DNA from: Polymorphum gilvum SL003B-26A1
Lineage (GTDB): Bacteria; Pseudomonadota; Alphaproteobacteria; Rhizobiales; Stappiaceae
DNA length: 64,000 bases
Direction: 5' to 3'
NCBI RefSeq assembly: GCF_000192745.1
Contig: NC_015259.1
Coordinates: 3,611,001-3,675,000, forward strand
Position 1 is the first letter of the stretch, and the number at the start of each line of letters is the position of its first letter. Below the pieces are notes generated by a model. That model saw nothing but the letters and a program-made list of their open reading frames with translations, was not told where the DNA came from and did not search any database. This document shows positions 1 to 64,000 of the stretch, piece by piece. Both the position numbers and the translations under genes were made by a program.

Positions 1-603
1 CGCCGGGCGCAGGCCGAACGGGCCGGCGCTCGCCTTCTTCGCCTTGGCCGCCGGCGTCATCGCCGACGGCTGGAACTGGACGCGGTTGGAGAACTGCCAC
101 ATCAGCCGCACGCCCGCGCAATCGACCTTACGCCAGACGATGCGGCCCCGGATCGGGATGTCGAAGGCCTCGATGGTGATCAGGATGTCGTCAGGCAGGG
201 CATGGAGGCCTTCGCCCTCGATGCGGCAGCCCGACTTGCTGGCATCGCTGATAACGCAGCAGACCCGCTTTTCGCCCGAGCGGTCGGTGACCCGCGCCGG
301 GATGATCACCTTGATCCGACGTTCCTTGCGCTTGTCGACGTTCTTGCCCTCGCCGAATTCGAAGGCGACGTCGGCTTCCTGGCCGCAGAAGGACGTGATG
401 CGAGCCTTGATCATCTGATCGAGGCCGTCGACGCGCAGGCCGATGGTGTCGTGGAGTTCGCCGATGCGGTTGGACTGGATGCGGCAACCGCTTTCGCTGA
501 AGCGGGAGGCAGATGCCTCGATGCATCTCAGCCGTTCAAGATCGATCACGAGCACCGACACCACCGCCGTCGACGGCAAGTGCGCGATAGCGGCTTCGCT
601 CAT
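1..603 (-). CDS. PilZ domain protein with two PilZ-like units (partial, C-terminus off window)
   Basis: Reads leftwards off the window; 201 residues are visible and no stop is reached. The ATG at 603 follows a purine-rich GGGGATGG stretch. Residues about 87-170 form a canonical PilZ domain, with the c-di-GMP motif R92-x3-R96 and D120-A-S-K-S-G125. Residues about 10-80 look like a second, degenerate PilZ-like unit (FSESGCRI at 35-42) without an RxxxR arginine pair. A Lys/Ala-rich stretch follows the canonical domain. PilZ domains are c-di-GMP receptors, so a cytoplasmic effector role is likely; the target is unknown. A paralogue lies immediately downstream of its start on the same strand (852-1418). 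Confidence 0.85.
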   Translation of the reverse strand, partial: MSEAAIAHLPSTAVVSVLVIDLERLRCIEASASRFSESGCRIQSNRIGELHDTIGLRVDGLDQMIKARITSFCGQEADVAFEFGEGKNVDKRKERRIKVIIPARVTDRSGEKRVCCVISDASKSGCRIEGEGLHALPDDILITIEAFDIPIRGRIVWRKVDCAGVRLMWQFSNRVQFQPSAMTPAAKAKKASAGPFGLRPA

Positions 604-851
604 CCACCCATCCCCTTTTGAATCCACAGCCATTATTGAAACTGAAGATTGCAATTTGGTTTATGGTCCTCGTCAAATTTAAGTATGAGGCTTTCCCCAC
701 GGACCAGGTGCCATGCCTTGGCACGAAACCGCTGCACGGCAGGTGAAAACCGGCGCGAAAGCTTTAATAAATTTCGAATGGAAACCGGTCGGATGCAAAG
801 GGGCCGCGGAAGACCGCTTGCAGCGATGTGCCGCGTCCGGTCCGGTTGCCC

Positions 852-1418
852 TCAACCTTGCGGCGAAGCGGCGAAATCCCAGTCGAGGCGGACACCGGCC
901 ATGCCGTCGTGGCGCCAGACGATCTGGCCTTGAACCGGGGCGCCGAGACCGCGGATGTAGAGGCGCACGGAATCGGGCAGTGCATCGATGCCCCGTCCCT
1001 CGATGCGGCAGCCCGAGCGGCCGGCATCGGTGATCCGACAGTCGACCGTCGTCTCCGTCGCCGGATCGGCCAGGCGAGCCGGGATGGACACGGTGTAGCG
1101 TCGCTCCCGCCGCTTGTTCTGTACCGCCTCGCGGGCTTTCGGAAATACCACTGTGGCGGCGGTGCCGCGGATCGAGGTGATCGTGCCGCGGGTCATCTTC
1201 GCCGACCCGGCGAAGTGGATGCCGATCGACCTGTGCAGATGCGCGATTTCCGGCGATGTCAGCCGGCAGCCCCAATCGGTCAGGTTTGACACCGTCGCTT
1301 CGATGAAGGTCAGACGATCCAGGTCCACGACGGACACCGGTTGTTCGGCGGAACTCTCGCGAAGGCTGTCGAGGGGCGCGGCAGTCTGCAAAGGCTGACC
1401 TCTGTCATCCGATGGCAC
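852..1418 (-). CDS. PilZ domain protein, paralogue of the neighbouring gene
   Basis: 188 residues with a GTG start at 1418. The build matches the gene at 1-603: an N-terminal PilZ-like half (about 27-95, LTDWGCRL at 46-53, no arginine pair) and a C-terminal PilZ domain (about 100-182). The C-terminal arginine motif is intact (R103-R-E-R-R107), but the DxSxxG motif reads D131-A-G-R-S-G136, with Gly in place of Ser, so c-di-GMP affinity may be altered. Same strand and similar size as the neighbour suggest a local duplication. Function is unknown beyond probable c-di-GMP sensing; no catalytic domain is attached. Confidence 0.85.
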   Translation of the reverse strand: MPSDDRGQPLQTAAPLDSLRESSAEQPVSVVDLDRLTFIEATVSNLTDWGCRLTSPEIAHLHRSIGIHFAGSAKMTRGTITSIRGTAATVVFPKAREAVQNKRRERRYTVSIPARLADPATETTVDCRITDAGRSGCRIEGRGIDALPDSVRLYIRGLGAPVQGQIVWRHDGMAGVRLDWDFAASPQG

Positions 1419-1485
1419 AGATGTTCAGATTAATGAAAATTCCTTTCAAATCCGTGTAATGCGCCCGGTTCGCGACGGTGCGGCT

Positions 1486-2388
1486 CTAACCCTCCAGCAG
1501 GGCTTGCCGCAATGCCAGGAAGTCGCGCCAGGCGAGCCGTTTCTCCAGCGGGCTGCGGAGCAGATAGGCCGGGTGGAAGGTGGCGATGCAGCGGATCTGC
1601 CGGCGCCCGGTGTCGTAGGTCATCCAGCGACCGCGCATCTTGCGGATGCCGTCCTGAACGCCGAGCAGCACCTTGGCCGAGGCGGCGCCGAGAAACACCA
1701 GGATATCGGGATCGGCGAGTTCGATCTGGCGCGCGATGAACGGCTTGCAGATCTCGGTCTCTTGCGGCGTCGGCGTGCGGTTGCCGGGCGGGCGCCACGG
1801 CACGACATTGGCGATATAGACCTGGCTGCGGTCGAGGCCGATCGCCTTCAGCATGCGGTCGAGCAGTTGCCCGGAGCGTCCGACGAAGGGCAGGCCCTGC
1901 AGGTCCTCGTCGCGGCCCGGCGCCTCTCCGACCAGCATGACGCGCGCCTGCGGATTGCCGTCGTCGAACACCAGATTCTTGGCGGTCAGGTGCAGGTTGC
2001 AGCCCTTGAATGCTGCCAGGCACGCCCGCAGCGCCTCCAGCGTCTCCGCGGAACGTGCTGCCTCCCGGGCGGAAACCACCGTTTCCTCGCCCGGGATGAC
2101 CGCCCCGTCGTATCCGCCTCCCCCCGGCAGTGGAGCGGGCACGGGTGCGGCACGGGTGGGGGCCGTGACGCCGGGCCCAGGCGTCGCCGGAGCTGCCGGC
2201 CGCAGGTCGGGACGCATTTCCGGGCGCTGCGCAGGCGCACTGCGGCTTGCCTCCGCTTCTGCTGGGAGGGCGAAACGGTCGACCGGCGCCTCCTCCAGCA
2301 GGCCGTCGACGCCGGCCGCCTGAAGGAAGTCGAGCAGCGCTTCCAAATCCCGCAGGGACGGGGCTGCGGGGCCCTGGGTCATGTCCAT
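1486..2388 (-). CDS. Uracil-DNA glycosylase, family 4 type
   Basis: 300 residues. Removes uracil from DNA in base-excision repair. Residues 1-115 are a low-complexity Pro/Ala-rich extension common in alphaproteobacterial members. The catalytic part has motif [10 protein letters not shown] (154-162) and motif B HPAYLLR (272-278), as in iron-sulfur family 4 enzymes. Four cysteines, C123, C130, C214 and C267, are placed to bind the [4Fe-4S] cluster. Start ATG at 2388; a second ATG two codons on is also possible. It is divergent from the ETF-QO gene across about 310 bp. Family 4 versus 5 rests on the GEAPG motif. Confidence 0.93.
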
Positions 2389-2700
2389 GGCGCCAATCTA
2401 GCGACTCGCCCCGCCGAATACAAAGAAACCGGAGACCAAGGAGACCGGAGACCGCCGGCTCCGCCTTTCGAACCACTTGACCTGTCGTCCGTCCGCCAGT
2501 CTGATTACGTTGACGTAAGCGTCAAAAAAGCACCTTGACGGCAAGGCATTGATTGCGGCTCCTGTGGCGGTGCACTAAACATGGGCCGCGAGAGCCCGAG
2601 CCGGTTCGGCTGCCGCGGCAGCGGTCGCGGACCATGGCCATGCCGGGCGGGGAAGCGGACACGTCGGCCGAGGGACACGATCGCTGAGGGAGAAGGATTG
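2389..2700. other. Divergent intergenic region between udg and ETF-QO
   Basis: 312 bp without a supported gene. It holds the upstream regions of both flanking genes. An in-frame ATG at 2581 would extend the ETF-QO protein by 40 residues, but that stretch has no Shine-Dalgarno and is unlike the family N-terminus. The notable element is a pair of overlapping palindromes at 2505-2525, listed separately. Confidence 0.7.
2505..2525. promoter_or_regulatory. Overlapping palindromes, candidate operator upstream of ETF-QO
   Basis: Two perfect inverted repeats overlap here: TTACGT-TG-ACGTAA at 2505-2518 and TTGACG-TAAG-CGTCAA at 2510-2525. The ACGT-centred half sites resemble, from memory, operators of LiuR-type MerR regulators of branched-chain amino acid and fatty acid degradation. 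ETF-QO would be a logical target because it takes electrons from acyl-CoA dehydrogenases. Regulator identity is inference. Confidence 0.45.
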
Positions 2701-4374
2701 ATGACGCAGGAAGAGGCGCTGCCGGAACGCGAGAGCATGGAATTCGATGTCGTGATCGTCGGCGCGGGCCCTGCCGGCCTTGCCGCGGCGATCCGGCTGA
2801 AGCAGATCGCCAACGACAAGGGTGAGGATCTCAGCGTCGTCGTTCTCGAAAAGGGCTCGGAAGTCGGCGCGCACATCCTCTCCGGCGCCGTCATCGACCC
2901 GATCGCCCTCGACAAGCTCCTGCCCGACTGGCGCCAGGAAGACACGCCGATCAAGACCGAGGTGAAGGAAGACCACTTCCTTGTGCTCGGTCCGGCCGGG
3001 TCGCTCCGCCTGCCCAACATGTTCATGCCCAGGCTCATGAACAACCACGGCAACTTCATCGTCTCGCTGGGCAACGTCTGCCGCTGGCTCGCCGGCAAGG
3101 CGGAGGAACTGGGCGTCGAGATCTATCCGGGCTTCGCCGCCGCGGAGGTCCTCTACGAGGACGGCAAGGTCGTCGGCGTCGCCACCGGCGACATGGGCAT
3201 CGGGCGCGACGGCAAGCCGAACGCCAATTTCACCCGCGGCATGGAACTGCGCGGCAAGTACGTGCTGATCGCCGAAGGCGTGCGCGGCTCGCTGGCCAAG
3301 CAACTGATCGCGCAGTACCGGCTGGACAAGGACAGCGACGTGCCGAAATTCGGCATCGGACTCAAGGAACTGTGGCAGATCGCCCCGGAGAAGCACCGCC
3401 TCGGGCTGGTCCAGCACTCGTTCGGCTGGCCGCTGGACAACCGGACCGGCGGCGGCTCGTTCCTGTACCACCTGGAGAACAACCAGGTCGCGGTCGGCTT
3501 CGTGCTGCACCTCAACTACCAGAACCCCTACCTGTCGCCGTTCGAGGAATTCCAGCGCTTCAAGACCCATCCGGCCATCCGCGACACGTTCGAGGGCGGC
3601 AAGCGCATCGCCTACGGCGCGCGCGCGATCACCGAGGGCGGCTTCCAGTCGGTGCCGAAACTGTCCTTCCCCGGCGGTCTGCTGATCGGCTGCTCCGCCG
3701 GCTTCGTCAACGTGCCGCGCATCAAGGGGTCCCACAACGCCATGCTGTCGGGCATGCTCGCCGCCGAGCACATCATGGCGGCACTGGCCGAGGGCAAGGC
3801 TCATGCAGAGCTGACCGCCTATGACGCCGCCTGGCGGGCAAGCGAGATCGGCAAGGATCTCAAGACGGTGCGCAACGTCAAGCCGCTGTGGTCGCGCTTC
3901 GGCACGGTCGCCGGCATCGCGCTCGGCGGCCTCGACATGTGGACCAACGAGCTGTTCGGCTTCTCCTTCTTCGGGACGCTGAACCATGGCAAGAGCGACG
4001 CGCAGAGCCTCAAGCCGGCGAAGGACTGCACGCCGATCGACTACCCCAGGCCGGATGGCGTGATCTCCTTCGACAAACTGTCGTCGGTGTTCCTGTCCAG
4101 CACCAACCACGAGGAGGACCAGCCGGTCCATCTCAAGGTCAAGGACATGGCGCTGCAGAAGGCGTCCGAACACGACGTCTATGCCGGACCGTCCAACCGC
4201 TACTGCCCGGCGGGCGTCTACGAGTGGATCGAGGAGGGCGAGGGTGCGCCGCGTTTCCAGATCAACGCGCAGAACTGCGTCCACTGCAAGACCTGCGACA
4301 TCAAGGACCCGAACGGCAACATCACCTGGACGGTGCCGGAAGGCGCCGGCGGACCGAACTACCCGAACATGTAG
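2701..4374 (+). CDS. etfD: Electron transfer flavoprotein-ubiquinone oxidoreductase
   Basis: 557 residues from the ATG at 2701, which follows GAGGGAGAAGGATTG. Passes electrons from reduced ETF (fed by acyl-CoA and other dehydrogenases) to ubiquinone at the inner membrane. The N-terminus has an FAD dinucleotide-binding fold (VIVGAGPAG at about 18-26). The C-terminus carries the [4Fe-4S] cluster cysteines C502, C526, C529 and C532, in CVHCKTCD. Length and the WTVPEGAGGPNYPNM ending match the family. It stands alone between a divergent udg and a strong hairpin terminator at 4423-4456. Confidence 0.97.
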   Translation: MTQEEALPERESMEFDVVIVGAGPAGLAAAIRLKQIANDKGEDLSVVVLEKGSEVGAHILSGAVIDPIALDKLLPDWRQEDTPIKTEVKEDHFLVLGPAGSLRLPNMFMPRLMNNHGNFIVSLGNVCRWLAGKAEELGVEIYPGFAAAEVLYEDGKVVGVATGDMGIGRDGKPNANFTRGMELRGKYVLIAEGVRGSLAKQLIAQYRLDKDSDVPKFGIGLKELWQIAPEKHRLGLVQHSFGWPLDNRTGGGSFLYHLENNQVAVGFVLHLNYQNPYLSPFEEFQRFKTHPAIRDTFEGGKRIAYGARAITEGGFQSVPKLSFPGGLLIGCSAGFVNVPRIKGSHNAMLSGMLAAEHIMAALAEGKAHAELTAYDAAWRASEIGKDLKTVRNVKPLWSRFGTVAGIALGGLDMWTNELFGFSFFGTLNHGKSDAQSLKPAKDCTPIDYPRPDGVISFDKLSSVFLSSTNHEEDQPVHLKVKDMALQKASEHDVYAGPSNRYCPAGVYEWIEEGEGAPRFQINAQNCVHCKTCDIKDPNGNITWTVPEGAGGPNYPNM

Positions 4375-4422
4375 CGGCGCCTCGCTCGCCTCCGCCCGGC
4401 CGAGGCAAGCAGCAAACAAGCA

Positions 4423-4456
4423 AAAGGCGCCGCGACGTCTCCGTCGCGGCGCCTTT
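4423..4456 (+). terminator. Rho-independent terminator after ETF-QO (bidirectional)
   Basis: Perfect 15-bp stem, AAAGGCGCCGCGACG at 4423-4437 and its complement at 4442-4456, with a TCTC loop. A T run ends the right arm and an A run starts the left arm, so it could work on both strands. Confidence 0.85.
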
Positions 4457-4933
4457 GCCTTGTGGCCGGCTTTTTCGGTCCAGCGGTCGATGGGACCAGT
4501 TCCGCTGGGTGCGGCGTTTCAAGGGGCAGTCCTCTCCGCGCGGGCTTGCCGCCCGTCTGCCTGGAGGGTCGCGTTCCTCGTCCGCTGCCACAAGGCGATA
4601 GGGTGTGCGCATGCCGGCGCCGTCCGTTGCCGACGGGCGCTCATGCGATTGCTGTGATCCTGCTGTCGCTTCGGCTTCGACGTCTACGCAAACCGCGCCG
4701 AGGCCCCACGTCGTCGCGCCCGCTCCGGACGGCGCGACCGCCTTTGGCCGCGACCGTTGCCGTCATCGCGGCAGCGCGTCTCGTTCGATGCGCGTTATTT
4801 AATTCGCCACGAGAAATAAATCAAGAAAATTCCTTCAATCCTTGAAAATTTTTTCATTGAAATAATTATTCAGCATTATCAGTGTTTTATCATTCCGTCT
4901 GGCACGAATTTAGGTCCTCCCGGCGCCGGAACG

Positions 4934-4958
4934 GAAAACGGCCGCCCGTGGCGGCCGT
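4934..4958 (-). terminator. Rho-independent terminator after the DEAD-box helicase
   Basis: 9-bp stem ACGGCCGCC/GGCGGCCGT (4938-4946 and 4950-4958) with a CGT loop. Read on the minus strand it is followed by TTTTCCG. It lies about 37 bp after the helicase stop. Confidence 0.75.
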
Positions 4959-4994
4959 CCCTTGCTGTCCCTGCCGGAGGTCCGGCGCAACCGC

Positions 4995-6452
4995 TCAGGC
5001 CGCCGAGCGCCTGGCCGGCCTGGACCGGCGCCGGTCGCCGTTGCCGCGGGTCTCCTCGGCCCGGTCGGGCTTGCGCGCGCCCTGGGCCTGGACCAGCGCG
5101 GCGAGCTGTGCCGGGCTGCCCTCGCGCAGCGGCCTGGCGCCGGACGCCTCGCCCCGGTGCGCGGCCGGCTTGCCAAACTTCTGGCCGTTCTTCTGGCCGC
5201 TCTTCTGGCCGTCCCTGTGACCCTGCGCGTTGCCCGGCTTGCGGCTCGCTGCCTGGCCACCCGAACGGTCGTTGCCGCGCTGGCCGCCGCGGCCCTTGCG
5301 GGCCGGCGCCGCCCTGCCCTCGGCCGGGACCTCGCCGCTTGCGACGCGCACCTTGAGGCCGGTCAGCTTCTCGATGTCGCGCAACAGCCCGATCTCCTCG
5401 GGCGCACAGAAGGCGACGGCATCGCCGTCGGCGCCCGCGCGCGCCGTGCGGCCGATGCGGTGGACGTAGCTCTCCGGCACGTCCGGCAGGTCGAAGTTGT
5501 AGACGTGGCTAACGCCGGGAATGTCGATGCCGCGTGCGGCGACGTCGGTCGCCACCAGGATGCGGGTCTCGCCGGTCTTCAGTTCCTTGATCGCCCGGTC
5601 GCGCTGGTTCTGGCTCTTGTTGCCGTGGATGGCATTGGCCTTCAGGCCGGCCGCGACCAGCTTGCGCACGACCTTGTCGGCGCCGTGCTTGGTGCGCGCG
5701 AACACCAGCGACAGGTCCTGCGCCCGCTCGCTCAGGCAGGAGATCAGCAGGTCGGTCTTGTCGGCCTGGGCGACGAAATGGACGCACTGGTCGACCTTGT
5801 CGGCGGTACGGCCGGCCGGGGCGACCTCGACCCGCACCGGATCCTTCAGGTAGGCGCGGGCGAGATCCTCGATCTGCTTCGGCATGGTCGCCGAGAACAG
5901 CAGCGTCTGGCGCTTCTTGGGCACCAGCGCGGCAATCTTGCGCAGCGCGTGGATGAAGCCGAGGTCGAGCATCTGGTCGGCCTCGTCGAGGACGAGATAG
6001 CCGACCTCGTCGAGGCGCAGGGCGTTGCGGTCGACCAGGTCGAGCAGCCGGCCCGGCGTGGCGACCAGGATGTCGGTGCCGCGTGCGAGCCGCTTGATCT
6101 GGCCGCCGATGGAGACGCCGCCCATCACGACCGCCACCTGCAGCGGCGAGCCCTTGACGAAGGCGACGAGGTTCTGTGCGATCTGGGTGACCAGTTCGCG
6201 GGTCGGCGCGAGGATCAGCGCCCGGGTCGTGCGCGGCGCGGCCGTGTCGGCGCTGGCCAGCATGCGGTTGGCGAGCGGCAGGCCGAAGGCCGCCGTCTTG
6301 CCGGTGCCGGTCTGGGCGAGGCCCATCAGGTCATGGCCGGCGAGAATGTGGGGAATGGCGTCGGTCTGGATCGGCGTCGGCGCTTCGTAGCCGAGCGCGG
6401 CGATGGACTTCAGCAGCGGGGAAGAGAGCCCGAGGGCTTCGAATTGGGTCAA
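4995..6452 (-). CDS. DEAD-box ATP-dependent RNA helicase (RhlE-like)
   Basis: 485 residues from a TTG at 6452, chosen because GAAGG sits 7 nt upstream and the protein then begins MTQFEALGLS, the usual Q-motif N-terminus. RNA unwinding in ribosome assembly or mRNA turnover. Visible motifs: the Q motif ending at Q29, Walker A AQTGTGKT (46-53), PTRELVTQI, the VLDEADQMLDLG DEAD box, SAT in LLFSATMPKQ, and HRIGRTARAG. The tail after about residue 385 is basic, Gly/Arg/Lys-rich and low complexity, including three QK-type repeats. It is monocistronic with its own terminator. Confidence 0.95.
   Translation of the reverse strand: MTQFEALGLSSPLLKSIAALGYEAPTPIQTDAIPHILAGHDLMGLAQTGTGKTAAFGLPLANRMLASADTAAPRTTRALILAPTRELVTQIAQNLVAFVKGSPLQVAVVMGGVSIGGQIKRLARGTDILVATPGRLLDLVDRNALRLDEVGYLVLDEADQMLDLGFIHALRKIAALVPKKRQTLLFSATMPKQIEDLARAYLKDPVRVEVAPAGRTADKVDQCVHFVAQADKTDLLISCLSERAQDLSLVFARTKHGADKVVRKLVAAGLKANAIHGNKSQNQRDRAIKELKTGETRILVATDVAARGIDIPGVSHVYNFDLPDVPESYVHRIGRTARAGADGDAVAFCAPEEIGLLRDIEKLTGLKVRVASGEVPAEGRAAPARKGRGGQRGNDRSGGQAASRKPGNAQGHRDGQKSGQKNGQKFGKPAAHRGEASGARPLREGSPAQLAALVQAQGARKPDRAEETRGNGDRRRSRPARRSAA
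5178..5213. repeat. 12-bp tandem repeat inside the helicase tail
   Basis: Three in-frame units of CTTCTGGCCGNT (5178-5189, 5190-5201, 5202-5213) encode the GQK-type repeats of the helicase C-terminal tail. This is coding low complexity, not a separate element. Confidence 0.8.
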
Positions 6453-6869
6453 GAAATTGCCTTCGCATGGGTGCCGCGCCAGCCGGGATCGGCCGGGCGC
6501 CGGCACGTGGATATCCGCCCGCGGCGCGGCAAGCCGGCACCGACGGAACGAGTCGTGAGCGGTTGGGCCTGCGCGCTGGCCCGGGACCGGATTGCCCTCG
6601 GGTCGCGTCGACCGTCAGCACCCCGCGTGAATTGGGAACCTGGGAGAAGGACGCCCGCTTCGGGACCGAAGGGGCGAGGACGGGGCCTTGCACGGAACGA
6701 CCGCGCCTGTGGGCGGGGTCCGCGGATCGTGCTGGTCGCTCACGCGGCGACCGGATCGCGTCTGGTCCGTATATCGGCCTTGTGCGGCACAAAGTCAAGC
6801 GCGCCTCAGCCGGGTCGCCTGCCTGTCCGGGGCGTCCCGGACAGGCCCAAGTCCGGCGGCAGACCGCTT
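6453..6869. other. Intergenic region upstream of the helicase
   Basis: 417 bp between the helicase start and the maeB stop, both on the minus strand. It must hold the helicase promoter. Apart from an 11-bp hairpin near the maeB end (6821-6846) I see no structured element and no credible reading frame. Confidence 0.6.
6821..6846 (-). terminator. Hairpin after maeB, possible terminator
   Basis: Perfect 11-bp stem GCCTGTCCGGG/CCCGGACAGGC with a GCGT loop, 24 bp beyond the maeB stop. There is no T tract, so it could end transcription weakly, help Rho, or only stabilise the 3' end. Confidence 0.45.
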
Positions 6870-9167
6870 TCAGCCCTCCGCGTCGCGCTTCTGCGCCTCG
6901 ACGCAGGCGAGCGCGGACATGTTGACAACGCCGCGCGAGGTGACCGACGGCGTCAGGATATGCGCCGGCTTGGCGGTGCCGAGCAGGATCGGGCCGACAT
7001 GCAGCGCGTCGGTGGCGACCTTGAGCAGGTTGAGCGCGATGTTGGCGGCGTCGAGGTTGGGGAACAGTAGCAGGTTCGCCTCCCCCTTCAGCCGCGTGTC
7101 CGGCATGACCCTCTGGCGCAACGCTTCCGACAGCGCCGCGTCGCCGTGCATCTCGCCGTCGACCTCCAGGTCGGGGCAGTCGCGCCACAGGATCTCCAGC
7201 GCCTGGCGCATCTTGTCGGAGGACGGCATGTCGCGCGAGCCGAAGTTGGACGCCGACAAAAGCGCCACCTTGGGCGTGATGCCGAAGCGCTGGATCTCCT
7301 GCGCCGCCAGATGTGCCATCTCGGCCAGTTCCTCCGCGCCCGGATCGACGGTCACGAAGGTGTCGGTCAAGAACAGCGCGCCGCGGCTGTTGATCAGCAG
7401 CGACAGGGCGGACAGGTCGCGCACGCCCGCGCGCAGGCCGATGATCTGGCGGATGTCGCGCAGGTGGCGGATGAAACGGCCCTCCAGGCCGCAGATCACC
7501 GCATCCGCCTCGCCGCGCCGCACTGCGAGTGCGGAAATGACCGTCGTGTTGGTGCGCACGATGGTACGCGCGGCATCCGGCGGCATGCCCTTGCGGCCGA
7601 CGCAGGTGAAATATTCGTCGACATAGTCGCGGTAGCGCGGGTCGTCCTGCGGGTTGGTGAACTCGAAGTCGACGCCGGGGCGGATCCTCAGGCCGAAGCG
7701 TTCGCAGCGCGCCTTCAGCACCTCGGGCCGTCCGACCAGGATCGGCACGGCGAGCTTGTCCTCGATCAGCACCTGGGCGGCGCGCAGCACGCGCTCGTCC
7801 TCGCCCTCGGCATAGATGATGCGCTTGGGTTCGCGGCCGGCTGCCTGGATGATCGGCTTCATGACCAGGCCGGAGCGGAACACGAAGCGGTTCAGACGGT
7901 CCAGGTAGGCGTCGAAATCCTCGATCGGCCGGGTCGCGACGCCGGTCTCCATCGCCGCGCGCGCCACAGCCGGCGCGATCCTCAGGATCAGCCGCTGGTC
8001 GAAGGGCGACGGGATCAGGTATTTCGGCCCGAAGGTCTCGCTCGCCCCGCCATAGGCGCGCGCGGCGACGTCCGAGGGCTCCTCCTTGGCCAGACCGGCG
8101 ATGGCCTGCACCGCGGCGTGCTTCATCTCCTCGTTGATCGTCGTCGCGCCGACGTCAAGCGCGCCGCGGAAGATGTAGGGGAAGCACAGGACGTTGTTGA
8201 CCTGGTTGGGATAGTCGGAGCGCCCGGTGCACATCAGAACGTCGGAGCGCACCGCCAGGGCCTCCTCCGGCATGATCTCCGGCGTCGGGTTGGCGAGCGC
8301 CAGGATCAGCGGACGCTCCGCCATGCGCGCGACCATGTCCGGCTTCAGCACGCCGCCGGCCGACAGCCCGAGGAAGACGTCGGCGCCGTCGATCACCTCG
8401 GCGAGCGTGCGCTTGTCGGTCGGCTGGGCGAACACCGCCTTCCATTCGTCCATCAGGGCCTCGCGGCCCTCGTAGACGACGCCCTCGATGTCGGTGATCC
8501 AGATGTTCTCGCGCCGGGCGCCGAGCGAGACCAGCAGGTTGAGGCAGGCGAGCGCGGCCGCGCCGGCGCCGGAGGCGACGATCTTGACCTCGCCGATCGG
8601 TTTCCTCGCCAGTTCCAAGGCGTTGGTCACCGCCGCGCCGACAATGATCGCCGTGCCGTGCTGGTCGTCGTGGAACACCGGAATGTTCATCCGCGCGCGC
8701 AGCCGGGCCTCGATCTGGAAACACTCCGGCCCCTTGATGTCCTCAAGGTTGATGCCGCCAAAGGTCGGCTCCAGCGCCGCCACCGCGTCAACGAAGCGGT
8801 CGACGTCAGTCTCGTCGACCTCGATGTCGAACACGTCGATGCCGGCGAACTTCTTGAACAGGACCGCCTTGCCCTCCATCACCGGCTTGGAGGCGAGCGG
8901 GCCGATGGCGCCTAGGCCGAGCACGGCGGTGCCGTTGGAGATGACCGCGACCAGGTTGGCGCGCGCCGTGTAGTCGGCGGCGGTCGCCGGATCGCGGGCG
9001 ATCTCGAGGCAGGGAGCCGCGACGCCGGGCGAATAGGCCAGCGCCAGGTCGCGCTGGTTGCCGAGCGGCTTGGTCGCCTGGATCTCCAGCTTTCCGGGCC
9101 TCGGATGGCTGTGATAGTACAGCGCCGCTTCGGTGAGGTCGCTCCCGGCCGTCTTCTTGTCGCTCAT
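6870..9167 (-). CDS. maeB: NADP-dependent malic enzyme with phosphotransacetylase-like C-terminus
   Basis: 765 residues. Converts malate to pyruvate, CO2 and NADPH. Residues about 15-150 are the malic N-terminal domain ([13 protein letters not shown]), about 165-400 the NAD(P)-binding malic domain ([26 protein letters not shown]), and about 430-760 a phosphotransacetylase-like domain ([35 protein letters not shown]). This long ME-PTA form is standard in Rhizobiales. The PTA part is usually catalytically inactive in this family but needed for regulation (family knowledge). It seems monocistronic. Confidence 0.97.
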
Positions 9168-9242
9168 CTGTCCCCTCGTCGCCGCGGCGGCCAGCCGGCC
9201 TGCGGCTCTTCTTCCGTCCTGACTGAATCGGGCGGGTTCAAA

Positions 9243-9899
9243 TCACGCCCTATGTAACCCGGCCCGGTGGCGGATGAGAACCCGCAGCAGCAGAAACAGA
9301 ACTGTGCCGTTGAGGAGATGCCACAGGAAATGCGTGCCCGGCGCGAAGGCCTCGCAGACAGGCCCGTCGAGGGTGCGGAAGGTCAGCGACACGGCGAAGA
9401 CGACGCCGGCGGCGAAGATGCCCCTGGCGAGGCCCGCGTCCCGGCGCAGGACCAGCGCGCCGACGACGAAGATCGCCGCCAGCGCCGGCACGTAGCCGGC
9501 CGAGGAGCCGACGAAAGGCGCCGCCAGGCCGCCGAGCGGCGGCGTGGCAACGAAGAAGGCGACGGTCGCGGCCAGCGCGACGGCCCAGTGCAGGGCTAGG
9601 AAGCGGTTCAGTGCGACAAACAGGTAGACATGGATGAACAGCGCGATCGGAATCACGTCGGCGAGCATCGACCAGCGGTTGGCGAAGGTGTGGAACAGGA
9701 ACGACCCGACGCCGGTCAGGAACACGATGACGATCAGCGCCAGCGCCATGCGGTCGTCCGGCGCGTGCCGGCGCCACAGGCTGAAGCCGACGAAGGCGGC
9801 AACGATGAAGGCCAGGTTGGTCACCGCATTGGCCGGCTCCGCCCAGAAGCCGGGGCCAAGCCGTTCGCAATAGTGGTTGAGCTGTTCGGTCCAGTTCAT
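9243..9899 (-). CDS. Ceramidase-like membrane protein (CREST-type hydrolase)
   Basis: 218 residues from the ATG at 9899, giving the N-terminus MNWTEQLNHYCERLGPGFWA; a GTG at 9959 would add 20 residues. About seven hydrophobic helices are visible. Conserved polar motifs fit the alkaline ceramidase/CREST fold: SFLFHTFANRWSMLADVIPI, giving a Ser-His-Asp set, and HFLWHLLN, giving two His, as expected for an intramembrane zinc hydrolase. The substrate is unknown; bacterial members may act on lipid amides. The family call is good, the activity inferred. It sits between maeB and an aminotransferase on the same strand, without overlap. Confidence 0.8.
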   Translation of the reverse strand: MNWTEQLNHYCERLGPGFWAEPANAVTNLAFIVAAFVGFSLWRRHAPDDRMALALIVIVFLTGVGSFLFHTFANRWSMLADVIPIALFIHVYLFVALNRFLALHWAVALAATVAFFVATPPLGGLAAPFVGSSAGYVPALAAIFVVGALVLRRDAGLARGIFAAGVVFAVSLTFRTLDGPVCEAFAPGTHFLWHLLNGTVLFLLLRVLIRHRAGLHRA

Positions 9900-9970
9900 G
9901 GTTGGCGTGTTTCTCCGTCCGCTCGCATTGATGCCGTGATTGGCGCCATCGTGCGACACTGGCCGGCTGT

Positions 9971-10090
9971 GCCCGCATCACGTCTGCGAGAGCGAGATGG
10001 CCCGGCGTGTCGGCGTGATGCAGCCGCGCATGAACGACCTGTTGCGCAGCCTGACCGTCGAATGGCACATCCGCCGGCCGGCGGCCTGAG
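9971..10090 (+). pseudogene. Decayed XRE/HigA-type helix-turn-helix fragment
   Basis: On the plus strand, 9997-10092 reads MARRVGVMQPRMNDLLR and then ends in unrelated residues and a stop. The block is very like the recognition helix of XRE-family antitoxins of the HigA/COG5606 type, whose usual form is ARRVGVTQPRMNDLLRG. The residues expected just before it (ASRLRE) occur in another frame at 9976-9993, implying a frameshift. No start, no full domain and no toxin partner are present. Best read as the remnant of a lost toxin-antitoxin or regulator gene. Confidence 0.45.
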
Positions 10091-10108
10091 AATCTGACCG
10101 AAGATCGC

Positions 10109-11332
10109 TCACGCCGCCGCAGCGACCTCGCCGATCAGCCGGCCGAGGCGGGCGATGCCGTCGTCGATCATCGCCTCGCTGGCGCAGGAGAAGCTCAAGC
10201 GCAGCGTGTTGCGCCCCGTGCCGTCGGCGAAGAAGGCGCCGCCGGGCACGAAGGCGACCTTGGCGCTCTGCAGCGAGCGGGCGAGCAACTCGGCGCCGTC
10301 CATGCCCTCGGGCAGTTCGACCCAGATGAACATGCCGCCGTCCGGCTTCGACCAGCGGCAGCCCGCCGGCATGTGCGCCTCGAGCGCGGCCAGCATGCGG
10401 TCGCGGCGGGCGCGGTAGACCTTGCGGATCCTGTCGACCTGAGCGGCAAAGCCGGTCTCGGCGACGCGCGCGATCGCCATCTGGTTGATGGTCGAGGAGT
10501 TGAGATCGGCCGCCTGTTTCATCAGCACCAACTTGGAGACGACCGGCGCGGCGGCGCAGATCCAGCCGAGCCGCAGGCCCGGCGACAGGGTCTTGGAGAA
10601 GCTGCCGCAATAGAGCGTGCGCGTGCGGTCGATGTGGCCGGTGCGGGCGATGTCGAGCGCGAGCAGCGGGGGCACCGGCTCGCCGTCGTAGCGCAGCGAC
10701 TGGTAGGCGGCGTCCTCGATCACCGCGATGTCGAGTTCCTCGGCGAGGTCGAGGATGCGCTCGCGCGTCGTCCGGTCGAGCGTCTCGCCGGTCGGATTGG
10801 CGAAGTCGGCTGAGACATAGGCGAACTTCACCGCTCCGCCCCGCTCCCGGGCGGTTGTCGCGAAGTCGGCCGCCGGGCGGTTGGCGAAGGGAATCAGCCG
10901 GTCGTAAACGGGCTCGTAGGCGTTGAAGGCCTGCAGCGCGCCCAGATAGGTCGGCCAGCCGACCAGGGCGGTGTCGCCCGGCGACAGGAACAGCTTGCCG
11001 AGATAGTCGAGCGCTTGCTGGGAGCCCGACGTGACGATGATGTTGTCGATCGTGCAGGGAATGCCGATCGCGGCCATCTGGCCGGCGATCCAGGCGCGCA
11101 GCGGGGCGTAGCCCTCGCTGACCGAATATTGCAGCGCGCTCCGGCCGGCCCCCTCGGCGAACAGGGCCGCATAGGCGGCGGCGAACTCGGCGTCGGGAAA
11201 CAGCGCCGGATCGGGTATGCCGCCAGCGAAGGAAATGATGTCCGGCCGGTCGAGGAGCTTGAGCAACTCGCGGATTTCCGAAGCGCGCATCCGCGCGGAG
11301 CGCGTGGCGAAGATATGCTCCCAGTCCAGCAT
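10109..11332 (-). CDS. PLP-dependent aminotransferase, class I/II (2-aminoadipate type)
   Basis: 407 residues, fold type I. Visible features: FAGGIPDPALFP near residue 35, LQYSVSEGYAPLRAW (67-81), TSGSQQALDYL, ANPTG at 178-182, and the Schiff-base lysine K247 in YCGSFSKTLSPGLRLGW. The architecture fits the LysN/2-aminoadipate aminotransferase group, which also includes broad-specificity aromatic and branched-chain enzymes. The substrate cannot be told from sequence. It is divergent from moaB across about 220 bp. Confidence 0.9.
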   Translation of the reverse strand: MLDWEHIFATRSARMRASEIRELLKLLDRPDIISFAGGIPDPALFPDAEFAAAYAALFAEGAGRSALQYSVSEGYAPLRAWIAGQMAAIGIPCTIDNIIVTSGSQQALDYLGKLFLSPGDTALVGWPTYLGALQAFNAYEPVYDRLIPFANRPAADFATTARERGGAVKFAYVSADFANPTGETLDRTTRERILDLAEELDIAVIEDAAYQSLRYDGEPVPPLLALDIARTGHIDRTRTLYCGSFSKTLSPGLRLGWICAAAPVVSKLVLMKQAADLNSSTINQMAIARVAETGFAAQVDRIRKVYRARRDRMLAALEAHMPAGCRWSKPDGGMFIWVELPEGMDGAELLARSLQSAKVAFVPGGAFFADGTGRNTLRLSFSCASEAMIDDGIARLGRLIGEVAAAA

Positions 11333-11552
11333 GGCGATTTCCGTCCCTCACATTTTGCCTGACAGAACCACAGGCGCAATGATGCGTCAATAATGCTGAC
11401 CTATATGCAGCAAAAATTCTTCCCGGCACCCCTCTCCGCAACAATGCGTCGCCGAGGACGGATCGCCGGCCCGGCGACGGTCCAGCCCTGCGGCTCCACG
11501 CCTCTGGAACGCGCTCCGTTTAGGGTCTATGTCAGAGACTGAGGAGACGCCC

Positions 11553-12110
11553 ATGATCAGACTGGACGAAAGTCGCCCCTTCATTCCGATGCGCATCGCG
11601 GTGCTGACCGTGTCGGACACCCGCTCGCTGGAGGAGGATCGTTCCGGCTCGACGCTCGCCGAGCGGATCGAGCAGGCCGGCCACCGGCTCGCCGACCGTA
11701 GGATCGTGCGCGACGAGATCGAGGAGATCCGCGTCGTGGTCCGGACCTGGATCGCCGATCCCGGCATCGACGTGGTCATCACCACCGGCGGCACCGGCTT
11801 CACCGGCCGCGACGTCACGCCGGAGGCGATCGAGCCGCTGTTCGAGAAGCGCATGGACGGTTTCTCGGAGGTGTTCCACCGCCTCTCCTACGACAAGATC
11901 GGCACCTCGACGATCCAGTCGCGCGCCACCGGCGGCGTGGCGCAAGCGACCTACATCTTCGTCCTGCCGGGCTCGCCGGGCGCCTGCAGGGACGCCTGGG
12001 ACGGCATCCTGAAATGGCAGCTCGACTACCGGCACATGCCGTGCAACTTCGTCGAGATCCTGCCCCGGCTGGACGAGCACCTGAAGCGCGGCAAGCTCAG
12101 GGAAGCGTGA
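11553..12110 (+). CDS. moaB: Molybdenum cofactor biosynthesis protein MoaB
   Basis: 185 residues from the ATG at 11553, preceded by GAGGAG with a 6-nt spacer; an upstream ATG at 11529 lacks this. MoaB/MogA-fold protein that adenylylates or binds molybdopterin in molybdenum cofactor synthesis. It shows ITTGGTGFTGRDVTPEAI with the GGTG nucleotide-binding loop, and SRATGGVAQATYIFVLPGSP. No other moa gene is nearby, so it stands alone. It ends at a hairpin terminator (12163-12190) facing the glycosyltransferase stop. Confidence 0.95.
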   Translation: MIRLDESRPFIPMRIAVLTVSDTRSLEEDRSGSTLAERIEQAGHRLADRRIVRDEIEEIRVVVRTWIADPGIDVVITTGGTGFTGRDVTPEAIEPLFEKRMDGFSEVFHRLSYDKIGTSTIQSRATGGVAQATYIFVLPGSPGACRDAWDGILKWQLDYRHMPCNFVEILPRLDEHLKRGKLREA

Positions 12111-12120
12111 GCGCAGGACG

Positions 12121-12146
12121 CCGGAGGGTTTCCGGAGGGTTTCCGG
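12121..12146. repeat. 11-bp direct repeat between moaB and the glycosyltransferase
   Basis: CCGGAGGGTTT occurs at 12121-12131 and 12132-12142 and is followed by a partial copy. A similar GGAGGGA-type 11-bp repeat occurs at 32730-32762. Function unknown. Confidence 0.65.
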
Positions 12147-12162
12147 CAGGATGTCGGCGGGA

Positions 12163-12190
12163 GTCCGGACGGTTTCCGGACCCGCTTTTT
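12163..12190 (+). terminator. Rho-independent terminator after moaB
   Basis: Stem GTCCGGA/TCCGGAC (12163-12169 and 12175-12181) with a CGGTT loop, then CCGC and a TTTTT run at 12186-12190. It lies between the convergent moaB and glycosyltransferase genes. Confidence 0.7.
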
Positions 12191-12882
12191 CAGCCGTGGA
12201 GGCGCAGTACGACGCGCGGCGGCAGGCGCAGCATGGCGACGCAGAAGCGCGCCAGCGCACGGCGGAACGCCGTCACCATGCTCGGTTCCTCGGGCCTGCC
12301 GGAGCAGATCGCCGAGGCGCGCAGGAACACCAGGCGGCTGCGCCCGATGCGCCGGACGAGGTCGATATCCTCCATTTCCGGCAGCGGCTTGTGGCCGCCC
12401 AACTCCTTGTAGAACCTGCGCGAAATCAGAAGACCCTGGTTGCCGTAGGGCATCGCCAATGCCTGGCTGCGCAGCATCGCGGTGAGTTCCGACAGCCGCG
12501 CGCCCCAGCCGAAGGCATCGAGCTTGAGACGGAACGCGGCGGCGCTGCGGTCGCCCTGCCCGGCGCGCTCGGCGCGCTCGATGAAGGCCGCCACCTCGTG
12601 GTGCCAGCCCGTCTCCAGCACCGTGTCGGCGGCCAGGAACATCAGCCAGGGCCCCCTTTTCGCCTGCTCCGCCCCCGCCGCCATCCGCTTGCCGCGGTCG
12701 CCGGAAACCGGCAGCCAGTCGCATCCGGCCGCATCGGCGACGCGTGCGGTGGCATCGGTCGAGCCGCCGTCGACGACGATCACCTCCCGCACGATGCCTT
12801 CGGCAGCCGCCGGTACCAGCGCTGCCAGAGCGTGGGCGAGGCTGTCTTCGCAGTTCAATGTCGGAATGATGACGCTGATCAT
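12190..12882 (-). CDS. Family 2 glycosyltransferase, TIGR04283-like
   Basis: 230 residues from the ATG at 12882, giving MISVIIPTLN. GT2 fold: nucleotide-sugar binding part with DGGSTD at 38-43 and ADTVLETGWH as the DxD-like segment. Size and the region around MEDIDLVRRIGR match the 'transferase 2, rSAM/selenodomain-associated' group as I recall it. Donor and acceptor are unknown. It is divergent from a radical SAM gene starting 83 bp away, which may or may not be related to that group's usual association. It lacks the long C-terminal membrane anchor of many GT2 enzymes. Confidence 0.85.
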   Translation of the reverse strand: MISVIIPTLNCEDSLAHALAALVPAAAEGIVREVIVVDGGSTDATARVADAAGCDWLPVSGDRGKRMAAGAEQAKRGPWLMFLAADTVLETGWHHEVAAFIERAERAGQGDRSAAAFRLKLDAFGWGARLSELTAMLRSQALAMPYGNQGLLISRRFYKELGGHKPLPEMEDIDLVRRIGRSRLVFLRASAICSGRPEEPSMVTAFRRALARFCVAMLRLPPRVVLRLHG

Positions 12883-12964
12883 GAAACGATCTTGTAGCGG
12901 CTTTTTTTGTGCAATGCGAGAGAGGCGGGTTGTATCGGGTCGGAAATTGGCTAATGTTCCCGTT

Positions 12965-14119
12965 ATGTTCATGCTCGAACCGGACAGAGAGCGCATGGCC
13001 CCGACCGATTCCGACGACTGCCTCGAGGTTCCGGCTGTCACGGACAGCGATCTCGTCGCCGCCGACCGCCGGCGCGGGCGCGGCGCGGCGCTCAATCGGT
13101 CGGGCCGCTACGAGTGCCAGAGCCGGACCTCCTTCGACGACGGCTGGGACACGCTGGAAGACCTGCCGCCGCTGAAAACGACGGTGCAGGAGGAAAAGGC
13201 GCGCACGATCATCACGCGCAACAGTTCGCCCGACATCAGTTTCGACCGCTCGATCAATCCCTACCGCGGCTGCGAGCACGGCTGCATCTACTGTTTCGCC
13301 CGGCCGACCCATGCCTACATGGGCCTGTCGCCCGGCCTCGATTTCGAAACGCGCCTGTTCGCCAAGCCGAATGCCGCCGAACTGCTCGAGCGCGAACTGG
13401 CCCGTCCGGGCTACGTGCCCCGGACCATCGCCATCGGCACCAACACCGATCCCTATCAGCCGATCGAGCGCCGCTACGCGCTGATGCGGGAGATTCTTGA
13501 GGTGCTCGACCGCTGTAACCATCCGGTCGGCATCGTGACCAAATCCGCGCTCATCCTGCGCGACGCGGACATCCTGGAGCGCATGGCGGCGCGCGGCCTG
13601 GCCAAGGTCGCGCTGTCCGTCACCACGCTCGACAAGTCGCTGGCGCGGATGATGGAGCCGCGCGCCTCGGCGCCGCACAAGCGCCTAGGCGCCGTGAAGA
13701 CCTTGGCTGCAGCCGGCATCCCGGTCGCGGTGATGATGGCGCCGGTCATTCCCGCGCTGACCGACTGCGAGATCGAGACCATTGTCGAAACGGCGGCCGA
13801 CCACGGTGCGAGCGAGGCCGGTTACATCCTGCTGCGGCTGCCGCTCGAGGTGTCGGACCTGTTCCGCGACTGGCTGCTGCGCAACCGGCCGGACCGCTAC
13901 CGGCATGTCATGAATGTGCTGCGATCGATGCGCGGCGGCAAGGACTATGACCCCGAATGGGGCACGCGCATGAAGGGCAAGGGGCCCTATGCCGACCAGA
14001 TCGGCAAGCGCTTTGCGCTTGCCGCCAGACGGTTCGGTCTCAACCAGAGACGGCGGAAACTGGACTGCGACTCCTTCCGACCTCCCCTGATCGGCGACGT
14101 GCAGCTGTCGCTGTTCTGA
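12965..14119 (+). CDS. PA0069-family radical SAM protein
   Basis: 384 residues from the ATG at 12965; ATGs at 12971 and 12995 are alternatives, and none has a clear Shine-Dalgarno. The radical SAM cluster motif CEHGCIYC lies about 40 residues after the start of the conserved region, in [15 protein letters not shown], with the [4Fe-4S] cysteines spaced C-x3-C-x2-C. It also has [21 protein letters not shown] and a conserved C-terminal segment [18 protein letters not shown]. The family is widespread in proteobacteria but its reaction is not established; similarity to spore photoproduct lyase-like proteins gives no firm function here. Followed by rnhB. Confidence 0.92.
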
Positions 14120-14168
14120 TCGGGCTATCCGCTTGCCACCACCGGCGGCCGTGGCCACACTCGGCTCC

Positions 14169-14828
14169 ATGCCGTGCCGCCAGACCGATTCCCTGTTCGA
14201 CCTGCCCTTCGGACCGAGCTTCGACGCCACGCTCGAGGAACGGCACGCGGCCCTGTTCGGCGGTCGCCTGGCCGGGGTCGACGAGGCGGGCCGTGGCCCC
14301 TGGGCTGGGCCCGTTGTCACGGCAGCCGTCGTCCTCGACTACCGGCGTCTGCCCGCGGGGCTCGACGATTCCAAGAGACTGTCAGAGGTGCAGCGCGAAG
14401 CGCTCTACGAGGAGATCTGCGCGTCCGCCTGCGTCGCGGTCGCCAGTGCCTGCCCGACGTCGATCGACCGGGACAACATCCGCACCGCAACGCTTGCGGC
14501 GATGACCCGTGCGGTCGACGCCCTGGCGCTCACGGCCGGGATTGTGCTGATCGACGGAAGAGACGTACCGCCGGGCCTGGCCGGCCGGGGTCAGGCGCTC
14601 GTCAAGGGCGACCAGCGCTGCCTCGCGGTGGCCGCCGCCTCGATCGTCGCCAAGGTCACCCGCGACAGGATGATGCGGCTGCTCGACGGCTGCTGCCCCG
14701 GTTATGGCTTTTCCGCACACAAGGGCTACGGCGTCCCGGCGCACGCACAGGCGCTCCTGCGTCTCGGGCCCTCGCCGCACCACCGGTTGAGCTTCAAACC
14801 GGTCGCCGCCGCCGGACGGCCGGAGTGA
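14169..14828 (+). CDS. rnhB: Ribonuclease HII
   Basis: 219 residues from the ATG at 14169; a TTG at 14133 is possible. Cleaves RNA in RNA-DNA hybrids, including single ribonucleotides misinserted in DNA. The acidic active site is visible: D38-E39 in [13 protein letters not shown] and D129 in VLIDG; further motifs are [24 protein letters not shown] and [11 protein letters not shown]. Normal family length. Downstream of the radical SAM gene and closed by a bidirectional terminator shared with the atp operon. Confidence 0.97.
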
Positions 14829-14857
14829 CGCCCGCAAACCCCTGCCTTGAAAACGAC

Positions 14858-14884
14858 AAAGCGGCCCTTGGGGGCCGCTTTCTC
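14858..14884. terminator. Bidirectional terminator between rnhB and the atp operon
   Basis: Perfect 10-bp stem AAAGCGGCCC/GGGCCGCTTT (14858-14867 and 14872-14881) with a TTGG loop. T-rich flanks on both strands let it serve the convergent rnhB and atpF. Confidence 0.85.
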
Positions 14885-14907
14885 GTTTCTTGCGGACATC
14901 CGAACCG

Positions 14908-15387
14908 TCAGTTCAGGCTTGCCTTCACCTGGTCGATGCTCCTGGCCATGATGTCGTCGGCGACCTTGTCCTGGACCTTGGCCTTGAGGATCTGCTCGGC
15001 TGCAGCGACCGCGATGTCGGCAGCCCTGGCCCTGACCTCGGCGATCGCCGCGGTTTCGGCCTGCGCGATCTTGTCTTCCGCCGCTCTGGTGCGGCGGGCG
15101 ATCATGTCCTCGAGCGCCTTGTTGGTCTCGACCGTCAGCCGCTCTGCCTCGGCGCGGGCCTCCGCGACGATGGCTTCGGCCTCGGATTCGGCCTCATGGC
15201 GCTTGCGCTGATACTCGGAGAGAAGCGCCTGAGCTTCCTCGCGGAGCTTGCGGGCTTCATCCAGTTCGTTGCGGATGGTATCCGCCCGCTTGTCGAGCGC
15301 GGCGCCGATCTTGCCCGGGACCTTGACCCAGAACATCACCACGAAGAACAGGACGAGGCCAACGAATGCCCAGAATGTTGCGTCCAT
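14908..15387 (-). CDS. atpF: ATP synthase Fo subunit b
   Basis: 159 residues: one N-terminal membrane helix (about 5-23), then a long charged Ala/Glu/Arg coiled coil that forms the peripheral stalk linking Fo to F1. Last gene of the Fo operon, 9 bp after the b' gene. As is usual in alphaproteobacteria, the F1 genes are not adjacent. This copy is the shorter, canonical b; the neighbour with the Pro/Gln-rich N-terminus is b'. Confidence 0.95.
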   Translation of the reverse strand: MDATFWAFVGLVLFFVVMFWVKVPGKIGAALDKRADTIRNELDEARKLREEAQALLSEYQRKRHEAESEAEAIVAEARAEAERLTVETNKALEDMIARRTRAAEDKIAQAETAAIAEVRARAADIAVAAAEQILKAKVQDKVADDIMARSIDQVKASLN

Positions 15388-15396
15388 TGCCGTCCC

Positions 15397-15957
15397 CTAT
15401 TCCATCGCAGCCTTGACCGCCTTGTTCAGGTCGGTCTTGGTCGGAGTCTTGCCGATCAGCGCCTCGACGAGGGCCGACGAGGTTTCCGTGGCAATCTCGC
15501 CGACCTGGGCAAGCGCCTCGGTCTTGATCGACGCGATGCGCGCTTCGGCCTCAGACAGCTTGGTCGCGATGCCGGCTTCCGCCTTTTCGCGCCGCGCGTC
15601 GTTTTCGGCCTTCAGCTTTTCGCGGGTGTCATGCGCGATGCCGCGCGCCTTGGCGCGGGCTTCGGCAAGCGCCTGCTCGTAAGCAGCAATCGCCTCGTCG
15701 GTGTCCCGCTTCAGCCGATCGGCTTCGGCCAGATCGCCGGCGATGCGGTCGCGGCGGTCCTCGAGGATTCCGGCAATGCGCGGCAGGGCCACGTTCTTCA
15801 TGATCCAGTAGAACAGACCGAACGTGATCGCCAGCCATAGAAGCTGCGAGGCAAAGGTCGAGGCGTCAAACGGCGGAAAGCCGACGCCATGCTCCGCTTG
15901 CGGCACTTCTATGACTTCCGTGTGCGCACCCGCCTGATTTTGGGCTTCGCCTGCCAT
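15397..15957 (-). CDS. atpG: ATP synthase Fo subunit b'
   Basis: 186 residues from the ATG at 15957, preceded by GGAGGCGAAT. It has a hydrophilic N-terminus of about 35 residues, a membrane helix (LLWLAITFGLFYWIMKNV), then a long coiled coil. The paired b/b' arrangement is typical of photosynthetic and alphaproteobacterial ATP synthases, where b and b' form a heterodimeric stalk. Sits between atpE and atpF in one operon. Some annotations use the name atpF2. Confidence 0.93.
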   Translation of the reverse strand: MAGEAQNQAGAHTEVIEVPQAEHGVGFPPFDASTFASQLLWLAITFGLFYWIMKNVALPRIAGILEDRRDRIAGDLAEADRLKRDTDEAIAAYEQALAEARAKARGIAHDTREKLKAENDARREKAEAGIATKLSEAEARIASIKTEALAQVGEIATETSSALVEALIGKTPTKTDLNKAVKAAME

Positions 15958-16038
15958 ATTCGCCTCCAAATGCCGGACAGGCGGCGCGATTGCGCCGCCG
16001 CCGGTATCACCTTGTGGATCGCTTCAGGAAGAAGGCGA

Positions 16039-16263
16039 TCAGGCGAAGAGGAGCAGAAGGGCGATCAGCAGGGAGAAGATGCCCAGAGCTTCGGTCACGG
16101 CGAAGCCGAACACGAGGCGGCCGAACTGGCCGTCGGCAGCCGACGGGTTGCGCAGGGCGCCCGACAAGTAGTTGCCGAAGATGGTGCCGAGGGCGATCGC
16201 AGCGCCGCCCATGCCGAGGCAGGCGATACCGGCGCCGATGTACTTTGCAGCTTCTGCTTCCAT
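16039..16263 (-). CDS. atpE: ATP synthase Fo subunit c
   Basis: 74 residues: two membrane helices joined by a polar loop (LRNPSA). The proton-carrying carboxylate is E58 in [10 protein letters not shown]. It is the rotor ring subunit of the H+-translocating Fo. Nothing in the sequence indicates the sodium-binding variant. Confidence 0.97.
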
Positions 16264-16332
16264 GACACGTGCTCCTAATTGACGTTTGTCAGTTTGGTTC
16301 AGGCGGCCGCTGCGGCCACGTGATCGGTGAAC

Positions 16333-17082
16333 TTAGTGGGACGGATGGATGGCGTCGTTGAGATACATGCAGGTCAGGACCGTGAAGACATAGGCCTGCA
16401 GGAACGCAACGAGGAACTCCAGCGCCGTGAGCGCCACCGTCATTCCAAGAGGAAGGACGGCCCCGAAGATGCCGACCGCGCCCATGGCGCTCATGCTTAC
16501 CACGAAGCCGGCGAACACCTTCAAGGTGATGTGACCAGCCAGCATGTTCGCAAACAGACGAACCGACAGGCTGATCGGGCGAGACAGGAACGAGATCACC
16601 TCGATCGGGGCAACGATCGGGATCAGGGCCGCGGGCACGCCCGACGGCACGAAGAGATGCAGGAAATGCATGCCATGGCGCATGAAGCCGTAGATCGTCA
16701 CCGTCAGGATCACGAGCATGGCCAGCGCGAAGGTCACGATGATGTGGCTGGTCACCGTAAAGAAGTACGGGAACATGCCGAACAGGTTCGCCACCAGAAC
16801 GAACATGAACAGAGAGAAGACCATCGGGAAGAAGCGCATTCCTTCCGTTCCTGCGGAACTGCGCAGCATGCCGGCCACGAATTCGTAGGCCATTTCCGAG
16901 ATCGACTGCAGACGGTTCGGCACGAGGCCGCGGTTGCTGCTGGAATGGATCAGAAAGGCGGACGCCGCCGCAACCGTCGCCACCATGAACAGCGACGAGT
17001 TGGTGAAGGAAAAGTCGACACCGCCGACCTCGATCGGGAAGATCTTCTGGATCTGGAACTGATGGATCGGATCGTTCGCCAC
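16333..17082 (-). CDS. atpB: ATP synthase Fo subunit a
   Basis: 249 residues, polytopic (five to six helices). The essential arginine is seen in [18 protein letters not shown], and the C-terminal helix in [26 protein letters not shown]. Forms the proton half-channels next to the c ring. Third-last position in the order atpI-atpB-atpE-b'-b, all on the minus strand, with short gaps of 69 bp or less either side. Confidence 0.97.
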
Positions 17083-17151
17083 CGGTCAACCTTCGTCGTT
17101 CTATCGTTCAAGGGCGCGCAAGGCGCGGGCACATTCCTCTCGACCGGCTCG

Positions 17152-17541
17152 TCACCGGGCGTCGTCGCGATCCATCCGCGCACGGGTTTCTGACCCCTGT
17201 TCGGCAACCTTGCCGGTCGCCCTCAGGACATTCAGAACACCGGCAGCAAACCCGAGCAGCAGGAAGACGATCAAGCCGAACGGCGATGTCCCGAGCCACT
17301 CATCAAGGACCCAGCCGATGCCTCCGCCCACCAGGATCCCGGCTATGAACTCCGACGAGAGCTTCATTGCCTGGCCGTATCCCGATGCCGGCCGGGCCGA
17401 ACGTTTGGCCTCCGCCAGCAGTTCGCTGCGGCGCCTTTCGTCCAGTTCCCGGTTCAGCCGGTCCCGTCGCGCTGACAGGTCGGCTTCGGAGAGTTCCGGG
17501 CTTCGATCGCCAGGTCCGCCCTGTTGCGAAGAACCGTTCAT
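17152..17541 (-). CDS. atpI: ATP synthase accessory protein AtpI
   Basis: 129 residues from the ATG at 17541 (GAGGG with a 6-nt spacer). Two membrane helices, FIAGILVGGGIGWVLDEWLG and FGLIVFLLLGFAAGVLNVLR, follow a charged N-terminus. In other bacteria AtpI helps c-ring assembly and may bind Mg2+; it is not essential. First gene of the Fo operon behind a good sigma-70-type promoter. Confidence 0.9.
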   Translation of the reverse strand: MNGSSQQGGPGDRSPELSEADLSARRDRLNRELDERRRSELLAEAKRSARPASGYGQAMKLSSEFIAGILVGGGIGWVLDEWLGTSPFGLIVFLLLGFAAGVLNVLRATGKVAEQGSETRARMDRDDAR

Positions 17542-17604
17542 GATGTTCCCTCGCATGCAGCCGGGCGGCCGATCAAGCAGCCAGCGCCCCCTTGAGCCGC
17601 GCGC

Positions 17605-17633
17605 ACAATAGTCGGCACCAGATGGCCTGTCAA
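17605..17633 (-). promoter_or_regulatory. Promoter of the ATP synthase Fo operon
   Basis: Read on the minus strand, TTGACA (17633-17628) is followed after exactly 17 bp by TATTGT (17610-17605). The start of transcription would be near 17598, about 57 bp before atpI. The -35 matches consensus perfectly and the -10 is good. Confidence 0.7.
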
Positions 17634-17750
17634 GAACGGGAGATTTCAACTCAAGCAATTGATTTCAAATGACTATTACTTTGATCGACGCGGCAACCCA
17701 CAACCTTGGTCGCATTGTCGCGAGCGCATCGCAGCATGAACCGCGGCCAA

Positions 17751-20700
17751 TCACACCGCCTCGCGGAATCGCTCAGCCGTCTCCAGATCGACCGAAACGA
17801 GCTGCGACACCCCCCGCTCGGCCATTGTCACGCCGAACAGACGGTTCATCCGCGCCATGGTGATCGGATTGTGCGTGATGACGACGAAACGCGTGTCGGT
17901 ACGCCGGGCCATTTCGTCGAGCAGGTCGCAGTAGCGCTCGACATTGGCGTCATCGAGCGGCGCGTCGACCTCGTCGAGCACGCAGATCGGCGCCGGATTG
18001 GTGAGAAACACGGCGAAGATCAGCGCCATGGCCGTCAGTGCCTGCTCGCCACCGGACAGAAGCGTCATGGTCTGAGGTTTCTTGCCCGGCGGCCGGGCGA
18101 TGATCTCGAGCCCGGCATCGAGCGGGTCGTCGGAATCGACCAGCTGCAATTCGGCGGTGCCGCCGCCGAACAGGTGGGTGAACAGGCGCTGGAAATGGTC
18201 GTTGACGACCACGAAGGAACTGAGCAGGCGCTCGCGGGCCTCTCGGTTCAGGTTGGAGATTCCGGTGCGCAGGCGCCGGATCGCCTCGACGAGGTCGTCC
18301 CGCTCGCGCACAAGCGTCGTGCGCTGCTCGTCGATGTCGCGCAATTCGTCGTCGGCGCGCAGGTTGACGCCGCCGAGGCGCTCGCGCTCGGCCTTCAGCC
18401 GCTCAAGCTTGCGTTCCATGCCATCGGGATCCGGCAGCGGCGCGCCGTCCTTGAGGCCTGCCAGTACGGTCAGTTCGGCGAGAGGCACCTCGAGCGTCTC
18501 GCCGATGCGCGCCTCGACCTCCTTCACCCGCTGCCGTGCGCCCTCGACCCGCTCCTCGGCGCGGATGCGCGCCTCGCGAGCCTGCGCCAGGGCGTCCTGC
18601 GCCTCGCGGGCGATGCGATCGACCCCCGACAGCGCCGATTCGGCCTTCAGCAGTTCGTCGTCGGCGGCCTTGCGCGCCTCCTCCGCGCGGGCAATCTCGG
18701 AAAACAGGCTGCGGCGCCTCGCCTCGATGTCCTCAGGCGCCTCGACAAGCTCCAGGCGCTCGTCCTCGGCCTCCTGCCGGCGCTGCCTCAGGATCTCGAT
18801 CTGTCGAGCCGCATTGGCGGCGCGCGTGCGCCAGCTGTCATATTCGCGCGCGATCGCCTCCAGCCGGCGGTCGCGCATCTGCCTTTCCCGAGACAGCCCC
18901 TCAGACAGGGCCCGGGCTTCCGCAAGTGCGGTACGCGCGACCGCGACCTCGTCCTGCAGCCGGGCGATGTCCTCGCCGAGGCCGGCGGCATCGGGCGCCT
19001 CTTCCAGGCGCGCCTCCGCCTCCATCAGTGCTTCGCACGCCTCGCCGGCCTCCTCGGCAAGATGCGATGCCTGCTGTTCGGCGGCGGCGAGGCGCGCGGA
19101 CAGTTGCGACAGCGCCCGCTCGGCGGCGGCGAGCGCGTCACGGGCGTCGGCGAGCGCCTTCTGGCGGTCACGCAGCCGCTGGCGCGCCGCCTGTTCCCGC
19201 TCGACGGCCTGCCGGACCGCGTCGGCAGCGGCCTGCAGGCCGGCCTGGCGCAGGTCGACCTCGCGGCGCGCGCCTTCGATGCGATCGGCAAGTTCGGCCA
19301 GGCGGTTCTTCTGGGCGAGCCGCTGGGCGGCCGGCGTCGGCGCATCCGCAGCCACGACGAAGCCGTCCCAGCGCCAAAGGTCGCCATCGCGCGACACCAG
19401 GCGCTGGCCGGGTTTCAGCAGCGCCTGCAGACGCGGGCCTTCGGCGCGCTCGACGAGGCCGATCTGCGCCAGCCGGCGCGCGAGGGCCGGCGGCGCGCCG
19501 ACCTTGGCCGCCATCGGCACTGCACCGGCCGGCAAGGCGGGATCTCCGGACGCCTCGGCAGTCCCGCCCCAGCGCACCGGCGCGCCCGGATCGAGGGACG
19601 CGTCCAGGTCCTCGCCGAGGGCCGCGCCGAGGGCCGTTTCGAAGCCAGGCGCCACGGTTACCGCATCGACCACCGGCGGCCATTCCCCGGCGCTGGAGAC
19701 GTTGAGGACCTGTTCCAGGGTACGCGCCTCGGTCTCCAGGCTCGACAGGACGCGTTCGGCTTCGGCAAGCGGAACGCGCGCGGCCTGCTCGGCCTCCCGA
19801 GCGCTTCGCGTCACCTCTTCGGCGCCTTCCCCAGCCTCCTCGGCCTCCAGCAGCGTGGCCTCGGCCAGTTCGACCGACTCCACCCGCTGCGCAATGCCGT
19901 CGGCGGCATCCATTTCGGCCCGCAGGGCGGCATGAACGGCCGCAGCCTCGCCGGCCTGGACGGTCAGGCGCTCGGCGCGCAGGCGAGCTTCCGCGACGGC
20001 GCGCTCCATCTGCTGGCGCAGGGCAGCGGCACGGGCCTGGGCCCGGGTGCGTTCGCCCAGGGCCTCCTCAAGTGCGTCAACCTTCGACTGGGCGTCCTCG
20101 ACCCGCTCGCGCGCGAGTTCCGCGCGCTCGGCGACGGTCTCGTTCTCCTCGACGAGTTCCGCGCGCTCCTCGGCAAGGCGCTCCAGTACCTCGTCGTTTT
20201 CCGCCACCATGCGGTCCTCGCGGGCGATGTCCTCGGCGAGCTGGCCGAGCCGGCGGTCGAGATCGAGCAGGCGTTCGCGGATGCGCCGGTCTTCGGCATC
20301 GAGCTCGTTGCGGGCGATCACCAGCCGCTGCAGGAGCGCCCCCGCGCGTGCGGCCGCATCGCGAATTTCCGGCAGTTTGTGGGCCGTGATCGCCTGGGTC
20401 CTGGCCGCCTCGGCCTGCGCGGCGGCGGCCGCAGCGACATCCTTCTGCGCCTGCTCGTACTGCCGTTCGGCATCGGCCAGGGCGGCACGCGCATCGGTCC
20501 AGCGCAGGTAGAGGATGGCGGCTTCCGCGGAGCGGATCTCGGCAGACAGATTGCGGTAGCGCGCGGCCTGGCGCGACTGGCGCCGCAGACTGTCAAGCTG
20601 GGCGTCGATCTGGACCAGCACGTCCTCGAGACGATCCAGGTTCTGCTCGGCGGCACGCAGCCGGATCTCGGCCTCGTGGCGACGGCTATGCAGACCCGAA

Positions 20701-21209
20701 ATGCCCGCCGCCTCTTCCAGGATCTGGCGCCGGGACGTCGGCTTGGCGGAAATCAATTCACCGATCTGGCCCTGGCGCACCATCGCGGGCGAGCGGGCGC
20801 CGGTGGAGGCGTCGGCGAAGAGGAGCTGGACGTCGCGCGCCCGCACCTCTTTGGCATTGATCCTGTAGATCGAACCGGCCTCGCGCTCGATCCGGCGGCT
20901 GACCTCGAGAAGGTCGGTCTCGTTGAACCCACTCGGGGCGCGGCGTTCGGAATTGTCGAGGTAGAGCGTCACCTCGGCGGTATTGCGGGCCGGCCGGTTC
21001 AGGCTGCCGGAAAAGATCACGTCGTCCATGCCGGACGCGCGCATGTTTTTGTAGGAGTTCTCGCCCATGACCCAGCGCAGGGCCTCGACGAGGTTCGACT
21101 TGCCACAGCCGTTCGGGCCGACGACGCCGGTCAGTCCGTCGCCGATGATGAATTCCATCGGCTCGACGAAGGACTTGAAGCCGACCACGCGCAGCTTGTT
21201 GAACTTCAC
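17751..21209 (-). CDS. smc: Chromosome segregation ATPase SMC
   Basis: 1152 residues from a GTG at 21209, behind GGAGGG. Organises and compacts the nucleoid as a dimer with ScpA/ScpB. Walker A VVGPNGCGKSNL at 29-40, ABC signature LLSGGEQALTAMAL and Walker B CVLDEVDAPLDD near the C-terminus. Between them lie two long Ala/Glu/Arg coiled coils around a hinge near residues 490-640. The high Ala/Glu content explains the long antisense open frames on the opposite strand, which are not genes. It follows the DsbA-like gene on the same strand, a pairing common in Rhizobiales. Confidence 0.98.
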   Translation of the reverse strand: MKFNKLRVVGFKSFVEPMEFIIGDGLTGVVGPNGCGKSNLVEALRWVMGENSYKNMRASGMDDVIFSGSLNRPARNTAEVTLYLDNSERRAPSGFNETDLLEVSRRIEREAGSIYRINAKEVRARDVQLLFADASTGARSPAMVRQGQIGELISAKPTSRRQILEEAAGISGLHSRRHEAEIRLRAAEQNLDRLEDVLVQIDAQLDSLRRQSRQAARYRNLSAEIRSAEAAILYLRWTDARAALADAERQYEQAQKDVAAAAAAQAEAARTQAITAHKLPEIRDAAARAGALLQRLVIARNELDAEDRRIRERLLDLDRRLGQLAEDIAREDRMVAENDEVLERLAEERAELVEENETVAERAELARERVEDAQSKVDALEEALGERTRAQARAAALRQQMERAVAEARLRAERLTVQAGEAAAVHAALRAEMDAADGIAQRVESVELAEATLLEAEEAGEGAEEVTRSAREAEQAARVPLAEAERVLSSLETEARTLEQVLNVSSAGEWPPVVDAVTVAPGFETALGAALGEDLDASLDPGAPVRWGGTAEASGDPALPAGAVPMAAKVGAPPALARRLAQIGLVERAEGPRLQALLKPGQRLVSRDGDLWRWDGFVVAADAPTPAAQRLAQKNRLAELADRIEGARREVDLRQAGLQAAADAVRQAVEREQAARQRLRDRQKALADARDALAAAERALSQLSARLAAAEQQASHLAEEAGEACEALMEAEARLEEAPDAAGLGEDIARLQDEVAVARTALAEARALSEGLSRERQMRDRRLEAIAREYDSWRTRAANAARQIEILRQRRQEAEDERLELVEAPEDIEARRRSLFSEIARAEEARKAADDELLKAESALSGVDRIAREAQDALAQAREARIRAEERVEGARQRVKEVEARIGETLEVPLAELTVLAGLKDGAPLPDPDGMERKLERLKAERERLGGVNLRADDELRDIDEQRTTLVRERDDLVEAIRRLRTGISNLNREARERLLSSFVVVNDHFQRLFTHLFGGGTAELQLVDSDDPLDAGLEIIARPPGKKPQTMTLLSGGEQALTAMALIFAVFLTNPAPICVLDEVDAPLDDANVERYCDLLDEMARRTDTRFVVITHNPITMARMNRLFGVTMAERGVSQLVSVDLETAERFREAV

Positions 21210-21293
21210 GGGCCGGCCCTCCGGGAGCGGGCGATCACGGCCGAGACAGCATGCGGGCGCAGGCCGCGCGCACGCTTGTCGCGCCGGGCGGCG

Positions 21294-21932
21294 TCAGAGG
21301 TGCTTGTCGATGAGCTCGGCCATCTGCTCAACCGTCAGAGCTCCGCTTTTCTTCTCGCCGTTGACAAAGAACGTCGGAGTCGAGTTCACCTTGAACTCGC
21401 TCGCCGCGCGATCCCGCACGGCATTGACTCCGTCCAGCACGTCCTGGTTTGTCAAGCATGCCTCGAAGGCTTCCTGTGTAAAGCCGACCTGCTTGGCGAA
21501 ATTCAGCAGGGAATTGTACGGATCGTTCGAATAGGCCCAGGATCGCTGGTCCTCGAACAGCGCGTCGATGATGTCGAAATACTTTTCCTCCGGCGCGCAG
21601 CGGGCGAGCATGAAGGCCGCCGTGGCCACCGGGTCGAGCGGAAATTCGCGAAAGATGAAACGTACCTTACCGGTGTCGACGTAGTCCTTCTTCAGCACCG
21701 GATAGGTCGTCTTGTGGAAGGTCGCACAGTGGCCGCAGGTCATCGATGCGTATTCCACGATCGTCACAGGCGCATCATCGGCGCCGAGGATCTTGTCGCC
21801 GAGCGGCCCCGCCTCCATCAGCTTGTCCATGCCGTAGGTCTCGGCGAGGGCCGCCAGCGGGACGGTGGCGAGCGCGGCGCCCAACGCTGTGAAGGACGCG
21901 GCCTGGAGGAACTGTCTACGGGAAAAGGTCAC
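21294..21932 (-). CDS. DsbA family thiol:disulfide oxidoreductase with twin-arginine-type signal
   Basis: 212 residues from a GTG at 21932 (AGGA with an 8-nt spacer). The N-terminus MTFSRRQFLQ followed by a hydrophobic stretch to ALA at 28-30 looks like a Tat signal peptide. The thioredoxin-fold active site is CGHC (66-69) in YASMTCGHCATFH, and the cis-proline loop is NSTPTFFVNG. Probably a periplasmic disulfide oxidase of the DsbA/Com1 type (thioredoxin_4). Lies between DUF721 and smc on the same strand. Confidence 0.92.
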   Translation of the reverse strand: MTFSRRQFLQAASFTALGAALATVPLAALAETYGMDKLMEAGPLGDKILGADDAPVTIVEYASMTCGHCATFHKTTYPVLKKDYVDTGKVRFIFREFPLDPVATAAFMLARCAPEEKYFDIIDALFEDQRSWAYSNDPYNSLLNFAKQVGFTQEAFEACLTNQDVLDGVNAVRDRAASEFKVNSTPTFFVNGEKKSGALTVEQMAELIDKHL

Positions 21933-22089
21933 GGCGTTTTCCTGTTGTCTGTCTATCGTTCGATCTGATGTGCCCGGTCCGGCCCATCGCGTCAACCGAC
22001 CATAGCAGTCTCCGGCAATTGTGGCGGCAGTGGGATCTGCGGAGCCCCGGCGCGGAGCGCCTCCGGACGGCGTCAGGCAGGAGGCCGCG

Positions 22090-22626
22090 TCAATCTTTCC
22101 TGGGGCCGGCCCCACATCGCGCGATTACCTGCGTACCGAGGTTTTCTAGGGCCTGGCGCAGTCCGTCGTGCTCCACGCCCTCCAGCCGCCCCTGCAGCCG
22201 GCGCCGCTCCGAGTCGGTCAGCGCGCGCAGCGGCGCCGGACCCTTGCGCCGCCGGACGATAACGGGCTTTTGAACGATGCGGATGCGTGCAACCGCCGCC
22301 CAGCCGAAATAGGTGTTGATGCGTTCGATGACCTGCGCGATCTCGTGGCTGAGCAGGAGGGCGGTCGCCCCGTCGGTGTGAACGACCAGTGTCGCGGGCT
22401 CCGGCACCAGACTGCCGTAACGCTCCTGAGGCCGCGGCCAGATCATCCGGTCGGGCTGAACCCGCTCGCCGTAGCGATCGCCGACGATATCGGGCCAGCA
22501 GGCGATCAGGTCTGCGGTCGCGAAGCCACGCTTGCGGCAAGCGGGCTCCATCGCCTTGCCGATCAGGTCGGCAAGCGGTTGCGACTGGGGCACGAATGCC
22601 GGGCGGGACGTCCGTTCGCTGCTCAT
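22090..22626 (-). CDS. DUF721 / DciA-family protein
   Basis: 178 residues from the ATG at 22626. The N-terminal 100 residues contain the family pattern: LADLIGKAMEPACRKRGF, LIACWPDIVGDRYGERVQP, LVVHTDGATALLLSHEIAQVIERINTYFGW. The tail is basic. DUF721 includes DciA, which loads the replicative helicase DnaB in bacteria lacking DnaC; whether this member does so is inference. It is divergent from mutY, an arrangement seen in many Rhizobiales. Confidence 0.85.
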   Translation of the reverse strand: MSSERTSRPAFVPQSQPLADLIGKAMEPACRKRGFATADLIACWPDIVGDRYGERVQPDRMIWPRPQERYGSLVPEPATLVVHTDGATALLLSHEIAQVIERINTYFGWAAVARIRIVQKPVIVRRRKGPAPLRALTDSERRRLQGRLEGVEHDGLRQALENLGTQVIARCGAGPRKD

Positions 22627-22806
22627 GCGTTGTTTCCGACCCTCGGACAGCCGATCATCTTGCGGTACCTCGACCCATACCGTTAAACCGATTTGCGACC
22701 AAATGAAGACGGCAGGTTCAGGAACCCATGTAATGGCGACCTCGGCCCACGCTTTCCCCTGGTTCGCTCCTTCGTTCCCACCGTGCTCTGCCGCGACCTC
22801 CTGCCG

Positions 22807-23871
22807 ATGATTGCTCTCCCTTCCGCCGCTGATCTGCTCGACTGGTACGACCGCCACGCCCGGGACCTGCCGTGGCGGATCGCGCCGGACGACCGGCGCG
22901 CCGGCATCGTGCCGGATCCCTATCACGTCTGGCTGTCGGAAATCATGCTGCAGCAGACTACGGTCGCGGCGGTCAGGGACTACTACCGGGCCTTCCTGGC
23001 GCGATGGCCGAACGTGGAGGCTCTTGCCGCCGCCGATCTCGACGACGTGCTCAGGGCCTGGGCCGGTCTCGGCTACTATTCCCGCGCCCGCAACCTGAAA
23101 GCCTGCGCCGAAATGGTGGCGCGCGACCACGGCGGCCGGTTTCCCGACAGCGAGGACGCGCTGCGCGCCCTGCCTGGTATCGGCGCCTACACCGCAGCCG
23201 CCATCGCCGCCATCGCCTTCGACGCGCGAGCCGCCGTGGTCGACGGCAATGTCGAGCGGGTCATGGCGCGCCTGTTCCGGATCGAAACGCCGCTGCCGGA
23301 CGCCAAGCCCGAGATCCGGGCGGCGATGGACCGGCTCACTCCGGCCGACCGACCCGGAGATTTCGCCCAAGCCGTGATGGACCTCGGCGCAACGCTCTGC
23401 ACGCCCAGGCGTCCGGCCTGTGCGCTGTGTCCGTGGTCGCAGGCCTGCGCCGGACGACACGCAGGCGTCGCCGAAACGCTGCCTCTGAAGGCGCCGAAAA
23501 AGGCCAAGCCGACCCGCAGGGGGGCGGCCTTCGTTGCGCGGCGGAGCGCTGACGGCGCCATCCTGCTGCGCAAGCGGCCCGCAAAGGGGCTGCTCGGTGG
23601 CATGGCGGAAGTGCCCGGAACGCCGTGGTCGGAGACGTTCGACCCCTCATCCGCTGCCGGCCTCGCGCCCTTTCCCGCTGGATGGCGGGTACAGCCGGCT
23701 CCGGTGCGGCATATTTTCACCCACTTCCACCTGGAACTGTCGGTGCTGGTCGCCGACCTGGCCGAACCGCTTCCCCTGCCCGATGCGCACTGGTGGTCGG
23801 CGCCGGGCGAGTTGGCCGGCGAGGCGCTGCCCACGGTCATGCGCAAGGTGGTCGCGGCGGGCACCGGCTGA
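22807..23871 (+). CDS. mutY: A/G-specific adenine glycosylase MutY
   Basis: 354 residues from the ATG at 22807. Removes adenine mispaired with 8-oxoguanine. Catalytic E45 in SEIMLQQTTV, helix-hairpin-helix LPGIGAYTAAAI (122-133), D146 in VVDGNVERV, and the [4Fe-4S] cysteines C198-x6-C205-x2-C208-x5-C214. The C-terminal Nudix-like domain (about 240-350) that recognises 8-oxoG is present (LLGGMAEVPGTPW). All key residues are intact. The start codon has a weak Shine-Dalgarno. Confidence 0.97.
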   Translation: MIALPSAADLLDWYDRHARDLPWRIAPDDRRAGIVPDPYHVWLSEIMLQQTTVAAVRDYYRAFLARWPNVEALAAADLDDVLRAWAGLGYYSRARNLKACAEMVARDHGGRFPDSEDALRALPGIGAYTAAAIAAIAFDARAAVVDGNVERVMARLFRIETPLPDAKPEIRAAMDRLTPADRPGDFAQAVMDLGATLCTPRRPACALCPWSQACAGRHAGVAETLPLKAPKKAKPTRRGAAFVARRSADGAILLRKRPAKGLLGGMAEVPGTPWSETFDPSSAAGLAPFPAGWRVQPAPVRHIFTHFHLELSVLVADLAEPLPLPDAHWWSAPGELAGEALPTVMRKVVAAGTG

Positions 23872-24000
23872 GCGCTGCGGGTTCCGCCGCAGCGCGCGGT
23901 TTTCGCTGACGCGTTCGGGGCGACAAGAATCCTGTTGCTTTTTGCCGCGCGCCGGTGCTGATGCCGATCCTCGCATCCTGTCGATCGGTGAGTGATTGGC

Positions 24001-24549
24001 ATGTTCACCCATTTCGTCCCCAGGCTTTTCACCAGCGCCGAAGCCGCCGACATCGTCCGGCTCGCCGAACAGGGCCGCCAGAACCACGGCGGACTGGTCG
24101 GCGGGGTCCAGCATCACGCCATCCGTCGTGCCGGCATCACCTGGCTGGACGACCAGGGCCCGGCTTCCTGGGTCATGGAGCGCATCGTGCGCGGCATCGC
24201 AGACGCCAACCGGGAGGCGTTCCAATTCGACATAACCGAGTTCAGGGAACGCCTGCAGGTCGCCAGCTACGACGAAAGCGACGAGGGTCACTACGACTGG
24301 CATTCCGACATCGGTGACGGTCCGATCGCGCGGCAGCGGAAGCTGACGATCGTCGTGCAACTGTCCGAACCAGAGAGCTATGAAGGCGGCGCCCTTGAGA
24401 TCAATCTCGGCAGCGCCATCCAGCCAGCGCCGCGCGGCGTCGGCAGCGCGACGCTGTTCGCCAGTTTCATGCCGCACCGGGTCACGCCGGTGACCAGGGG
24501 GCGGCGGATCTCGCTGACCTGCTGGTGCCACGGACCCCGATTCCGCTGA
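24001..24549 (+). CDS. Fe(II)/2-oxoglutarate dioxygenase, PKHD-type
   Basis: 182 residues from the ATG at 24001 (GGTGAG 8 nt upstream); a GTG at 23992 is possible. Double-stranded beta-helix with the iron ligands H101 and D103 in YDWHSDIGDG and H159 in MPHRVTPV, and an arginine in TRGRRISLTCW for 2-oxoglutarate. Similar in length to the prolyl hydroxylase-like single-domain oxygenases. Substrate unknown. No obvious operon partner; follows mutY by 129 bp. Confidence 0.88.
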   Translation: MFTHFVPRLFTSAEAADIVRLAEQGRQNHGGLVGGVQHHAIRRAGITWLDDQGPASWVMERIVRGIADANREAFQFDITEFRERLQVASYDESDEGHYDWHSDIGDGPIARQRKLTIVVQLSEPESYEGGALEINLGSAIQPAPRGVGSATLFASFMPHRVTPVTRGRRISLTCWCHGPRFR

Positions 24550-24637
24550 TCGTCGCCGACGGGAGCCTGCCCGTGGCGAGGAAAAAGACGGGGGAACCGG
24601 ACCGGTTCCCCCGCCAAGGTCTCCTGGGGGAGGGAGA

Positions 24638-25852
24638 CTATTCGGCGGCCGCGACCCGGGGCGCGGTTTCCCGAGCCGCGAAGTGCTTGGCGTTCAGCCG
24701 CAGCACCAGCCAGACCGAGGCGGCCTGGAGGACGAGCGCAACCGCGGTGATCGCCCAGTAGGCGGGCGAGAACTTGGCCAGCAGCCCGACCTCGACCAGG
24801 CCCTTGTTGAGGTAGAACTGCAGCAGCACGGACAGCGCGACGCCCGGGCAGACCAGGGCATAGGAGCCTGGGGACCGCAGGTCGCCCCAGACGTAGCGGG
24901 CGAAGTAGCCCAGTCGGCGCAGCACCACATAGCCGAACAGGCCGAACAGAACCTGGACCGCGACCATATTGGTCAGCATCGTGAAGCTCTCCGCGGCGCC
25001 GGCATGATCGGCGAAATGGACATGCAAGCCGTGCGACTGGCGCAGCATGGCGATCGACAGCACGGTCATGATCGGGATGGCGACCCACAGCGTCGGCGCG
25101 GCCTCCTCGTTGGCGCCGTGTTCCATCATCGAGCGGAAGCCCAGGAACAGGGCGACCGCGCCGAGGATGACCGCCGACACCATGAAGAAGCTGGAGGCGA
25201 TGTAGCTTATGCCGGCGGTCAGCGGCGTGACGCTCATCGAGGCAGGGGCCGACAGGCCGACGGCGACCATCGACAGCGCGAAGGCCGGCAGCATTTGGGA
25301 GAAACTGTTGTTGCGCGCGCAGTCGAAGCCGCCCTTGGTCAGCACGCGGCCAAAGAAGTCACCGAGCAGGAGGAAGGCGTAGCCCCCGACCGCAAGGAAG
25401 GCGACCATTGCCAGCGGGAACAGGTATTCGACGACGCTCCACAGGCGCGGCACGAACACGAGACCGAGGATGAAGCCGACGTTGATGGCCATGGCCAGCG
25501 TCAGCGGAACGGCAAGCAGTTGGGTCTCGGCGTTGCCGGAGCGCAATGCCGAGTAGGCGACCGTGCGGCGGAACCCGGCATATTCGCGCAGATTCCAGAT
25601 CAGCAGCCGGATGTGCAGGACGGCGAAGAACGCGATGCCGGCATAGGCCAGGCCGATCATCGCCTTCACGCCCAGGCCGCCGGCCGCAAAGGCAGCCGCG
25701 ATGTCCTCGAACACCGGCACGCTCTGTCCCGGATGCGGTATCCAGAACATCAGGTAGAGAAAGAAGGTCACTGCAAGTCCGCCGGCGCCCAGCGCGGCGA
25801 GGAAATAGAGCGGCGTGTAACGCTCGCTCATTGCGGGCAATCGAAACGGCAT
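24638..25852 (-). CDS. Polytopic membrane protein of unknown function (possibly TsoY-like)
   Basis: 404 residues from the ATG at 25852 (GAGG with a 7-nt spacer). About ten hydrophobic helices with short polar loops. Distinctive segments: FLYLMFWIPHPGQSVPVFED near 31-50, GFDCARNNSFSQMLPAFA with a lone conserved-looking C178, GLSAPASMSVTPLTAG, and LRQSHGLHVHFADHAG. I tentatively place it in the TsoY '(seleno)protein' family, in which I recall a Cys or selenocysteine in a similar place; this is from memory and uncertain. An FNR-type box lies about 64 bp upstream of the start, suggesting induction at low oxygen. Divergent from bfr. Confidence 0.6.
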   Translation of the reverse strand: MPFRLPAMSERYTPLYFLAALGAGGLAVTFFLYLMFWIPHPGQSVPVFEDIAAAFAAGGLGVKAMIGLAYAGIAFFAVLHIRLLIWNLREYAGFRRTVAYSALRSGNAETQLLAVPLTLAMAINVGFILGLVFVPRLWSVVEYLFPLAMVAFLAVGGYAFLLLGDFFGRVLTKGGFDCARNNSFSQMLPAFALSMVAVGLSAPASMSVTPLTAGISYIASSFFMVSAVILGAVALFLGFRSMMEHGANEEAAPTLWVAIPIMTVLSIAMLRQSHGLHVHFADHAGAAESFTMLTNMVAVQVLFGLFGYVVLRRLGYFARYVWGDLRSPGSYALVCPGVALSVLLQFYLNKGLVEVGLLAKFSPAYWAITAVALVLQAASVWLVLRLNAKHFAARETAPRVAAAE

Positions 25853-25880
25853 GACAACACCTCATTGATTTCATTTTATT

Positions 25881-25923
25881 GAATATAATAGACGCGGAGC
25901 CGCCGCCAAATGATATCGATCAA
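25881..25923 (-). promoter_or_regulatory. FNR/FixK-type box with -10 element before the membrane protein
   Basis: ATGAT-ATCG-ATCAA at 25910-25923 is one mismatch from the consensus TTGAT-N4-ATCAA. On the minus strand TATTAT (25890-25885) is a plausible -10, putting the box centre about 38-42 bp upstream of the start of transcription, as in FNR-activated promoters. It may also act on bfr on the other side. Confidence 0.55.
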
Positions 25924-26026
25924 GCTTGGTGCGGTGCGACGCCGCAGCCGTGCAGGGGACATCTCCGACACCGAGAAAAGGCGCGGATATCCACGCCTTC
26001 GCCGATCTGCCTCTGGACGAAGAACG

Positions 26027-26039
26027 TAGAATCATTCTA
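26027..26039. promoter_or_regulatory. Irr-type iron control element upstream of bacterioferritin
   Basis: Perfect palindrome TAGAAT-C-ATTCTA, extended by AA on the right. It fits the TTAGAA-N3-TTCTAA pattern of rhizobial ICE motifs bound by Irr. It lies 68-80 bp before the bfr start. Irr represses bfr under iron limitation in relatives (family knowledge). Confidence 0.6.
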
Positions 26040-26106
26040 AACTACTATCAAAGTTTCCATCCTGGGCTCATCAAAAACCCATCCCAAGCAGTGAGCGAGA
26101 CGCGCA

Positions 26107-26592
26107 ATGAAAGGCAATCAGAAGGTCATCGACCGGCTCAACGAAGCCCTGTTCCTCGAACTCGGGGCGATCAACCAGTACTGGCTGCACTACCGCCTTC
26201 TGGACGACTGGGGTTATACGCGCCTGGCCAAGAAGGAGCGTGCCGAATCGATCGAGGAGATGGAGCACGCCGACAAGATCACGTCGCGCATCATCTTCCT
26301 GGAAGGTCACCCGAACATGCAGAAGCTCGCCCCGCTGCGGATCGGCCAGAACATCAAGGAAGTGCTGGAATGCGACCTGGCGGGCGAATATGACGCGCGC
26401 GCGTCCTATTCCAAGTCGCGCGAGATCTGCCGCGAGGAAGGCGACTACGTCTCCATGCACCTGTTCGAGGAGCTGCTGGAGGACGAGGAAGGCCACATCG
26501 ACTTCCTCGAAACCCAGCTCGAACTGCTGGACAAGATCGGCGTCGAACGCTACGGCCTACTTCAGGCCGCGCCCGCCAACGAAGTCGAATAA
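26107..26592 (+). CDS. bfr: Bacterioferritin
   Basis: 161 residues, four-helix ferritin fold. The ferroxidase ligands E18, E51 and H54 are present, with E94 and E127/H130 equivalents in [11 protein letters not shown] and [15 protein letters not shown]52 is in the position of the heme-binding methionine. Forms a 24-subunit iron-storage shell that oxidises Fe(II). Single gene, divergent from the membrane protein; an Irr-like palindrome and an FNR-like box upstream suggest dual control by iron and oxygen. No ferredoxin gene (bfd) is adjacent. Confidence 0.96.
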
Positions 26593-26625
26593 TCAGACAA
26601 GCACGAACCCCATCCCACCATCGAA

Positions 26626-26648
26626 ACGCGCGGTCGCAAGCCGCGCGT
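26626..26648 (+). terminator. Hairpin after bacterioferritin
   Basis: 8-bp stem ACGCGCGG/CCGCGCGT with a 7-nt loop, 34 bp after the bfr stop. There is no T tract, so terminator function is uncertain. Confidence 0.35.
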
Positions 26649-26671
26649 CAGCTTGTTGACAAACTTGCAGC

Positions 26672-26803
26672 CTCTCCGGTGTCCCTCCGGCCAAGCGGAG
26701 CGCGAGCCAGAACCGGAGAGTCACGGTCAACGATTTCAATAAAGTGACCGGGAGGCCCCGGCTCACCGATCCCGCATCTGCGCTTCTCTGCGTACGGGAT
26801 GAC
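26672..26803 (-). repeat. Dispersed palindromic intergenic repeat, copy A
   Basis: On the minus strand it begins GTCATCCCG and CGGGATCGG, with palindromic arms around GCAGAGAAGCGCAG (26766-26803). A second hairpin CTCTCCGG/CCGGAGAG ends near 26672. The same order of blocks appears in copy B at 35979-36075. It fills most of the bfr/amn intergenic space. No protein is supported here. Confidence 0.55.
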
Positions 26804-26877
26804 GCGTTTAGAGGGGGGGTCAGCAGTCTGACGGCGGCCAGGACCGTGCGTTTTCCTGCCTGCTCCGGCGGCCCCAC

Positions 26878-28386
26878 TCACTGGAACGCCGTTTCGGCGA
26901 AACTCCTCAGCTTGCGCGAATGCAGCCGCTCGTGCGGCATGGCGCGCAGCTTCTCCATCGCCCTGATACCGATCTCCAGGTGCTGGCCGACCTGCCGCTT
27001 GTAGAAGTCGGTCGCCATGCCGGGCAGCTTGAGTTCGCCGTGCAGCGGCTTGTCAGAGACGCACAGCAGGGTGCCGTAGGGCACGCGGAAGCGGAAGCCG
27101 TTAGCAGCGATCGTTGCCGATTCCATGTCGAGCGCGATGGCGCGCGACTGCGAGAATCGCTGCACCAGGCCGCGCTGGTCCCACAGTTCCCAGTTGCGGT
27201 TGTCGATCGAGGCGACCGTTCCGGTGCGCATGACCCGCTTGAGATCGTAGCCGTCCAGGCCGGTCACTTCCGCGACCGCGTCCTCCAGCGCCACCTGGAC
27301 TTCGGCCAGCGGCGGGATCGGCACCCAGGTCGGCAGGTCCTGGTTCAGCACGTTGTCCTCGCGCACGTAGCCATGGGCGAGCACGTAGTCGCCGAGCGTC
27401 TGGCTGTTCCTCAGCCCCGCGCAATGGCCGAGCATCAGCCAGGCATGCGGGCGCAGGACCGCGATGTGGTCGGTGATGGTCTTGGCGTTCGACGGTCCGA
27501 CACCGATGTTGACCAGCGTAATGCCGCTGCTGTCCGCACGCTTGAGATGGTAGGCCGGCATCTGCGGCAGCTTGGCCGGCGCCGTACCCGAGATGGGCGC
27601 CGCCGCACCTGCCGGCGTGACGACGTTGCCGGGCGTGACGAAGGCCTCGTAGCCGATCGCCGGGCCGGCCAGCACGGATTCGGCCAAGCGGCAGAACTCG
27701 TCGATGTAGAACTGATAATTGGTGAACAGCACGTAGTTCTGGAAATGCTCGGCGGCGGTCGCCGTGTAATGCTGCAGGCGGTGCAGCGAATAGTCGACCC
27801 TGGGTGCGGTGAACGGCGCCAGCGGCATGATGCCGTCGACCGGCTCGTAGGTGCCGTTGGCGATGGCATCGTCCATGAGCGTCAGGTCTGGAAGGTCGAA
27901 CGTATCGGCGAGCGGACGGTCGAGGCTCGCCGCCGCCGCCCCTTCCACATGGGTGCCGTCGTAAAAGGCGAAATGCAGCGGGATCGGCGTGTCGCTGTCG
28001 CCGATCAGGACCGGTACGTCGTGGTTGCGCATCAGAAGCGACAGCTGCTCGGTGTAGTAGCGACGGAACAGGTCCGGCCTCGTGACCGTCGCGGCATGAA
28101 TGCCAGGGCCGGAGACGAAACCGTAGGCAAGGCGGCTGTCGAGCCGGGCGTGGCTTTCGGTCACCAGCCGGATCTGGGGATAGAAGGCCCTGATCCGGCC
28201 CTCTGGAGGACGGCCGTCGACCAGGTTCTGGAATGCCTCGCGGATGAATGCGGTGTTGCGCTCAAACAAGCCGATCAGGCGCTCCACCGCCTTGTCGGCA
28301 TCGCGGAACGGCTCGAGCGAAGCGGCGGGAGCCAGGGTAACGGCGCGTGGGGCGGCAAAGGGATTCGGGCGGGAATAGTCGATCAA
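26878..28386 (-). CDS. amn: AMP nucleosidase
   Basis: 502 residues from a TTG at 28386, chosen because AAGGAG lies 7 nt upstream; the protein then starts MIDYSRPNPFAAP. Hydrolyses AMP to adenine and ribose 5-phosphate. N-terminal AMP nucleosidase domain (about 15-190, with VSGPGIHAATVTRPDLF and DSDTPIPLHFAF) followed by a phosphorylase-like domain (TLVNIGVGPSNAKTITDHIA, ALDMESATIAANGF, LLCVSDKPLHGELKLPGMA). Length matches the family. Purine salvage role; no partner gene nearby. Confidence 0.96.
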   Translation of the reverse strand: MIDYSRPNPFAAPRAVTLAPAASLEPFRDADKAVERLIGLFERNTAFIREAFQNLVDGRPPEGRIRAFYPQIRLVTESHARLDSRLAYGFVSGPGIHAATVTRPDLFRRYYTEQLSLLMRNHDVPVLIGDSDTPIPLHFAFYDGTHVEGAAAASLDRPLADTFDLPDLTLMDDAIANGTYEPVDGIMPLAPFTAPRVDYSLHRLQHYTATAAEHFQNYVLFTNYQFYIDEFCRLAESVLAGPAIGYEAFVTPGNVVTPAGAAAPISGTAPAKLPQMPAYHLKRADSSGITLVNIGVGPSNAKTITDHIAVLRPHAWLMLGHCAGLRNSQTLGDYVLAHGYVREDNVLNQDLPTWVPIPPLAEVQVALEDAVAEVTGLDGYDLKRVMRTGTVASIDNRNWELWDQRGLVQRFSQSRAIALDMESATIAANGFRFRVPYGTLLCVSDKPLHGELKLPGMATDFYKRQVGQHLEIGIRAMEKLRAMPHERLHSRKLRSFAETAFQ

Positions 28387-28586
28387 ATCGGTTCTCCTTG
28401 TTCTTGTAATTAACCGGACAGAATCCTGACGCGGGGACCGGACGTCAAGGATGATGGCCGCCATTTGTGAAATTATTTTCATCGTCCGCGTAAATTTTCA
28501 ACGTACTGTGGCGTGGCACCGCCACCGTCGGACCATTGCGGCCGCCGGGCACAGTGGACTAGTGTGGCGGCAGGACGGGGGATGCC

Positions 28587-29266
28587 ATGCGGTCATTTCA
28601 CGACATCCGCGCCATGGCGGCGGCCAACAAGGGCGGCGAGGCCGCGCTTTCGGCGCTGCTCGGCGAGACGCAGCCCAGAACCGAAGCGGAACTTGCCGCC
28701 ATCGGCGACGACCGCTGGCTGGCCATGTTCACCCGCTGCATCTTCCAGGCCGGCTTCAACTGGAAGGTGATCGACGCGAAGTGGCCGGGCTTCGAAGAGG
28801 CGTTCGAGGGCTTCGACCCGGCGCGCATCGCACATTGGCCCGACGAGCGGCTGGATGCGCTCGCGTCTGACGCCCGCGTCGTGCGCAACGCCGCCAAGAT
28901 CCATTCGGTGCGCGACAACGCCCTGTTCCTGCGCGACCTCGCCCGGAACGGCGGCAGCGCGTCGGCCGTGCTCGCCGCCTGGCCCGCAAGCGACCAGATC
29001 GGCCTGATGGACCTTCTCAAGACCAGGGGCAGCCGGCTGGGCGGCAACACTGGCCAGTATGCCCTGCGCTTCATGGGCAAGGAGAGTTTCATCCTCTCCG
29101 CCTCGGTCCTGGCGGCGCTCCGGCGCGAGGGCATCGTCGACGGGACGTCCTTGTCGAAAAAGTCGCTCGCCGCCATCCAGGGAGCCTTTAACCAATGGAA
29201 GGCCGAATCCGGCGCCAGCCTGACCGAGATCAGCAGAATTCTGGCCTTTTCCCATAGCGACCCCGA

Positions 29267-29270
<4 letters not shown>
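28587..29270 (+). CDS. DNA-3-methyladenine glycosylase I-like protein lacking the zinc snap
   Basis: 227 residues; a GGGGG run lies about 5 nt before the ATG. The core FTRCIFQAGFNWKVIDAKWPGF and EEAFEGFDPARIA is the Tag-type helix-hairpin-helix glycosylase pattern. Canonical Tag has a Cys/His pair at the N-terminus and an HxxxC at the C-terminus that bind structural zinc; neither is present, and the N-terminus is MRSFHDIRAMAAAN instead. Probably excises alkylated adenine, but this subgroup is less studied. Followed by ccrM, whose upstream signals overlap its stop codon. Confidence 0.82.
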
Positions 29271-30541
<1,271 letters not shown>

Positions 30542-30578
30542 GCAGGACGGACCTTCGCGTTTCCCCGCGAGCACCCTG

Positions 30579-30610
30579 CGCCCCCGACCACACCGGCCGG
30601 GGGCGTCTTT
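30579..30610 (+). terminator. Terminator between convergent ccrM and tyrS
   Basis: 8-bp stem CGCCCCCG/CGGGGGCG (30579-30586 and 30598-30605) with an 11-nt loop, followed by TCTTT. The mainly G/C stem lies 38 bp after ccrM and 17 bp before the tyrS stop. Confidence 0.65.
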
Positions 30611-30626
30611 GTGTCGACAGGGCCGT

Positions 30627-31898
30627 TCAGCGGAACGCCACCACAGCCTTGCGCCGCCTGCCGGCGGCCAGGGTCAGCCGGCCGTCGGTCAGATCCGCGG
30701 CCGTCACCGTCCGGCGCGGATCTGCGACTGTCTCGCCGTTGAGCCGCAATCCGCCGCCCTCGATCAGCCGCCTGGCCGCGCCGTTGCTGGCGGCAAGGCC
30801 GACCTCGACCAGAAGGTCGAGCAGGCCGAGGCCGGCGGCAAGGCGGGCGCAGTCCGCCTCGTGGGTCGGCCGGGCGCTGGCCTCGCCGCCGGCAAACAGC
30901 GCCTCGCCCTGTTCCAGCGCGGCGCCGGCAGCGGCCGGGCCATGGACCACTCCAGTGGCCTGGGTGGCGAGGATCTTCTTTGCCTCGTTGAGCTCCACGC
31001 CTTCCAGAACGGCGAGCCGCCCGACCTCGCTCATCGGCAAATCCGTAAACAGACGCAGGCACTTGCCGACGTCGGCGTCGGCCGTGTTGCGCCAGAACTG
31101 CCAGAAGGCAAAGGGCGACAGGTGGTCGGGATGCAGCCAGACGGCGCCGGCGGCGGTCTTGCCCATCTTGGCGCCGCCGGCCGTGGTGACCAGCGGCACG
31201 GTGAGCCCGAACAGCCGCCGGCCATCGGTCTTGCGGGCCAGTTCGACGCCGTTGACGATGTTGCCCCACTGGTCCGAGCCGCCGACCTGCAGCCGGCACT
31301 CATGACGACGTGAAAGTTCAAGGAAATCAACCGCCTGCAGCATCATGTAGCAGAATTCGAGCACGGTCAACGGCTGCTGGGCGTCGAGGCGCGAGCGGAC
31401 GCTATCGAAGGTGATCATCCGGTTGACGGTGAACTGGGTGCCGTAGTCGCGCAGGAATTCCAGGAAGCGGAACTCGGTCAGCCACTCGGCATTGTCGACC
31501 AGACGCGCGCCCTCGCTGTCGTCGAGGTCGAGCACGCCCTCGATGGAGCGGCGGATTCCGGCAATGTTTTCCGTCACCTGCGCCTCGGTGAGCAGCGGTC
31601 GCGCGTCGTTCCGGAAGCTCGGATCGCCGACCAGCGAGGTGCCTCCGCCGAGCACGACGAGCGGCCTGTGGCCGAGCTTCTGCAGCCAGCGCAGGGTCAT
31701 CAGCGGCACCAGGTGGCCGACGTGGAGGCTTGCCGCGGTGGCGTCGAAACCGGCGTAGGCGGTGACAGGACCTGCGGCGAAGGCGGCATCGAGCGCCTCC
31801 AGATCGGTACATTGGTGGACCAGACCGCGATCCACAAGCACTTGAAGTGCCTCGGATTTCAGACGGCTGGCGGATGCGCTTCGGGCATGGACGGTCAT
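30627..31898 (-). CDS. tyrS: Tyrosyl-tRNA synthetase
   Basis: 423 residues from the ATG at 31898, preceded by AAAGGAG with an 8-nt spacer. Class I aminoacyl-tRNA synthetase: HVGH (59-62) as the HIGH motif, KMGKT in GGAKMGKTAAGAVW as KMSKS, YAGFDATAASLH for tyrosine binding, and a C-terminal S4 RNA-binding domain (GAARRLIEGGGLRLNG). Complete. A terminator-like hairpin lies 45-67 bp upstream in the presumed leader. Confidence 0.97.
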   Translation of the reverse strand: MTVHARSASASRLKSEALQVLVDRGLVHQCTDLEALDAAFAAGPVTAYAGFDATAASLHVGHLVPLMTLRWLQKLGHRPLVVLGGGTSLVGDPSFRNDARPLLTEAQVTENIAGIRRSIEGVLDLDDSEGARLVDNAEWLTEFRFLEFLRDYGTQFTVNRMITFDSVRSRLDAQQPLTVLEFCYMMLQAVDFLELSRRHECRLQVGGSDQWGNIVNGVELARKTDGRRLFGLTVPLVTTAGGAKMGKTAAGAVWLHPDHLSPFAFWQFWRNTADADVGKCLRLFTDLPMSEVGRLAVLEGVELNEAKKILATQATGVVHGPAAAGAALEQGEALFAGGEASARPTHEADCARLAAGLGLLDLLVEVGLAASNGAARRLIEGGGLRLNGETVADPRRTVTAADLTDGRLTLAAGRRRKAVVAFR

Positions 31899-31942
31899 TT
31901 CTGGATCTCCTTTGCCGCGACAGGAGAGCCTTGAAACGAACA

Positions 31943-31965
31943 AGCCGCCTGACGCGGCGGCTTTT
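31943..31965. terminator. Terminator-like hairpin between the hemerythrin gene and tyrS
   Basis: 7-bp stem AGCCGCC/GGCGGCT with a 6-nt loop, flanked by A and T runs on both sides. On the minus strand it would end the hemerythrin transcript, or act as an attenuator in the tyrS leader if the tyrS promoter lies further upstream. Confidence 0.55.
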
Positions 31966-32114
31966 GGTCATTCGGTACTGTCAGGGATGAACAAGATCGA
32001 ACGCGGGCCGCCTAAGAGTGCGTCGCGTAATAATAAAATCCGGCGGAGGGGGCGGACATCCTGATCATGGGCGCAGTGATGCGCCAGGGGGAGCGCGCTG
32101 TCAAGAGCGGTCCG

Positions 32115-32699
32115 TCAGCCGACGCCGAGCGCGCCCTCGCCGCGGTCGAGAATCAACGGCACGATAAGGTCCTCCTCGTCGTCGAGGTGTCGGACAAGTC
32201 CGCGCAGCAGCAGGCCGCCGTCGTCGGCATAGGCGTCGGCAGCGCGCCGGACGCGGTCCCGATCGATGCCGCCGAGGGCTGCGAGCAGGTCATTGGCCCG
32301 TCCGACAACCCTCTGGATTCGCTCGTGAATCAACTCGTGATCGGCTTCCAGAAGGTCGAAGCCCGCCGCCAGCCGGCGCTCGGCGGCGGCGAAGACCGGG
32401 AAATAGTGGTGGTCCTCGATCATGTGATGGTGGTGCAGCTCGGTGAGGAAATGTTGCAGCCTCGGGGCGAAGAAGGTGGCGAAGGAGCGGGCCTCCAGGC
32501 GGCCCTCGCGGAAGCCGGCAAGGGCGTCGTCGAGGACGGTGCCGAGATCGCGGAAACCCTGGTGGCGGGCGAGCCAGAAGTCGGCCATGGGACCCAGATT
32601 CGGGTGCCCGCGCCAGCCGCTACGCGGATGATTTTCCAAAAGAAATAGCCATTCCGCGGGCAGTCCGCCGCGGCTGTCGAGATGCGTCTTGTCGGTCAT
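32115..32699 (-). CDS. Hemerythrin HHE domain protein
   Basis: 194 residues from the ATG at 32699 (GGAAGG upstream). Histidine/carboxylate pattern of an HHE four-helix bundle: an N-terminal NHPRSGWRGHPN segment, LTELHHHHMIEDHHYFPVF, ADHELIHERIQRVV and VRHLDDEEDLIVPLIL. Such domains bind a di-iron centre and sense or store O2 or NO. The exact ligand is not known; the N-terminal DKTHLDSRGGLPAEW is conserved in alphaproteobacterial copies as I recall. Stands alone between gcvPB and tyrS. Confidence 0.85.
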   Translation of the reverse strand: MTDKTHLDSRGGLPAEWLFLLENHPRSGWRGHPNLGPMADFWLARHQGFRDLGTVLDDALAGFREGRLEARSFATFFAPRLQHFLTELHHHHMIEDHHYFPVFAAAERRLAAGFDLLEADHELIHERIQRVVGRANDLLAALGGIDRDRVRRAADAYADDGGLLLRGLVRHLDDEEDLIVPLILDRGEGALGVG

Positions 32700-32977
32700 G
32701 CAGGCCCTTCCTCGCCGCCGGTCAGCGACTCCGACTTCCCTCCGACCTCCCTCCGACTTCCCTCCGGAGAGGTGCCGAAGATCCGCCGGAGACCTGCCGG
32801 TCCCTTGTCGCGACATAGCGCGACGGCGCCGATCGGCAACGGGCCGCGCTTGCGACCGTACCGAACCGGCCGGAACGCCCGGCTTCCATCGGCTGCGCGC
32901 CCTCTCGCCCCAAGGGGGAGAGGGCCGGAGGGTGCGGCAGGCGCCGGCAAGTCCGCCGGAGGACGCGCTGCCCTCTC
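32700..32977. other. Intergenic region with short repeats between hemerythrin gene and gcvPB
   Basis: 278 bp. It contains an 11-bp tandem repeat (32730-32762) and a strong GC-rich hairpin (32899-32925: GCCCTCTC and CCCC arms). The latter is of the CCCTCTCGCCCC...GGGAGAGGG kind commonly scattered in Rhizobiales intergenic DNA. No gene is supported. Confidence 0.6.
32730..32762. repeat. 11-bp tandem repeat, three copies
   Basis: TCCGACTTCCC at 32730-32740, TCCGACCTCCC at 32741-32751 and TCCGACTTCCC at 32752-32762. Function unknown; a related 11-bp repeat lies at 12121-12146. Confidence 0.75.
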
Positions 32978-34570
32978 CTACTCGACCGCCTGCGGCGAGA
33001 CCTCGGCCGGAGCCGGAGGCGTCCAGGTCAGCACCGGGGCGCGGGCGGCACGGGTTTCGTCGAGGCGCCGGCGGGGGGCGAGGTAGGGCGCGCCGGTGAA
33101 GCGCTCCGTCTCGCCGCGCTTGGCCGACATGACCAGGTCGCGCAGGGTGGCGACGAACAGGTCGAGCGCGGCGCGGCTCTCGGACTCGGTCGGCTCGATC
33201 AGCATGGCGCCGTGGACGACCAGCGGGAAATACATGGTCATCGGGTGGTAGCCCTCGTCGATCATCGCCTTGGCGAAATCGAGCGTGGTGACGCCGGTGT
33301 CCTTCAGGAACGTGTCGTCGAACAGCACCTCGTGCATGCAGGGCCGCTCGCCGAACGGCAGGCTCATCAGGTCCTGCAGGCCGACGCGGACGTAGTTGGC
33401 GTTGAGCACCGCGTCCTCGGACGCCTGCTTCAGGCCGTCGGCGCCGTGGCTGAGCATGTAGGCGAGCGCGCGCACGAACATGCCCATCTGGCCGTGAAAG
33501 GCGGTCATGCGGCCGAACGGACGTTCGCCGGGCTCAAGACCCGCCTCGGTCTCGACCAGCACCGGCCCGTCCGCGGTCTTGCGCACGAAGGGCAGCGGCG
33601 AAAACGGCGCCAGGCGCTGCGACAGCACCACCGGGCCGGAGCCCGGGCCGCCGCCGCCGTGCGGCGTCGAGAAGGTCTTGTGCAGGTTGATGTGCATGGC
33701 GTCGATGCCGAGATCGCCGGGGCGCGCCTTGCCGACGATGGCGTTGAAGTTGGCGCCGTCGCAGTAGAAATAGGCGTCCGTCGCATGGATCGCCTCGGCG
33801 ATCGCGACGATGTCGCGCTCGAACAGGCCGCAGGTGTTGGGGTTGGTCAGCATGATCGCGGCGACATCGCCGGCATGGGCGGCGATCGCCGCGCGCACCG
33901 CCGCGACGTCGACCGTGCCGTCGTCGCGGGCGTCGACGGCGACGACCCGGTAGCCGAGCAGGGCGGCGGTCGCCGGGTTGGTGCCGTGGGCGCTGTCGGG
34001 CACCAGCACGATCTTCGGATCGCGGCCGGCGGCAGTGTGCGCGGCCTTGATCGCCATCATGCCGCACAGTTCGCCGTGGGCGCCGGCCTTGGGGCTCAGG
34101 GCGATGGCGGCGGTACCGGTCAGTTCCATCAGCCAGTCGCCGAGTTCGGCGAGCAGCTCGACCGCGCCCCTGACGGTGGACAGCGGCTGCAGCGGATGGA
34201 TGTCGCCGAAGCCCGGCAGCCGCGCCATCTTCTCGTTGAGGCGCGGGTTGTGCTTCATGGTGCAGGAGCCTAGCGGATAGAGGCCCGAGTCGATGGCGTA
34301 GTTGTTGCGCGACAGGCGCACGTAGTGGCGCATCGCCTCCGGTTCGGCGAGGCCGGGCAGACCGATCGGTGCGCTACGGGCATGAGCGCCGAGCTCGGGG
34401 GCGAACTCTGCCGGCTCGTCGAGGTCGACGCCGGTGGTGTCGGTGCGGCCGATCTCGAAGATCAGCGGCTCCTCCATGTCGAGGCCGCGGTTGCCGGTGA
34501 AGGTCTTCGGGCGGAACGAGGTCTCGGGTTCGCCGGGCGCGGTCGGACGGCCCTGGGTGTTCATGGTCAT
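32978..34570 (-). CDS. gcvPB: Glycine dehydrogenase (decarboxylating) subunit 2
   Basis: 530 residues; the start ATG at 34570 overlaps the gcvPA stop by 4 bp (ATGA), so translation is coupled. PLP-dependent P-protein half of the glycine cleavage system: the Schiff-base lysine is K298 in [14 protein letters not shown], followed by the glycine-rich GGGPGSGPV. With GcvPA it forms the split P-protein that decarboxylates glycine and loads the aminomethyl group onto GcvH. Complete, with the residues expected. Confidence 0.96.
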
Positions 34571-35913
34571 GCCAGCACCTCCCTGAGGGCCGCCGCGAAG
34601 GCGGCACGGTCTTCATCGGTATTGATTTCGGTCGAGGCGACAACGAGAAGGTTCGCAAGGTCCTTGTTGCGCGGCTCCAGCCGCGACACCGGCACGCCGG
34701 CGAGGATGCCGCGGTCGGCGAGCGCCTCGACGACGTGATCGGCGACCTTCGGCAGGGCGACGGCGAACTCGTTGAAGAAAGCGGAATTCAGCACCTCGAC
34801 GCCAGGCACGGCGGCAAGCAGTTTCTTGAGCTTGACCGCATTGGCGTGGTTGATGCGCGCGAGCCGGGTCAGCCCGGCCTCGCCCAGCAGTGTCATGTGG
34901 ATGGTGAAGGCGAGCGCGCACAGGCCGGAATTGGTGCAGATGTTGGACGTCGCCTTCTCGCGGCGGATGTGCTGCTCGCGGGTCGACAGCGTCAGCACGA
35001 AGCCGCGGCGGCCTTCCGCGTCGACCGTCTCGCCGCACAGGCGGCCGGGCATCTGGCGGACGTATTTCTGGCGCGTGGCGAACAGCCCGACATAGGGCCC
35101 GCCGAAAGTGAGGCCGTTGCCGAGCGACTGGCCCTCGCCGACGACGATGTCGGCGCCCTGCGCGCCCGGCGGCTCGATCAGACCGAGCGAGACGACCTCA
35201 GTGAAGACGGCGATCAGCAGCGCACCGTGGGCATGCGCCTTCTCGGCGATGGGTTTGAGGTCGATCAGCTGGCCGTAGAAGGACGGGCTCTGCACGACGA
35301 CGCAGGAGGTGTCGTCGTCGATGCGCGACAGGATGTCCTCGGTGCCGGTCGGGTCGGCCGGCAGCGCGACGACCGTGTCGTCGGCCATGCCCGACAGGCC
35401 CTCGACGACGGCGCGGTATTGGGGATGCAGGCCACCGGACAGCACCGCCTTGGTGCGCCGGGTGACCCGGTGCGCCATCAGCACCGCCTCGCCGGTGCCG
35501 GTCGAGCCGTCGTACATGGAAGCGTTGGCGACGTCCATCGCCGTCAATCGCGCCACCTGGGTCTGGAACTCGAACAAGTACTGCAGCGTGCCTTGCGTGA
35601 TCTCCGGCTGGTAGGGCGTGTAGGAGGTCAGGAACTCGGAGCGCTGGATCAGGTGGTCGACCGTTGCCGGCACGTGGTGGCGGTAGGCGCCGGCGCCGAC
35701 GAAGAACGGTACCGAGCCGGCGGCGACGTTCTTCGCTGCCAGACGCGACAGGTGCCGCTCGACCTCCAGCTCGCCCTTGCGGCGCGGCAGGTCGACCAGG
35801 CCCTTGAGGCGCGCGGCCTCGGGGATGTCGGCGAACAGTTCGTCGATCGAGCCGACGCCGATGCGCGCCAGCATGTCGGCGCGGTCGGTGTCGGTGAGCG
35901 GTAGGTAGCGCAT
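34567..35913 (-). CDS. gcvPA: Glycine dehydrogenase (decarboxylating) subunit 1
   Basis: 448 residues from the ATG at 35913 (AGGAG with a 7-nt spacer), starting [15 protein letters not shown]. First half of the two-gene P-protein; no PLP lysine is expected in this subunit. Recognised by [40 protein letters not shown] and [14 protein letters not shown]. Separated from the gcvT-gcvH-osmC group by 309 bp holding dispersed repeats, so it may need its own promoter or rely on read-through. Confidence 0.96.
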
Positions 35914-35978
35914 GACGCGGCTCCTGGTCGTTGTCATTTGTTCCAAGAGGGGTTGGCAGACCGCCACCCCCTCAATTC

Positions 35979-36075
35979 GTCATCCCGGGCGAGCTTCGTG
36001 AGACCCGGGATCGGCGGGCCGTAGCCCTATCGGTCTTCACCGGATCTCCGCTTGCGCTTCCTCCGGGATGGCGGT
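35979..36075 (+). repeat. Dispersed palindromic intergenic repeat, copy B
   Basis: Starts GTCATCCCGGG, with the palindromic partner CCCGGGATCGG (36004-36014), then a second arm pair around CCGGATCTCCG and CTCCGGGAT. Same block order as copy A (26672-26803, opposite strand), with different loop sequences. The pattern resembles intergenic repeats scattered through Hyphomicrobiales genomes. Confidence 0.55.
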
Positions 36076-36110
36076 CGAGGGGCGAGGCCGCTTCCGTCTT
36101 CCGTTTCCCG

Positions 36111-36214
36111 CCCATCCTCAGGAGGATCGAAGATCCGTCTCGAAGAATGGGCGATCCGCTCCGGCCCCTGGCCATCCTTCGAAACGCCGTTCCGCGGCTC
36201 CTCGGTGTGACATC
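36111..36214. repeat. Two inverted copies of a CATCCT/GAGG repeat
   Basis: At 36171-36214, CCATCCTTCGAAACG...GGCTCCTCGGTGTGACATC has the form of a common alphaproteobacterial intergenic palindrome. A second copy at 36111-36152 lies in the opposite sense (CCCATCCTCAGG...CGAAGAATGGG). The pair could fold as one long imperfect hairpin. Confidence 0.5.
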
Positions 36215-36222
36215 CCGCGGGA

Positions 36223-36708
36223 CTAAGGAGCCACCACCGTCACCGGCGCCGCCTCGACCGCGATGTCGCATTTCACCGAATTGGCGATGAAGCACAGCTC
36301 GTGCGCCTTTTCGTGCAGCGCCTCGAGAAGGGCCGGATCGGGGGCGGCGTCCGCCTGGAGCGTCAGGGCCGGCCTGAGCGTCACCTTGGTGATCGCCATC
36401 CGTTTCGGCGCGATCCGCTCCATCAGCGCTTCGGCCCTGTCCTCGTAGGCCACTACGCGCACCCCTTCCCGGCGGGCGATGTCGATGAAGGTGAGCATGT
36501 GGCAGGAGGAGACGGCGGCGACGAAGGCCTCTTCCGGATCGACCGCAGCCGCCACCGAATGCGGCAGCGGCACGACCGAGGGCGACGCCGACGCGGGCAC
36601 CTCGATGCCGCCGTCGAACCGCCACAGATGCCCGCGGGAATAGCGGCCCTTGTCGAGCTCGCCCTTGAGGCTCCAGACGACTTCGGCGGTGTAGAGGTGC
36701 CCGGCCAT
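36223..36708 (-). CDS. OsmC family peroxiredoxin-like protein
   Basis: 161 residues from the ATG at 36708, only 2 bp after the gcvH stop. OsmC/Ohr fold with the two conserved cysteines in VSSCHMLTFIDIA and NSVKCDIAVE, which reduce organic hydroperoxides or peroxidise thiols. Its tight coupling to gcvH is unusual and may be a convenience of transcription, or may reflect protection of the lipoyl group; the latter is speculation. The specific subfamily (OsmC versus YhfA) cannot be told. Confidence 0.9.
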   Translation of the reverse strand: MAGHLYTAEVVWSLKGELDKGRYSRGHLWRFDGGIEVPASASPSVVPLPHSVAAAVDPEEAFVAAVSSCHMLTFIDIARREGVRVVAYEDRAEALMERIAPKRMAITKVTLRPALTLQADAAPDPALLEALHEKAHELCFIANSVKCDIAVEAAPVTVVAP

Positions 36709-36710
36709 GA

Positions 36711-37082
36711 TCACAGCGTCTCGACGTAGGCCTTGTAGGCGGCCTCGTCCATGAGCGCGGCGAACTGGCCGGCGTCGACGACCTTGAGCCGGACGAACCA
36801 GGCCGCGCCTTCCGGATCCTCGTTGACCTTGCCCGGCTCGTCGACGAGCGCCCCGTTGGTCTCGGCCACCTCGCCGTCGATCGGCGCGTAGACCTCGCTG
36901 GCCGCCTTGACGGATTCGACCACGGCGGCTTCCTCGCCCTGCTTCAGCGCCTTGCCGACCTCGGGCAGCTCGACATAGACGACGTCGCCGAGCTGGCTCT
37001 GGGCGTAGTCGGTGATGCCGACGGTGGCCATGTCGCCGTCGACCTTGATCCACTCGTGGTCCTTGGAAAAGTAGGTGCTCAT
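36711..37082 (-). CDS. gcvH: Glycine cleavage system H protein
   Basis: 123 residues. Lipoyl-carrier protein; the lipoylated lysine is K59 in [16 protein letters not shown]. Accepts the aminomethyl group from the P-protein and hands it to GcvT and then lipoamide dehydrogenase. Gene order gcvT-gcvH-osmC, with 36 bp between gcvT and gcvH. Complete and of usual length. Confidence 0.97.
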
Positions 37083-37118
37083 TCGGTTCGGTCTCCGGAA
37101 GGGGTGTTCGGGTTCAAA

Positions 37119-38258
37119 TCAGCGGTGATAGCGGTGCGGCACGAAGGGCATGGCGACCACGGTCGCCGGCAGTTCCTTGCCGCGCACGACGAGGGCGAGT
37201 TCGGTGCCCGGGACGGCATGGCCGGCGGCGACATAGCCCATGGCGACGGGGGCGCCAAGGCTCGGTGCGAAGCCCCCGGAGGTGACGACCCCGACGATCG
37301 GCCCACCGGGCAGGCGGATCTCCGCCCCCTCGCGCGCCGGCGCCCGGCCGTCGAGCCTGAGGCCGACGCGCTTGCGCCCCGTCCCGCCGGCCAGTTCGCC
37401 CAGGATGCGCCCGGAGCCGGGAAAGCCGCCCTCGACGCGCCGGCGCTTCTGCAGCACGAAGGCGATGTCGGCCTCGACCGGCGAGGTGGTCTCGTCGAGG
37501 TCGTGGCCATAGAGACACAGGCCCGCCTCCAGGCGCAGGCTGTCGCGGGCGCCGAGGCCGACGGGCCGCACGCGCTCGTCGGCGAGCAGCGCACGCACGA
37601 TCGCCTCGGCGGCGCCGGCCGGCACCGACATCTCAACGCCGTCCTCGCCGGTATAGCCGGAGCGCGAGACGTGGCAGGCGATGCCGTCGAACTCCATCGG
37701 CGCGGCGGTCATGAAGGCGAGCCGGGCGGCGTCCGGGGCGTGGGCGGCGACGGCGGCGACGGCCTTAGGCCCCTGCACGGCGATCAGCGCGCGGTCCTCG
37801 ATCACTTCCAGACGCACGGCATCGGGCAGGCCGGCGCGCAGCAGCGCATAGTCGACGTCCTTGCGGGAGGCGTTGACGACCAGGAACAGGCGGCCGTCGT
37901 CGTCCTCGGCGACCGGACGCGTCACCATCAGGTCGTCGACGATGCCGCCCTCGGCATTGAGCAGCACCGTGTAGCGCTGGCGACCGCGGCCGAGCTCGAC
38001 CACGTTGGAGGGCACGAAGGCCTCCAGGGCGCGCGCGGTCGTCTCGTGGTCGGGCCCGACCAGCCAGGCCTGGCCCATGTGCGACACGTCGAACAGGCCG
38101 GCCTTGCCGCGGGTGTGGAGATGTTCGGCGAGAATGCCGGCGGGATACTGGACCGGCATGGCATAGCCCGCGAAGGGCACCATGCGCGCTCCAAGCTCGA
38201 CATGCAGGTCGTGAAGCGGAGTCTGCATCAGCTCCGCGGAGACATCGGCATCAGCCAT
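37119..38258 (-). CDS. gcvT: Glycine cleavage system aminomethyltransferase (T protein)
   Basis: 379 residues. Tetrahydrofolate-dependent T protein that takes the methylene group from aminomethyl-lipoyl GcvH. It shows LFDVSHMGQAWLVGPD, YTVLLNAEGGIVDDLMV and RSGYTGEDGVEMSVP with the conserved glutamate region, and the C-terminal beta-barrel with SPVEADIAFVLQKRR. First gene after the tandem glycine riboswitch, so its expression should rise with glycine. Confidence 0.96.
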   Translation of the reverse strand: MADADVSAELMQTPLHDLHVELGARMVPFAGYAMPVQYPAGILAEHLHTRGKAGLFDVSHMGQAWLVGPDHETTARALEAFVPSNVVELGRGRQRYTVLLNAEGGIVDDLMVTRPVAEDDDGRLFLVVNASRKDVDYALLRAGLPDAVRLEVIEDRALIAVQGPKAVAAVAAHAPDAARLAFMTAAPMEFDGIACHVSRSGYTGEDGVEMSVPAGAAEAIVRALLADERVRPVGLGARDSLRLEAGLCLYGHDLDETTSPVEADIAFVLQKRRRVEGGFPGSGRILGELAGGTGRKRVGLRLDGRAPAREGAEIRLPGGPIVGVVTSGGFAPSLGAPVAMGYVAAGHAVPGTELALVVRGKELPATVVAMPFVPHRYHR

Positions 38259-38314
38259 TCGTTCCGGTCCTCGGCATCAGTGGCGACAGGACGGACCCGT
38301 AGCGGTCCATCCGC

Positions 38315-38535
38315 GCCCCCTCTGTCCGAGAACCTGAGAGATTTCCCGCGGTGCGCCGGCGGCGGCGTGCGGTTACTCCTTCGGTGAGCGTTGCCTCCGG
38401 CAGGCCGGACGTCCGCTGCTTTCCAGAGCGTTGCTTGCCCAGCGGTCCTTTTGCCTGAGAGTTTCCGGGGCGGTTGCTCCTTCGGCGCCGGATCGCGCCC
38501 CTTGCGGTTCGCGTCCGGCCTCTCCCGCTGAGGCC
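38315..38535 (-). ncRNA. Tandem glycine riboswitch upstream of gcvT
   Basis: Read on the minus strand, two aptamers are visible. Each has the glycine-aptamer core CCGAAGGAGNAACCGC followed later by CTCTCAGG; the first has AAACTCTCAGGCAAAAGGACCG, the second AAATCTCTCAGG and GGACAGAGG. They are joined by a CTCTGGAAAGCAG linker. The first starts with GGGAGAGGCC near 38530. In other bacteria the pair turns on glycine cleavage genes when glycine is high. No T-tract terminator is seen between aptamer 2 and gcvT; control could be at translation. Confidence 0.93.
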
Positions 38536-38693
38536 TTCTTCGACCGGGCTTATCCTCATGGGATGTCCTTCCGGACCCCCCTGTCGGGACAACACCGATC
38601 CGCCGACTCGCAACGACCCAAGCCGGCGAGCGCGATTGTCGGATTCCGTCACGGCCTTGTCAACACGCGTCGCGCGCGGTGCGTGCCGCTCGC

Positions 38694-39335
38694 TCAGCGC
38701 CTCTTCTTCTGCGGCCCCTCGTCGAAGCCGAAGACGATCTTGAGGCCGGAATCGGGCGGCAGCAGGAAGGAGTCCTCGACCAGGCTCCACAGTTCCGCCG
38801 GCGAGCCGGCGCCGACCGTGACCGGCACGGAGAAGACCTCCGACACCAGCGGCGCGTCGGGCGAGGCGCCGAGCACGGCGATGCGGACCGGCAGGACGAT
38901 CTCGCCGCCCGGCCAGGCCGGGCCCGGCGTGACGCGGCCGGACAGGCCGACCTTGACGCGGGTCTGCTCGCCTTCGCGACGGCACTCGCGCGCCCAGTTC
39001 TCCAAGTTGGCCTGGTAGAGCATGTGGCGCGGGTCGTCCTCCTTGCCGCGTTCGTATTTCATGATCAGGAACGTGTCCTGACGCAGCTCCAGGCGCGGGC
39101 AGTGGGGCTGCTTGGCGAAGGCCTCCCGGTCGACCTCGATCGGACCCTTGCCCGAGGTGGTGATGCTGCTCATGACGCCGGAGGTGCGCGAGCCGCCGGT
39201 GTCCGAGCCGCCGCCGAGCGACGGCAGCTCCACGCCCGATCCGCAGGCCGCCAGCAGGCCGGCACCGGCCAGGACCAGCGCGGTCCGCAGCGCCCGAAGG
39301 CGGCGCGTTCTCCCCAGATCGTGCAGCATGCGCAT
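38694..39335 (-). CDS. Putative lipoprotein, unknown function
   Basis: 213 residues from the ATG at 39335 (GAGGG with a 7-nt spacer). Signal sequence with a hydrophobic core TALVLAGAGLLAAC and lipobox L-A-A-C, so the mature protein probably starts at C31. A Gly/Ser-rich linker follows, then a soluble part with PHCPRLELRQDTFLIMKYERG and WPGGEIVLPVRIAVLG, perhaps a beta-sandwich. No known family could be assigned. It lies between the glycine riboswitch and the divergent ispH. Confidence 0.75.
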   Translation of the reverse strand: MRMLHDLGRTRRLRALRTALVLAGAGLLAACGSGVELPSLGGGSDTGGSRTSGVMSSITTSGKGPIEVDREAFAKQPHCPRLELRQDTFLIMKYERGKEDDPRHMLYQANLENWARECRREGEQTRVKVGLSGRVTPGPAWPGGEIVLPVRIAVLGASPDAPLVSEVFSVPVTVGAGSPAELWSLVEDSFLLPPDSGLKIVFGFDEGPQKKRR

Positions 39336-39528
39336 TCCCATTCCCTCGTCACACAGGTCCGGCCGACGTCTATAGCAGGTGAACCTCGGCTTGGCGAGAC
39401 GCACCGCCGTGCGGAGCACCCTAGGCGCGGAAGGGACTCCCTGCCGGCCCCATGACGGCCTGGCGGACATGTGACAGGCCGTTGACACGCCCCTTGACAG
39501 GCCTGGGGGGCATCCGTCTATTGCGCCT

Positions 39529-40554
39529 ATGAGCCAGGCTCCCGACCCCACCCTGCCCGCCTCCGGCGGCGCGTTGCCGGCGCTGACCGTCAAGCTGTGC
39601 GCGCCGCGCGGCTTCTGCGCCGGCGTCGACCGCGCGATCCAGATCGTCGAACTGGCGCTGGAGAAATACGGCCGGCCGGTCTACGTGCGCCACGAGATCG
39701 TGCACAACAGGTTCGTCGTCGACGGACTGAAGGCCAAGGGCGCGGTGTTCGTAGAGGAACTGGACGAGATCCCGGACGCCGACCGCGGCCGGCCGGTGAT
39801 CTTCTCCGCCCATGGCGTTCCCAAGGCGGTGCCCGAGGATGCGCGGCTGCGCAACATGTTCTATCTCGACGCCACCTGCCCGCTGGTGTCCAAGGTGCAC
39901 AAGGAGGCGGAGATCCATTTCCGCCGCGACCGCGAGATCCTGCTGATCGGCCATGCCGGCCACCCGGAGGTGATCGGCACCATGGGCCAGCTGCCGGCGG
40001 GCTCGGTGACCCTGATCGAGACGGAAGCGGACGCCCGCGCCTACCGGCCGAAGAGCGGACGCCAGCTTGCCTTCATCACCCAGACGACCCTGTCGGTGGA
40101 CGACACCCGGAGCATCGTCGACGTCCTGAAGCAGCGCTTTCCCGACATCGTGGCACCGCACAAGGAAGACATCTGCTATGCCACCACCAACCGCCAGGAG
40201 GCGGTCAAGGCGGTGGCGCCGTCGGTCGACGCGATGATCGTGGTTGGGGCGCCGAACTCATCCAATTCGCAGCGCCTGCGCGAGGTGGCCGAACGCGCCG
40301 GCTGCCCGAAGGCAGTGCTGCTGCAGCGCGCCGCCGAGATCGACTGGACCGATTTCGACGGCATTGGCTCGCTCGGCCTGACGGCGGGAGCCTCGGCGCC
40401 GGAGACGCTGGTGGAGGAGATCATCGCCGCCTTCGCGCATCGCTTCGACGTGACCGTCGAGACGGTGCGCACCGCCGACGAGACCATCGCCTTCAACCTG
40501 CCGCGCGAGCTGCGCGGTACCGCGGACGCCCCGGGCGCCGCCGCAGCCGAGTAA
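39529..40554 (+). CDS. ispH: 4-hydroxy-3-methylbut-2-enyl diphosphate reductase
   Basis: 341 residues. Last step of the MEP isoprenoid pathway, making IPP and DMAPP. The three cluster cysteines are C30 (APRGFCAGV), C117 (DATCPLV) and C216 ([11 protein letters not shown]). It also has [10 protein letters not shown] and SAHGVP, as in the family. First gene of a run ispH-thrB-rnhA-dagK on the plus strand, with thrB starting 5 bp after its stop. Confidence 0.97.
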
Positions 40555-40559
40555 GCCCC

Positions 40560-41525
40560 ATGGCCGTCTACACGGAAGTCGCCGACGAGGATCTGGCCGC
40601 CTTCGTCGAGAGATACGACATCGGCCGGCTGCTGTCCTGCAAGGGCATCGCCGAGGGCGTGGAGAATTCCAACTTCCTGGTCCACACCGAGGCCGGCCAT
40701 TTCATCCTGACGCTCTACGAGAAGCGCGTCGACCCGGCCGACCTGCCGTTCTTCCTCGGCCTGATGCAGCACCTGGCGGCCCGGGACATCTCCTGCCCGA
40801 CGCCGCTGGTCGCCGGCGATGGAAGGATGCTCGGCACGCTGGCAGACCGGCCGGCGGCGATGGTGACCTTTCTCGACGGCATGTGGGTACGCCGGCCGCG
40901 TCCCGAGCATTGCGCAGCGCTCGGCGCAGGCCTCGCAGCCCTGCACCTGGCCGGCGCCGACTTCCCGATGAGCCGGCGCAACGCGCTGTCGGTGACCGAC
41001 TGGCGGCCGCTGTTCGACAAGAGCGCGGCCGAGGCCGACACGGTGGCGGCCGGGCTCGCCCGGGAGATCGCCGAGGAACTGGACGCACTGGAGCGGGCCT
41101 GGCCCGGCGGCCTGCCGAGCGGCGTCATCCATGCCGACCTGTTTCCCGACAACGTGTTCTTCATCGGCACCGAGCTGTCCGGACTGATCGACTTCTATTT
41201 CGCCTGCACGGACGCGTTCGCCTACGACGTCGCGATCTGTCTCAACGCCTGGTGCTTCGAGCCGGACCTGTCGTTCAATGTGACCAAGGCGCGCGCGCTG
41301 CTGAATGCCTACCGGCGGGTGCGGCCGTTCACGCCGGCCGAATTCCGCGCCCTGCCGCTGCTCGCCCGCGGTGCGGCGCTGCGCTTCCTGCTGACCCGGC
41401 TGCACGACTGGCTGCGCGTGCCGCCGGGCGCCCTGGTGACGCCGAAGGATCCGCTGGAATACCTGAAGAAGCTGCGCTTCCACCGCAGCGTGTCCAGCGC
41501 CAGCGCCTACGGACTGGACGCATGA
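40560..41525 (+). CDS. thrB: Homoserine kinase, type II
   Basis: 321 residues from the ATG at 40560, 5 bp after ispH. Phosphorylates homoserine in threonine synthesis; the product feeds ThrC, encoded 7 kb away at 48-49.5 kb. This is the aminoglycoside-phosphotransferase-like (ThrB type II) enzyme, not the GHMP kinase: [20 protein letters not shown] at the N-terminus, catalytic [13 protein letters not shown] and [18 protein letters not shown]. The stop overlaps the rnhA start by 4 bp (ATGA), so translation is coupled. Confidence 0.95.
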
Positions 41526-42001
41526 GCAGCGAGACGCGGGTGACGATCCACACCGATGGCGCCTGTTCGGGCAACCCGGGCCCCGGCGGCTGGGGCGCCA
41601 TCCTGCAGTTCGGCGAACACACGCGGGAACTGTCCGGCGGCGAGGCGCAGACGACCAACAACCGGATGGAGCTGACCGCGGCGATCAAGGCGCTCAACGC
41701 GCTCAAGCGGCCGTGCACGGTCGACCTCTATACCGACAGCGTCTATGTGCGCGACGGTATCACCAAGTGGATGTTCAACTGGAAGCGCAACAACTGGCGC
41801 ACCTCCGACAGGAAGCCGGTCAAGAACGCCGAGCTTTGGCAGGCGCTGGACGAGGCGCAGAAGCGCCACAAGATCTCCTGGCACTGGGTCAAGGGCCATG
41901 CCGGCCATCCCGAGAACGAGCGCGCCGACGAACTCGCCCGCGAGGGCATGAAGCCCTATCAGCGCAATGGCAGGCGGAACGGGGCGGAGAGCCCGGCGTG
42001 A
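41522..42001 (+). CDS. rnhA: Ribonuclease HI
   Basis: 159 residues. Degrades RNA in RNA-DNA hybrids. The active-site carboxylates D12 ([10 protein letters not shown]), E50 (RMELTA), D72 (YTDSVYV) and D136 (ENERADELA) are all present, and so is the basic handle region [16 protein letters not shown]. The start overlaps thrB by 4 bp and the stop overlaps the next gene's GTG by 4 bp. With rnhB at 14 kb the window encodes both RNase H types. Confidence 0.98.
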
Positions 42002-42945
42002 GCGCGCTGCGCAAACGCGCCGCCATAGTGGCGGACCGAACGGACCGGCGCGACGATCACCCGATCGCCCTGGAGGCGCGTAAGGTCCTGATCGTCGCCA
42101 ACCCGACCTCGGGCGGCTACCGGCCGCGGTTCCTCGACGCCGTGCGCGCGCATCTCGCCGCCGGCGGCTGCGAGGTCGAGGTGCGGCTGACCACGCGCGC
42201 GGGCGAGATCGGCGAGATCTGTGCCGATCCGCGACTGGCCGTCGGCATCCTGGCCGTGGCGGGCGGCGACGGCTCGGTCAACGAGGCGATCACCGGCTTC
42301 CAGTCGAACCCGATGCCGCCCGACCTCGCCGTGATCCCGTTCGGCACTGCCAACGTGCTCGCCCACGAACTCGGCCTGCCGACCAGCGCGGAAGGCCTAG
42401 CGCGGATGATGCTGCGCCGGAAGACGGCGCCGCTGCACTACGGCCTCGCCAACGGGCGGCCGTTCGTGCTGATGGCCTCGGCCGGCTTCGACGCCGAGGT
42501 CGTCCATGCGGTGCCGCTGGCGCTGAAGCGCCGGCTGGGCAAGCTTGCCTATGTGATCACGGCGCTGAGGCTCGCCTTCACCCGCAAGGGGCGCGACCTG
42601 GAGGCAACCGCCGACGGCGAGCGGATCGTCTGCCGCCTGGCGGTGGCGACCAACGGGCGCTGCTACGGCGGGCCGTTCACGGTGTGCCCGGACGCGTCGG
42701 TCAGCCGGCCTGGACTGCATCTGCTGGCGCTGGAGAAGGACGGGCCGCTGTCGGCGCTGCGCTTCGGCCTGGCGCTGCTGCTCGGGCGGGTGCACAAGGC
42801 GCGCGGCGTGCGGCTGCGTCCCTTCGCCCATCTGCGCATCGCCAGCACCCACGCCGTGCCGGCCCAGGTCGACGGCGACCCGTTCGGAAGGACTCCGGTC
42901 GAAATCACTGCCGCGCCCGACGCGCTGTCGATCCTGGTACCCTGA
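41998..42945 (+). CDS. Diacylglycerol/lipid kinase family protein
   Basis: 315 residues from a GTG at 41998 that overlaps the rnhA stop (GTGA). DAGK catalytic domain: [28 protein letters not shown] with the GGDGT-like nucleotide-binding loop, [16 protein letters not shown], and the C-terminal [13 protein letters not shown]. Proteins of this type phosphorylate diacylglycerol or related lipids; the substrate is unknown. Last gene of the ispH run, with no terminator before the convergent EAL gene. Confidence 0.9.
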
Positions 42946-42983
42946 GCGGGGTCGCGAGCGGGCAACGGGTCAGGTCAGAGCGC

Positions 42984-45923
42984 TCAGGCGCTTTCGGCGA
43001 GCGCCGTCTTGCGGATCAGCGCGGTCGCCTCCTCCGCCGACATGGCCTGGCCGAAATAATAGCCCTGGGCGTATTCGCAGCCGAGCTGGAGCAGTTCGAG
43101 GGCATCGGATTCGCCCTCCGCGCCCTCGGCGACCACGGCCATGCCGAGGTCGTGGCCGAGCGCCACGATGGAGCGCAGGATCACCGGGCGCGCCGCGCGC
43201 CCGTTCGGGCGCACGAAGGACTGGTCGATCTTGATGGTGTCGAAGGGGAAGCGCTGCAGGTAGGCGAGCGAGGAATAGCCGGTGCCGAAGTCGTCGAGCG
43301 ACAGGCCGGCGCCGAGCGCGCGCAGGCGTTCGAGCACCTTGGCGGAGTATTCCGGGTTGGCCATGACCACGGACTCGGTCAGCTCCAGCTTGAGCGTGCC
43401 GTGGACGATCGACGAGCGCGACAGGATCGCCTTGACGTCGTTGATCAGGTCGTGGCGTAGCAGCTGCCGCGACGACATGTTGACGCTGACGAACAGCGGC
43501 TGCGGCATCGGCAGGCGCTGCTGCCACTCGGCCAGCTGCTTCGCGCCCTTTTCCAGCACGTAGAGGCCGAGTTCGTTGATCAGCCCCGACTGCTCGGCGA
43601 TCGGGATGAACTCGCTCGGCGAGATCTGGCCGCGCTTGGGATGTTTCCAGCGCGCCAGCACCTCGAAGCCGGCGACCGACTTGTCGGCGAGGCGGACGAT
43701 CGGCTGGAAGAACACGCCGAGCGTCTCCTCCTTGATCGACTTGCGCAGCTCACTTTCCAGGTCGATGACGTTGCGGCCGAGCGGGCGCAGGATCGGGCGG
43801 AACACCTCCTGCCGGTCGCCGCCCAGGCGCTTGGCGTGGTTGAGGGCGATTTCGGCGTCGGTGACCAGTTCCTCCGCCGACTGGCGGCCGCCGTCGTGGA
43901 GGGCGAAGCCGATCGAGCAGGTCAGGAACACCTCGCGGTCGCCGAAGGTGATCGGCGCGCGCACCGCCTTGCGCAGGCTGTCGGCGACCTGGGCGATCCT
44001 GTCGGCCTCCTGCTCGGACAGGAGGATCAGGCCGTACTGGTCGCCGGACAGGCGCGCCAGCGAATCCTGCGGCTGCAGCAGGCGGTCGAGACGCCGGGCG
44101 ACGGTGAGCAGGATCGAGTCGCCGGCCGAAATGCCGATGCCGTCGTTGACCTGCTTGAACCGGTCGAGGTTGAGGATGAGGACCGCCGGCTTGATCGCGG
44201 CCGCGTCGACCCGCGCGCGGGCGAGCGCCGCGTTGAGCCGATCCATGAACAGCTCGCGGTTGGCCAGGCCGGTGAGGTTGTCGTGCACGGCGTCGTGCAG
44301 CATGCGTTCCTCGGCGGTCTTCTGGTCGGTGATGTCGAGCAGGGTGCCCACGCAGCGGATGACTTCGGCATCCGAACCGAGGATGGGGCGGGCGCGCAGG
44401 CGGAACCAGCGGAAATGGCCGTCTTCCGAGCGCAGGCGGAAATCCTGCTGAACCTTGCCGCGACGCTGGTCGATGACCGCGTCGAGGGTGGCGCGGAACC
44501 GGTCACGGTCCTGGGGATGCAGCACGTCGAGCCACTCGCGCGCCGGGCCGTCGAGCGTGCCGTGGCGCAGGTTGAGCAGGTCCTCGACCTCGTTGCCGGT
44601 GTAGATGCGGTCGCGGTCGACGTCCCAGTCCCAGATGATGTCGCCGGCGCCGGTGAGCGCGAGAGCACGCCGCTCGACGTCGGAGATCAGCCCCTGCACG
44701 ATGGCGCCGCCGGCGAAGGCGTGCTGCATCACGGTGAAGCCGATGAGCAGCACGATCAGCACCAGGCCGCCGCCGAGCGCCGGCTGGACGATGTCGTTGG
44801 CCAGCGCCCCGGTCACGGTCATGGCGGCGCCGACCAGCCAGACCATCAGCAGGAACCAGGTCGGGATCAGCATGATCGCGCGGTCGTAGCCCTGAAGGGC
44901 GAGGACGATGACGGTGACGAAGCCGAGGACACCGATGATGCCAAGCGCGATACGGGCGATGCCGGCGGCGATCGACGGGTCCCAGACCGCGACGCCGAGA
45001 AGCCCGAGAAGCATGGTCAGGGTCGCCAGCGCCAGATGGCTGTAGCGGATGTGCCAGCGATTCAGGTTCAGATAGGTGTAGAGGAAGATGATCAGGCTGG
45101 CGGCCAGCATGACCTCGGCGCTGGCGCGATAGAGCTGGTCCTCGCCCTGGGTCAAGTTGAAGACGCGACTCCAGAAACCGAAATCGATGCACAGATAGGC
45201 GAGCACCGCCCAGGCGAGCGCCGCGGTAGCCGGGAACATGGCCGTGCCCTTGACCACGAACAGGATGGTCAGGAATAGCGCCAGCAGACCCGAAATGCCG
45301 AGGATGATGCCCCGATAGAGGGTGTAGGCGTTGACGGTCTCCTTGTAGGCGTCCGGCTCCCAGACGCGCAGTTGGGGCAGTTCAGGCGTCGTCAGTTCGG
45401 CGACGAAGGTGACGATGGCGCCGGGATCCAGCGTGATCAGGAAGACGTCCGCCTCCAGGCTCTTCTGGCGTTCGGGCGCGATGCCCTGGCTCGGCGTGAT
45501 CGAGGCGACGCGCGAGGAGCCGAGGTCTGGCCAGATCAGCCGCGAGCCGACGAGCTGGAAGAACGGCGCAACGATCAGCCGGTCGATCTGCTCGTCGCTG
45601 GAATTGGTCAGGGCGAACACCGCCCAGTTGGTGTTTTCGCCGTCGCGCGACATCACCTCGATGCGGCGCACGATGCCGTCGGCGCCCGGCGCGGTGGACA
45701 CCTGCAGGCGCGACCCGGCGTCGCGGTGGAACTCGACGACGTCGGTCAGTTCCAGCGCGTCGACATCGAGCGGCACCTGGATCGGCTCGAGCGCATAGGC
45801 GCAGGTGGCGGCAAGAACCGCGACAGCAGCCGTCAGGAGTGCGGTGAGCCATCGGCCGATACGCGTCGACGGATCCTGGATCGTGGGCAACATGGCGCGA
45901 AGAAGTATCGGGTTGGGCGCCAT
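42984..45923 (-). CDS. Membrane-bound PAS-GGDEF-EAL signalling protein with degenerate GGDEF
   Basis: 979 residues. Signal peptide or first helix (about 22-45), a periplasmic sensor (45-190) like 7TMR-DISM extracellular domains, seven to eight membrane helices (about 200-400), a PAS domain (about 425-535), GGDEF (about 545-700) and EAL (about 715-970). The GGDEF signature reads SGDQY near residue 627, so diguanylate cyclase activity is unlikely. The EAL signature reads EVL, but the other phosphodiesterase residues are present: NMSSRQ, LELTES, DDFGTGYSS, KIDQSF, and AEG in VVAEGAEGES. Likely a c-di-GMP phosphodiesterase or a receptor. Starts 1 bp after the GNAT stop. Confidence 0.92.
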   Translation of the reverse strand: MAPNPILLRAMLPTIQDPSTRIGRWLTALLTAAVAVLAATCAYALEPIQVPLDVDALELTDVVEFHRDAGSRLQVSTAPGADGIVRRIEVMSRDGENTNWAVFALTNSSDEQIDRLIVAPFFQLVGSRLIWPDLGSSRVASITPSQGIAPERQKSLEADVFLITLDPGAIVTFVAELTTPELPQLRVWEPDAYKETVNAYTLYRGIILGISGLLALFLTILFVVKGTAMFPATAALAWAVLAYLCIDFGFWSRVFNLTQGEDQLYRASAEVMLAASLIIFLYTYLNLNRWHIRYSHLALATLTMLLGLLGVAVWDPSIAAGIARIALGIIGVLGFVTVIVLALQGYDRAIMLIPTWFLLMVWLVGAAMTVTGALANDIVQPALGGGLVLIVLLIGFTVMQHAFAGGAIVQGLISDVERRALALTGAGDIIWDWDVDRDRIYTGNEVEDLLNLRHGTLDGPAREWLDVLHPQDRDRFRATLDAVIDQRRGKVQQDFRLRSEDGHFRWFRLRARPILGSDAEVIRCVGTLLDITDQKTAEERMLHDAVHDNLTGLANRELFMDRLNAALARARVDAAAIKPAVLILNLDRFKQVNDGIGISAGDSILLTVARRLDRLLQPQDSLARLSGDQYGLILLSEQEADRIAQVADSLRKAVRAPITFGDREVFLTCSIGFALHDGGRQSAEELVTDAEIALNHAKRLGGDRQEVFRPILRPLGRNVIDLESELRKSIKEETLGVFFQPIVRLADKSVAGFEVLARWKHPKRGQISPSEFIPIAEQSGLINELGLYVLEKGAKQLAEWQQRLPMPQPLFVSVNMSSRQLLRHDLINDVKAILSRSSIVHGTLKLELTESVVMANPEYSAKVLERLRALGAGLSLDDFGTGYSSLAYLQRFPFDTIKIDQSFVRPNGRAARPVILRSIVALGHDLGMAVVAEGAEGESDALELLQLGCEYAQGYYFGQAMSAEEATALIRKTALAESA

Positions 45924-45924
45924 G

Positions 45925-46563
45925 TCACAAGACTTCTTTCATCCGGCCGGCGGGCCGGTGTGGAGAGCCTCCCACCCCGGGCCGCGGATCGTCCGCCAGA
46001 CAGGCGAACAGCAGGTGATCCTGCCAGGCGCCGTTGATGCACAGGTAGCCGCGGGCGCAGCCCTCCTGGAGGAAACCGGATCTGTGCAGCAGGCGGATCG
46101 ACGGCACGTTGTGCGGCAGGCAGGCCGCCTCGATCCGGTGCAGGTGCAGCACGTCGAAGCAGAACGGCACGATCAGGGCGACGGCCCGCGACATGTATCC
46201 CTGTCCGGCGAAGGGCGCCCCCATCCAGTAGCCGAGCGAACAGGACTGGCTGACGCCGCGGCGGATGTTGGACAAGGTGGCGCCGCCGATCAGCCGGTCG
46301 TCGGCGGTCGAAAACAGCAGGAACGGATAGCTGCGGCCGTCGCGCCGTTCGCGGGCATAGCGGCGCAGCCGGCGACGAAAGGCGCCGCGGCTGAGGTCGT
46401 CGGCCGGCCAAAGCGGCTCCCAGGGGGTCAGGAAGGCGCGGCTCACCTCGCGCAGTTCCGCCCAGGCGCGGTAGTCGGCCATGACCGGCGGGCGCAGGTA
46501 GACGGTCCCGCCGGCGAGGTGCGGCTCGGCGTCCGGGGATCCGAAGGAACGCAGAAACGCCAT
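45925..46563 (-). CDS. GNAT family N-acetyltransferase (RimJ-like)
   Basis: 212 residues. N-terminal strand GTVYLRPPVMADYRAWAELR, then the GNAT core with LGYWMGAPFAGQGYMSRAV binding acetyl-CoA and EAACLPHNVPSIRLLHRSGF. This layout is that of RimJ/RimL-type protein N-acetyltransferases, often acting on ribosomal protein N-termini. The start overlaps no gene and the upstream M16 peptidase stop is 21 bp away; the EAL gene follows after 1 bp, so the three may be co-transcribed. Confidence 0.92.
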   Translation of the reverse strand: MAFLRSFGSPDAEPHLAGGTVYLRPPVMADYRAWAELREVSRAFLTPWEPLWPADDLSRGAFRRRLRRYARERRDGRSYPFLLFSTADDRLIGGATLSNIRRGVSQSCSLGYWMGAPFAGQGYMSRAVALIVPFCFDVLHLHRIEAACLPHNVPSIRLLHRSGFLQEGCARGYLCINGAWQDHLLFACLADDPRPGVGGSPHRPAGRMKEVL

Positions 46564-46584
46564 CCCAGATCCTCCCGAGCGCGG

Positions 46585-47871
46585 TCAGGCGGTCGCGACC
46601 CGGCGGACCGGGGCTCCGAGCCGGGCGGCAATGTCGCCGACCGGCGCCAGCCCGGAGACGGGACCGACGCCGGTCAGGGTCGGCGCGGAGCCGGCGAAGG
46701 TCTCGGCCGCGACGCGGCGCACCATGTCCGCCGAGACGGCGTCGATCTTGCGTGAGATCTCCTCCAGGCTGAGCGTGCGGCCGTGGATCAGGATCTGGCG
46801 CGCGATCTGGCCGGCGCGCGCCGCCGGGCTTTCCAGCGCCATCATCAGACCGGCGCGGATCTGCGCGCGGGCGCGCGCCACCTCCTCCTCGGTGATGTCG
46901 GCGGCGGTCCGTTCCAGTTCGCCGAGCACGACCGGCATCAGCTCGCCGATGTCCTCCTCGCCGGTCGCCGCATGCAGGCCGAACAGGCCGGTGTCGGAGA
47001 AGGCCCAGTGGAAGCTGTAGATGGCGTAGCACAGGCCGCGCGTCTCGCGAACCTCCTGGAACAGGCGCGAAGACATGCCGCCGCCGAGCACCGAGGCGAG
47101 GATCTGGATGGCGTAGTAGTCGTCGGACTTGTAGGGCCGGCCCTCGAAGCCGATCAGGATCTGCGCCTCCATCAGATCCTTGGCTAGCCGGCTCTCGCCG
47201 CCGCGGTAGAAGCCGGGCACGCACGGCGCGGCCGGCTCGGCGCTGAAGCCGCTGAACTTATCCTCGGCGCGCCGGACGATGTCGTCGTGGTCGACCGCAC
47301 CGGCGGCCGCAAGCACCATGTCCGGGCCGCGGTAGCGGCTCTTCAAGTAGGTATCGAGCGCGTCGCGGGTGAAGCCCGACACGGTCGCCGGGGTGCCGAG
47401 GATCGGCCTGCCAATGGCTTGGTCCGGCCAGGCGGCCTCCTGGAACAGGTCGAAGGCGCGGTCCTCGGGCGAATCCTGGGCAGCGCCGATCTCCTGCAGG
47501 ATGACATGCTGCTCGCGCGCCAACTCCTCGGGATCGAAAACCGAGTTCTGCAGGATGTCGGACAGGAGGTCGAGGGCGAGCGGCACGTCCTCGGCCAGGA
47601 CACGGGCATAGTAGTTGGTGTGCTCGACGCTGGTGGAAGCGTTCAGTTCGCCGCCCACCGCCTCGATCTGCTCCGCGATCGCGCGGGCGGTACGCGTCGT
47701 CGTGCCCTTGAAGGCCATATGCTCGAGCAGATGAGTTATGCCGTTCTCGTCGGGGGTCTCGGAGCGCGAGCCGGTGCGGACCCAGACGCCGAGCGCGGCG
47801 GTCTTGAGATGCGGCATCCGGTCGGTGATCACCGTCAGGCCGTTGTCGAGCGTGGTGCGCCTCACCTCCAT
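46585..47871 (-). CDS. M16 family zinc metallopeptidase (processing-peptidase-like)
   Basis: 428 residues from the ATG at 47871 (GGAGGG upstream). Zinc site HLLEH at 47-51 in GITHLLEHMAFKG, with the third ligand in the ELNASTSVEHTNYY region. Then RYRGPDMVLAAAGAVDH and GGGMSSRLFQEVRETRGLCY with the conserved arginine-tyrosine. Length and pattern match the single-subunit alphaproteobacterial M16 homologue of the mitochondrial processing peptidase beta subunit. Cytoplasmic or periplasmic location is not clear; no signal peptide is seen. Confidence 0.95.
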   Translation of the reverse strand: MEVRRTTLDNGLTVITDRMPHLKTAALGVWVRTGSRSETPDENGITHLLEHMAFKGTTTRTARAIAEQIEAVGGELNASTSVEHTNYYARVLAEDVPLALDLLSDILQNSVFDPEELAREQHVILQEIGAAQDSPEDRAFDLFQEAAWPDQAIGRPILGTPATVSGFTRDALDTYLKSRYRGPDMVLAAAGAVDHDDIVRRAEDKFSGFSAEPAAPCVPGFYRGGESRLAKDLMEAQILIGFEGRPYKSDDYYAIQILASVLGGGMSSRLFQEVRETRGLCYAIYSFHWAFSDTGLFGLHAATGEEDIGELMPVVLGELERTAADITEEEVARARAQIRAGLMMALESPAARAGQIARQILIHGRTLSLEEISRKIDAVSADMVRRVAAETFAGSAPTLTGVGPVSGLAPVGDIAARLGAPVRRVATA

Positions 47872-48055
47872 GCCGCCCTCCCGGTCACGTGGCCGGCCTG
47901 GTACGATGCCGGCCCCGCCCTTCGGGCCAAGACCCGCGGATGTCCTCGAAGTACCCTTGCTCGACGCGGCATGCCGTGCGTCCTCCCCTGTTCCTTGTCG
48001 GCGCACGGCCGGTCCGCCGCACGCATCCGTCGTCGGCGCCGCCACGGCGACCCGC

Positions 48056-49462
48056 TCAAACGGTACCGCGCACCGCCCGGGCATGCGCCTCGATGTGGCG
48101 CTCGACCGCCGCCTGGTCGGCCGGCAGCACGGTCTGGCGCTCGACCGCAGACATCATCGGCAGCAGCCGCTCCGGCAGGTCCGGGCGAACGCCGGCGGCG
48201 GCCTCGACCGCGTCCGGGAACTTGGCCGGATGGGCGGTGCCGAGCACCACCATCGGCGCGCCAGGGCGGTCGTGGGCACGCGCGACATGCTCGCCGATCG
48301 CGGTGTGCGGGTCGAGCAGATAGCCCGCCTCGCGCCAGGTCGTGCCGATCGTCGCCGCAGTCTCGGCCTCGTCGCAGCGTCCGGCGGCAAAACTCCGGCG
48401 GATGTCGGCGAGCGGCCCGGCGGCGATTTCGAAGCTGCCGGACTGGGCAAGGCGGTTCATCGCACCGCGCACTGCCGAGCCATCGCGCCCGCAGGCCTCG
48501 GCGAGCAGACGCTCGAAGTTCGACGACACCTGGATGTCCATCGACGGCGCCGTGGTGGCGGTGACGCCGCGCGTCTCGTAGCGCCCCGTTTCCAGCGTGC
48601 GAACCAGAATGTCGTTGACGTTGGTGGCGATCACCAGCCGCTCGACCGGCAGGCCCATCTTCATCGCCGCGTAGCCGGCGAAGATGTCGCCGAAATTGCC
48701 GGTCGGCACGGTGAAGGAGACGGGGCGGTGCGGCGCGCCGAGGGCGGCTCCGGCAACGAAGTAATAGACGATCTGGGCGACGATGCGGGCCCAGTTGATC
48801 GAGTTGACGCCGGACAGGGCGACCCGGTCGCGGAAGGCAAAGTGATTGAACAGGCCCTTCACGATCGCCTGGCAGTCGTCGAAGTTGCCGGTCAGCGCCA
48901 GCGCGTGGACGTTGGCCTCCGATGGCGTGGTCATCTGGCGGCGCTGCACCTCGGAGACGCGTCCGTCCGGGAACAGGATGAACACGTCGGTGCGCTCGCG
49001 ACCGCGGAAGGCCTCGATGGCGGCGCCGCCGGTATCGCCGGAGGTCGCGCCGACAATGGTGGCGCGCTGGCCGCGCTCGGCGAGGACGTGGTCCATCAGC
49101 CGTCCGAGCAGCTGCATGGCGACGTCCTTGAAGGCGAGCGTCGGGCCATGGAACAACTCGAGCACGAAGCGGTTGGGCGCGACCTGGATCAGTGGCGTCA
49201 CCGCCGGATGGCGGAAGGCGCCATAGGAGGCGTCGATCATCCGCCGCAGCGCCTCCGGCGCGATGCTGTCGCCGACGAACGGAGCGATCACCTCGAAGGC
49301 GACCTCGGCATAGGGACGCCCGGCAAAGCCGGCAATGGTCGCCGGCGAGACTTGCGGCCAGCTTTCGGGAAGGTAGAGGCCGCCGTCGCGCGCCAGGCCC
49401 TGCAGGAGAACCTCGGCAAAGTCGAGGACGGGGGCTTCGCCGCGCGTACTGATGTATTTCAC
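48056..49462 (-). CDS. thrC: Threonine synthase
   Basis: 468 residues from a GTG at 49462, starting MKYISTRGEAP. PLP enzyme converting O-phosphohomoserine to threonine; the PLP lysine is K112 in LELFHGPTLAFKDVAMQ. Further motifs: GATSGDTGGAAIEAF, SINWARIVAQIVYYF and TVPTGNFGDIFAGY. Complete, of the long (fungal/gamma-type) class. It is not coupled to thrB, which lies 6.5 kb away on the other strand. Confidence 0.97.
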   Translation of the reverse strand: MKYISTRGEAPVLDFAEVLLQGLARDGGLYLPESWPQVSPATIAGFAGRPYAEVAFEVIAPFVGDSIAPEALRRMIDASYGAFRHPAVTPLIQVAPNRFVLELFHGPTLAFKDVAMQLLGRLMDHVLAERGQRATIVGATSGDTGGAAIEAFRGRERTDVFILFPDGRVSEVQRRQMTTPSEANVHALALTGNFDDCQAIVKGLFNHFAFRDRVALSGVNSINWARIVAQIVYYFVAGAALGAPHRPVSFTVPTGNFGDIFAGYAAMKMGLPVERLVIATNVNDILVRTLETGRYETRGVTATTAPSMDIQVSSNFERLLAEACGRDGSAVRGAMNRLAQSGSFEIAAGPLADIRRSFAAGRCDEAETAATIGTTWREAGYLLDPHTAIGEHVARAHDRPGAPMVVLGTAHPAKFPDAVEAAAGVRPDLPERLLPMMSAVERQTVLPADQAAVERHIEAHARAVRGTV

Positions 49463-49607
49463 CGCGTCCGGTCCCTTGTCACGTTGGGTCAGCGCCCCTG
49501 ACGGGGTCGCGGGCCAAAAGCGTTCGTCTGGCTCAAGGCCCTGACCCTTAAAATAGATTGGAAACCGGCGCAAACGACAAATGGCGCAACGGGTCCGCGA
49601 ATGCCGG

Positions 49608-50204
49608 TCAGGCGTGGCCAGCTTCGCCGGACAGCATCGCCGGATCGATGCCGAGGCGCCAGAGCGCCCGCTCCCACTTGGTATTCAGGTCGGCGTCGAA
49701 GACGATATCGGGGTCGGCCGGTCCGGTCAGCCAACCATTGGACTGGATCTCGCTCTCGAGCTGCCCCGGCGCCCAGCCGGCATAGCCGAGCGCAAGCAGC
49801 GCCTGCGACGGCCCGCGCCCCTCGGCGATGGCCCTGAGGATCTCCAGCGTCGCGGTCAGACAAATGCCGCCGTGGATCGGCAGCGTTGCGCTGTCGAGCA
49901 CGAAATCGTCGGAATGCAGCACGAAGCCGCGTTCGGTCTCGACCGGCCCGCCGCGGTGGACACTCATGCTGCGCACCGGAGGGGGCAGCTTGATGGCGTC
50001 CCCTTCCTGCAGGATGTTGAGCTGAACCAGCAGGTCGGCGACGGACAGGTGGCGGGCGACCTGGTTGAGCACGAGGCCCATGGCCCCGTCTGAGGAATGG
50101 GCGCAGACGTAGATCACCGTATGTGCGAAGCGGCCGTCCGCCATGTTCGGCATGGCGATGAGGAACTGACCTTCCAGCGACCCTCTTTCGAAACGACTCG
50201 GCAT
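49608..50204 (-). CDS. YqgE/AlgH family protein (DUF179)
   Basis: 198 residues from the ATG at 50204 (GAGG with a 5-nt spacer). DUF179 pattern: [69 protein letters not shown] and NGWL. The family is conserved across proteobacteria; its biochemical role is not settled and links to alginate regulation are from one lineage. Monocistronic; divergent from the DsbD-like gene. Confidence 0.92.
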
Positions 50205-50382
50205 GATGTCCTCGTTCTGTCCCAACTCCCAAAGCAGATTATCCCCGATCGGCCGATTTGTTAACGCACAACTTGCTTATCTGACGCAGCGTCATCAAAG
50301 TCGGAACACGGTCACGCACATATGAGCCCAGGTGATCGAGCGCGCGCTGACCGCGGCGTCGTTTTGCGCTATGAGACGGGGC

Positions 50383-51222
50383 ATGATCCGTCTGCAGCGC
50401 CTGTTCGCCGTCCTCGTCCTGCTTGCCGTACCGACTGGCGGCGCAGGGGCGGGCGTGTCCGACTGGGTGACCGTCCAGGGCGGCGCGGTGCGGCTCGTGT
50501 CGGCCGGCAGGATCGCCGACGGGACCTATCTGGCCGGGCTCGAATTCGCGCTCGATCCGGGCTGGCACACCTACTGGCGTTTCCCCGGCGAGGCCGGCAT
50601 TCCGCCGGAGATCGACCTGTCCGGCTCGGCCAACATGGCCGCCAGCCGGATCCACTATCCCGCGCCCGAGCGCTTTTTCGACGGCTTTTCCAGTTCGATC
50701 GTCTATCACGACGGCGTTGTGCTGCCGATCGAGGTCGAGGCCGGCGACGCGGCGGCGCCGGTCGACCTGACGGCGGCCGTGTTCTTCGGGCTGTGCAACG
50801 ACATCTGCATTCCGGCCGAGGCGCGACTGGCATTGACGCTGGACCCGAACGGCAGGACGGACACGGTGTCGCTGAAGGCGATCCGCGCCGCCCAGGCGGC
50901 GGTGCCCGCGCCCGCCGCCGCGGACGGACCACGGGTCGTGTCGGTCGACGTCGTGCCGGGCAAGCGCGCACCGAAACTGATCATCGCCGCCGAGCTGGCG
51001 GAGGCCAGCGACCAGACCATCGACCTGTTCGCCGAAGGCCCGCCCGGCTCCTCCATCGCGCTGCCGGACCTCGTCTCCCGCGACGGCGGCCGGGCCGTAT
51101 GGTCGCTGTCGACGCGCGGCCTCCGGCACGATGGGACCGGTGCCGATCTTCGTCTCGTCCTAGTCGTCGGCGACCGGGCGAGCGAAAGCGTGCATCGCGT
51201 CAACGCCGCGTCGCTGAAATAG
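50383..51222 (+). CDS. DsbD N-terminal-like periplasmic protein
   Basis: 279 residues from the ATG at 50383; a second ATG at 50371 is possible. Signal peptide (hydrophobic LFAVLVLLAVPTGGAGA). The first half is an immunoglobulin-like DsbD-alpha fold with WHTYWRFPGEAGIPPEI and a conserved Cys pair C-N-D-I-C in FFGLCNDICIP. Unlike full DsbD there are no membrane or thioredoxin domains. Such stand-alone proteins probably take electrons from a membrane partner (family knowledge). Followed by a peroxiredoxin after 95 bp. Confidence 0.85.
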   Translation: MIRLQRLFAVLVLLAVPTGGAGAGVSDWVTVQGGAVRLVSAGRIADGTYLAGLEFALDPGWHTYWRFPGEAGIPPEIDLSGSANMAASRIHYPAPERFFDGFSSSIVYHDGVVLPIEVEAGDAAAPVDLTAAVFFGLCNDICIPAEARLALTLDPNGRTDTVSLKAIRAAQAAVPAPAAADGPRVVSVDVVPGKRAPKLIIAAELAEASDQTIDLFAEGPPGSSIALPDLVSRDGGRAVWSLSTRGLRHDGTGADLRLVLVVGDRASESVHRVNAASLK

Positions 51223-51317
51223 GCCCTCGACGGCACCCGCCCGGCACTCTATGTCGTTCTGGAACCGGCGCGCGAGGGGCTGCGCCGGAGGCAATCGCTG
51301 CACTGGGAGTGTCAGAC

Positions 51318-51803
51318 ATGAGCATCAAGGTTGGCGACCGTCTTCCGGACGGAGTTTTCAAGACGATCACGGCGGACGGTCCCGTCGAGCTGAAGAGCGG
51401 CGACCTTTTCGCCGGCAAGACGGTGGTGCTGTTCGGCGTTCCGGGCGCCTTCACGCCGACCTGCCACATGAACCACCTGCCCGGCTTCCTGGAGCATCAC
51501 GACACGTTCAAGGCCAAGGGCGTCGATACCATCGCGGTGGTGTCCGTCAACGACATGTTCGTCATGGACGCCTGGAAGAAGGCGACCAACGCCGGCGACA
51601 AGATCCTGTTCCTGGCCGACGGCAGCGCGGATTTCGTCAAGGCGATGGGCCTCGACCTCGACGCCTCGGGTTTCGGCATGGGCGTGCGCAGCAAGCGCTT
51701 CGCCATGCTGGTGAAGGACGGCACGGTCGTCGCTCTGAACATCGAGGACGTGCCCGGCCAGGCGACCGTCTCCGGCGCCGCGGCGCTGCTCGAAGCGCTC
51801 TGA
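51318..51803 (+). CDS. Peroxiredoxin (Prx5-type)
   Basis: 161 residues from the ATG at 51318 (GGGAG with an 8-nt spacer). Peroxidatic cysteine C49 in VPGAFTPTCHMNHLPGF, with the PxxxT-C environment of AhpC/TSA enzymes. No resolving cysteine is evident, so it is likely of the 1-Cys or glutathione/glutaredoxin-dependent Prx5 kind. Reduces hydrogen peroxide and organic hydroperoxides. Next to a DsbD-N-like protein on the same strand, possibly a shared thiol theme. Ends at a strong terminator. Confidence 0.95.
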   Translation: MSIKVGDRLPDGVFKTITADGPVELKSGDLFAGKTVVLFGVPGAFTPTCHMNHLPGFLEHHDTFKAKGVDTIAVVSVNDMFVMDAWKKATNAGDKILFLADGSADFVKAMGLDLDASGFGMGVRSKRFAMLVKDGTVVALNIEDVPGQATVSGAAALLEAL

Positions 51804-51822
51804 GCGGAGCCGGACGCTTGCG

Positions 51823-51846
51823 ACGGGAGCCTCCGGGCTCCCGTTT
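51823..51846 (+). terminator. Terminator between peroxiredoxin and SURF1
   Basis: 9-bp stem ACGGGAGCC/GGCTCCCGT (51823-51831 and 51836-51844) with a TCCG loop, followed by TTTCT. It sits between convergent genes. Confidence 0.75.
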
Positions 51847-52623
51847 CTATTTGCCGGCGGCCTTCAGCACGGAGCGCGCATAGGCGGCAAACACGCCGAC
51901 CAGGGTCAGAGCAAGGCCGAACCAGGTCAGCGCGTAACCCAGGTGGTCGTTCTTGAAGCGGACCACGGTCTCGCCCGCCTGCGGCAGGCCGGACGGCGGC
52001 GTGAAGGCGGCGTCGGCGTCGATCGAGAAGGGCGCGACCGGCATGCCCGCCACGCCAAGGGCTGCGGCCATCTTCTCCGGCTCGCGCGCGAACCAGATGC
52101 CCTTGGCCGGATCCGGCGCCGGAGTGAAGACGTTCGGCCTTTCGCCGACGCGCAGCAGTCCGGTCACTGTCTGGGTCTCGCCTTCCGTCCCGCCTGCAGC
52201 GCGCGTCGAAGGATCGCGCAGGGCATCGGGGACGAAGCCGCGATTGACCATCACCGCCCAGCCGGCATCGGTCATGAAGGGGCTGTAGACGAAATAGCCC
52301 GGCCCCTGGTAGGGGCCGCGCGCGTTGCCGAGCGCGATGTAGTAGTACAGCTCGCCCGGGGCGAAGCGGCCGGTCACGGCGACGCGGCGATAGTCGACCG
52401 CATCGGGCTCGAGGGACGGCCAGTCGGACGGTTCCGGCGCAGCGACCGGGGGCAGCGCCACGCGCTCTTCGACGCGGGCGATCAGGTCGGTCTTCCAGGC
52501 GAGCCGGTCGAGTTGCCAGAAGCCGAGGCGGAGCAGCACCGCAAGCGCCACGAGGGCCGCCGCGGCCGGCACGGCGAGCCGGCGCAAGGTCGCGCGCGGG
52601 CGTGTCTCAGGCACCGTCGTCAA
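51847..52623 (-). CDS. SURF1 family cytochrome oxidase assembly protein
   Basis: 258 residues from a TTG at 52623, preceded by GGAGG with a 6-nt spacer. It overlaps the end of the DUF983 gene by 17 bp. Two membrane helices, one near the N-terminus (VPAAAALVALAVLLRLGFWQLDR) and one near the C-terminus (GYALTWFGLALTLVGVFAAYA), flank a periplasmic loop. Recognised by FWQLDR, VTGRF and NRGFVP. Helps insert heme a in aa3 oxidase, in keeping with the cta operon upstream. Confidence 0.93.
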   Translation of the reverse strand: MTTVPETRPRATLRRLAVPAAAALVALAVLLRLGFWQLDRLAWKTDLIARVEERVALPPVAAPEPSDWPSLEPDAVDYRRVAVTGRFAPGELYYYIALGNARGPYQGPGYFVYSPFMTDAGWAVMVNRGFVPDALRDPSTRAAGGTEGETQTVTGLLRVGERPNVFTPAPDPAKGIWFAREPEKMAAALGVAGMPVAPFSIDADAAFTPPSGLPQAGETVVRFKNDHLGYALTWFGLALTLVGVFAAYARSVLKAAGK

Positions 52624-52990
52624 GCCGGCCCTCCTGGGCGTTGTGGCGGTATTGCAGGGCGATCATCAGGCCCTTGAGCGGGCGCAGGATCGCCAGCGCC
52701 AGGATCGCGGTGAGGGGCAGCCAGACGACGAGATGAACCCAGATCGGCGGCTGGTAGGCCAGTTCGACCGCCAGCACCAGGCCGACGATGACGAAGCCGA
52801 CCAGCATGATCACGAACACCGCCGGGCCGTCGCCGCTGTCGGCGAACTCGAGATCGAGGCCGCAGTTGGTGCACCGCGGCGCGGTCTTCAGGAAGCCGGT
52901 GAACAGCCGGCCCTCGCCGCAGCGCGGGCACCGTCCGGCGAGCCCCGCCTTGACCGGGTTCTGTGGGGGATAGAGCGCCTTGTCCGTCAT
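52607..52990 (-). CDS. DUF983 membrane protein
   Basis: 127 residues from the ATG at 52990 (AAGGAG with a 7-nt spacer). N-terminal zinc-ribbon-like pairs CPRC and CTNC (RCPRCGEGRLFTGFL, APRCTNCGLDL), then two membrane helices (VFVIMLVGFVIVGLVLAVEL, VHLVVWLPLTAILALAIL). DUF983 genes are typically next to ctaE and SURF1 in alphaproteobacteria; a role in oxidase assembly is inferred only. A terminator separates it from ctaE, so it may have its own promoter or be reached by read-through. Confidence 0.9.
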   Translation of the reverse strand: MTDKALYPPQNPVKAGLAGRCPRCGEGRLFTGFLKTAPRCTNCGLDLEFADSGDGPAVFVIMLVGFVIVGLVLAVELAYQPPIWVHLVVWLPLTAILALAILRPLKGLMIALQYRHNAQEGRLDDGA

Positions 52991-53028
52991 TGGGAATCTC
53001 CTTGTCGGCCCGTCGCCCCCCGCAACGG

Positions 53029-53059
53029 AAAAGCCCGACCCGGCGGCACCGGGTCGGGC
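53029..53059 (-). terminator. Rho-independent terminator after ctaE
   Basis: Perfect 11-bp stem GCCCGACCCGG/CCGGGTCGGGC (53033-53043 and 53049-53059) with a CGGCA loop. On the minus strand it is followed by TTTTCCG. About 40 bp after the ctaE stop. Confidence 0.8.
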
Positions 53060-53099
53060 AGTGGTCACTCGGCCCGGAGCGTATCCAAGGCCGGTCCGG

Positions 53100-53972
53100 T
53101 CAGTGGGTGACCGCACCCCAGCTGCCCCAGACGTAGATGGCAGCGAAGAGGAACAGCCAGACCACGTCGACGAAGTGCCAGTACCAGGCCGCCGCCTCGA
53201 AGCCGAAGTGCTTCTGCGGGGTGAACTGGCCGGCCGCGGCGCGGATCAGGCACACCAGCAGGAAGATGGTGCCGACGATGACGTGGAAGCCGTGGAAGCC
53301 GGTCGCCATGTAGAAGGTGGCGCCGTAGATGTTGCCGCTGAAATCGAAGGCGGCGTGGCCGTATTCATAGACCTGGCAGATGGTGAAGATCACGCCGAGG
53401 ATGACGGTCAGCGTCAGACCCCACTTCAGACCCTGGCGATCGTTGTGCAGCAGGGCGTGATGCGCCCATGTCACGGTCGTGCCGGAGGTCAGCAGGATGA
53501 TGGTGTTGAGCAGCGGCAGGTGCCAGGGGTCGAAGGTCACGATGCCCTCCGGCGGCCAGACGCCCCCGGTCGCCGCCACGCGGTCGAACTGGATCGCTTC
53601 GCCGGTGAACAGCGAGGCGTCGAAGAAGGCCCAGAACCAAGCGACGAAGAACATCACCTCGGAGGCGATGAACAGGATCATGCCGTAGCGCAGGTGCAGG
53701 CTGACCACGCGGGTGTGATGGCCGGCGAGCGATTCGCGCACGGTGTCGCGCCACCAGCCGTACATGGTGTAGAGCACGATCAGCAGGCCGACAACGAACA
53801 GGCCCCAGCCGGTGAGGTCGACGCCGAACAGCGCGAACTCCTTGCCGCCGGTGTATTTCATCAGGCCGATGGCGCCGAGCGCCATGACGAAGGCGCCGAC
53901 CGAGCCCAGGAACGGCCAGGGACTGGGGTCGACCAGATGATAGTCGTGATTCTTGGTATGTGCCTCAGCCAT
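53100..53972 (-). CDS. ctaE: Cytochrome c oxidase subunit III
   Basis: 290 residues from the ATG at 53972 (GGGGAG upstream). Seven membrane helices of the COX3 fold; typical pieces are [69 protein letters not shown] and [16 protein letters not shown]. Non-catalytic subunit that stabilises the aa3 oxidase proton uptake path. Last gene before the operon terminator. Confidence 0.97.
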
Positions 53973-54022
53973 GGGCGTGCTCCCCGAAGTTCCAATTCGC
54001 CGTCGCGTCATCCGCCACGGAA

Positions 54023-54634
54023 CTATAGCCTATCTGCCGCAGTCCGGTCCTCCGACCGGGCCGCGACGGGTTTGACCGGCGCTTCCGCCGGGAAGAAGGT
54101 ATAGGACAGCGTGATTTCCTTCACGTGCCTCAGGTTCGGATCCTTGTCCATGTCCGGATCCACGAAGAAGACCACCGGCATCTCGACGCTTTCGCCGGCC
54201 TCGAGCCGCTGCTCGGTAAAGCAGAAGCACTGGATCTTGTTGAAATACACGCCGGCCTCGAAAGGCGTCACGTTGAACACCGAGGTGCCGACGGTCGGGC
54301 CGTCGGCGATGTTGGTGGCGACATAGGCCAGCTGGCCGGTCTCGCCCATGGCGAGTGTCACCGTGCGGTGTTCCGGTCTGAACTGCCACGGCAGGGCGGC
54401 GTTGACGTTGCCGTCGAAGCGGATGGTGATCATGCGGTCGATCACCGTCTCCGACGCTGCCTCGGCGCGCTGGGTGGTGCCGCCGAAGCCGGTGACCTGG
54501 CAGAACAGTTCATAGAGCGGCACCGCCGCATAGGAAGCGCCGATCATCAGTGCGAACACACCGGTACAGACGAGCGCCACCGTGCGGTTGCTGCGCGTCG
54601 TTCGTGCGGTGTCGGGGGTCTGAGGGTCAGCCAT
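54023..54634 (-). CDS. ctaG: Cytochrome c oxidase assembly protein CtaG/Cox11
   Basis: 203 residues: one membrane helix near the N-terminus ([22 protein letters not shown]) and a periplasmic copper-binding domain with the CFCF motif in [10 protein letters not shown]. Delivers copper to the CuB site of subunit I. Between the small coxF-like gene and ctaE, with short gaps, in the aa3 operon. Confidence 0.96.
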
Positions 54635-54643
54635 GACTCTGCC

Positions 54644-54799
54644 TCACAAAGGCCGGTCCAGGACGCCGGGACCGAGCTTGACGATCGTCACGACGTAGAA
54701 AAGCACGACCAGACCGACCAGCACCAGCCCGATCGCGATGGAGCGCGAACGCCGGCGCTTGATCTGTTCCTCGGTCAGCTTGATGCCGTTCTCGCTCAT
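54644..54799 (-). CDS. Small membrane protein of the aa3 oxidase operon (CoxF-like)
   Basis: 51 residues: [20 protein letters not shown], then one membrane helix ([20 protein letters not shown]) and [11 protein letters not shown]. It lies 6 bp after ctaB and 9 bp before ctaG. Small single-helix proteins in exactly this place are found in rhizobial cta operons and are sometimes called CoxF. A role in oxidase assembly or stability is likely from position only. Short, but well supported by context, frame and the membrane-helix pattern. Confidence 0.8.
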
Positions 54800-54805
54800 C
54801 TGGTC

Positions 54806-55744
54806 TCACAGGGTCCGGGCGATGACGCTTTCCGCGAGCAGCAGCGCGAAGAGCAGGAACAGGTACAGGATCGAGAAGCTGAACAGCCGGACGGCAGCCT
54901 TGCGTGCCTCGTCGCCGGACCGCCGGCGCCAGACGCGCAGCGCCAGGGCGAAGAACACCGCGCCGAGCACGGTCGAGGCGATGCCGTAGAGCGGGCCGGC
55001 GAAGCCGAGCAGATAGGGAGACACCGCGATCGGCGTCAGGATCAGCGAATAGGCCAGGATCTGGTTTCGAGTGGCGTCCTCGCCGGCGACCACGGGCAGC
55101 ATCGGGATGCCGGCGGCGCGATAGTCGCCGCTCTTGAACAGAGCCAGCGCCCAGAAATGCGGCGGCGTCCACATGAAGATGATCAGGAACAGCACCAGGC
55201 TCTCGAGGCTGACGTCGCCGGTGACGGCAGCCCAGCCGATCATCGGCGGGAAGGCGCCGGCTGCGCCGCCGATGACGATGTTCTGTGGCGTCGAGCGCTT
55301 CAGCCACATGGTGTAGACGACGACGTAGAAGAAGATGGTGAAAGCCAGGAAGGCGCCGGCGAACCAGTTGACCAGCAGGCCGAGCGTGACCACCGAGCCG
55401 ATCGACAAGGTCATGCCGAAGGCGAAACACTCCTGACGGCTGATCTTGCCGGCCGGGATCGGCCGCTTTGCAGTGCGCGACATGACGCGGTCGATGTCGG
55501 CGTCGTACCACATGTTGAGCGCGCCCGAGGCGCCCGCCCCGATGGCGATGCACAGCAGGGCGACGGCGGCCAGAACCGGGTGCAGGACGCCCGGCGCAAG
55601 CATCATGCCGACAAAGGCGGTGAAGATCACCAGCGACATGACGCGCGGTTTCAGCAGCGCGACATAGTCGCCCACCGATCCCATTCCGCCGTCCCAGGCG
55701 GCGCTCTCCCCGGCGATCGTGTTGTGGCGCTCGACGAGCGACAT
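54806..55744 (-). CDS. ctaB: Protoheme IX farnesyltransferase (heme o synthase)
   Basis: 312 residues from the ATG at 55744 (AAAGGA with a 9-nt spacer). UbiA-type prenyltransferase with eight or nine helices. The aspartate-rich motif is [19 protein letters not shown] and the second acidic segment is [14 protein letters not shown]. Adds farnesyl to heme b to make heme o, the precursor of heme a for the aa3 oxidase. Between ctaD and the small coxF-like gene. Confidence 0.97.
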
Positions 55745-55919
55745 GCGGCTCAATCCTTTGGTTCTTCGTGCTTCTGGTTCTTTGTGGGCCTGCCCGCCGG
55801 ACGCATCCGGCGCGGGTCTCGCCTGCAAGGGACGCCGCGGCCGGAAGGCCGCGACGTCAGAAATCGCGTCGCCACGGGAACAGGTCGCGTCGATCCTGCC
55901 CCGTGCGGCCCCGCAGCGC

Positions 55920-58519
<2,600 letters not shown>

Positions 58520-59008
58520 GTCCGCGCTCCCTTCCCTGGACCGCCCGCAGGCCGGTCTCGCATCCTCAGAACCGAGTGGGTCATATTGACGCTCCCTGTC
58601 CCGAACCCGGCGGAAAACCGCGCTGAATCGGCAAACCGAAAGCCCCAACTGCCCTTGTTTGCGCCATAATACGCACAAACCCGAATATACCGCGACGTGG
58701 CCTTAGGTACAGCGGCGATCTGCCGCAGCCTGTCGGCCACCCGGATTTCGCGCACACAAACCACAAGAACCTGCGGATCGCAATGCCCCAGTCGCGTCCC
58801 GGTCACGAATTCGCCGCAGGGGTACCGCCATCACGCCTTGATCCTGGTCAATGATATCGTGAAATTTGCAGAAAACGCCCCTTCGGCCGATCCTGAATGT
58901 CACTGCGGACTGGCCAGCGGGGGACGCTTGCGGCAATGTCCGTGGAAACGCAGCGTTCTGATTCGCCGAAGCGGTTGCGCCGCCGCTCGCGCGCCTGGAG
59001 GACTCCCC
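58520..59008. other. Divergent region between ctaC and the ialB-like gene
   Basis: 489 bp. No gene is supported; short reading frames on both strands lack family features. It must hold the ctaC promoter and that of the ialB-like gene. TTGAT-CCTG-GTCAA at 58838-58851 is an FNR/CRP-type palindrome with one mismatch. An AT-richer stretch near 58660-58695 contains TATTAT on the minus strand, a possible -10 for ctaC. Confidence 0.5.
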
Positions 59009-59533
59009 GTGCCCATCCGAAAGACCCGCCCCGGATCTTCCCTCGGCCTGCTGTTCGCCCTGGCCGCCGCGGCGAGTGCCGCGCTGAGCGGACCGGCCGC
59101 CGCGCAGGGCGAGGTCAAGGCCGTTCACGGCGACTGGCAGATGCGCTGCGACACGCCTCCGGGCGCCTCAAGCGAGCAATGCGCGCTGATCCAGAACGTC
59201 ACCGCCGAGGACCGCGAGAACGTCGGCCTGTCCGTCATCTTCCTGAAGACCGCCGACAAGCAGGCCCGTATCCTGCGCGTGCTCGCCCCGCTCGGCGTGC
59301 TGCTGCCCTCGGGCCTCGGCCTGCGGGTCGACGATGCCGACATCGGCCGCGCCGGCTTCGTGCGCTGCCTGCCGAACGGCTGCATCGCTGAGGTGATCCT
59401 GCAAGAAGAGCTGATCGGCAAGCTCAAGGCAGGCTCCCAGGCGACCTTCATCATCTTCCAGACACCGGAAGAGGGCATCGGCATCCCGATCTCCCTGAAC
59501 GGCTTTTCGGCCGGCTTCGACGCCCTGCCCTGA
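59009..59533 (+). CDS. Invasion-associated locus B (IalB) family protein
   Basis: 174 residues from a GTG at 59009 behind GGAGG with a 7-nt spacer. Signal peptide (LGLLFALAAAASAALSGPAAAQ), then a small secreted domain with VHGDWQMRC, SEQCALIQNV, GFVRCLPNGCIAEVILQEELIGKLK and SLNGFSAGFDAL. Two Cys pairs probably form disulfides. IalB was named in Bartonella for erythrocyte invasion, but the family is widespread in free-living alphaproteobacteria and its role there is unknown. Confidence 0.9.
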   Translation: MPIRKTRPGSSLGLLFALAAAASAALSGPAAAQGEVKAVHGDWQMRCDTPPGASSEQCALIQNVTAEDRENVGLSVIFLKTADKQARILRVLAPLGVLLPSGLGLRVDDADIGRAGFVRCLPNGCIAEVILQEELIGKLKAGSQATFIIFQTPEEGIGIPISLNGFSAGFDALP

Positions 59534-59572
59534 TCCGCAAGCCGGGCGGCGGGGCAATGCCGATCCGGGCCT

Positions 59573-61348
59573 TCAGCCGTTCCCGGTGTCGGATGAGTCG
59601 CGCGGCGTGACGCCGTGCAGCTTGTCGGCGCCGGCGAACATGCCTTCCTTCATCTGCAGGTCTAGCCGCTCCTGGTCGCGCCGACGCACGTCCTCCTCGA
59701 TCTGGGCGATCCGATCCGAGGGCGTGCCGAGTGCCGACAGCGCGGCGCGGCCGAAGGCGATCGAGGATTCGAAGGTCTCGCGGATCTGGAAGTCGACGCC
59801 CTGACGGGTCAACGCCAGCGCATGGGCACGGTCGGTGGCGCGGCAGAACAGCTTCGCTTGCGGAAAGCCGTCGCGGATGATGGCGATCGCCCGTTCCATC
59901 ACCTTGTCGTTTTCCACGCACAGCGCGATCAGCGCCGCCTTGCCGCCGCCGGCCGCCGCCAGCACGTCGGCGCGCGTGGCATCGCCGTAATAGACCTTGT
60001 AGCCGAGCTTGCGGGCATAGGCGATGCGGTCCGGGCGGTTGTCGATGGCCGTGATCGGCAGGCCCTCGGAGGTCAGGAACTGGGCGACCATCATGCCGAA
60101 GCGACCGAAGCCGATCACCAGCACGGTCGGCATCGCCTCGCCGAAGCTCTCGACCGCCGGATTCTCCACGCCCCTGGCCTTCAACCGGGCGGCGACCCGG
60201 TCGAGTCCAATGCCAGCGAGCGGGGTCAACAGCATGGTCAGGATGACGATGGCGGTCAGCAGGTTGGAGAGTTCCGGCGCGAGGATCTTCTGGCCGACGG
60301 CGGCGGTGAACAGCACGAAGGCGAACTCGCCGCCCTGCGGCAAGGTCACCGCGATGCGCAACGCGTCGGCGTTCGGGGACCCGAAAAGGCGCGCGAGCGC
60401 CCACAATGCGGTGCCCTTGAACAGCATCACCAGCGCGACACCGACGAGCACCGTGGTCCAGGACGACAGCACGATCGACAGGTCGAGCGACATGCCGACG
60501 GCGACAAAGAACAGGCCCATCAGGAGCGAGCGGAACGGCTCGATGTCAGCCTCCAGCGTGTGGCGGAAGCTCGATTCGGCCAGCAGCACGCCGGCCAGGA
60601 AGGCGCCGAGCGCCATCGACAGGCCGACCGCATGCATGATGCCGGCGCTGCCCAGTGCCACCAGCAGGGCGGCCGTCAGCATGACCTCGCGTGCCCGGCT
60701 GCCGGCCAGAAACAGGAACAGCGGCGAGACCAGGTAGCGTCCGGTCAGCACCACCGCGAGCACGGCGCCCACCGTCAGGCCGATCTCGACGGCAACCTCC
60801 GTCGCGCCGCCAGCCGTCTCGCCGGGTGCCAGGATCGACACCAGGGCAAGCAGCGGCACGATGGCGATATCCTGCAAAAGCAGGATGCCGAAGGCCCGCT
60901 GGCCGTAGGGCGACGACAGCTGGCCACGTTCCTGAAGGATCTGCAGGGCGAAGGCGGTCGACGACAGGGCGAGGCCGAAGCCGGCGATCAGCGCAGCCTC
61001 GAAGGGCAGACCGGCCAGCCGCAGGGCCGTGAACAGGGCAGCGCCGGTCAGCACGACCTGGCTGGTGCCGAGGCCGAAGATGTCGCGCCGCATGCTCCAC
61101 AGCCGCTTGGCATCGAGTTCGAGGCCGATGACGAAGAGAAGCAGCACGACGCCGAGTTCGGCGACCGCCAGGATGTGTTCGGCGGAACCGAAGACGCCGA
61201 GACCGAACGGGCCGACCGTCACGCCGGCGGCCAGATAGCCGACGACGGAACCAAGGCCGAGACGCTTGGCCAGAGGTACCGCGACCACTGTCGCGGCGAG
61301 AAAGATGATGGCTTCGGTAAAGAGCGGAGGAGCGGCTTCTGCGGCCAT
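59573..61348 (-). CDS. Monovalent cation:proton antiporter-2 (KefB/KefC-like)
   Basis: 591 residues. CPA2 exchanger: about twelve helices in residues 1-385 (GVVLLLFVIGLELDAKRL, SSTAFALQILQERGQ, AVGMSLDLSIVLSS), then a TrkA-N/RCK nucleotide-binding domain (about 405-525, LVIGFGRFGMMVAQFL and YGDATRADVL). A charged C-terminal tail follows. Exchanges K+ or Na+ for protons; whether it is glutathione-gated like E. coli KefB/C cannot be told. No KefF/KefG ancillary protein adjacent. Confidence 0.95.
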   Translation of the reverse strand: MAAEAAPPLFTEAIIFLAATVVAVPLAKRLGLGSVVGYLAAGVTVGPFGLGVFGSAEHILAVAELGVVLLLFVIGLELDAKRLWSMRRDIFGLGTSQVVLTGAALFTALRLAGLPFEAALIAGFGLALSSTAFALQILQERGQLSSPYGQRAFGILLLQDIAIVPLLALVSILAPGETAGGATEVAVEIGLTVGAVLAVVLTGRYLVSPLFLFLAGSRAREVMLTAALLVALGSAGIMHAVGLSMALGAFLAGVLLAESSFRHTLEADIEPFRSLLMGLFFVAVGMSLDLSIVLSSWTTVLVGVALVMLFKGTALWALARLFGSPNADALRIAVTLPQGGEFAFVLFTAAVGQKILAPELSNLLTAIVILTMLLTPLAGIGLDRVAARLKARGVENPAVESFGEAMPTVLVIGFGRFGMMVAQFLTSEGLPITAIDNRPDRIAYARKLGYKVYYGDATRADVLAAAGGGKAALIALCVENDKVMERAIAIIRDGFPQAKLFCRATDRAHALALTRQGVDFQIRETFESSIAFGRAALSALGTPSDRIAQIEEDVRRRDQERLDLQMKEGMFAGADKLHGVTPRDSSDTGNG

Positions 61349-61429
61349 CTGTCTGCCTGTTCGATTTGCGTCGACCCATCCTTGGCAGGCATTGGTTAAG
61401 TTTGACCAACCGTCCAGCCGGAAACCGCG

Positions 61430-62545
61430 CTACCGGTCGACTTCGCCGGCGGTCAGGCCGTCCGGTCCCTCGTCGATGCTGAAGCAACCGTAGTAGAGCT
61501 CCTCGGGCAGGCTCGTGTCGGCCGCGCAGTCGCTGAAGACGGCGAGGTCGTCGTGGTAGCGGTAATGGAGGTAGGAGCCGATGAAGTAGCGCTCGGCGCC
61601 GCCGTTGGAGTTGCCGTAGCGGTCGATCGTGCCGGCCAGGTCCGGCTCGATGTCGAGGATCGCCTCGCGCAGCCGTCCGTCGGCGAGGAAATTGTCCGGC
61701 AACTGGTCGAAGGGCCCGTCGAAATAGTTGTTGACGTTGGCGTTGCCCTCGAACACGCCGATCAGGATCTTGCGGTCGCGGTACTTGTCGCGATGAAAGG
61801 CGAAGCCGGTGCGCACGCCGATCAGGATGTCCGGCGAGATGGCCGAGGGCTCCAGTACGTCCAAGACCGGGACGGACTCGTCGAGCAGGTACTGGAACGC
61901 CTTGATGGTCCGGTTGTAGAGGGCGAAGAAGCGGATCCCGGATTCGTCGTGGACCGGACCGATGTAGGTCTCGTCGGCGCGGATCAGCCCCTCGGGCGGG
62001 CGCACGCCGGCCAGGTCGTTGAGCTGGAACACGACGGTCCTGCCCTCGAAGGCGACGGCATAGCGCAACGGCGCGAGCCGCGTGACGGCGATGCCGTCCT
62101 GCGGTCCGAGCCGCCGGTAGCTGACCGGCTCGGACGAACTCCATTCCGTGTAGTCGCGGAAATAGGCGAAATGCAGCCAGCCGTCGTCGCGGTCGAGCAC
62201 GTCCAGCCGGATGTTGCCGGCATAGCGCACGCCGCGGTGCAGGAAGCGGTAGTAGAAGTAGTTCTCAGTCGGGTAGACCGTCACCTCTCCATCGAGACCC
62301 GAGAACACGTGCCGGAACACCGCGACGGGATCGGCGAAATCGATCGCGGCCGCGTCGCCGGGCAGGCTGTCGACGTAGGCCTGGTTGGTCTGGATTGCCG
62401 GCCGCCCCGCTTCCTGCGCAAGGACGGCTCCCGACGCGGCCAGCATCAAGGCCGCGCCGGCCAGCCCCTTTGCCACCCGGCGCAGACGCGCCCCGCCTCC
62501 CGCCGGCCGCACGCGGCCGGCGGACGATTCCGGTCCCTGGATCAT
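61430..62545 (-). CDS. Exported protein of unknown function
   Basis: 371 residues. An N-terminal basic segment and hydrophobic stretch (GLAGAALMLAASGAVLAQ) form a long signal peptide; the first Met may be downstream of the one used here. The mature part has no family I recognise. Notable pieces: VTVYPTENYFYYRFLHRGVRYAGNI, GLIRADETYIGPVHDESG, HRDKYRDRKILIGVFEGN and YFIGSYLHYRYHDDLAVFSD, plus two cysteines near the C-terminus. It follows the repeat-tailed gene after 10 bp on the same strand, so they are likely an operon. Confidence 0.7.
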   Translation of the reverse strand: MIQGPESSAGRVRPAGGGARLRRVAKGLAGAALMLAASGAVLAQEAGRPAIQTNQAYVDSLPGDAAAIDFADPVAVFRHVFSGLDGEVTVYPTENYFYYRFLHRGVRYAGNIRLDVLDRDDGWLHFAYFRDYTEWSSSEPVSYRRLGPQDGIAVTRLAPLRYAVAFEGRTVVFQLNDLAGVRPPEGLIRADETYIGPVHDESGIRFFALYNRTIKAFQYLLDESVPVLDVLEPSAISPDILIGVRTGFAFHRDKYRDRKILIGVFEGNANVNNYFDGPFDQLPDNFLADGRLREAILDIEPDLAGTIDRYGNSNGGAERYFIGSYLHYRYHDDLAVFSDCAADTSLPEELYYGCFSIDEGPDGLTAGEVDR

Positions 62546-62555
62546 GCCGGCGCCC

Positions 62556-64000
62556 TCACCGGACCTGCAACTGCGGCACGACCGGCTGCTGCTGCAACAC
62601 GGGCGGCGTCTGCTGCGGCCGGATCTTGGGGCCGTCGGACCCGGTGCGCATATGGGTCTGCGCCCTGGTGTGCACCTGCACCGAGCCTTCGCGCTGATGG
62701 CTCAGCGCCTTCGCATGCGGCGGCTGCGAGCCGGACCGCAGGTGCGACTGCGCCTTGGTATGCGGTTGCACCGAGCCCTCGCGCTGATGGCTGAGCACCT
62801 TGGAGTGCGGCGGAGCCGACCCTTGGCGCCGGTGCGTCTGCTCCTTCGTGTGCGGCGGCGCCGAGCCCTGGCGACGGTGCGTCTCGACGCGCGTGTGCGG
62901 CGGTGCCGAACCTTGGCGACGGTGCGTCTCCGTGCGCGTATGCGGCGGCTGCGAGCCCTCGCGGCGGTGGGTCATGGCACGCGTGTGCACCGGGGAACCC
63001 TGACGGTGATGGGTCATCGCCCGGGTGTGGACTGGCGAACCGTGGCGGCGATGCGTCATGGTACGGGTATGCACCGGCCGCGGCACCGGCGTCGGGATGA
63101 CGCCGGCAGGTGGCGGCGCGGGCGCCTCGCAGACCTGGTAGATCTCGACGTCGCCGATCCGCGTCGCGTCGTTGCGGGTGAATTCCTCGGCGATCAGCGT
63201 GCCTGTGGCGTCGGTCAGCACGTCGCTGTCGACCAGATAGCTCTGGTACGGGCCGGTCGGCGGATAGGCGGGACCGGGTGCCGGATACTCGCCATAGGCG
63301 GCTTCCGGCGCGATCTCGTCGAACGCTTCCTGCGGCATGCCCTGCAGGCCGTGGACCTGGGAATCGTCGCCTTCGTCGACGCCGGGCAGCCGGCACGGAG
63401 CCTCCGGCGAGCACAGGTAGTCGCCGGAGATCCAGACGAAGTCGTCCGGTTCGCCGAGGTCCGATGTCCAAGTGGCCGGGTCGTAGCCTGGCGCGAAGTC
63501 AACGCCGCCGGCGCAGTTGGCGCGCAAGAACGGCTGGCCCTCAGCGCTGCGATCATAGTAGCCGACGTCGTAGCGGCCGATCGGCGCCCAGACCCCGGTT
63601 TCGCCGAGCTGATAGAGCAAGGCACGCGCCTCGCTCGCCACGGCGAAGGGGGCCTCGACATCGAGGCCGAGATTGCGGATGCCGCCGCGTTCGGCGACGA
63701 CCATCACGTCCTGCGCTCCGCAGCGCGGGAAGGCGATGTCGGACACCGGGCTGGAGAAGCCGCGCTCTGCGATCGTCTCGGCATCGATGTGGAAGTCGGG
63801 CAGCAGGAACTCGCGCCGCACGTCCGTGAGGTCGAAGCCGCCATCGGCACTCAGCGCCACCGACCAGACCGCGTTGGTACGTTCGTCCTCGCTGGCGACC
63901 GCGTAGTCGGGATTGCCGAAACCCTCGTTGGCCCAGGTGGCATAGTAGAGCCGGACCGCGCCGGCCTCGTCGTGGCGCACGCCGACACCCCAGACACGGC
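62556..64000 (-). CDS. Large protein with ten tandem His-rich repeats at the C-terminus (partial)
   Basis: Reads in from the right edge; 481 codons are visible and the 5' end is outside. The visible N-terminal part (RVWGVGVRHDEAG and VRLYYATWANEG) looks like blades of a beta-propeller. The middle has cysteines (YLCSPEAPCRLPG) and YQSYLVDSDVLTDATGTLI. Residues from 62637 to 63080 on the DNA encode ten copies of a 14-15-residue repeat of the form PPHTKxxTHRRQGS. The end is Pro/Gln-rich. No known family; related His/Ser repeat tails occur in other Hyphomicrobiales proteins as I recall. Probably exported. Confidence 0.75.
   Translation of the reverse strand, partial: RVWGVGVRHDEAGAVRLYYATWANEGFGNPDYAVASEDERTNAVWSVALSADGGFDLTDVRREFLLPDFHIDAETIAERGFSSPVSDIAFPRCGAQDVMVVAERGGIRNLGLDVEAPFAVASEARALLYQLGETGVWAPIGRYDVGYYDRSAEGQPFLRANCAGGVDFAPGYDPATWTSDLGEPDDFVWISGDYLCSPEAPCRLPGVDEGDDSQVHGLQGMPQEAFDEIAPEAAYGEYPAPGPAYPPTGPYQSYLVDSDVLTDATGTLIAEEFTRNDATRIGDVEIYQVCEAPAPPPAGVIPTPVPRPVHTRTMTHRRHGSPVHTRAMTHHRQGSPVHTRAMTHRREGSQPPHTRTETHRRQGSAPPHTRVETHRRQGSAPPHTKEQTHRRQGSAPPHSKVLSHQREGSVQPHTKAQSHLRSGSQPPHAKALSHQREGSVQVHTRAQTHMRTGSDGPKIRPQQTPPVLQQQPVVPQLQVR
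62637..63080 (-). repeat. Ten tandem 42-45-bp coding repeats
   Basis: Ten in-frame units of 14 or 15 codons, consensus PPHTKxxTHRRQGS with variants such as PVHTRAMTHRREGS and QPPHAKALSHQREGS. The His, Thr/Ser, Arg and terminal Gly-Ser positions are kept while the rest varies, so the repeats are old rather than recent identical copies. The array belongs to the gene at 62556-64000. Confidence 0.9.

Follow-up and report, generated by a model that had tools for sequence, protein, structure and literature searches.

An Irr box in front of a bacterioferritin gene (bfr) is an arrangement already known from bacteria related to the organism considered here. In Bradyrhizobium japonicum, where bfr (bll6680) has an iron control element (ICE), Irr is reported to repress both bfr and mbfA and to bind tightly at the two promoters, and exchange of the ICE of bfr is described as lowering the affinity of Irr (PMC4902296). 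The Irr protein of that organism is degraded by way of a haem regulatory motif and is reported to be its sole global regulator of iron (PMC7762939). An Irr/RirA network exists in Rhizobium leguminosarum and Agrobacterium tumefaciens, with both regulators, an ICE-like site before rirA and an Irr of the HxH type, and a gel shift in Brucella is reported to have shown binding of Irr at rirA (PMC10374146). In Rhodobacter sphaeroides, an ICE stands at the iron-handling gene mbfA, and the 5′ end of the mbfA RNA lies inside the box; according to that study, a box placed across the start region fits repression, Irr has a minor role in the iron-dependent expression of mbfA, and predicted Irr boxes are found only at mbfA and ccpA and not at bfr (PMC3413700).

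The present locus lies in a stretch of 64,000 nucleotides (the window) from Polymorphum gilvum SL003B-26A1, and its features are listed in Table 1. With B. japonicum it shares the gene, the presence of an Irr gene and, near the promoter, a box of the same type; with R. leguminosarum and A. tumefaciens, the organism has in common both regulators, an ICE-like site before rirA and an HxH Irr; and with R. sphaeroides it shares an ICE at an iron-handling gene, the gene concerned here being bfr. It should be noted that ‘Stappiaceae’ is used below as the label of the family grouping f1, and that the NCBI taxonomy files Polymorphum under Paracoccaceae. In literature on the genera of this family with Irr or ICE, the word Irr was absent among the matches listed, a statement that concerns those matches and makes no claim of absence from print.

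Table 1. Features of the tsoY–bfr region, with positions in the window, and other genes of P. gilvum that have an ICE-like site.
Feature	Position	Strand	Basis
tsoY, divergent TsoY-family gene	24638..25852	-	NF047644 TsoY_fam, 538 bits (cut-off 150)
FNR-like box ATGATATCGATCAA	25910..25923	-	9/10 defined positions; assigned to the tsoY promoter
-35-like CTGGAC of the putative bfr promoter	26013..26018	+	Offset of -12 to -10 from the ICE 17-mer in 43 of 78 sites
ICE / Irr box, 17-mer CGTAGAATCATTCTAAA	26025..26041	+	12/14 of the consensus; the palindrome is its core
-10-like region, TCTAAA or TAAACT (putative)	26036..26043	+	Overlaps the right arm of the ICE
bfr, bacterioferritin, 161 aa	26107..26592	+	TIGR00754, 193.2 bits (cut-off 125.55); PF00210, 117 bits
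mbfA, with ICE-like site			NF045676, 580 bits (cut-off 450)
Head of suf operon, NifS-like cysteine desulfurase, with ICE-like site			312 bits, below cut-off
Imelysin gene, with ICE-like site			PF09375, 312 bits

The sequence TAGAATCATTCTA, at 26027-26039, is exactly the perfect 13-bp palindrome (TAGAAT-C-ATTCTA) that a preliminary description, made from the sequence, had likened to an ICE, and 67 nt separate it from the start of bfr, the product of which passes the curated TIGR00754 cut-off for bacterioferritin. When the whole window is scanned with TAGAATNATTCTA at up to two mismatches, the palindrome is the sole match and has no mismatch; 0.17 matches are expected by chance at this threshold, and at least one was obtained in 17 of 100 shuffles. 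Perfect palindromes of the 6-1-6 form are common (36 in the window), so that the palindrome alone means little, and weight is given to how well the sequence fits the ICE consensus. We take TTTAGAANNNTTCTAAA to be the consensus of the Irr box, or ICE. The 17-mer that contains the palindrome agrees with this consensus at 12 of the 14 defined positions, so that the likeness drawn in the preliminary description is borne out. When the 254-nt gap between tsoY and bfr is modelled as a first-order Markov chain, the probability of a match of at least 12/14 is 0.0007, and that of at least 11/14 is 0.007. An ORF with a TTG start (25926-26393) runs across the palindrome; it was not taken as a gene, having no match in Pfam or NCBIfam, and the columns that flank the box are unconserved.

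Upstream DNA of bfr from 84 of the 87 family genomes was compared (G010, G052 and G086 were left out). Within the 250 nt scanned, an ICE-like site of at least 11/14 is present in 78 of the 84, P. gilvum included, and in six of the seven genera of the family; the reading of the palindrome as an Irr box, which was to fall if the palindrome proved unconserved, thus holds up in this comparison. Across the 78 genomes the distance of the site from bfr varies from -41 to -157, its flanks diverge, and little is conserved beyond the box and its promoter elements. That the palindrome is a functionless product of chance would agree with the abundance of 6-1-6 palindromes, but a site retained so widely, and at such varied distances from the gene while its surroundings diverge, makes this extremely improbable.

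Six of the 84 genomes have no site of at least 11/14 in the 250 nt (G006, G012, G018, G029, G045 and G072). The first three are all those examined of genus g7, and in each of them a bfd-like frame lies directly upstream of the bfr match. Since this is also the arrangement at a second bacterioferritin gene of P. gilvum, the gene matched in g7 is probably the other bfr paralogue; the explanation does not cover G029, G045 and G072. The second gene of P. gilvum (L129 850-1595), the product of which is 73% identical, stands behind a bfd-like ORF that was read by eye and has no NCBIfam match; it is without an ICE, the best fit being 9/14 upstream of the bfd-like ORF and 7/14 upstream of the gene itself. 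Roseibium, Pannonibacter and Stappia are amongst the named relatives, with Bfr proteins that are 79-93% identical. In a set of 80 named loci, which overlaps with the set of family genomes, a scan of 300 nt at the bfr match gave the site in 25. Of these 80, 61 are taken to lie outside the family, most of them from rhizobia or bacteria related to rhizobia; only six of the 61 have the site, and in this they differ from the loci of the family.

A putative promoter of bfr can be placed by comparison, many of the 78 sites coming from close relatives. At 43 of the 78 sites the exact hexamer CTGGAC has an offset of -12, -11 or -10 relative to the 17-mer, and at any other single offset from -40 to +9 it is present at three or fewer. 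When the 78 sites are aligned on the ICE, the right arm (TTCTA) is invariant in all of them, the left arm varies between TTAGAA-like and TTGGAA-like forms, and a T is found two bases past the 17-mer in 62. If CTGGAC is the -35 element, the -10 element would lie inside the right arm of the ICE or run across it, with a spacing of 16-19 nt according to the hexamers chosen, and repression by occlusion is therefore predicted. A simple sigma-70 scan of 25700-26900 did not report a promoter for bfr. The same geometry bears on the suggestion that Irr activates bfr through the box, which is very unlikely, because the box overlaps the putative -10 region and is not upstream of the -35 element, and because the Irr of Bradyrhizobium is reported to repress bfr (PMC4902296). 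In two of the genomes in which the ICE is absent, G045 (L104) and G072 (L111), CTGGAC is kept and a different small palindrome stands just after it.

The preliminary description had further placed an FNR-like box 104 bp from the palindrome, and had proposed that the two sites make up a compact region of control by iron and oxygen. The box itself is present, with 103 bases between it and the palindrome, and FNR-like boxes with at most one mismatch number three in the window against 0.51 expected, a count reached in none of 100 shuffles. The proposal that the ICE and this box jointly control bfr draws on their position within the same gap and on one further genome, G056, in which an ICE and an FNR-like box of 10/10 are both present. 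However, only two of the 84 genomes have a box of at least 9/10 within 300 nt of bfr, both of them with tsoY adjacent, and in G007, where tsoY and bfr are separated by an ORF (identified by eye), the FNR-like box has remained next to tsoY, at a distance of 862 nt from the ICE. In P. gilvum, the sole sigma-70-like match in 25700-26900 is on the minus strand (25909-25882) and directed toward tsoY; the FNR-like box abuts the -35 of this match and is at about -41 from the estimated start of tsoY, the distance from the putative start of bfr being about -133. Joint control is thus very improbable, and the compact region is not supported by the comparison. The FNR-like box appears instead to serve the divergent tsoY, outside the predicted Irr switch of bfr.

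Even at tsoY, the FNR-like box is not widely conserved. The gene is present in 20 of the 87 family genomes, and a box of at least 9/10 lies within 250 nt of it in four of the 20 (G000, G007, G056 and G055, the last with a shuffle P of 0.06); no box of at least 9/10 was found in G014, G024 and G051, where tsoY and bfr are also neighbours. A further element, TTTC-N8-GAAT, is present at 25869-25884 of the window and overlaps the putative tsoY promoter. It is one base off the site given for SqrR, ATTC-N8-GAAT (PMC9774250), and the relaxed form [AT]TTC-N8-GAA[TA] occurs within 200 nt of tsoY in six of the 20 genomes, the exact form in two; this resemblance suggests that tsoY may be under sulfide-responsive control. 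It could be supposed that, in the few species in which the two genes are neighbours, the whole 254-nt gap is a shared strip where Irr, the FNR-like box and the SqrR-like element each influence both genes, but we regard this as unlikely.

A search for the motif near other iron genes, as proposed in the preliminary description, was made with TTAGAANNNTTCTAA in the complete assembly (4,718,963 bases in two contigs, the larger of 4,649,365). It gave 21 sites with up to two mismatches, eight of them with at most one; a reversed-pattern control gave 24 sites with up to two mismatches, all of which had exactly two. Thus, at up to two mismatches, ICE-like sites are not in excess across the genome (21 versus 24), and at up to one mismatch the counts are eight and none. 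Four of the eight closest sites are at iron genes, namely bfr itself, mbfA, the head gene of the suf operon and the imelysin gene. In the suf operon, sufB, sufC, sufD and sufS are on the same strand and are headed by the gene for the NifS-like cysteine desulfurase; the ICE-like site here also precedes a divergent ORF judged by eye to be hydrolase-like. All 30 suf loci, that of P. gilvum and those of 29 relatives, have a site of at least 11/14 within the 300 nt scanned (one further genome, G004, gave no desulfurase locus), and the reversed control was found in none. The mbfA gene is present in 15 of the 31 genomes examined, and within 200 nt a site of at least 11/14 accompanies only three of these 15 loci, that of P. 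gilvum included, with the reversed control at two; a partial second mbfA match, L236, is left out of this count. The rirA gene is preceded by a site with two mismatches that ends 43 nt upstream.

The other four sites with at most one mismatch were not counted as iron sites. That in L005 is inside an ORF, that in L008 has no recognised gene close downstream, and that in L007 precedes a gene for a solute-binding protein, to which no substrate was assigned. The fourth, with one mismatch (L003 1501-1515), is followed at about 120 nt by a gene of the YcaO family (PF02624), for which a link to Irr would be unexpected. Amongst the cysteine desulfurase matches, those of four g6 genomes (L263-L266) contain an in-frame TGA, and two of them contain TAG as well.

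The genome encodes three proteins of the Fur family (L016, L017 and L018). The Irr gene on which the preliminary description had made its reading depend is present: L017 is Irr, with 226.3 bits for the NCBIfam model IrrA (cut-off 150) and 213.8 bits for Irr (cut-off 170), and in all 87 family genomes the best match to Irr has an E value of 7e-54 or lower. No GCPW-like haem regulatory motif was seen by eye in the L017 sequence, and RirA is also encoded; P. gilvum differs in these respects from B. japonicum. Inspection of the protein by eye shows HDHHH, which agrees with the HxH haem motif given in PMC7762939. L018 is Zur-like, with a score below the cut-off of its best NCBIfam model, and L016 is Fur-like (PF01475, 133 bits; under the NCBIfam Fur cut-off). 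RirA is the Rrf2 protein in L008, which passes narrowly (193.5 bits, cut-off 193). Two further candidates for occupancy of the box are therefore encoded, L016 and RirA, but the box fits the ICE consensus, and close matches to it stand at mbfA and suf, genes reported elsewhere as Irr targets; it is quite unlikely that either protein binds the box instead of Irr.

We consider it very probable that the palindrome functions as an Irr box over the core promoter of bfr, and that Irr represses the gene when iron and haem are low. From the comparisons above, we infer that Irr binds this box and represses bfr, and that haem governs its release. With iron and haem scarce, haem-free Irr would occupy the box and cover the -10 region; bacterioferritin would then not be made, and the scarce iron would not be locked away. 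With iron plentiful, haem would load Irr and the bfr promoter would be freed. Loss of affinity for DNA, as in R. leguminosarum, is a likelier means of release than degradation, because RirA is also present in the genome and Irr has an HxH motif.

An Irr box at bfr would leave existing knowledge of Irr unchanged. Its interest is in the family: the known control of iron storage by Irr would be extended, on comparative evidence from 84 genomes, to the Stappiaceae, and the switch of bfr would be set apart from the neighbouring FNR-like box, which appears to belong to another gene.
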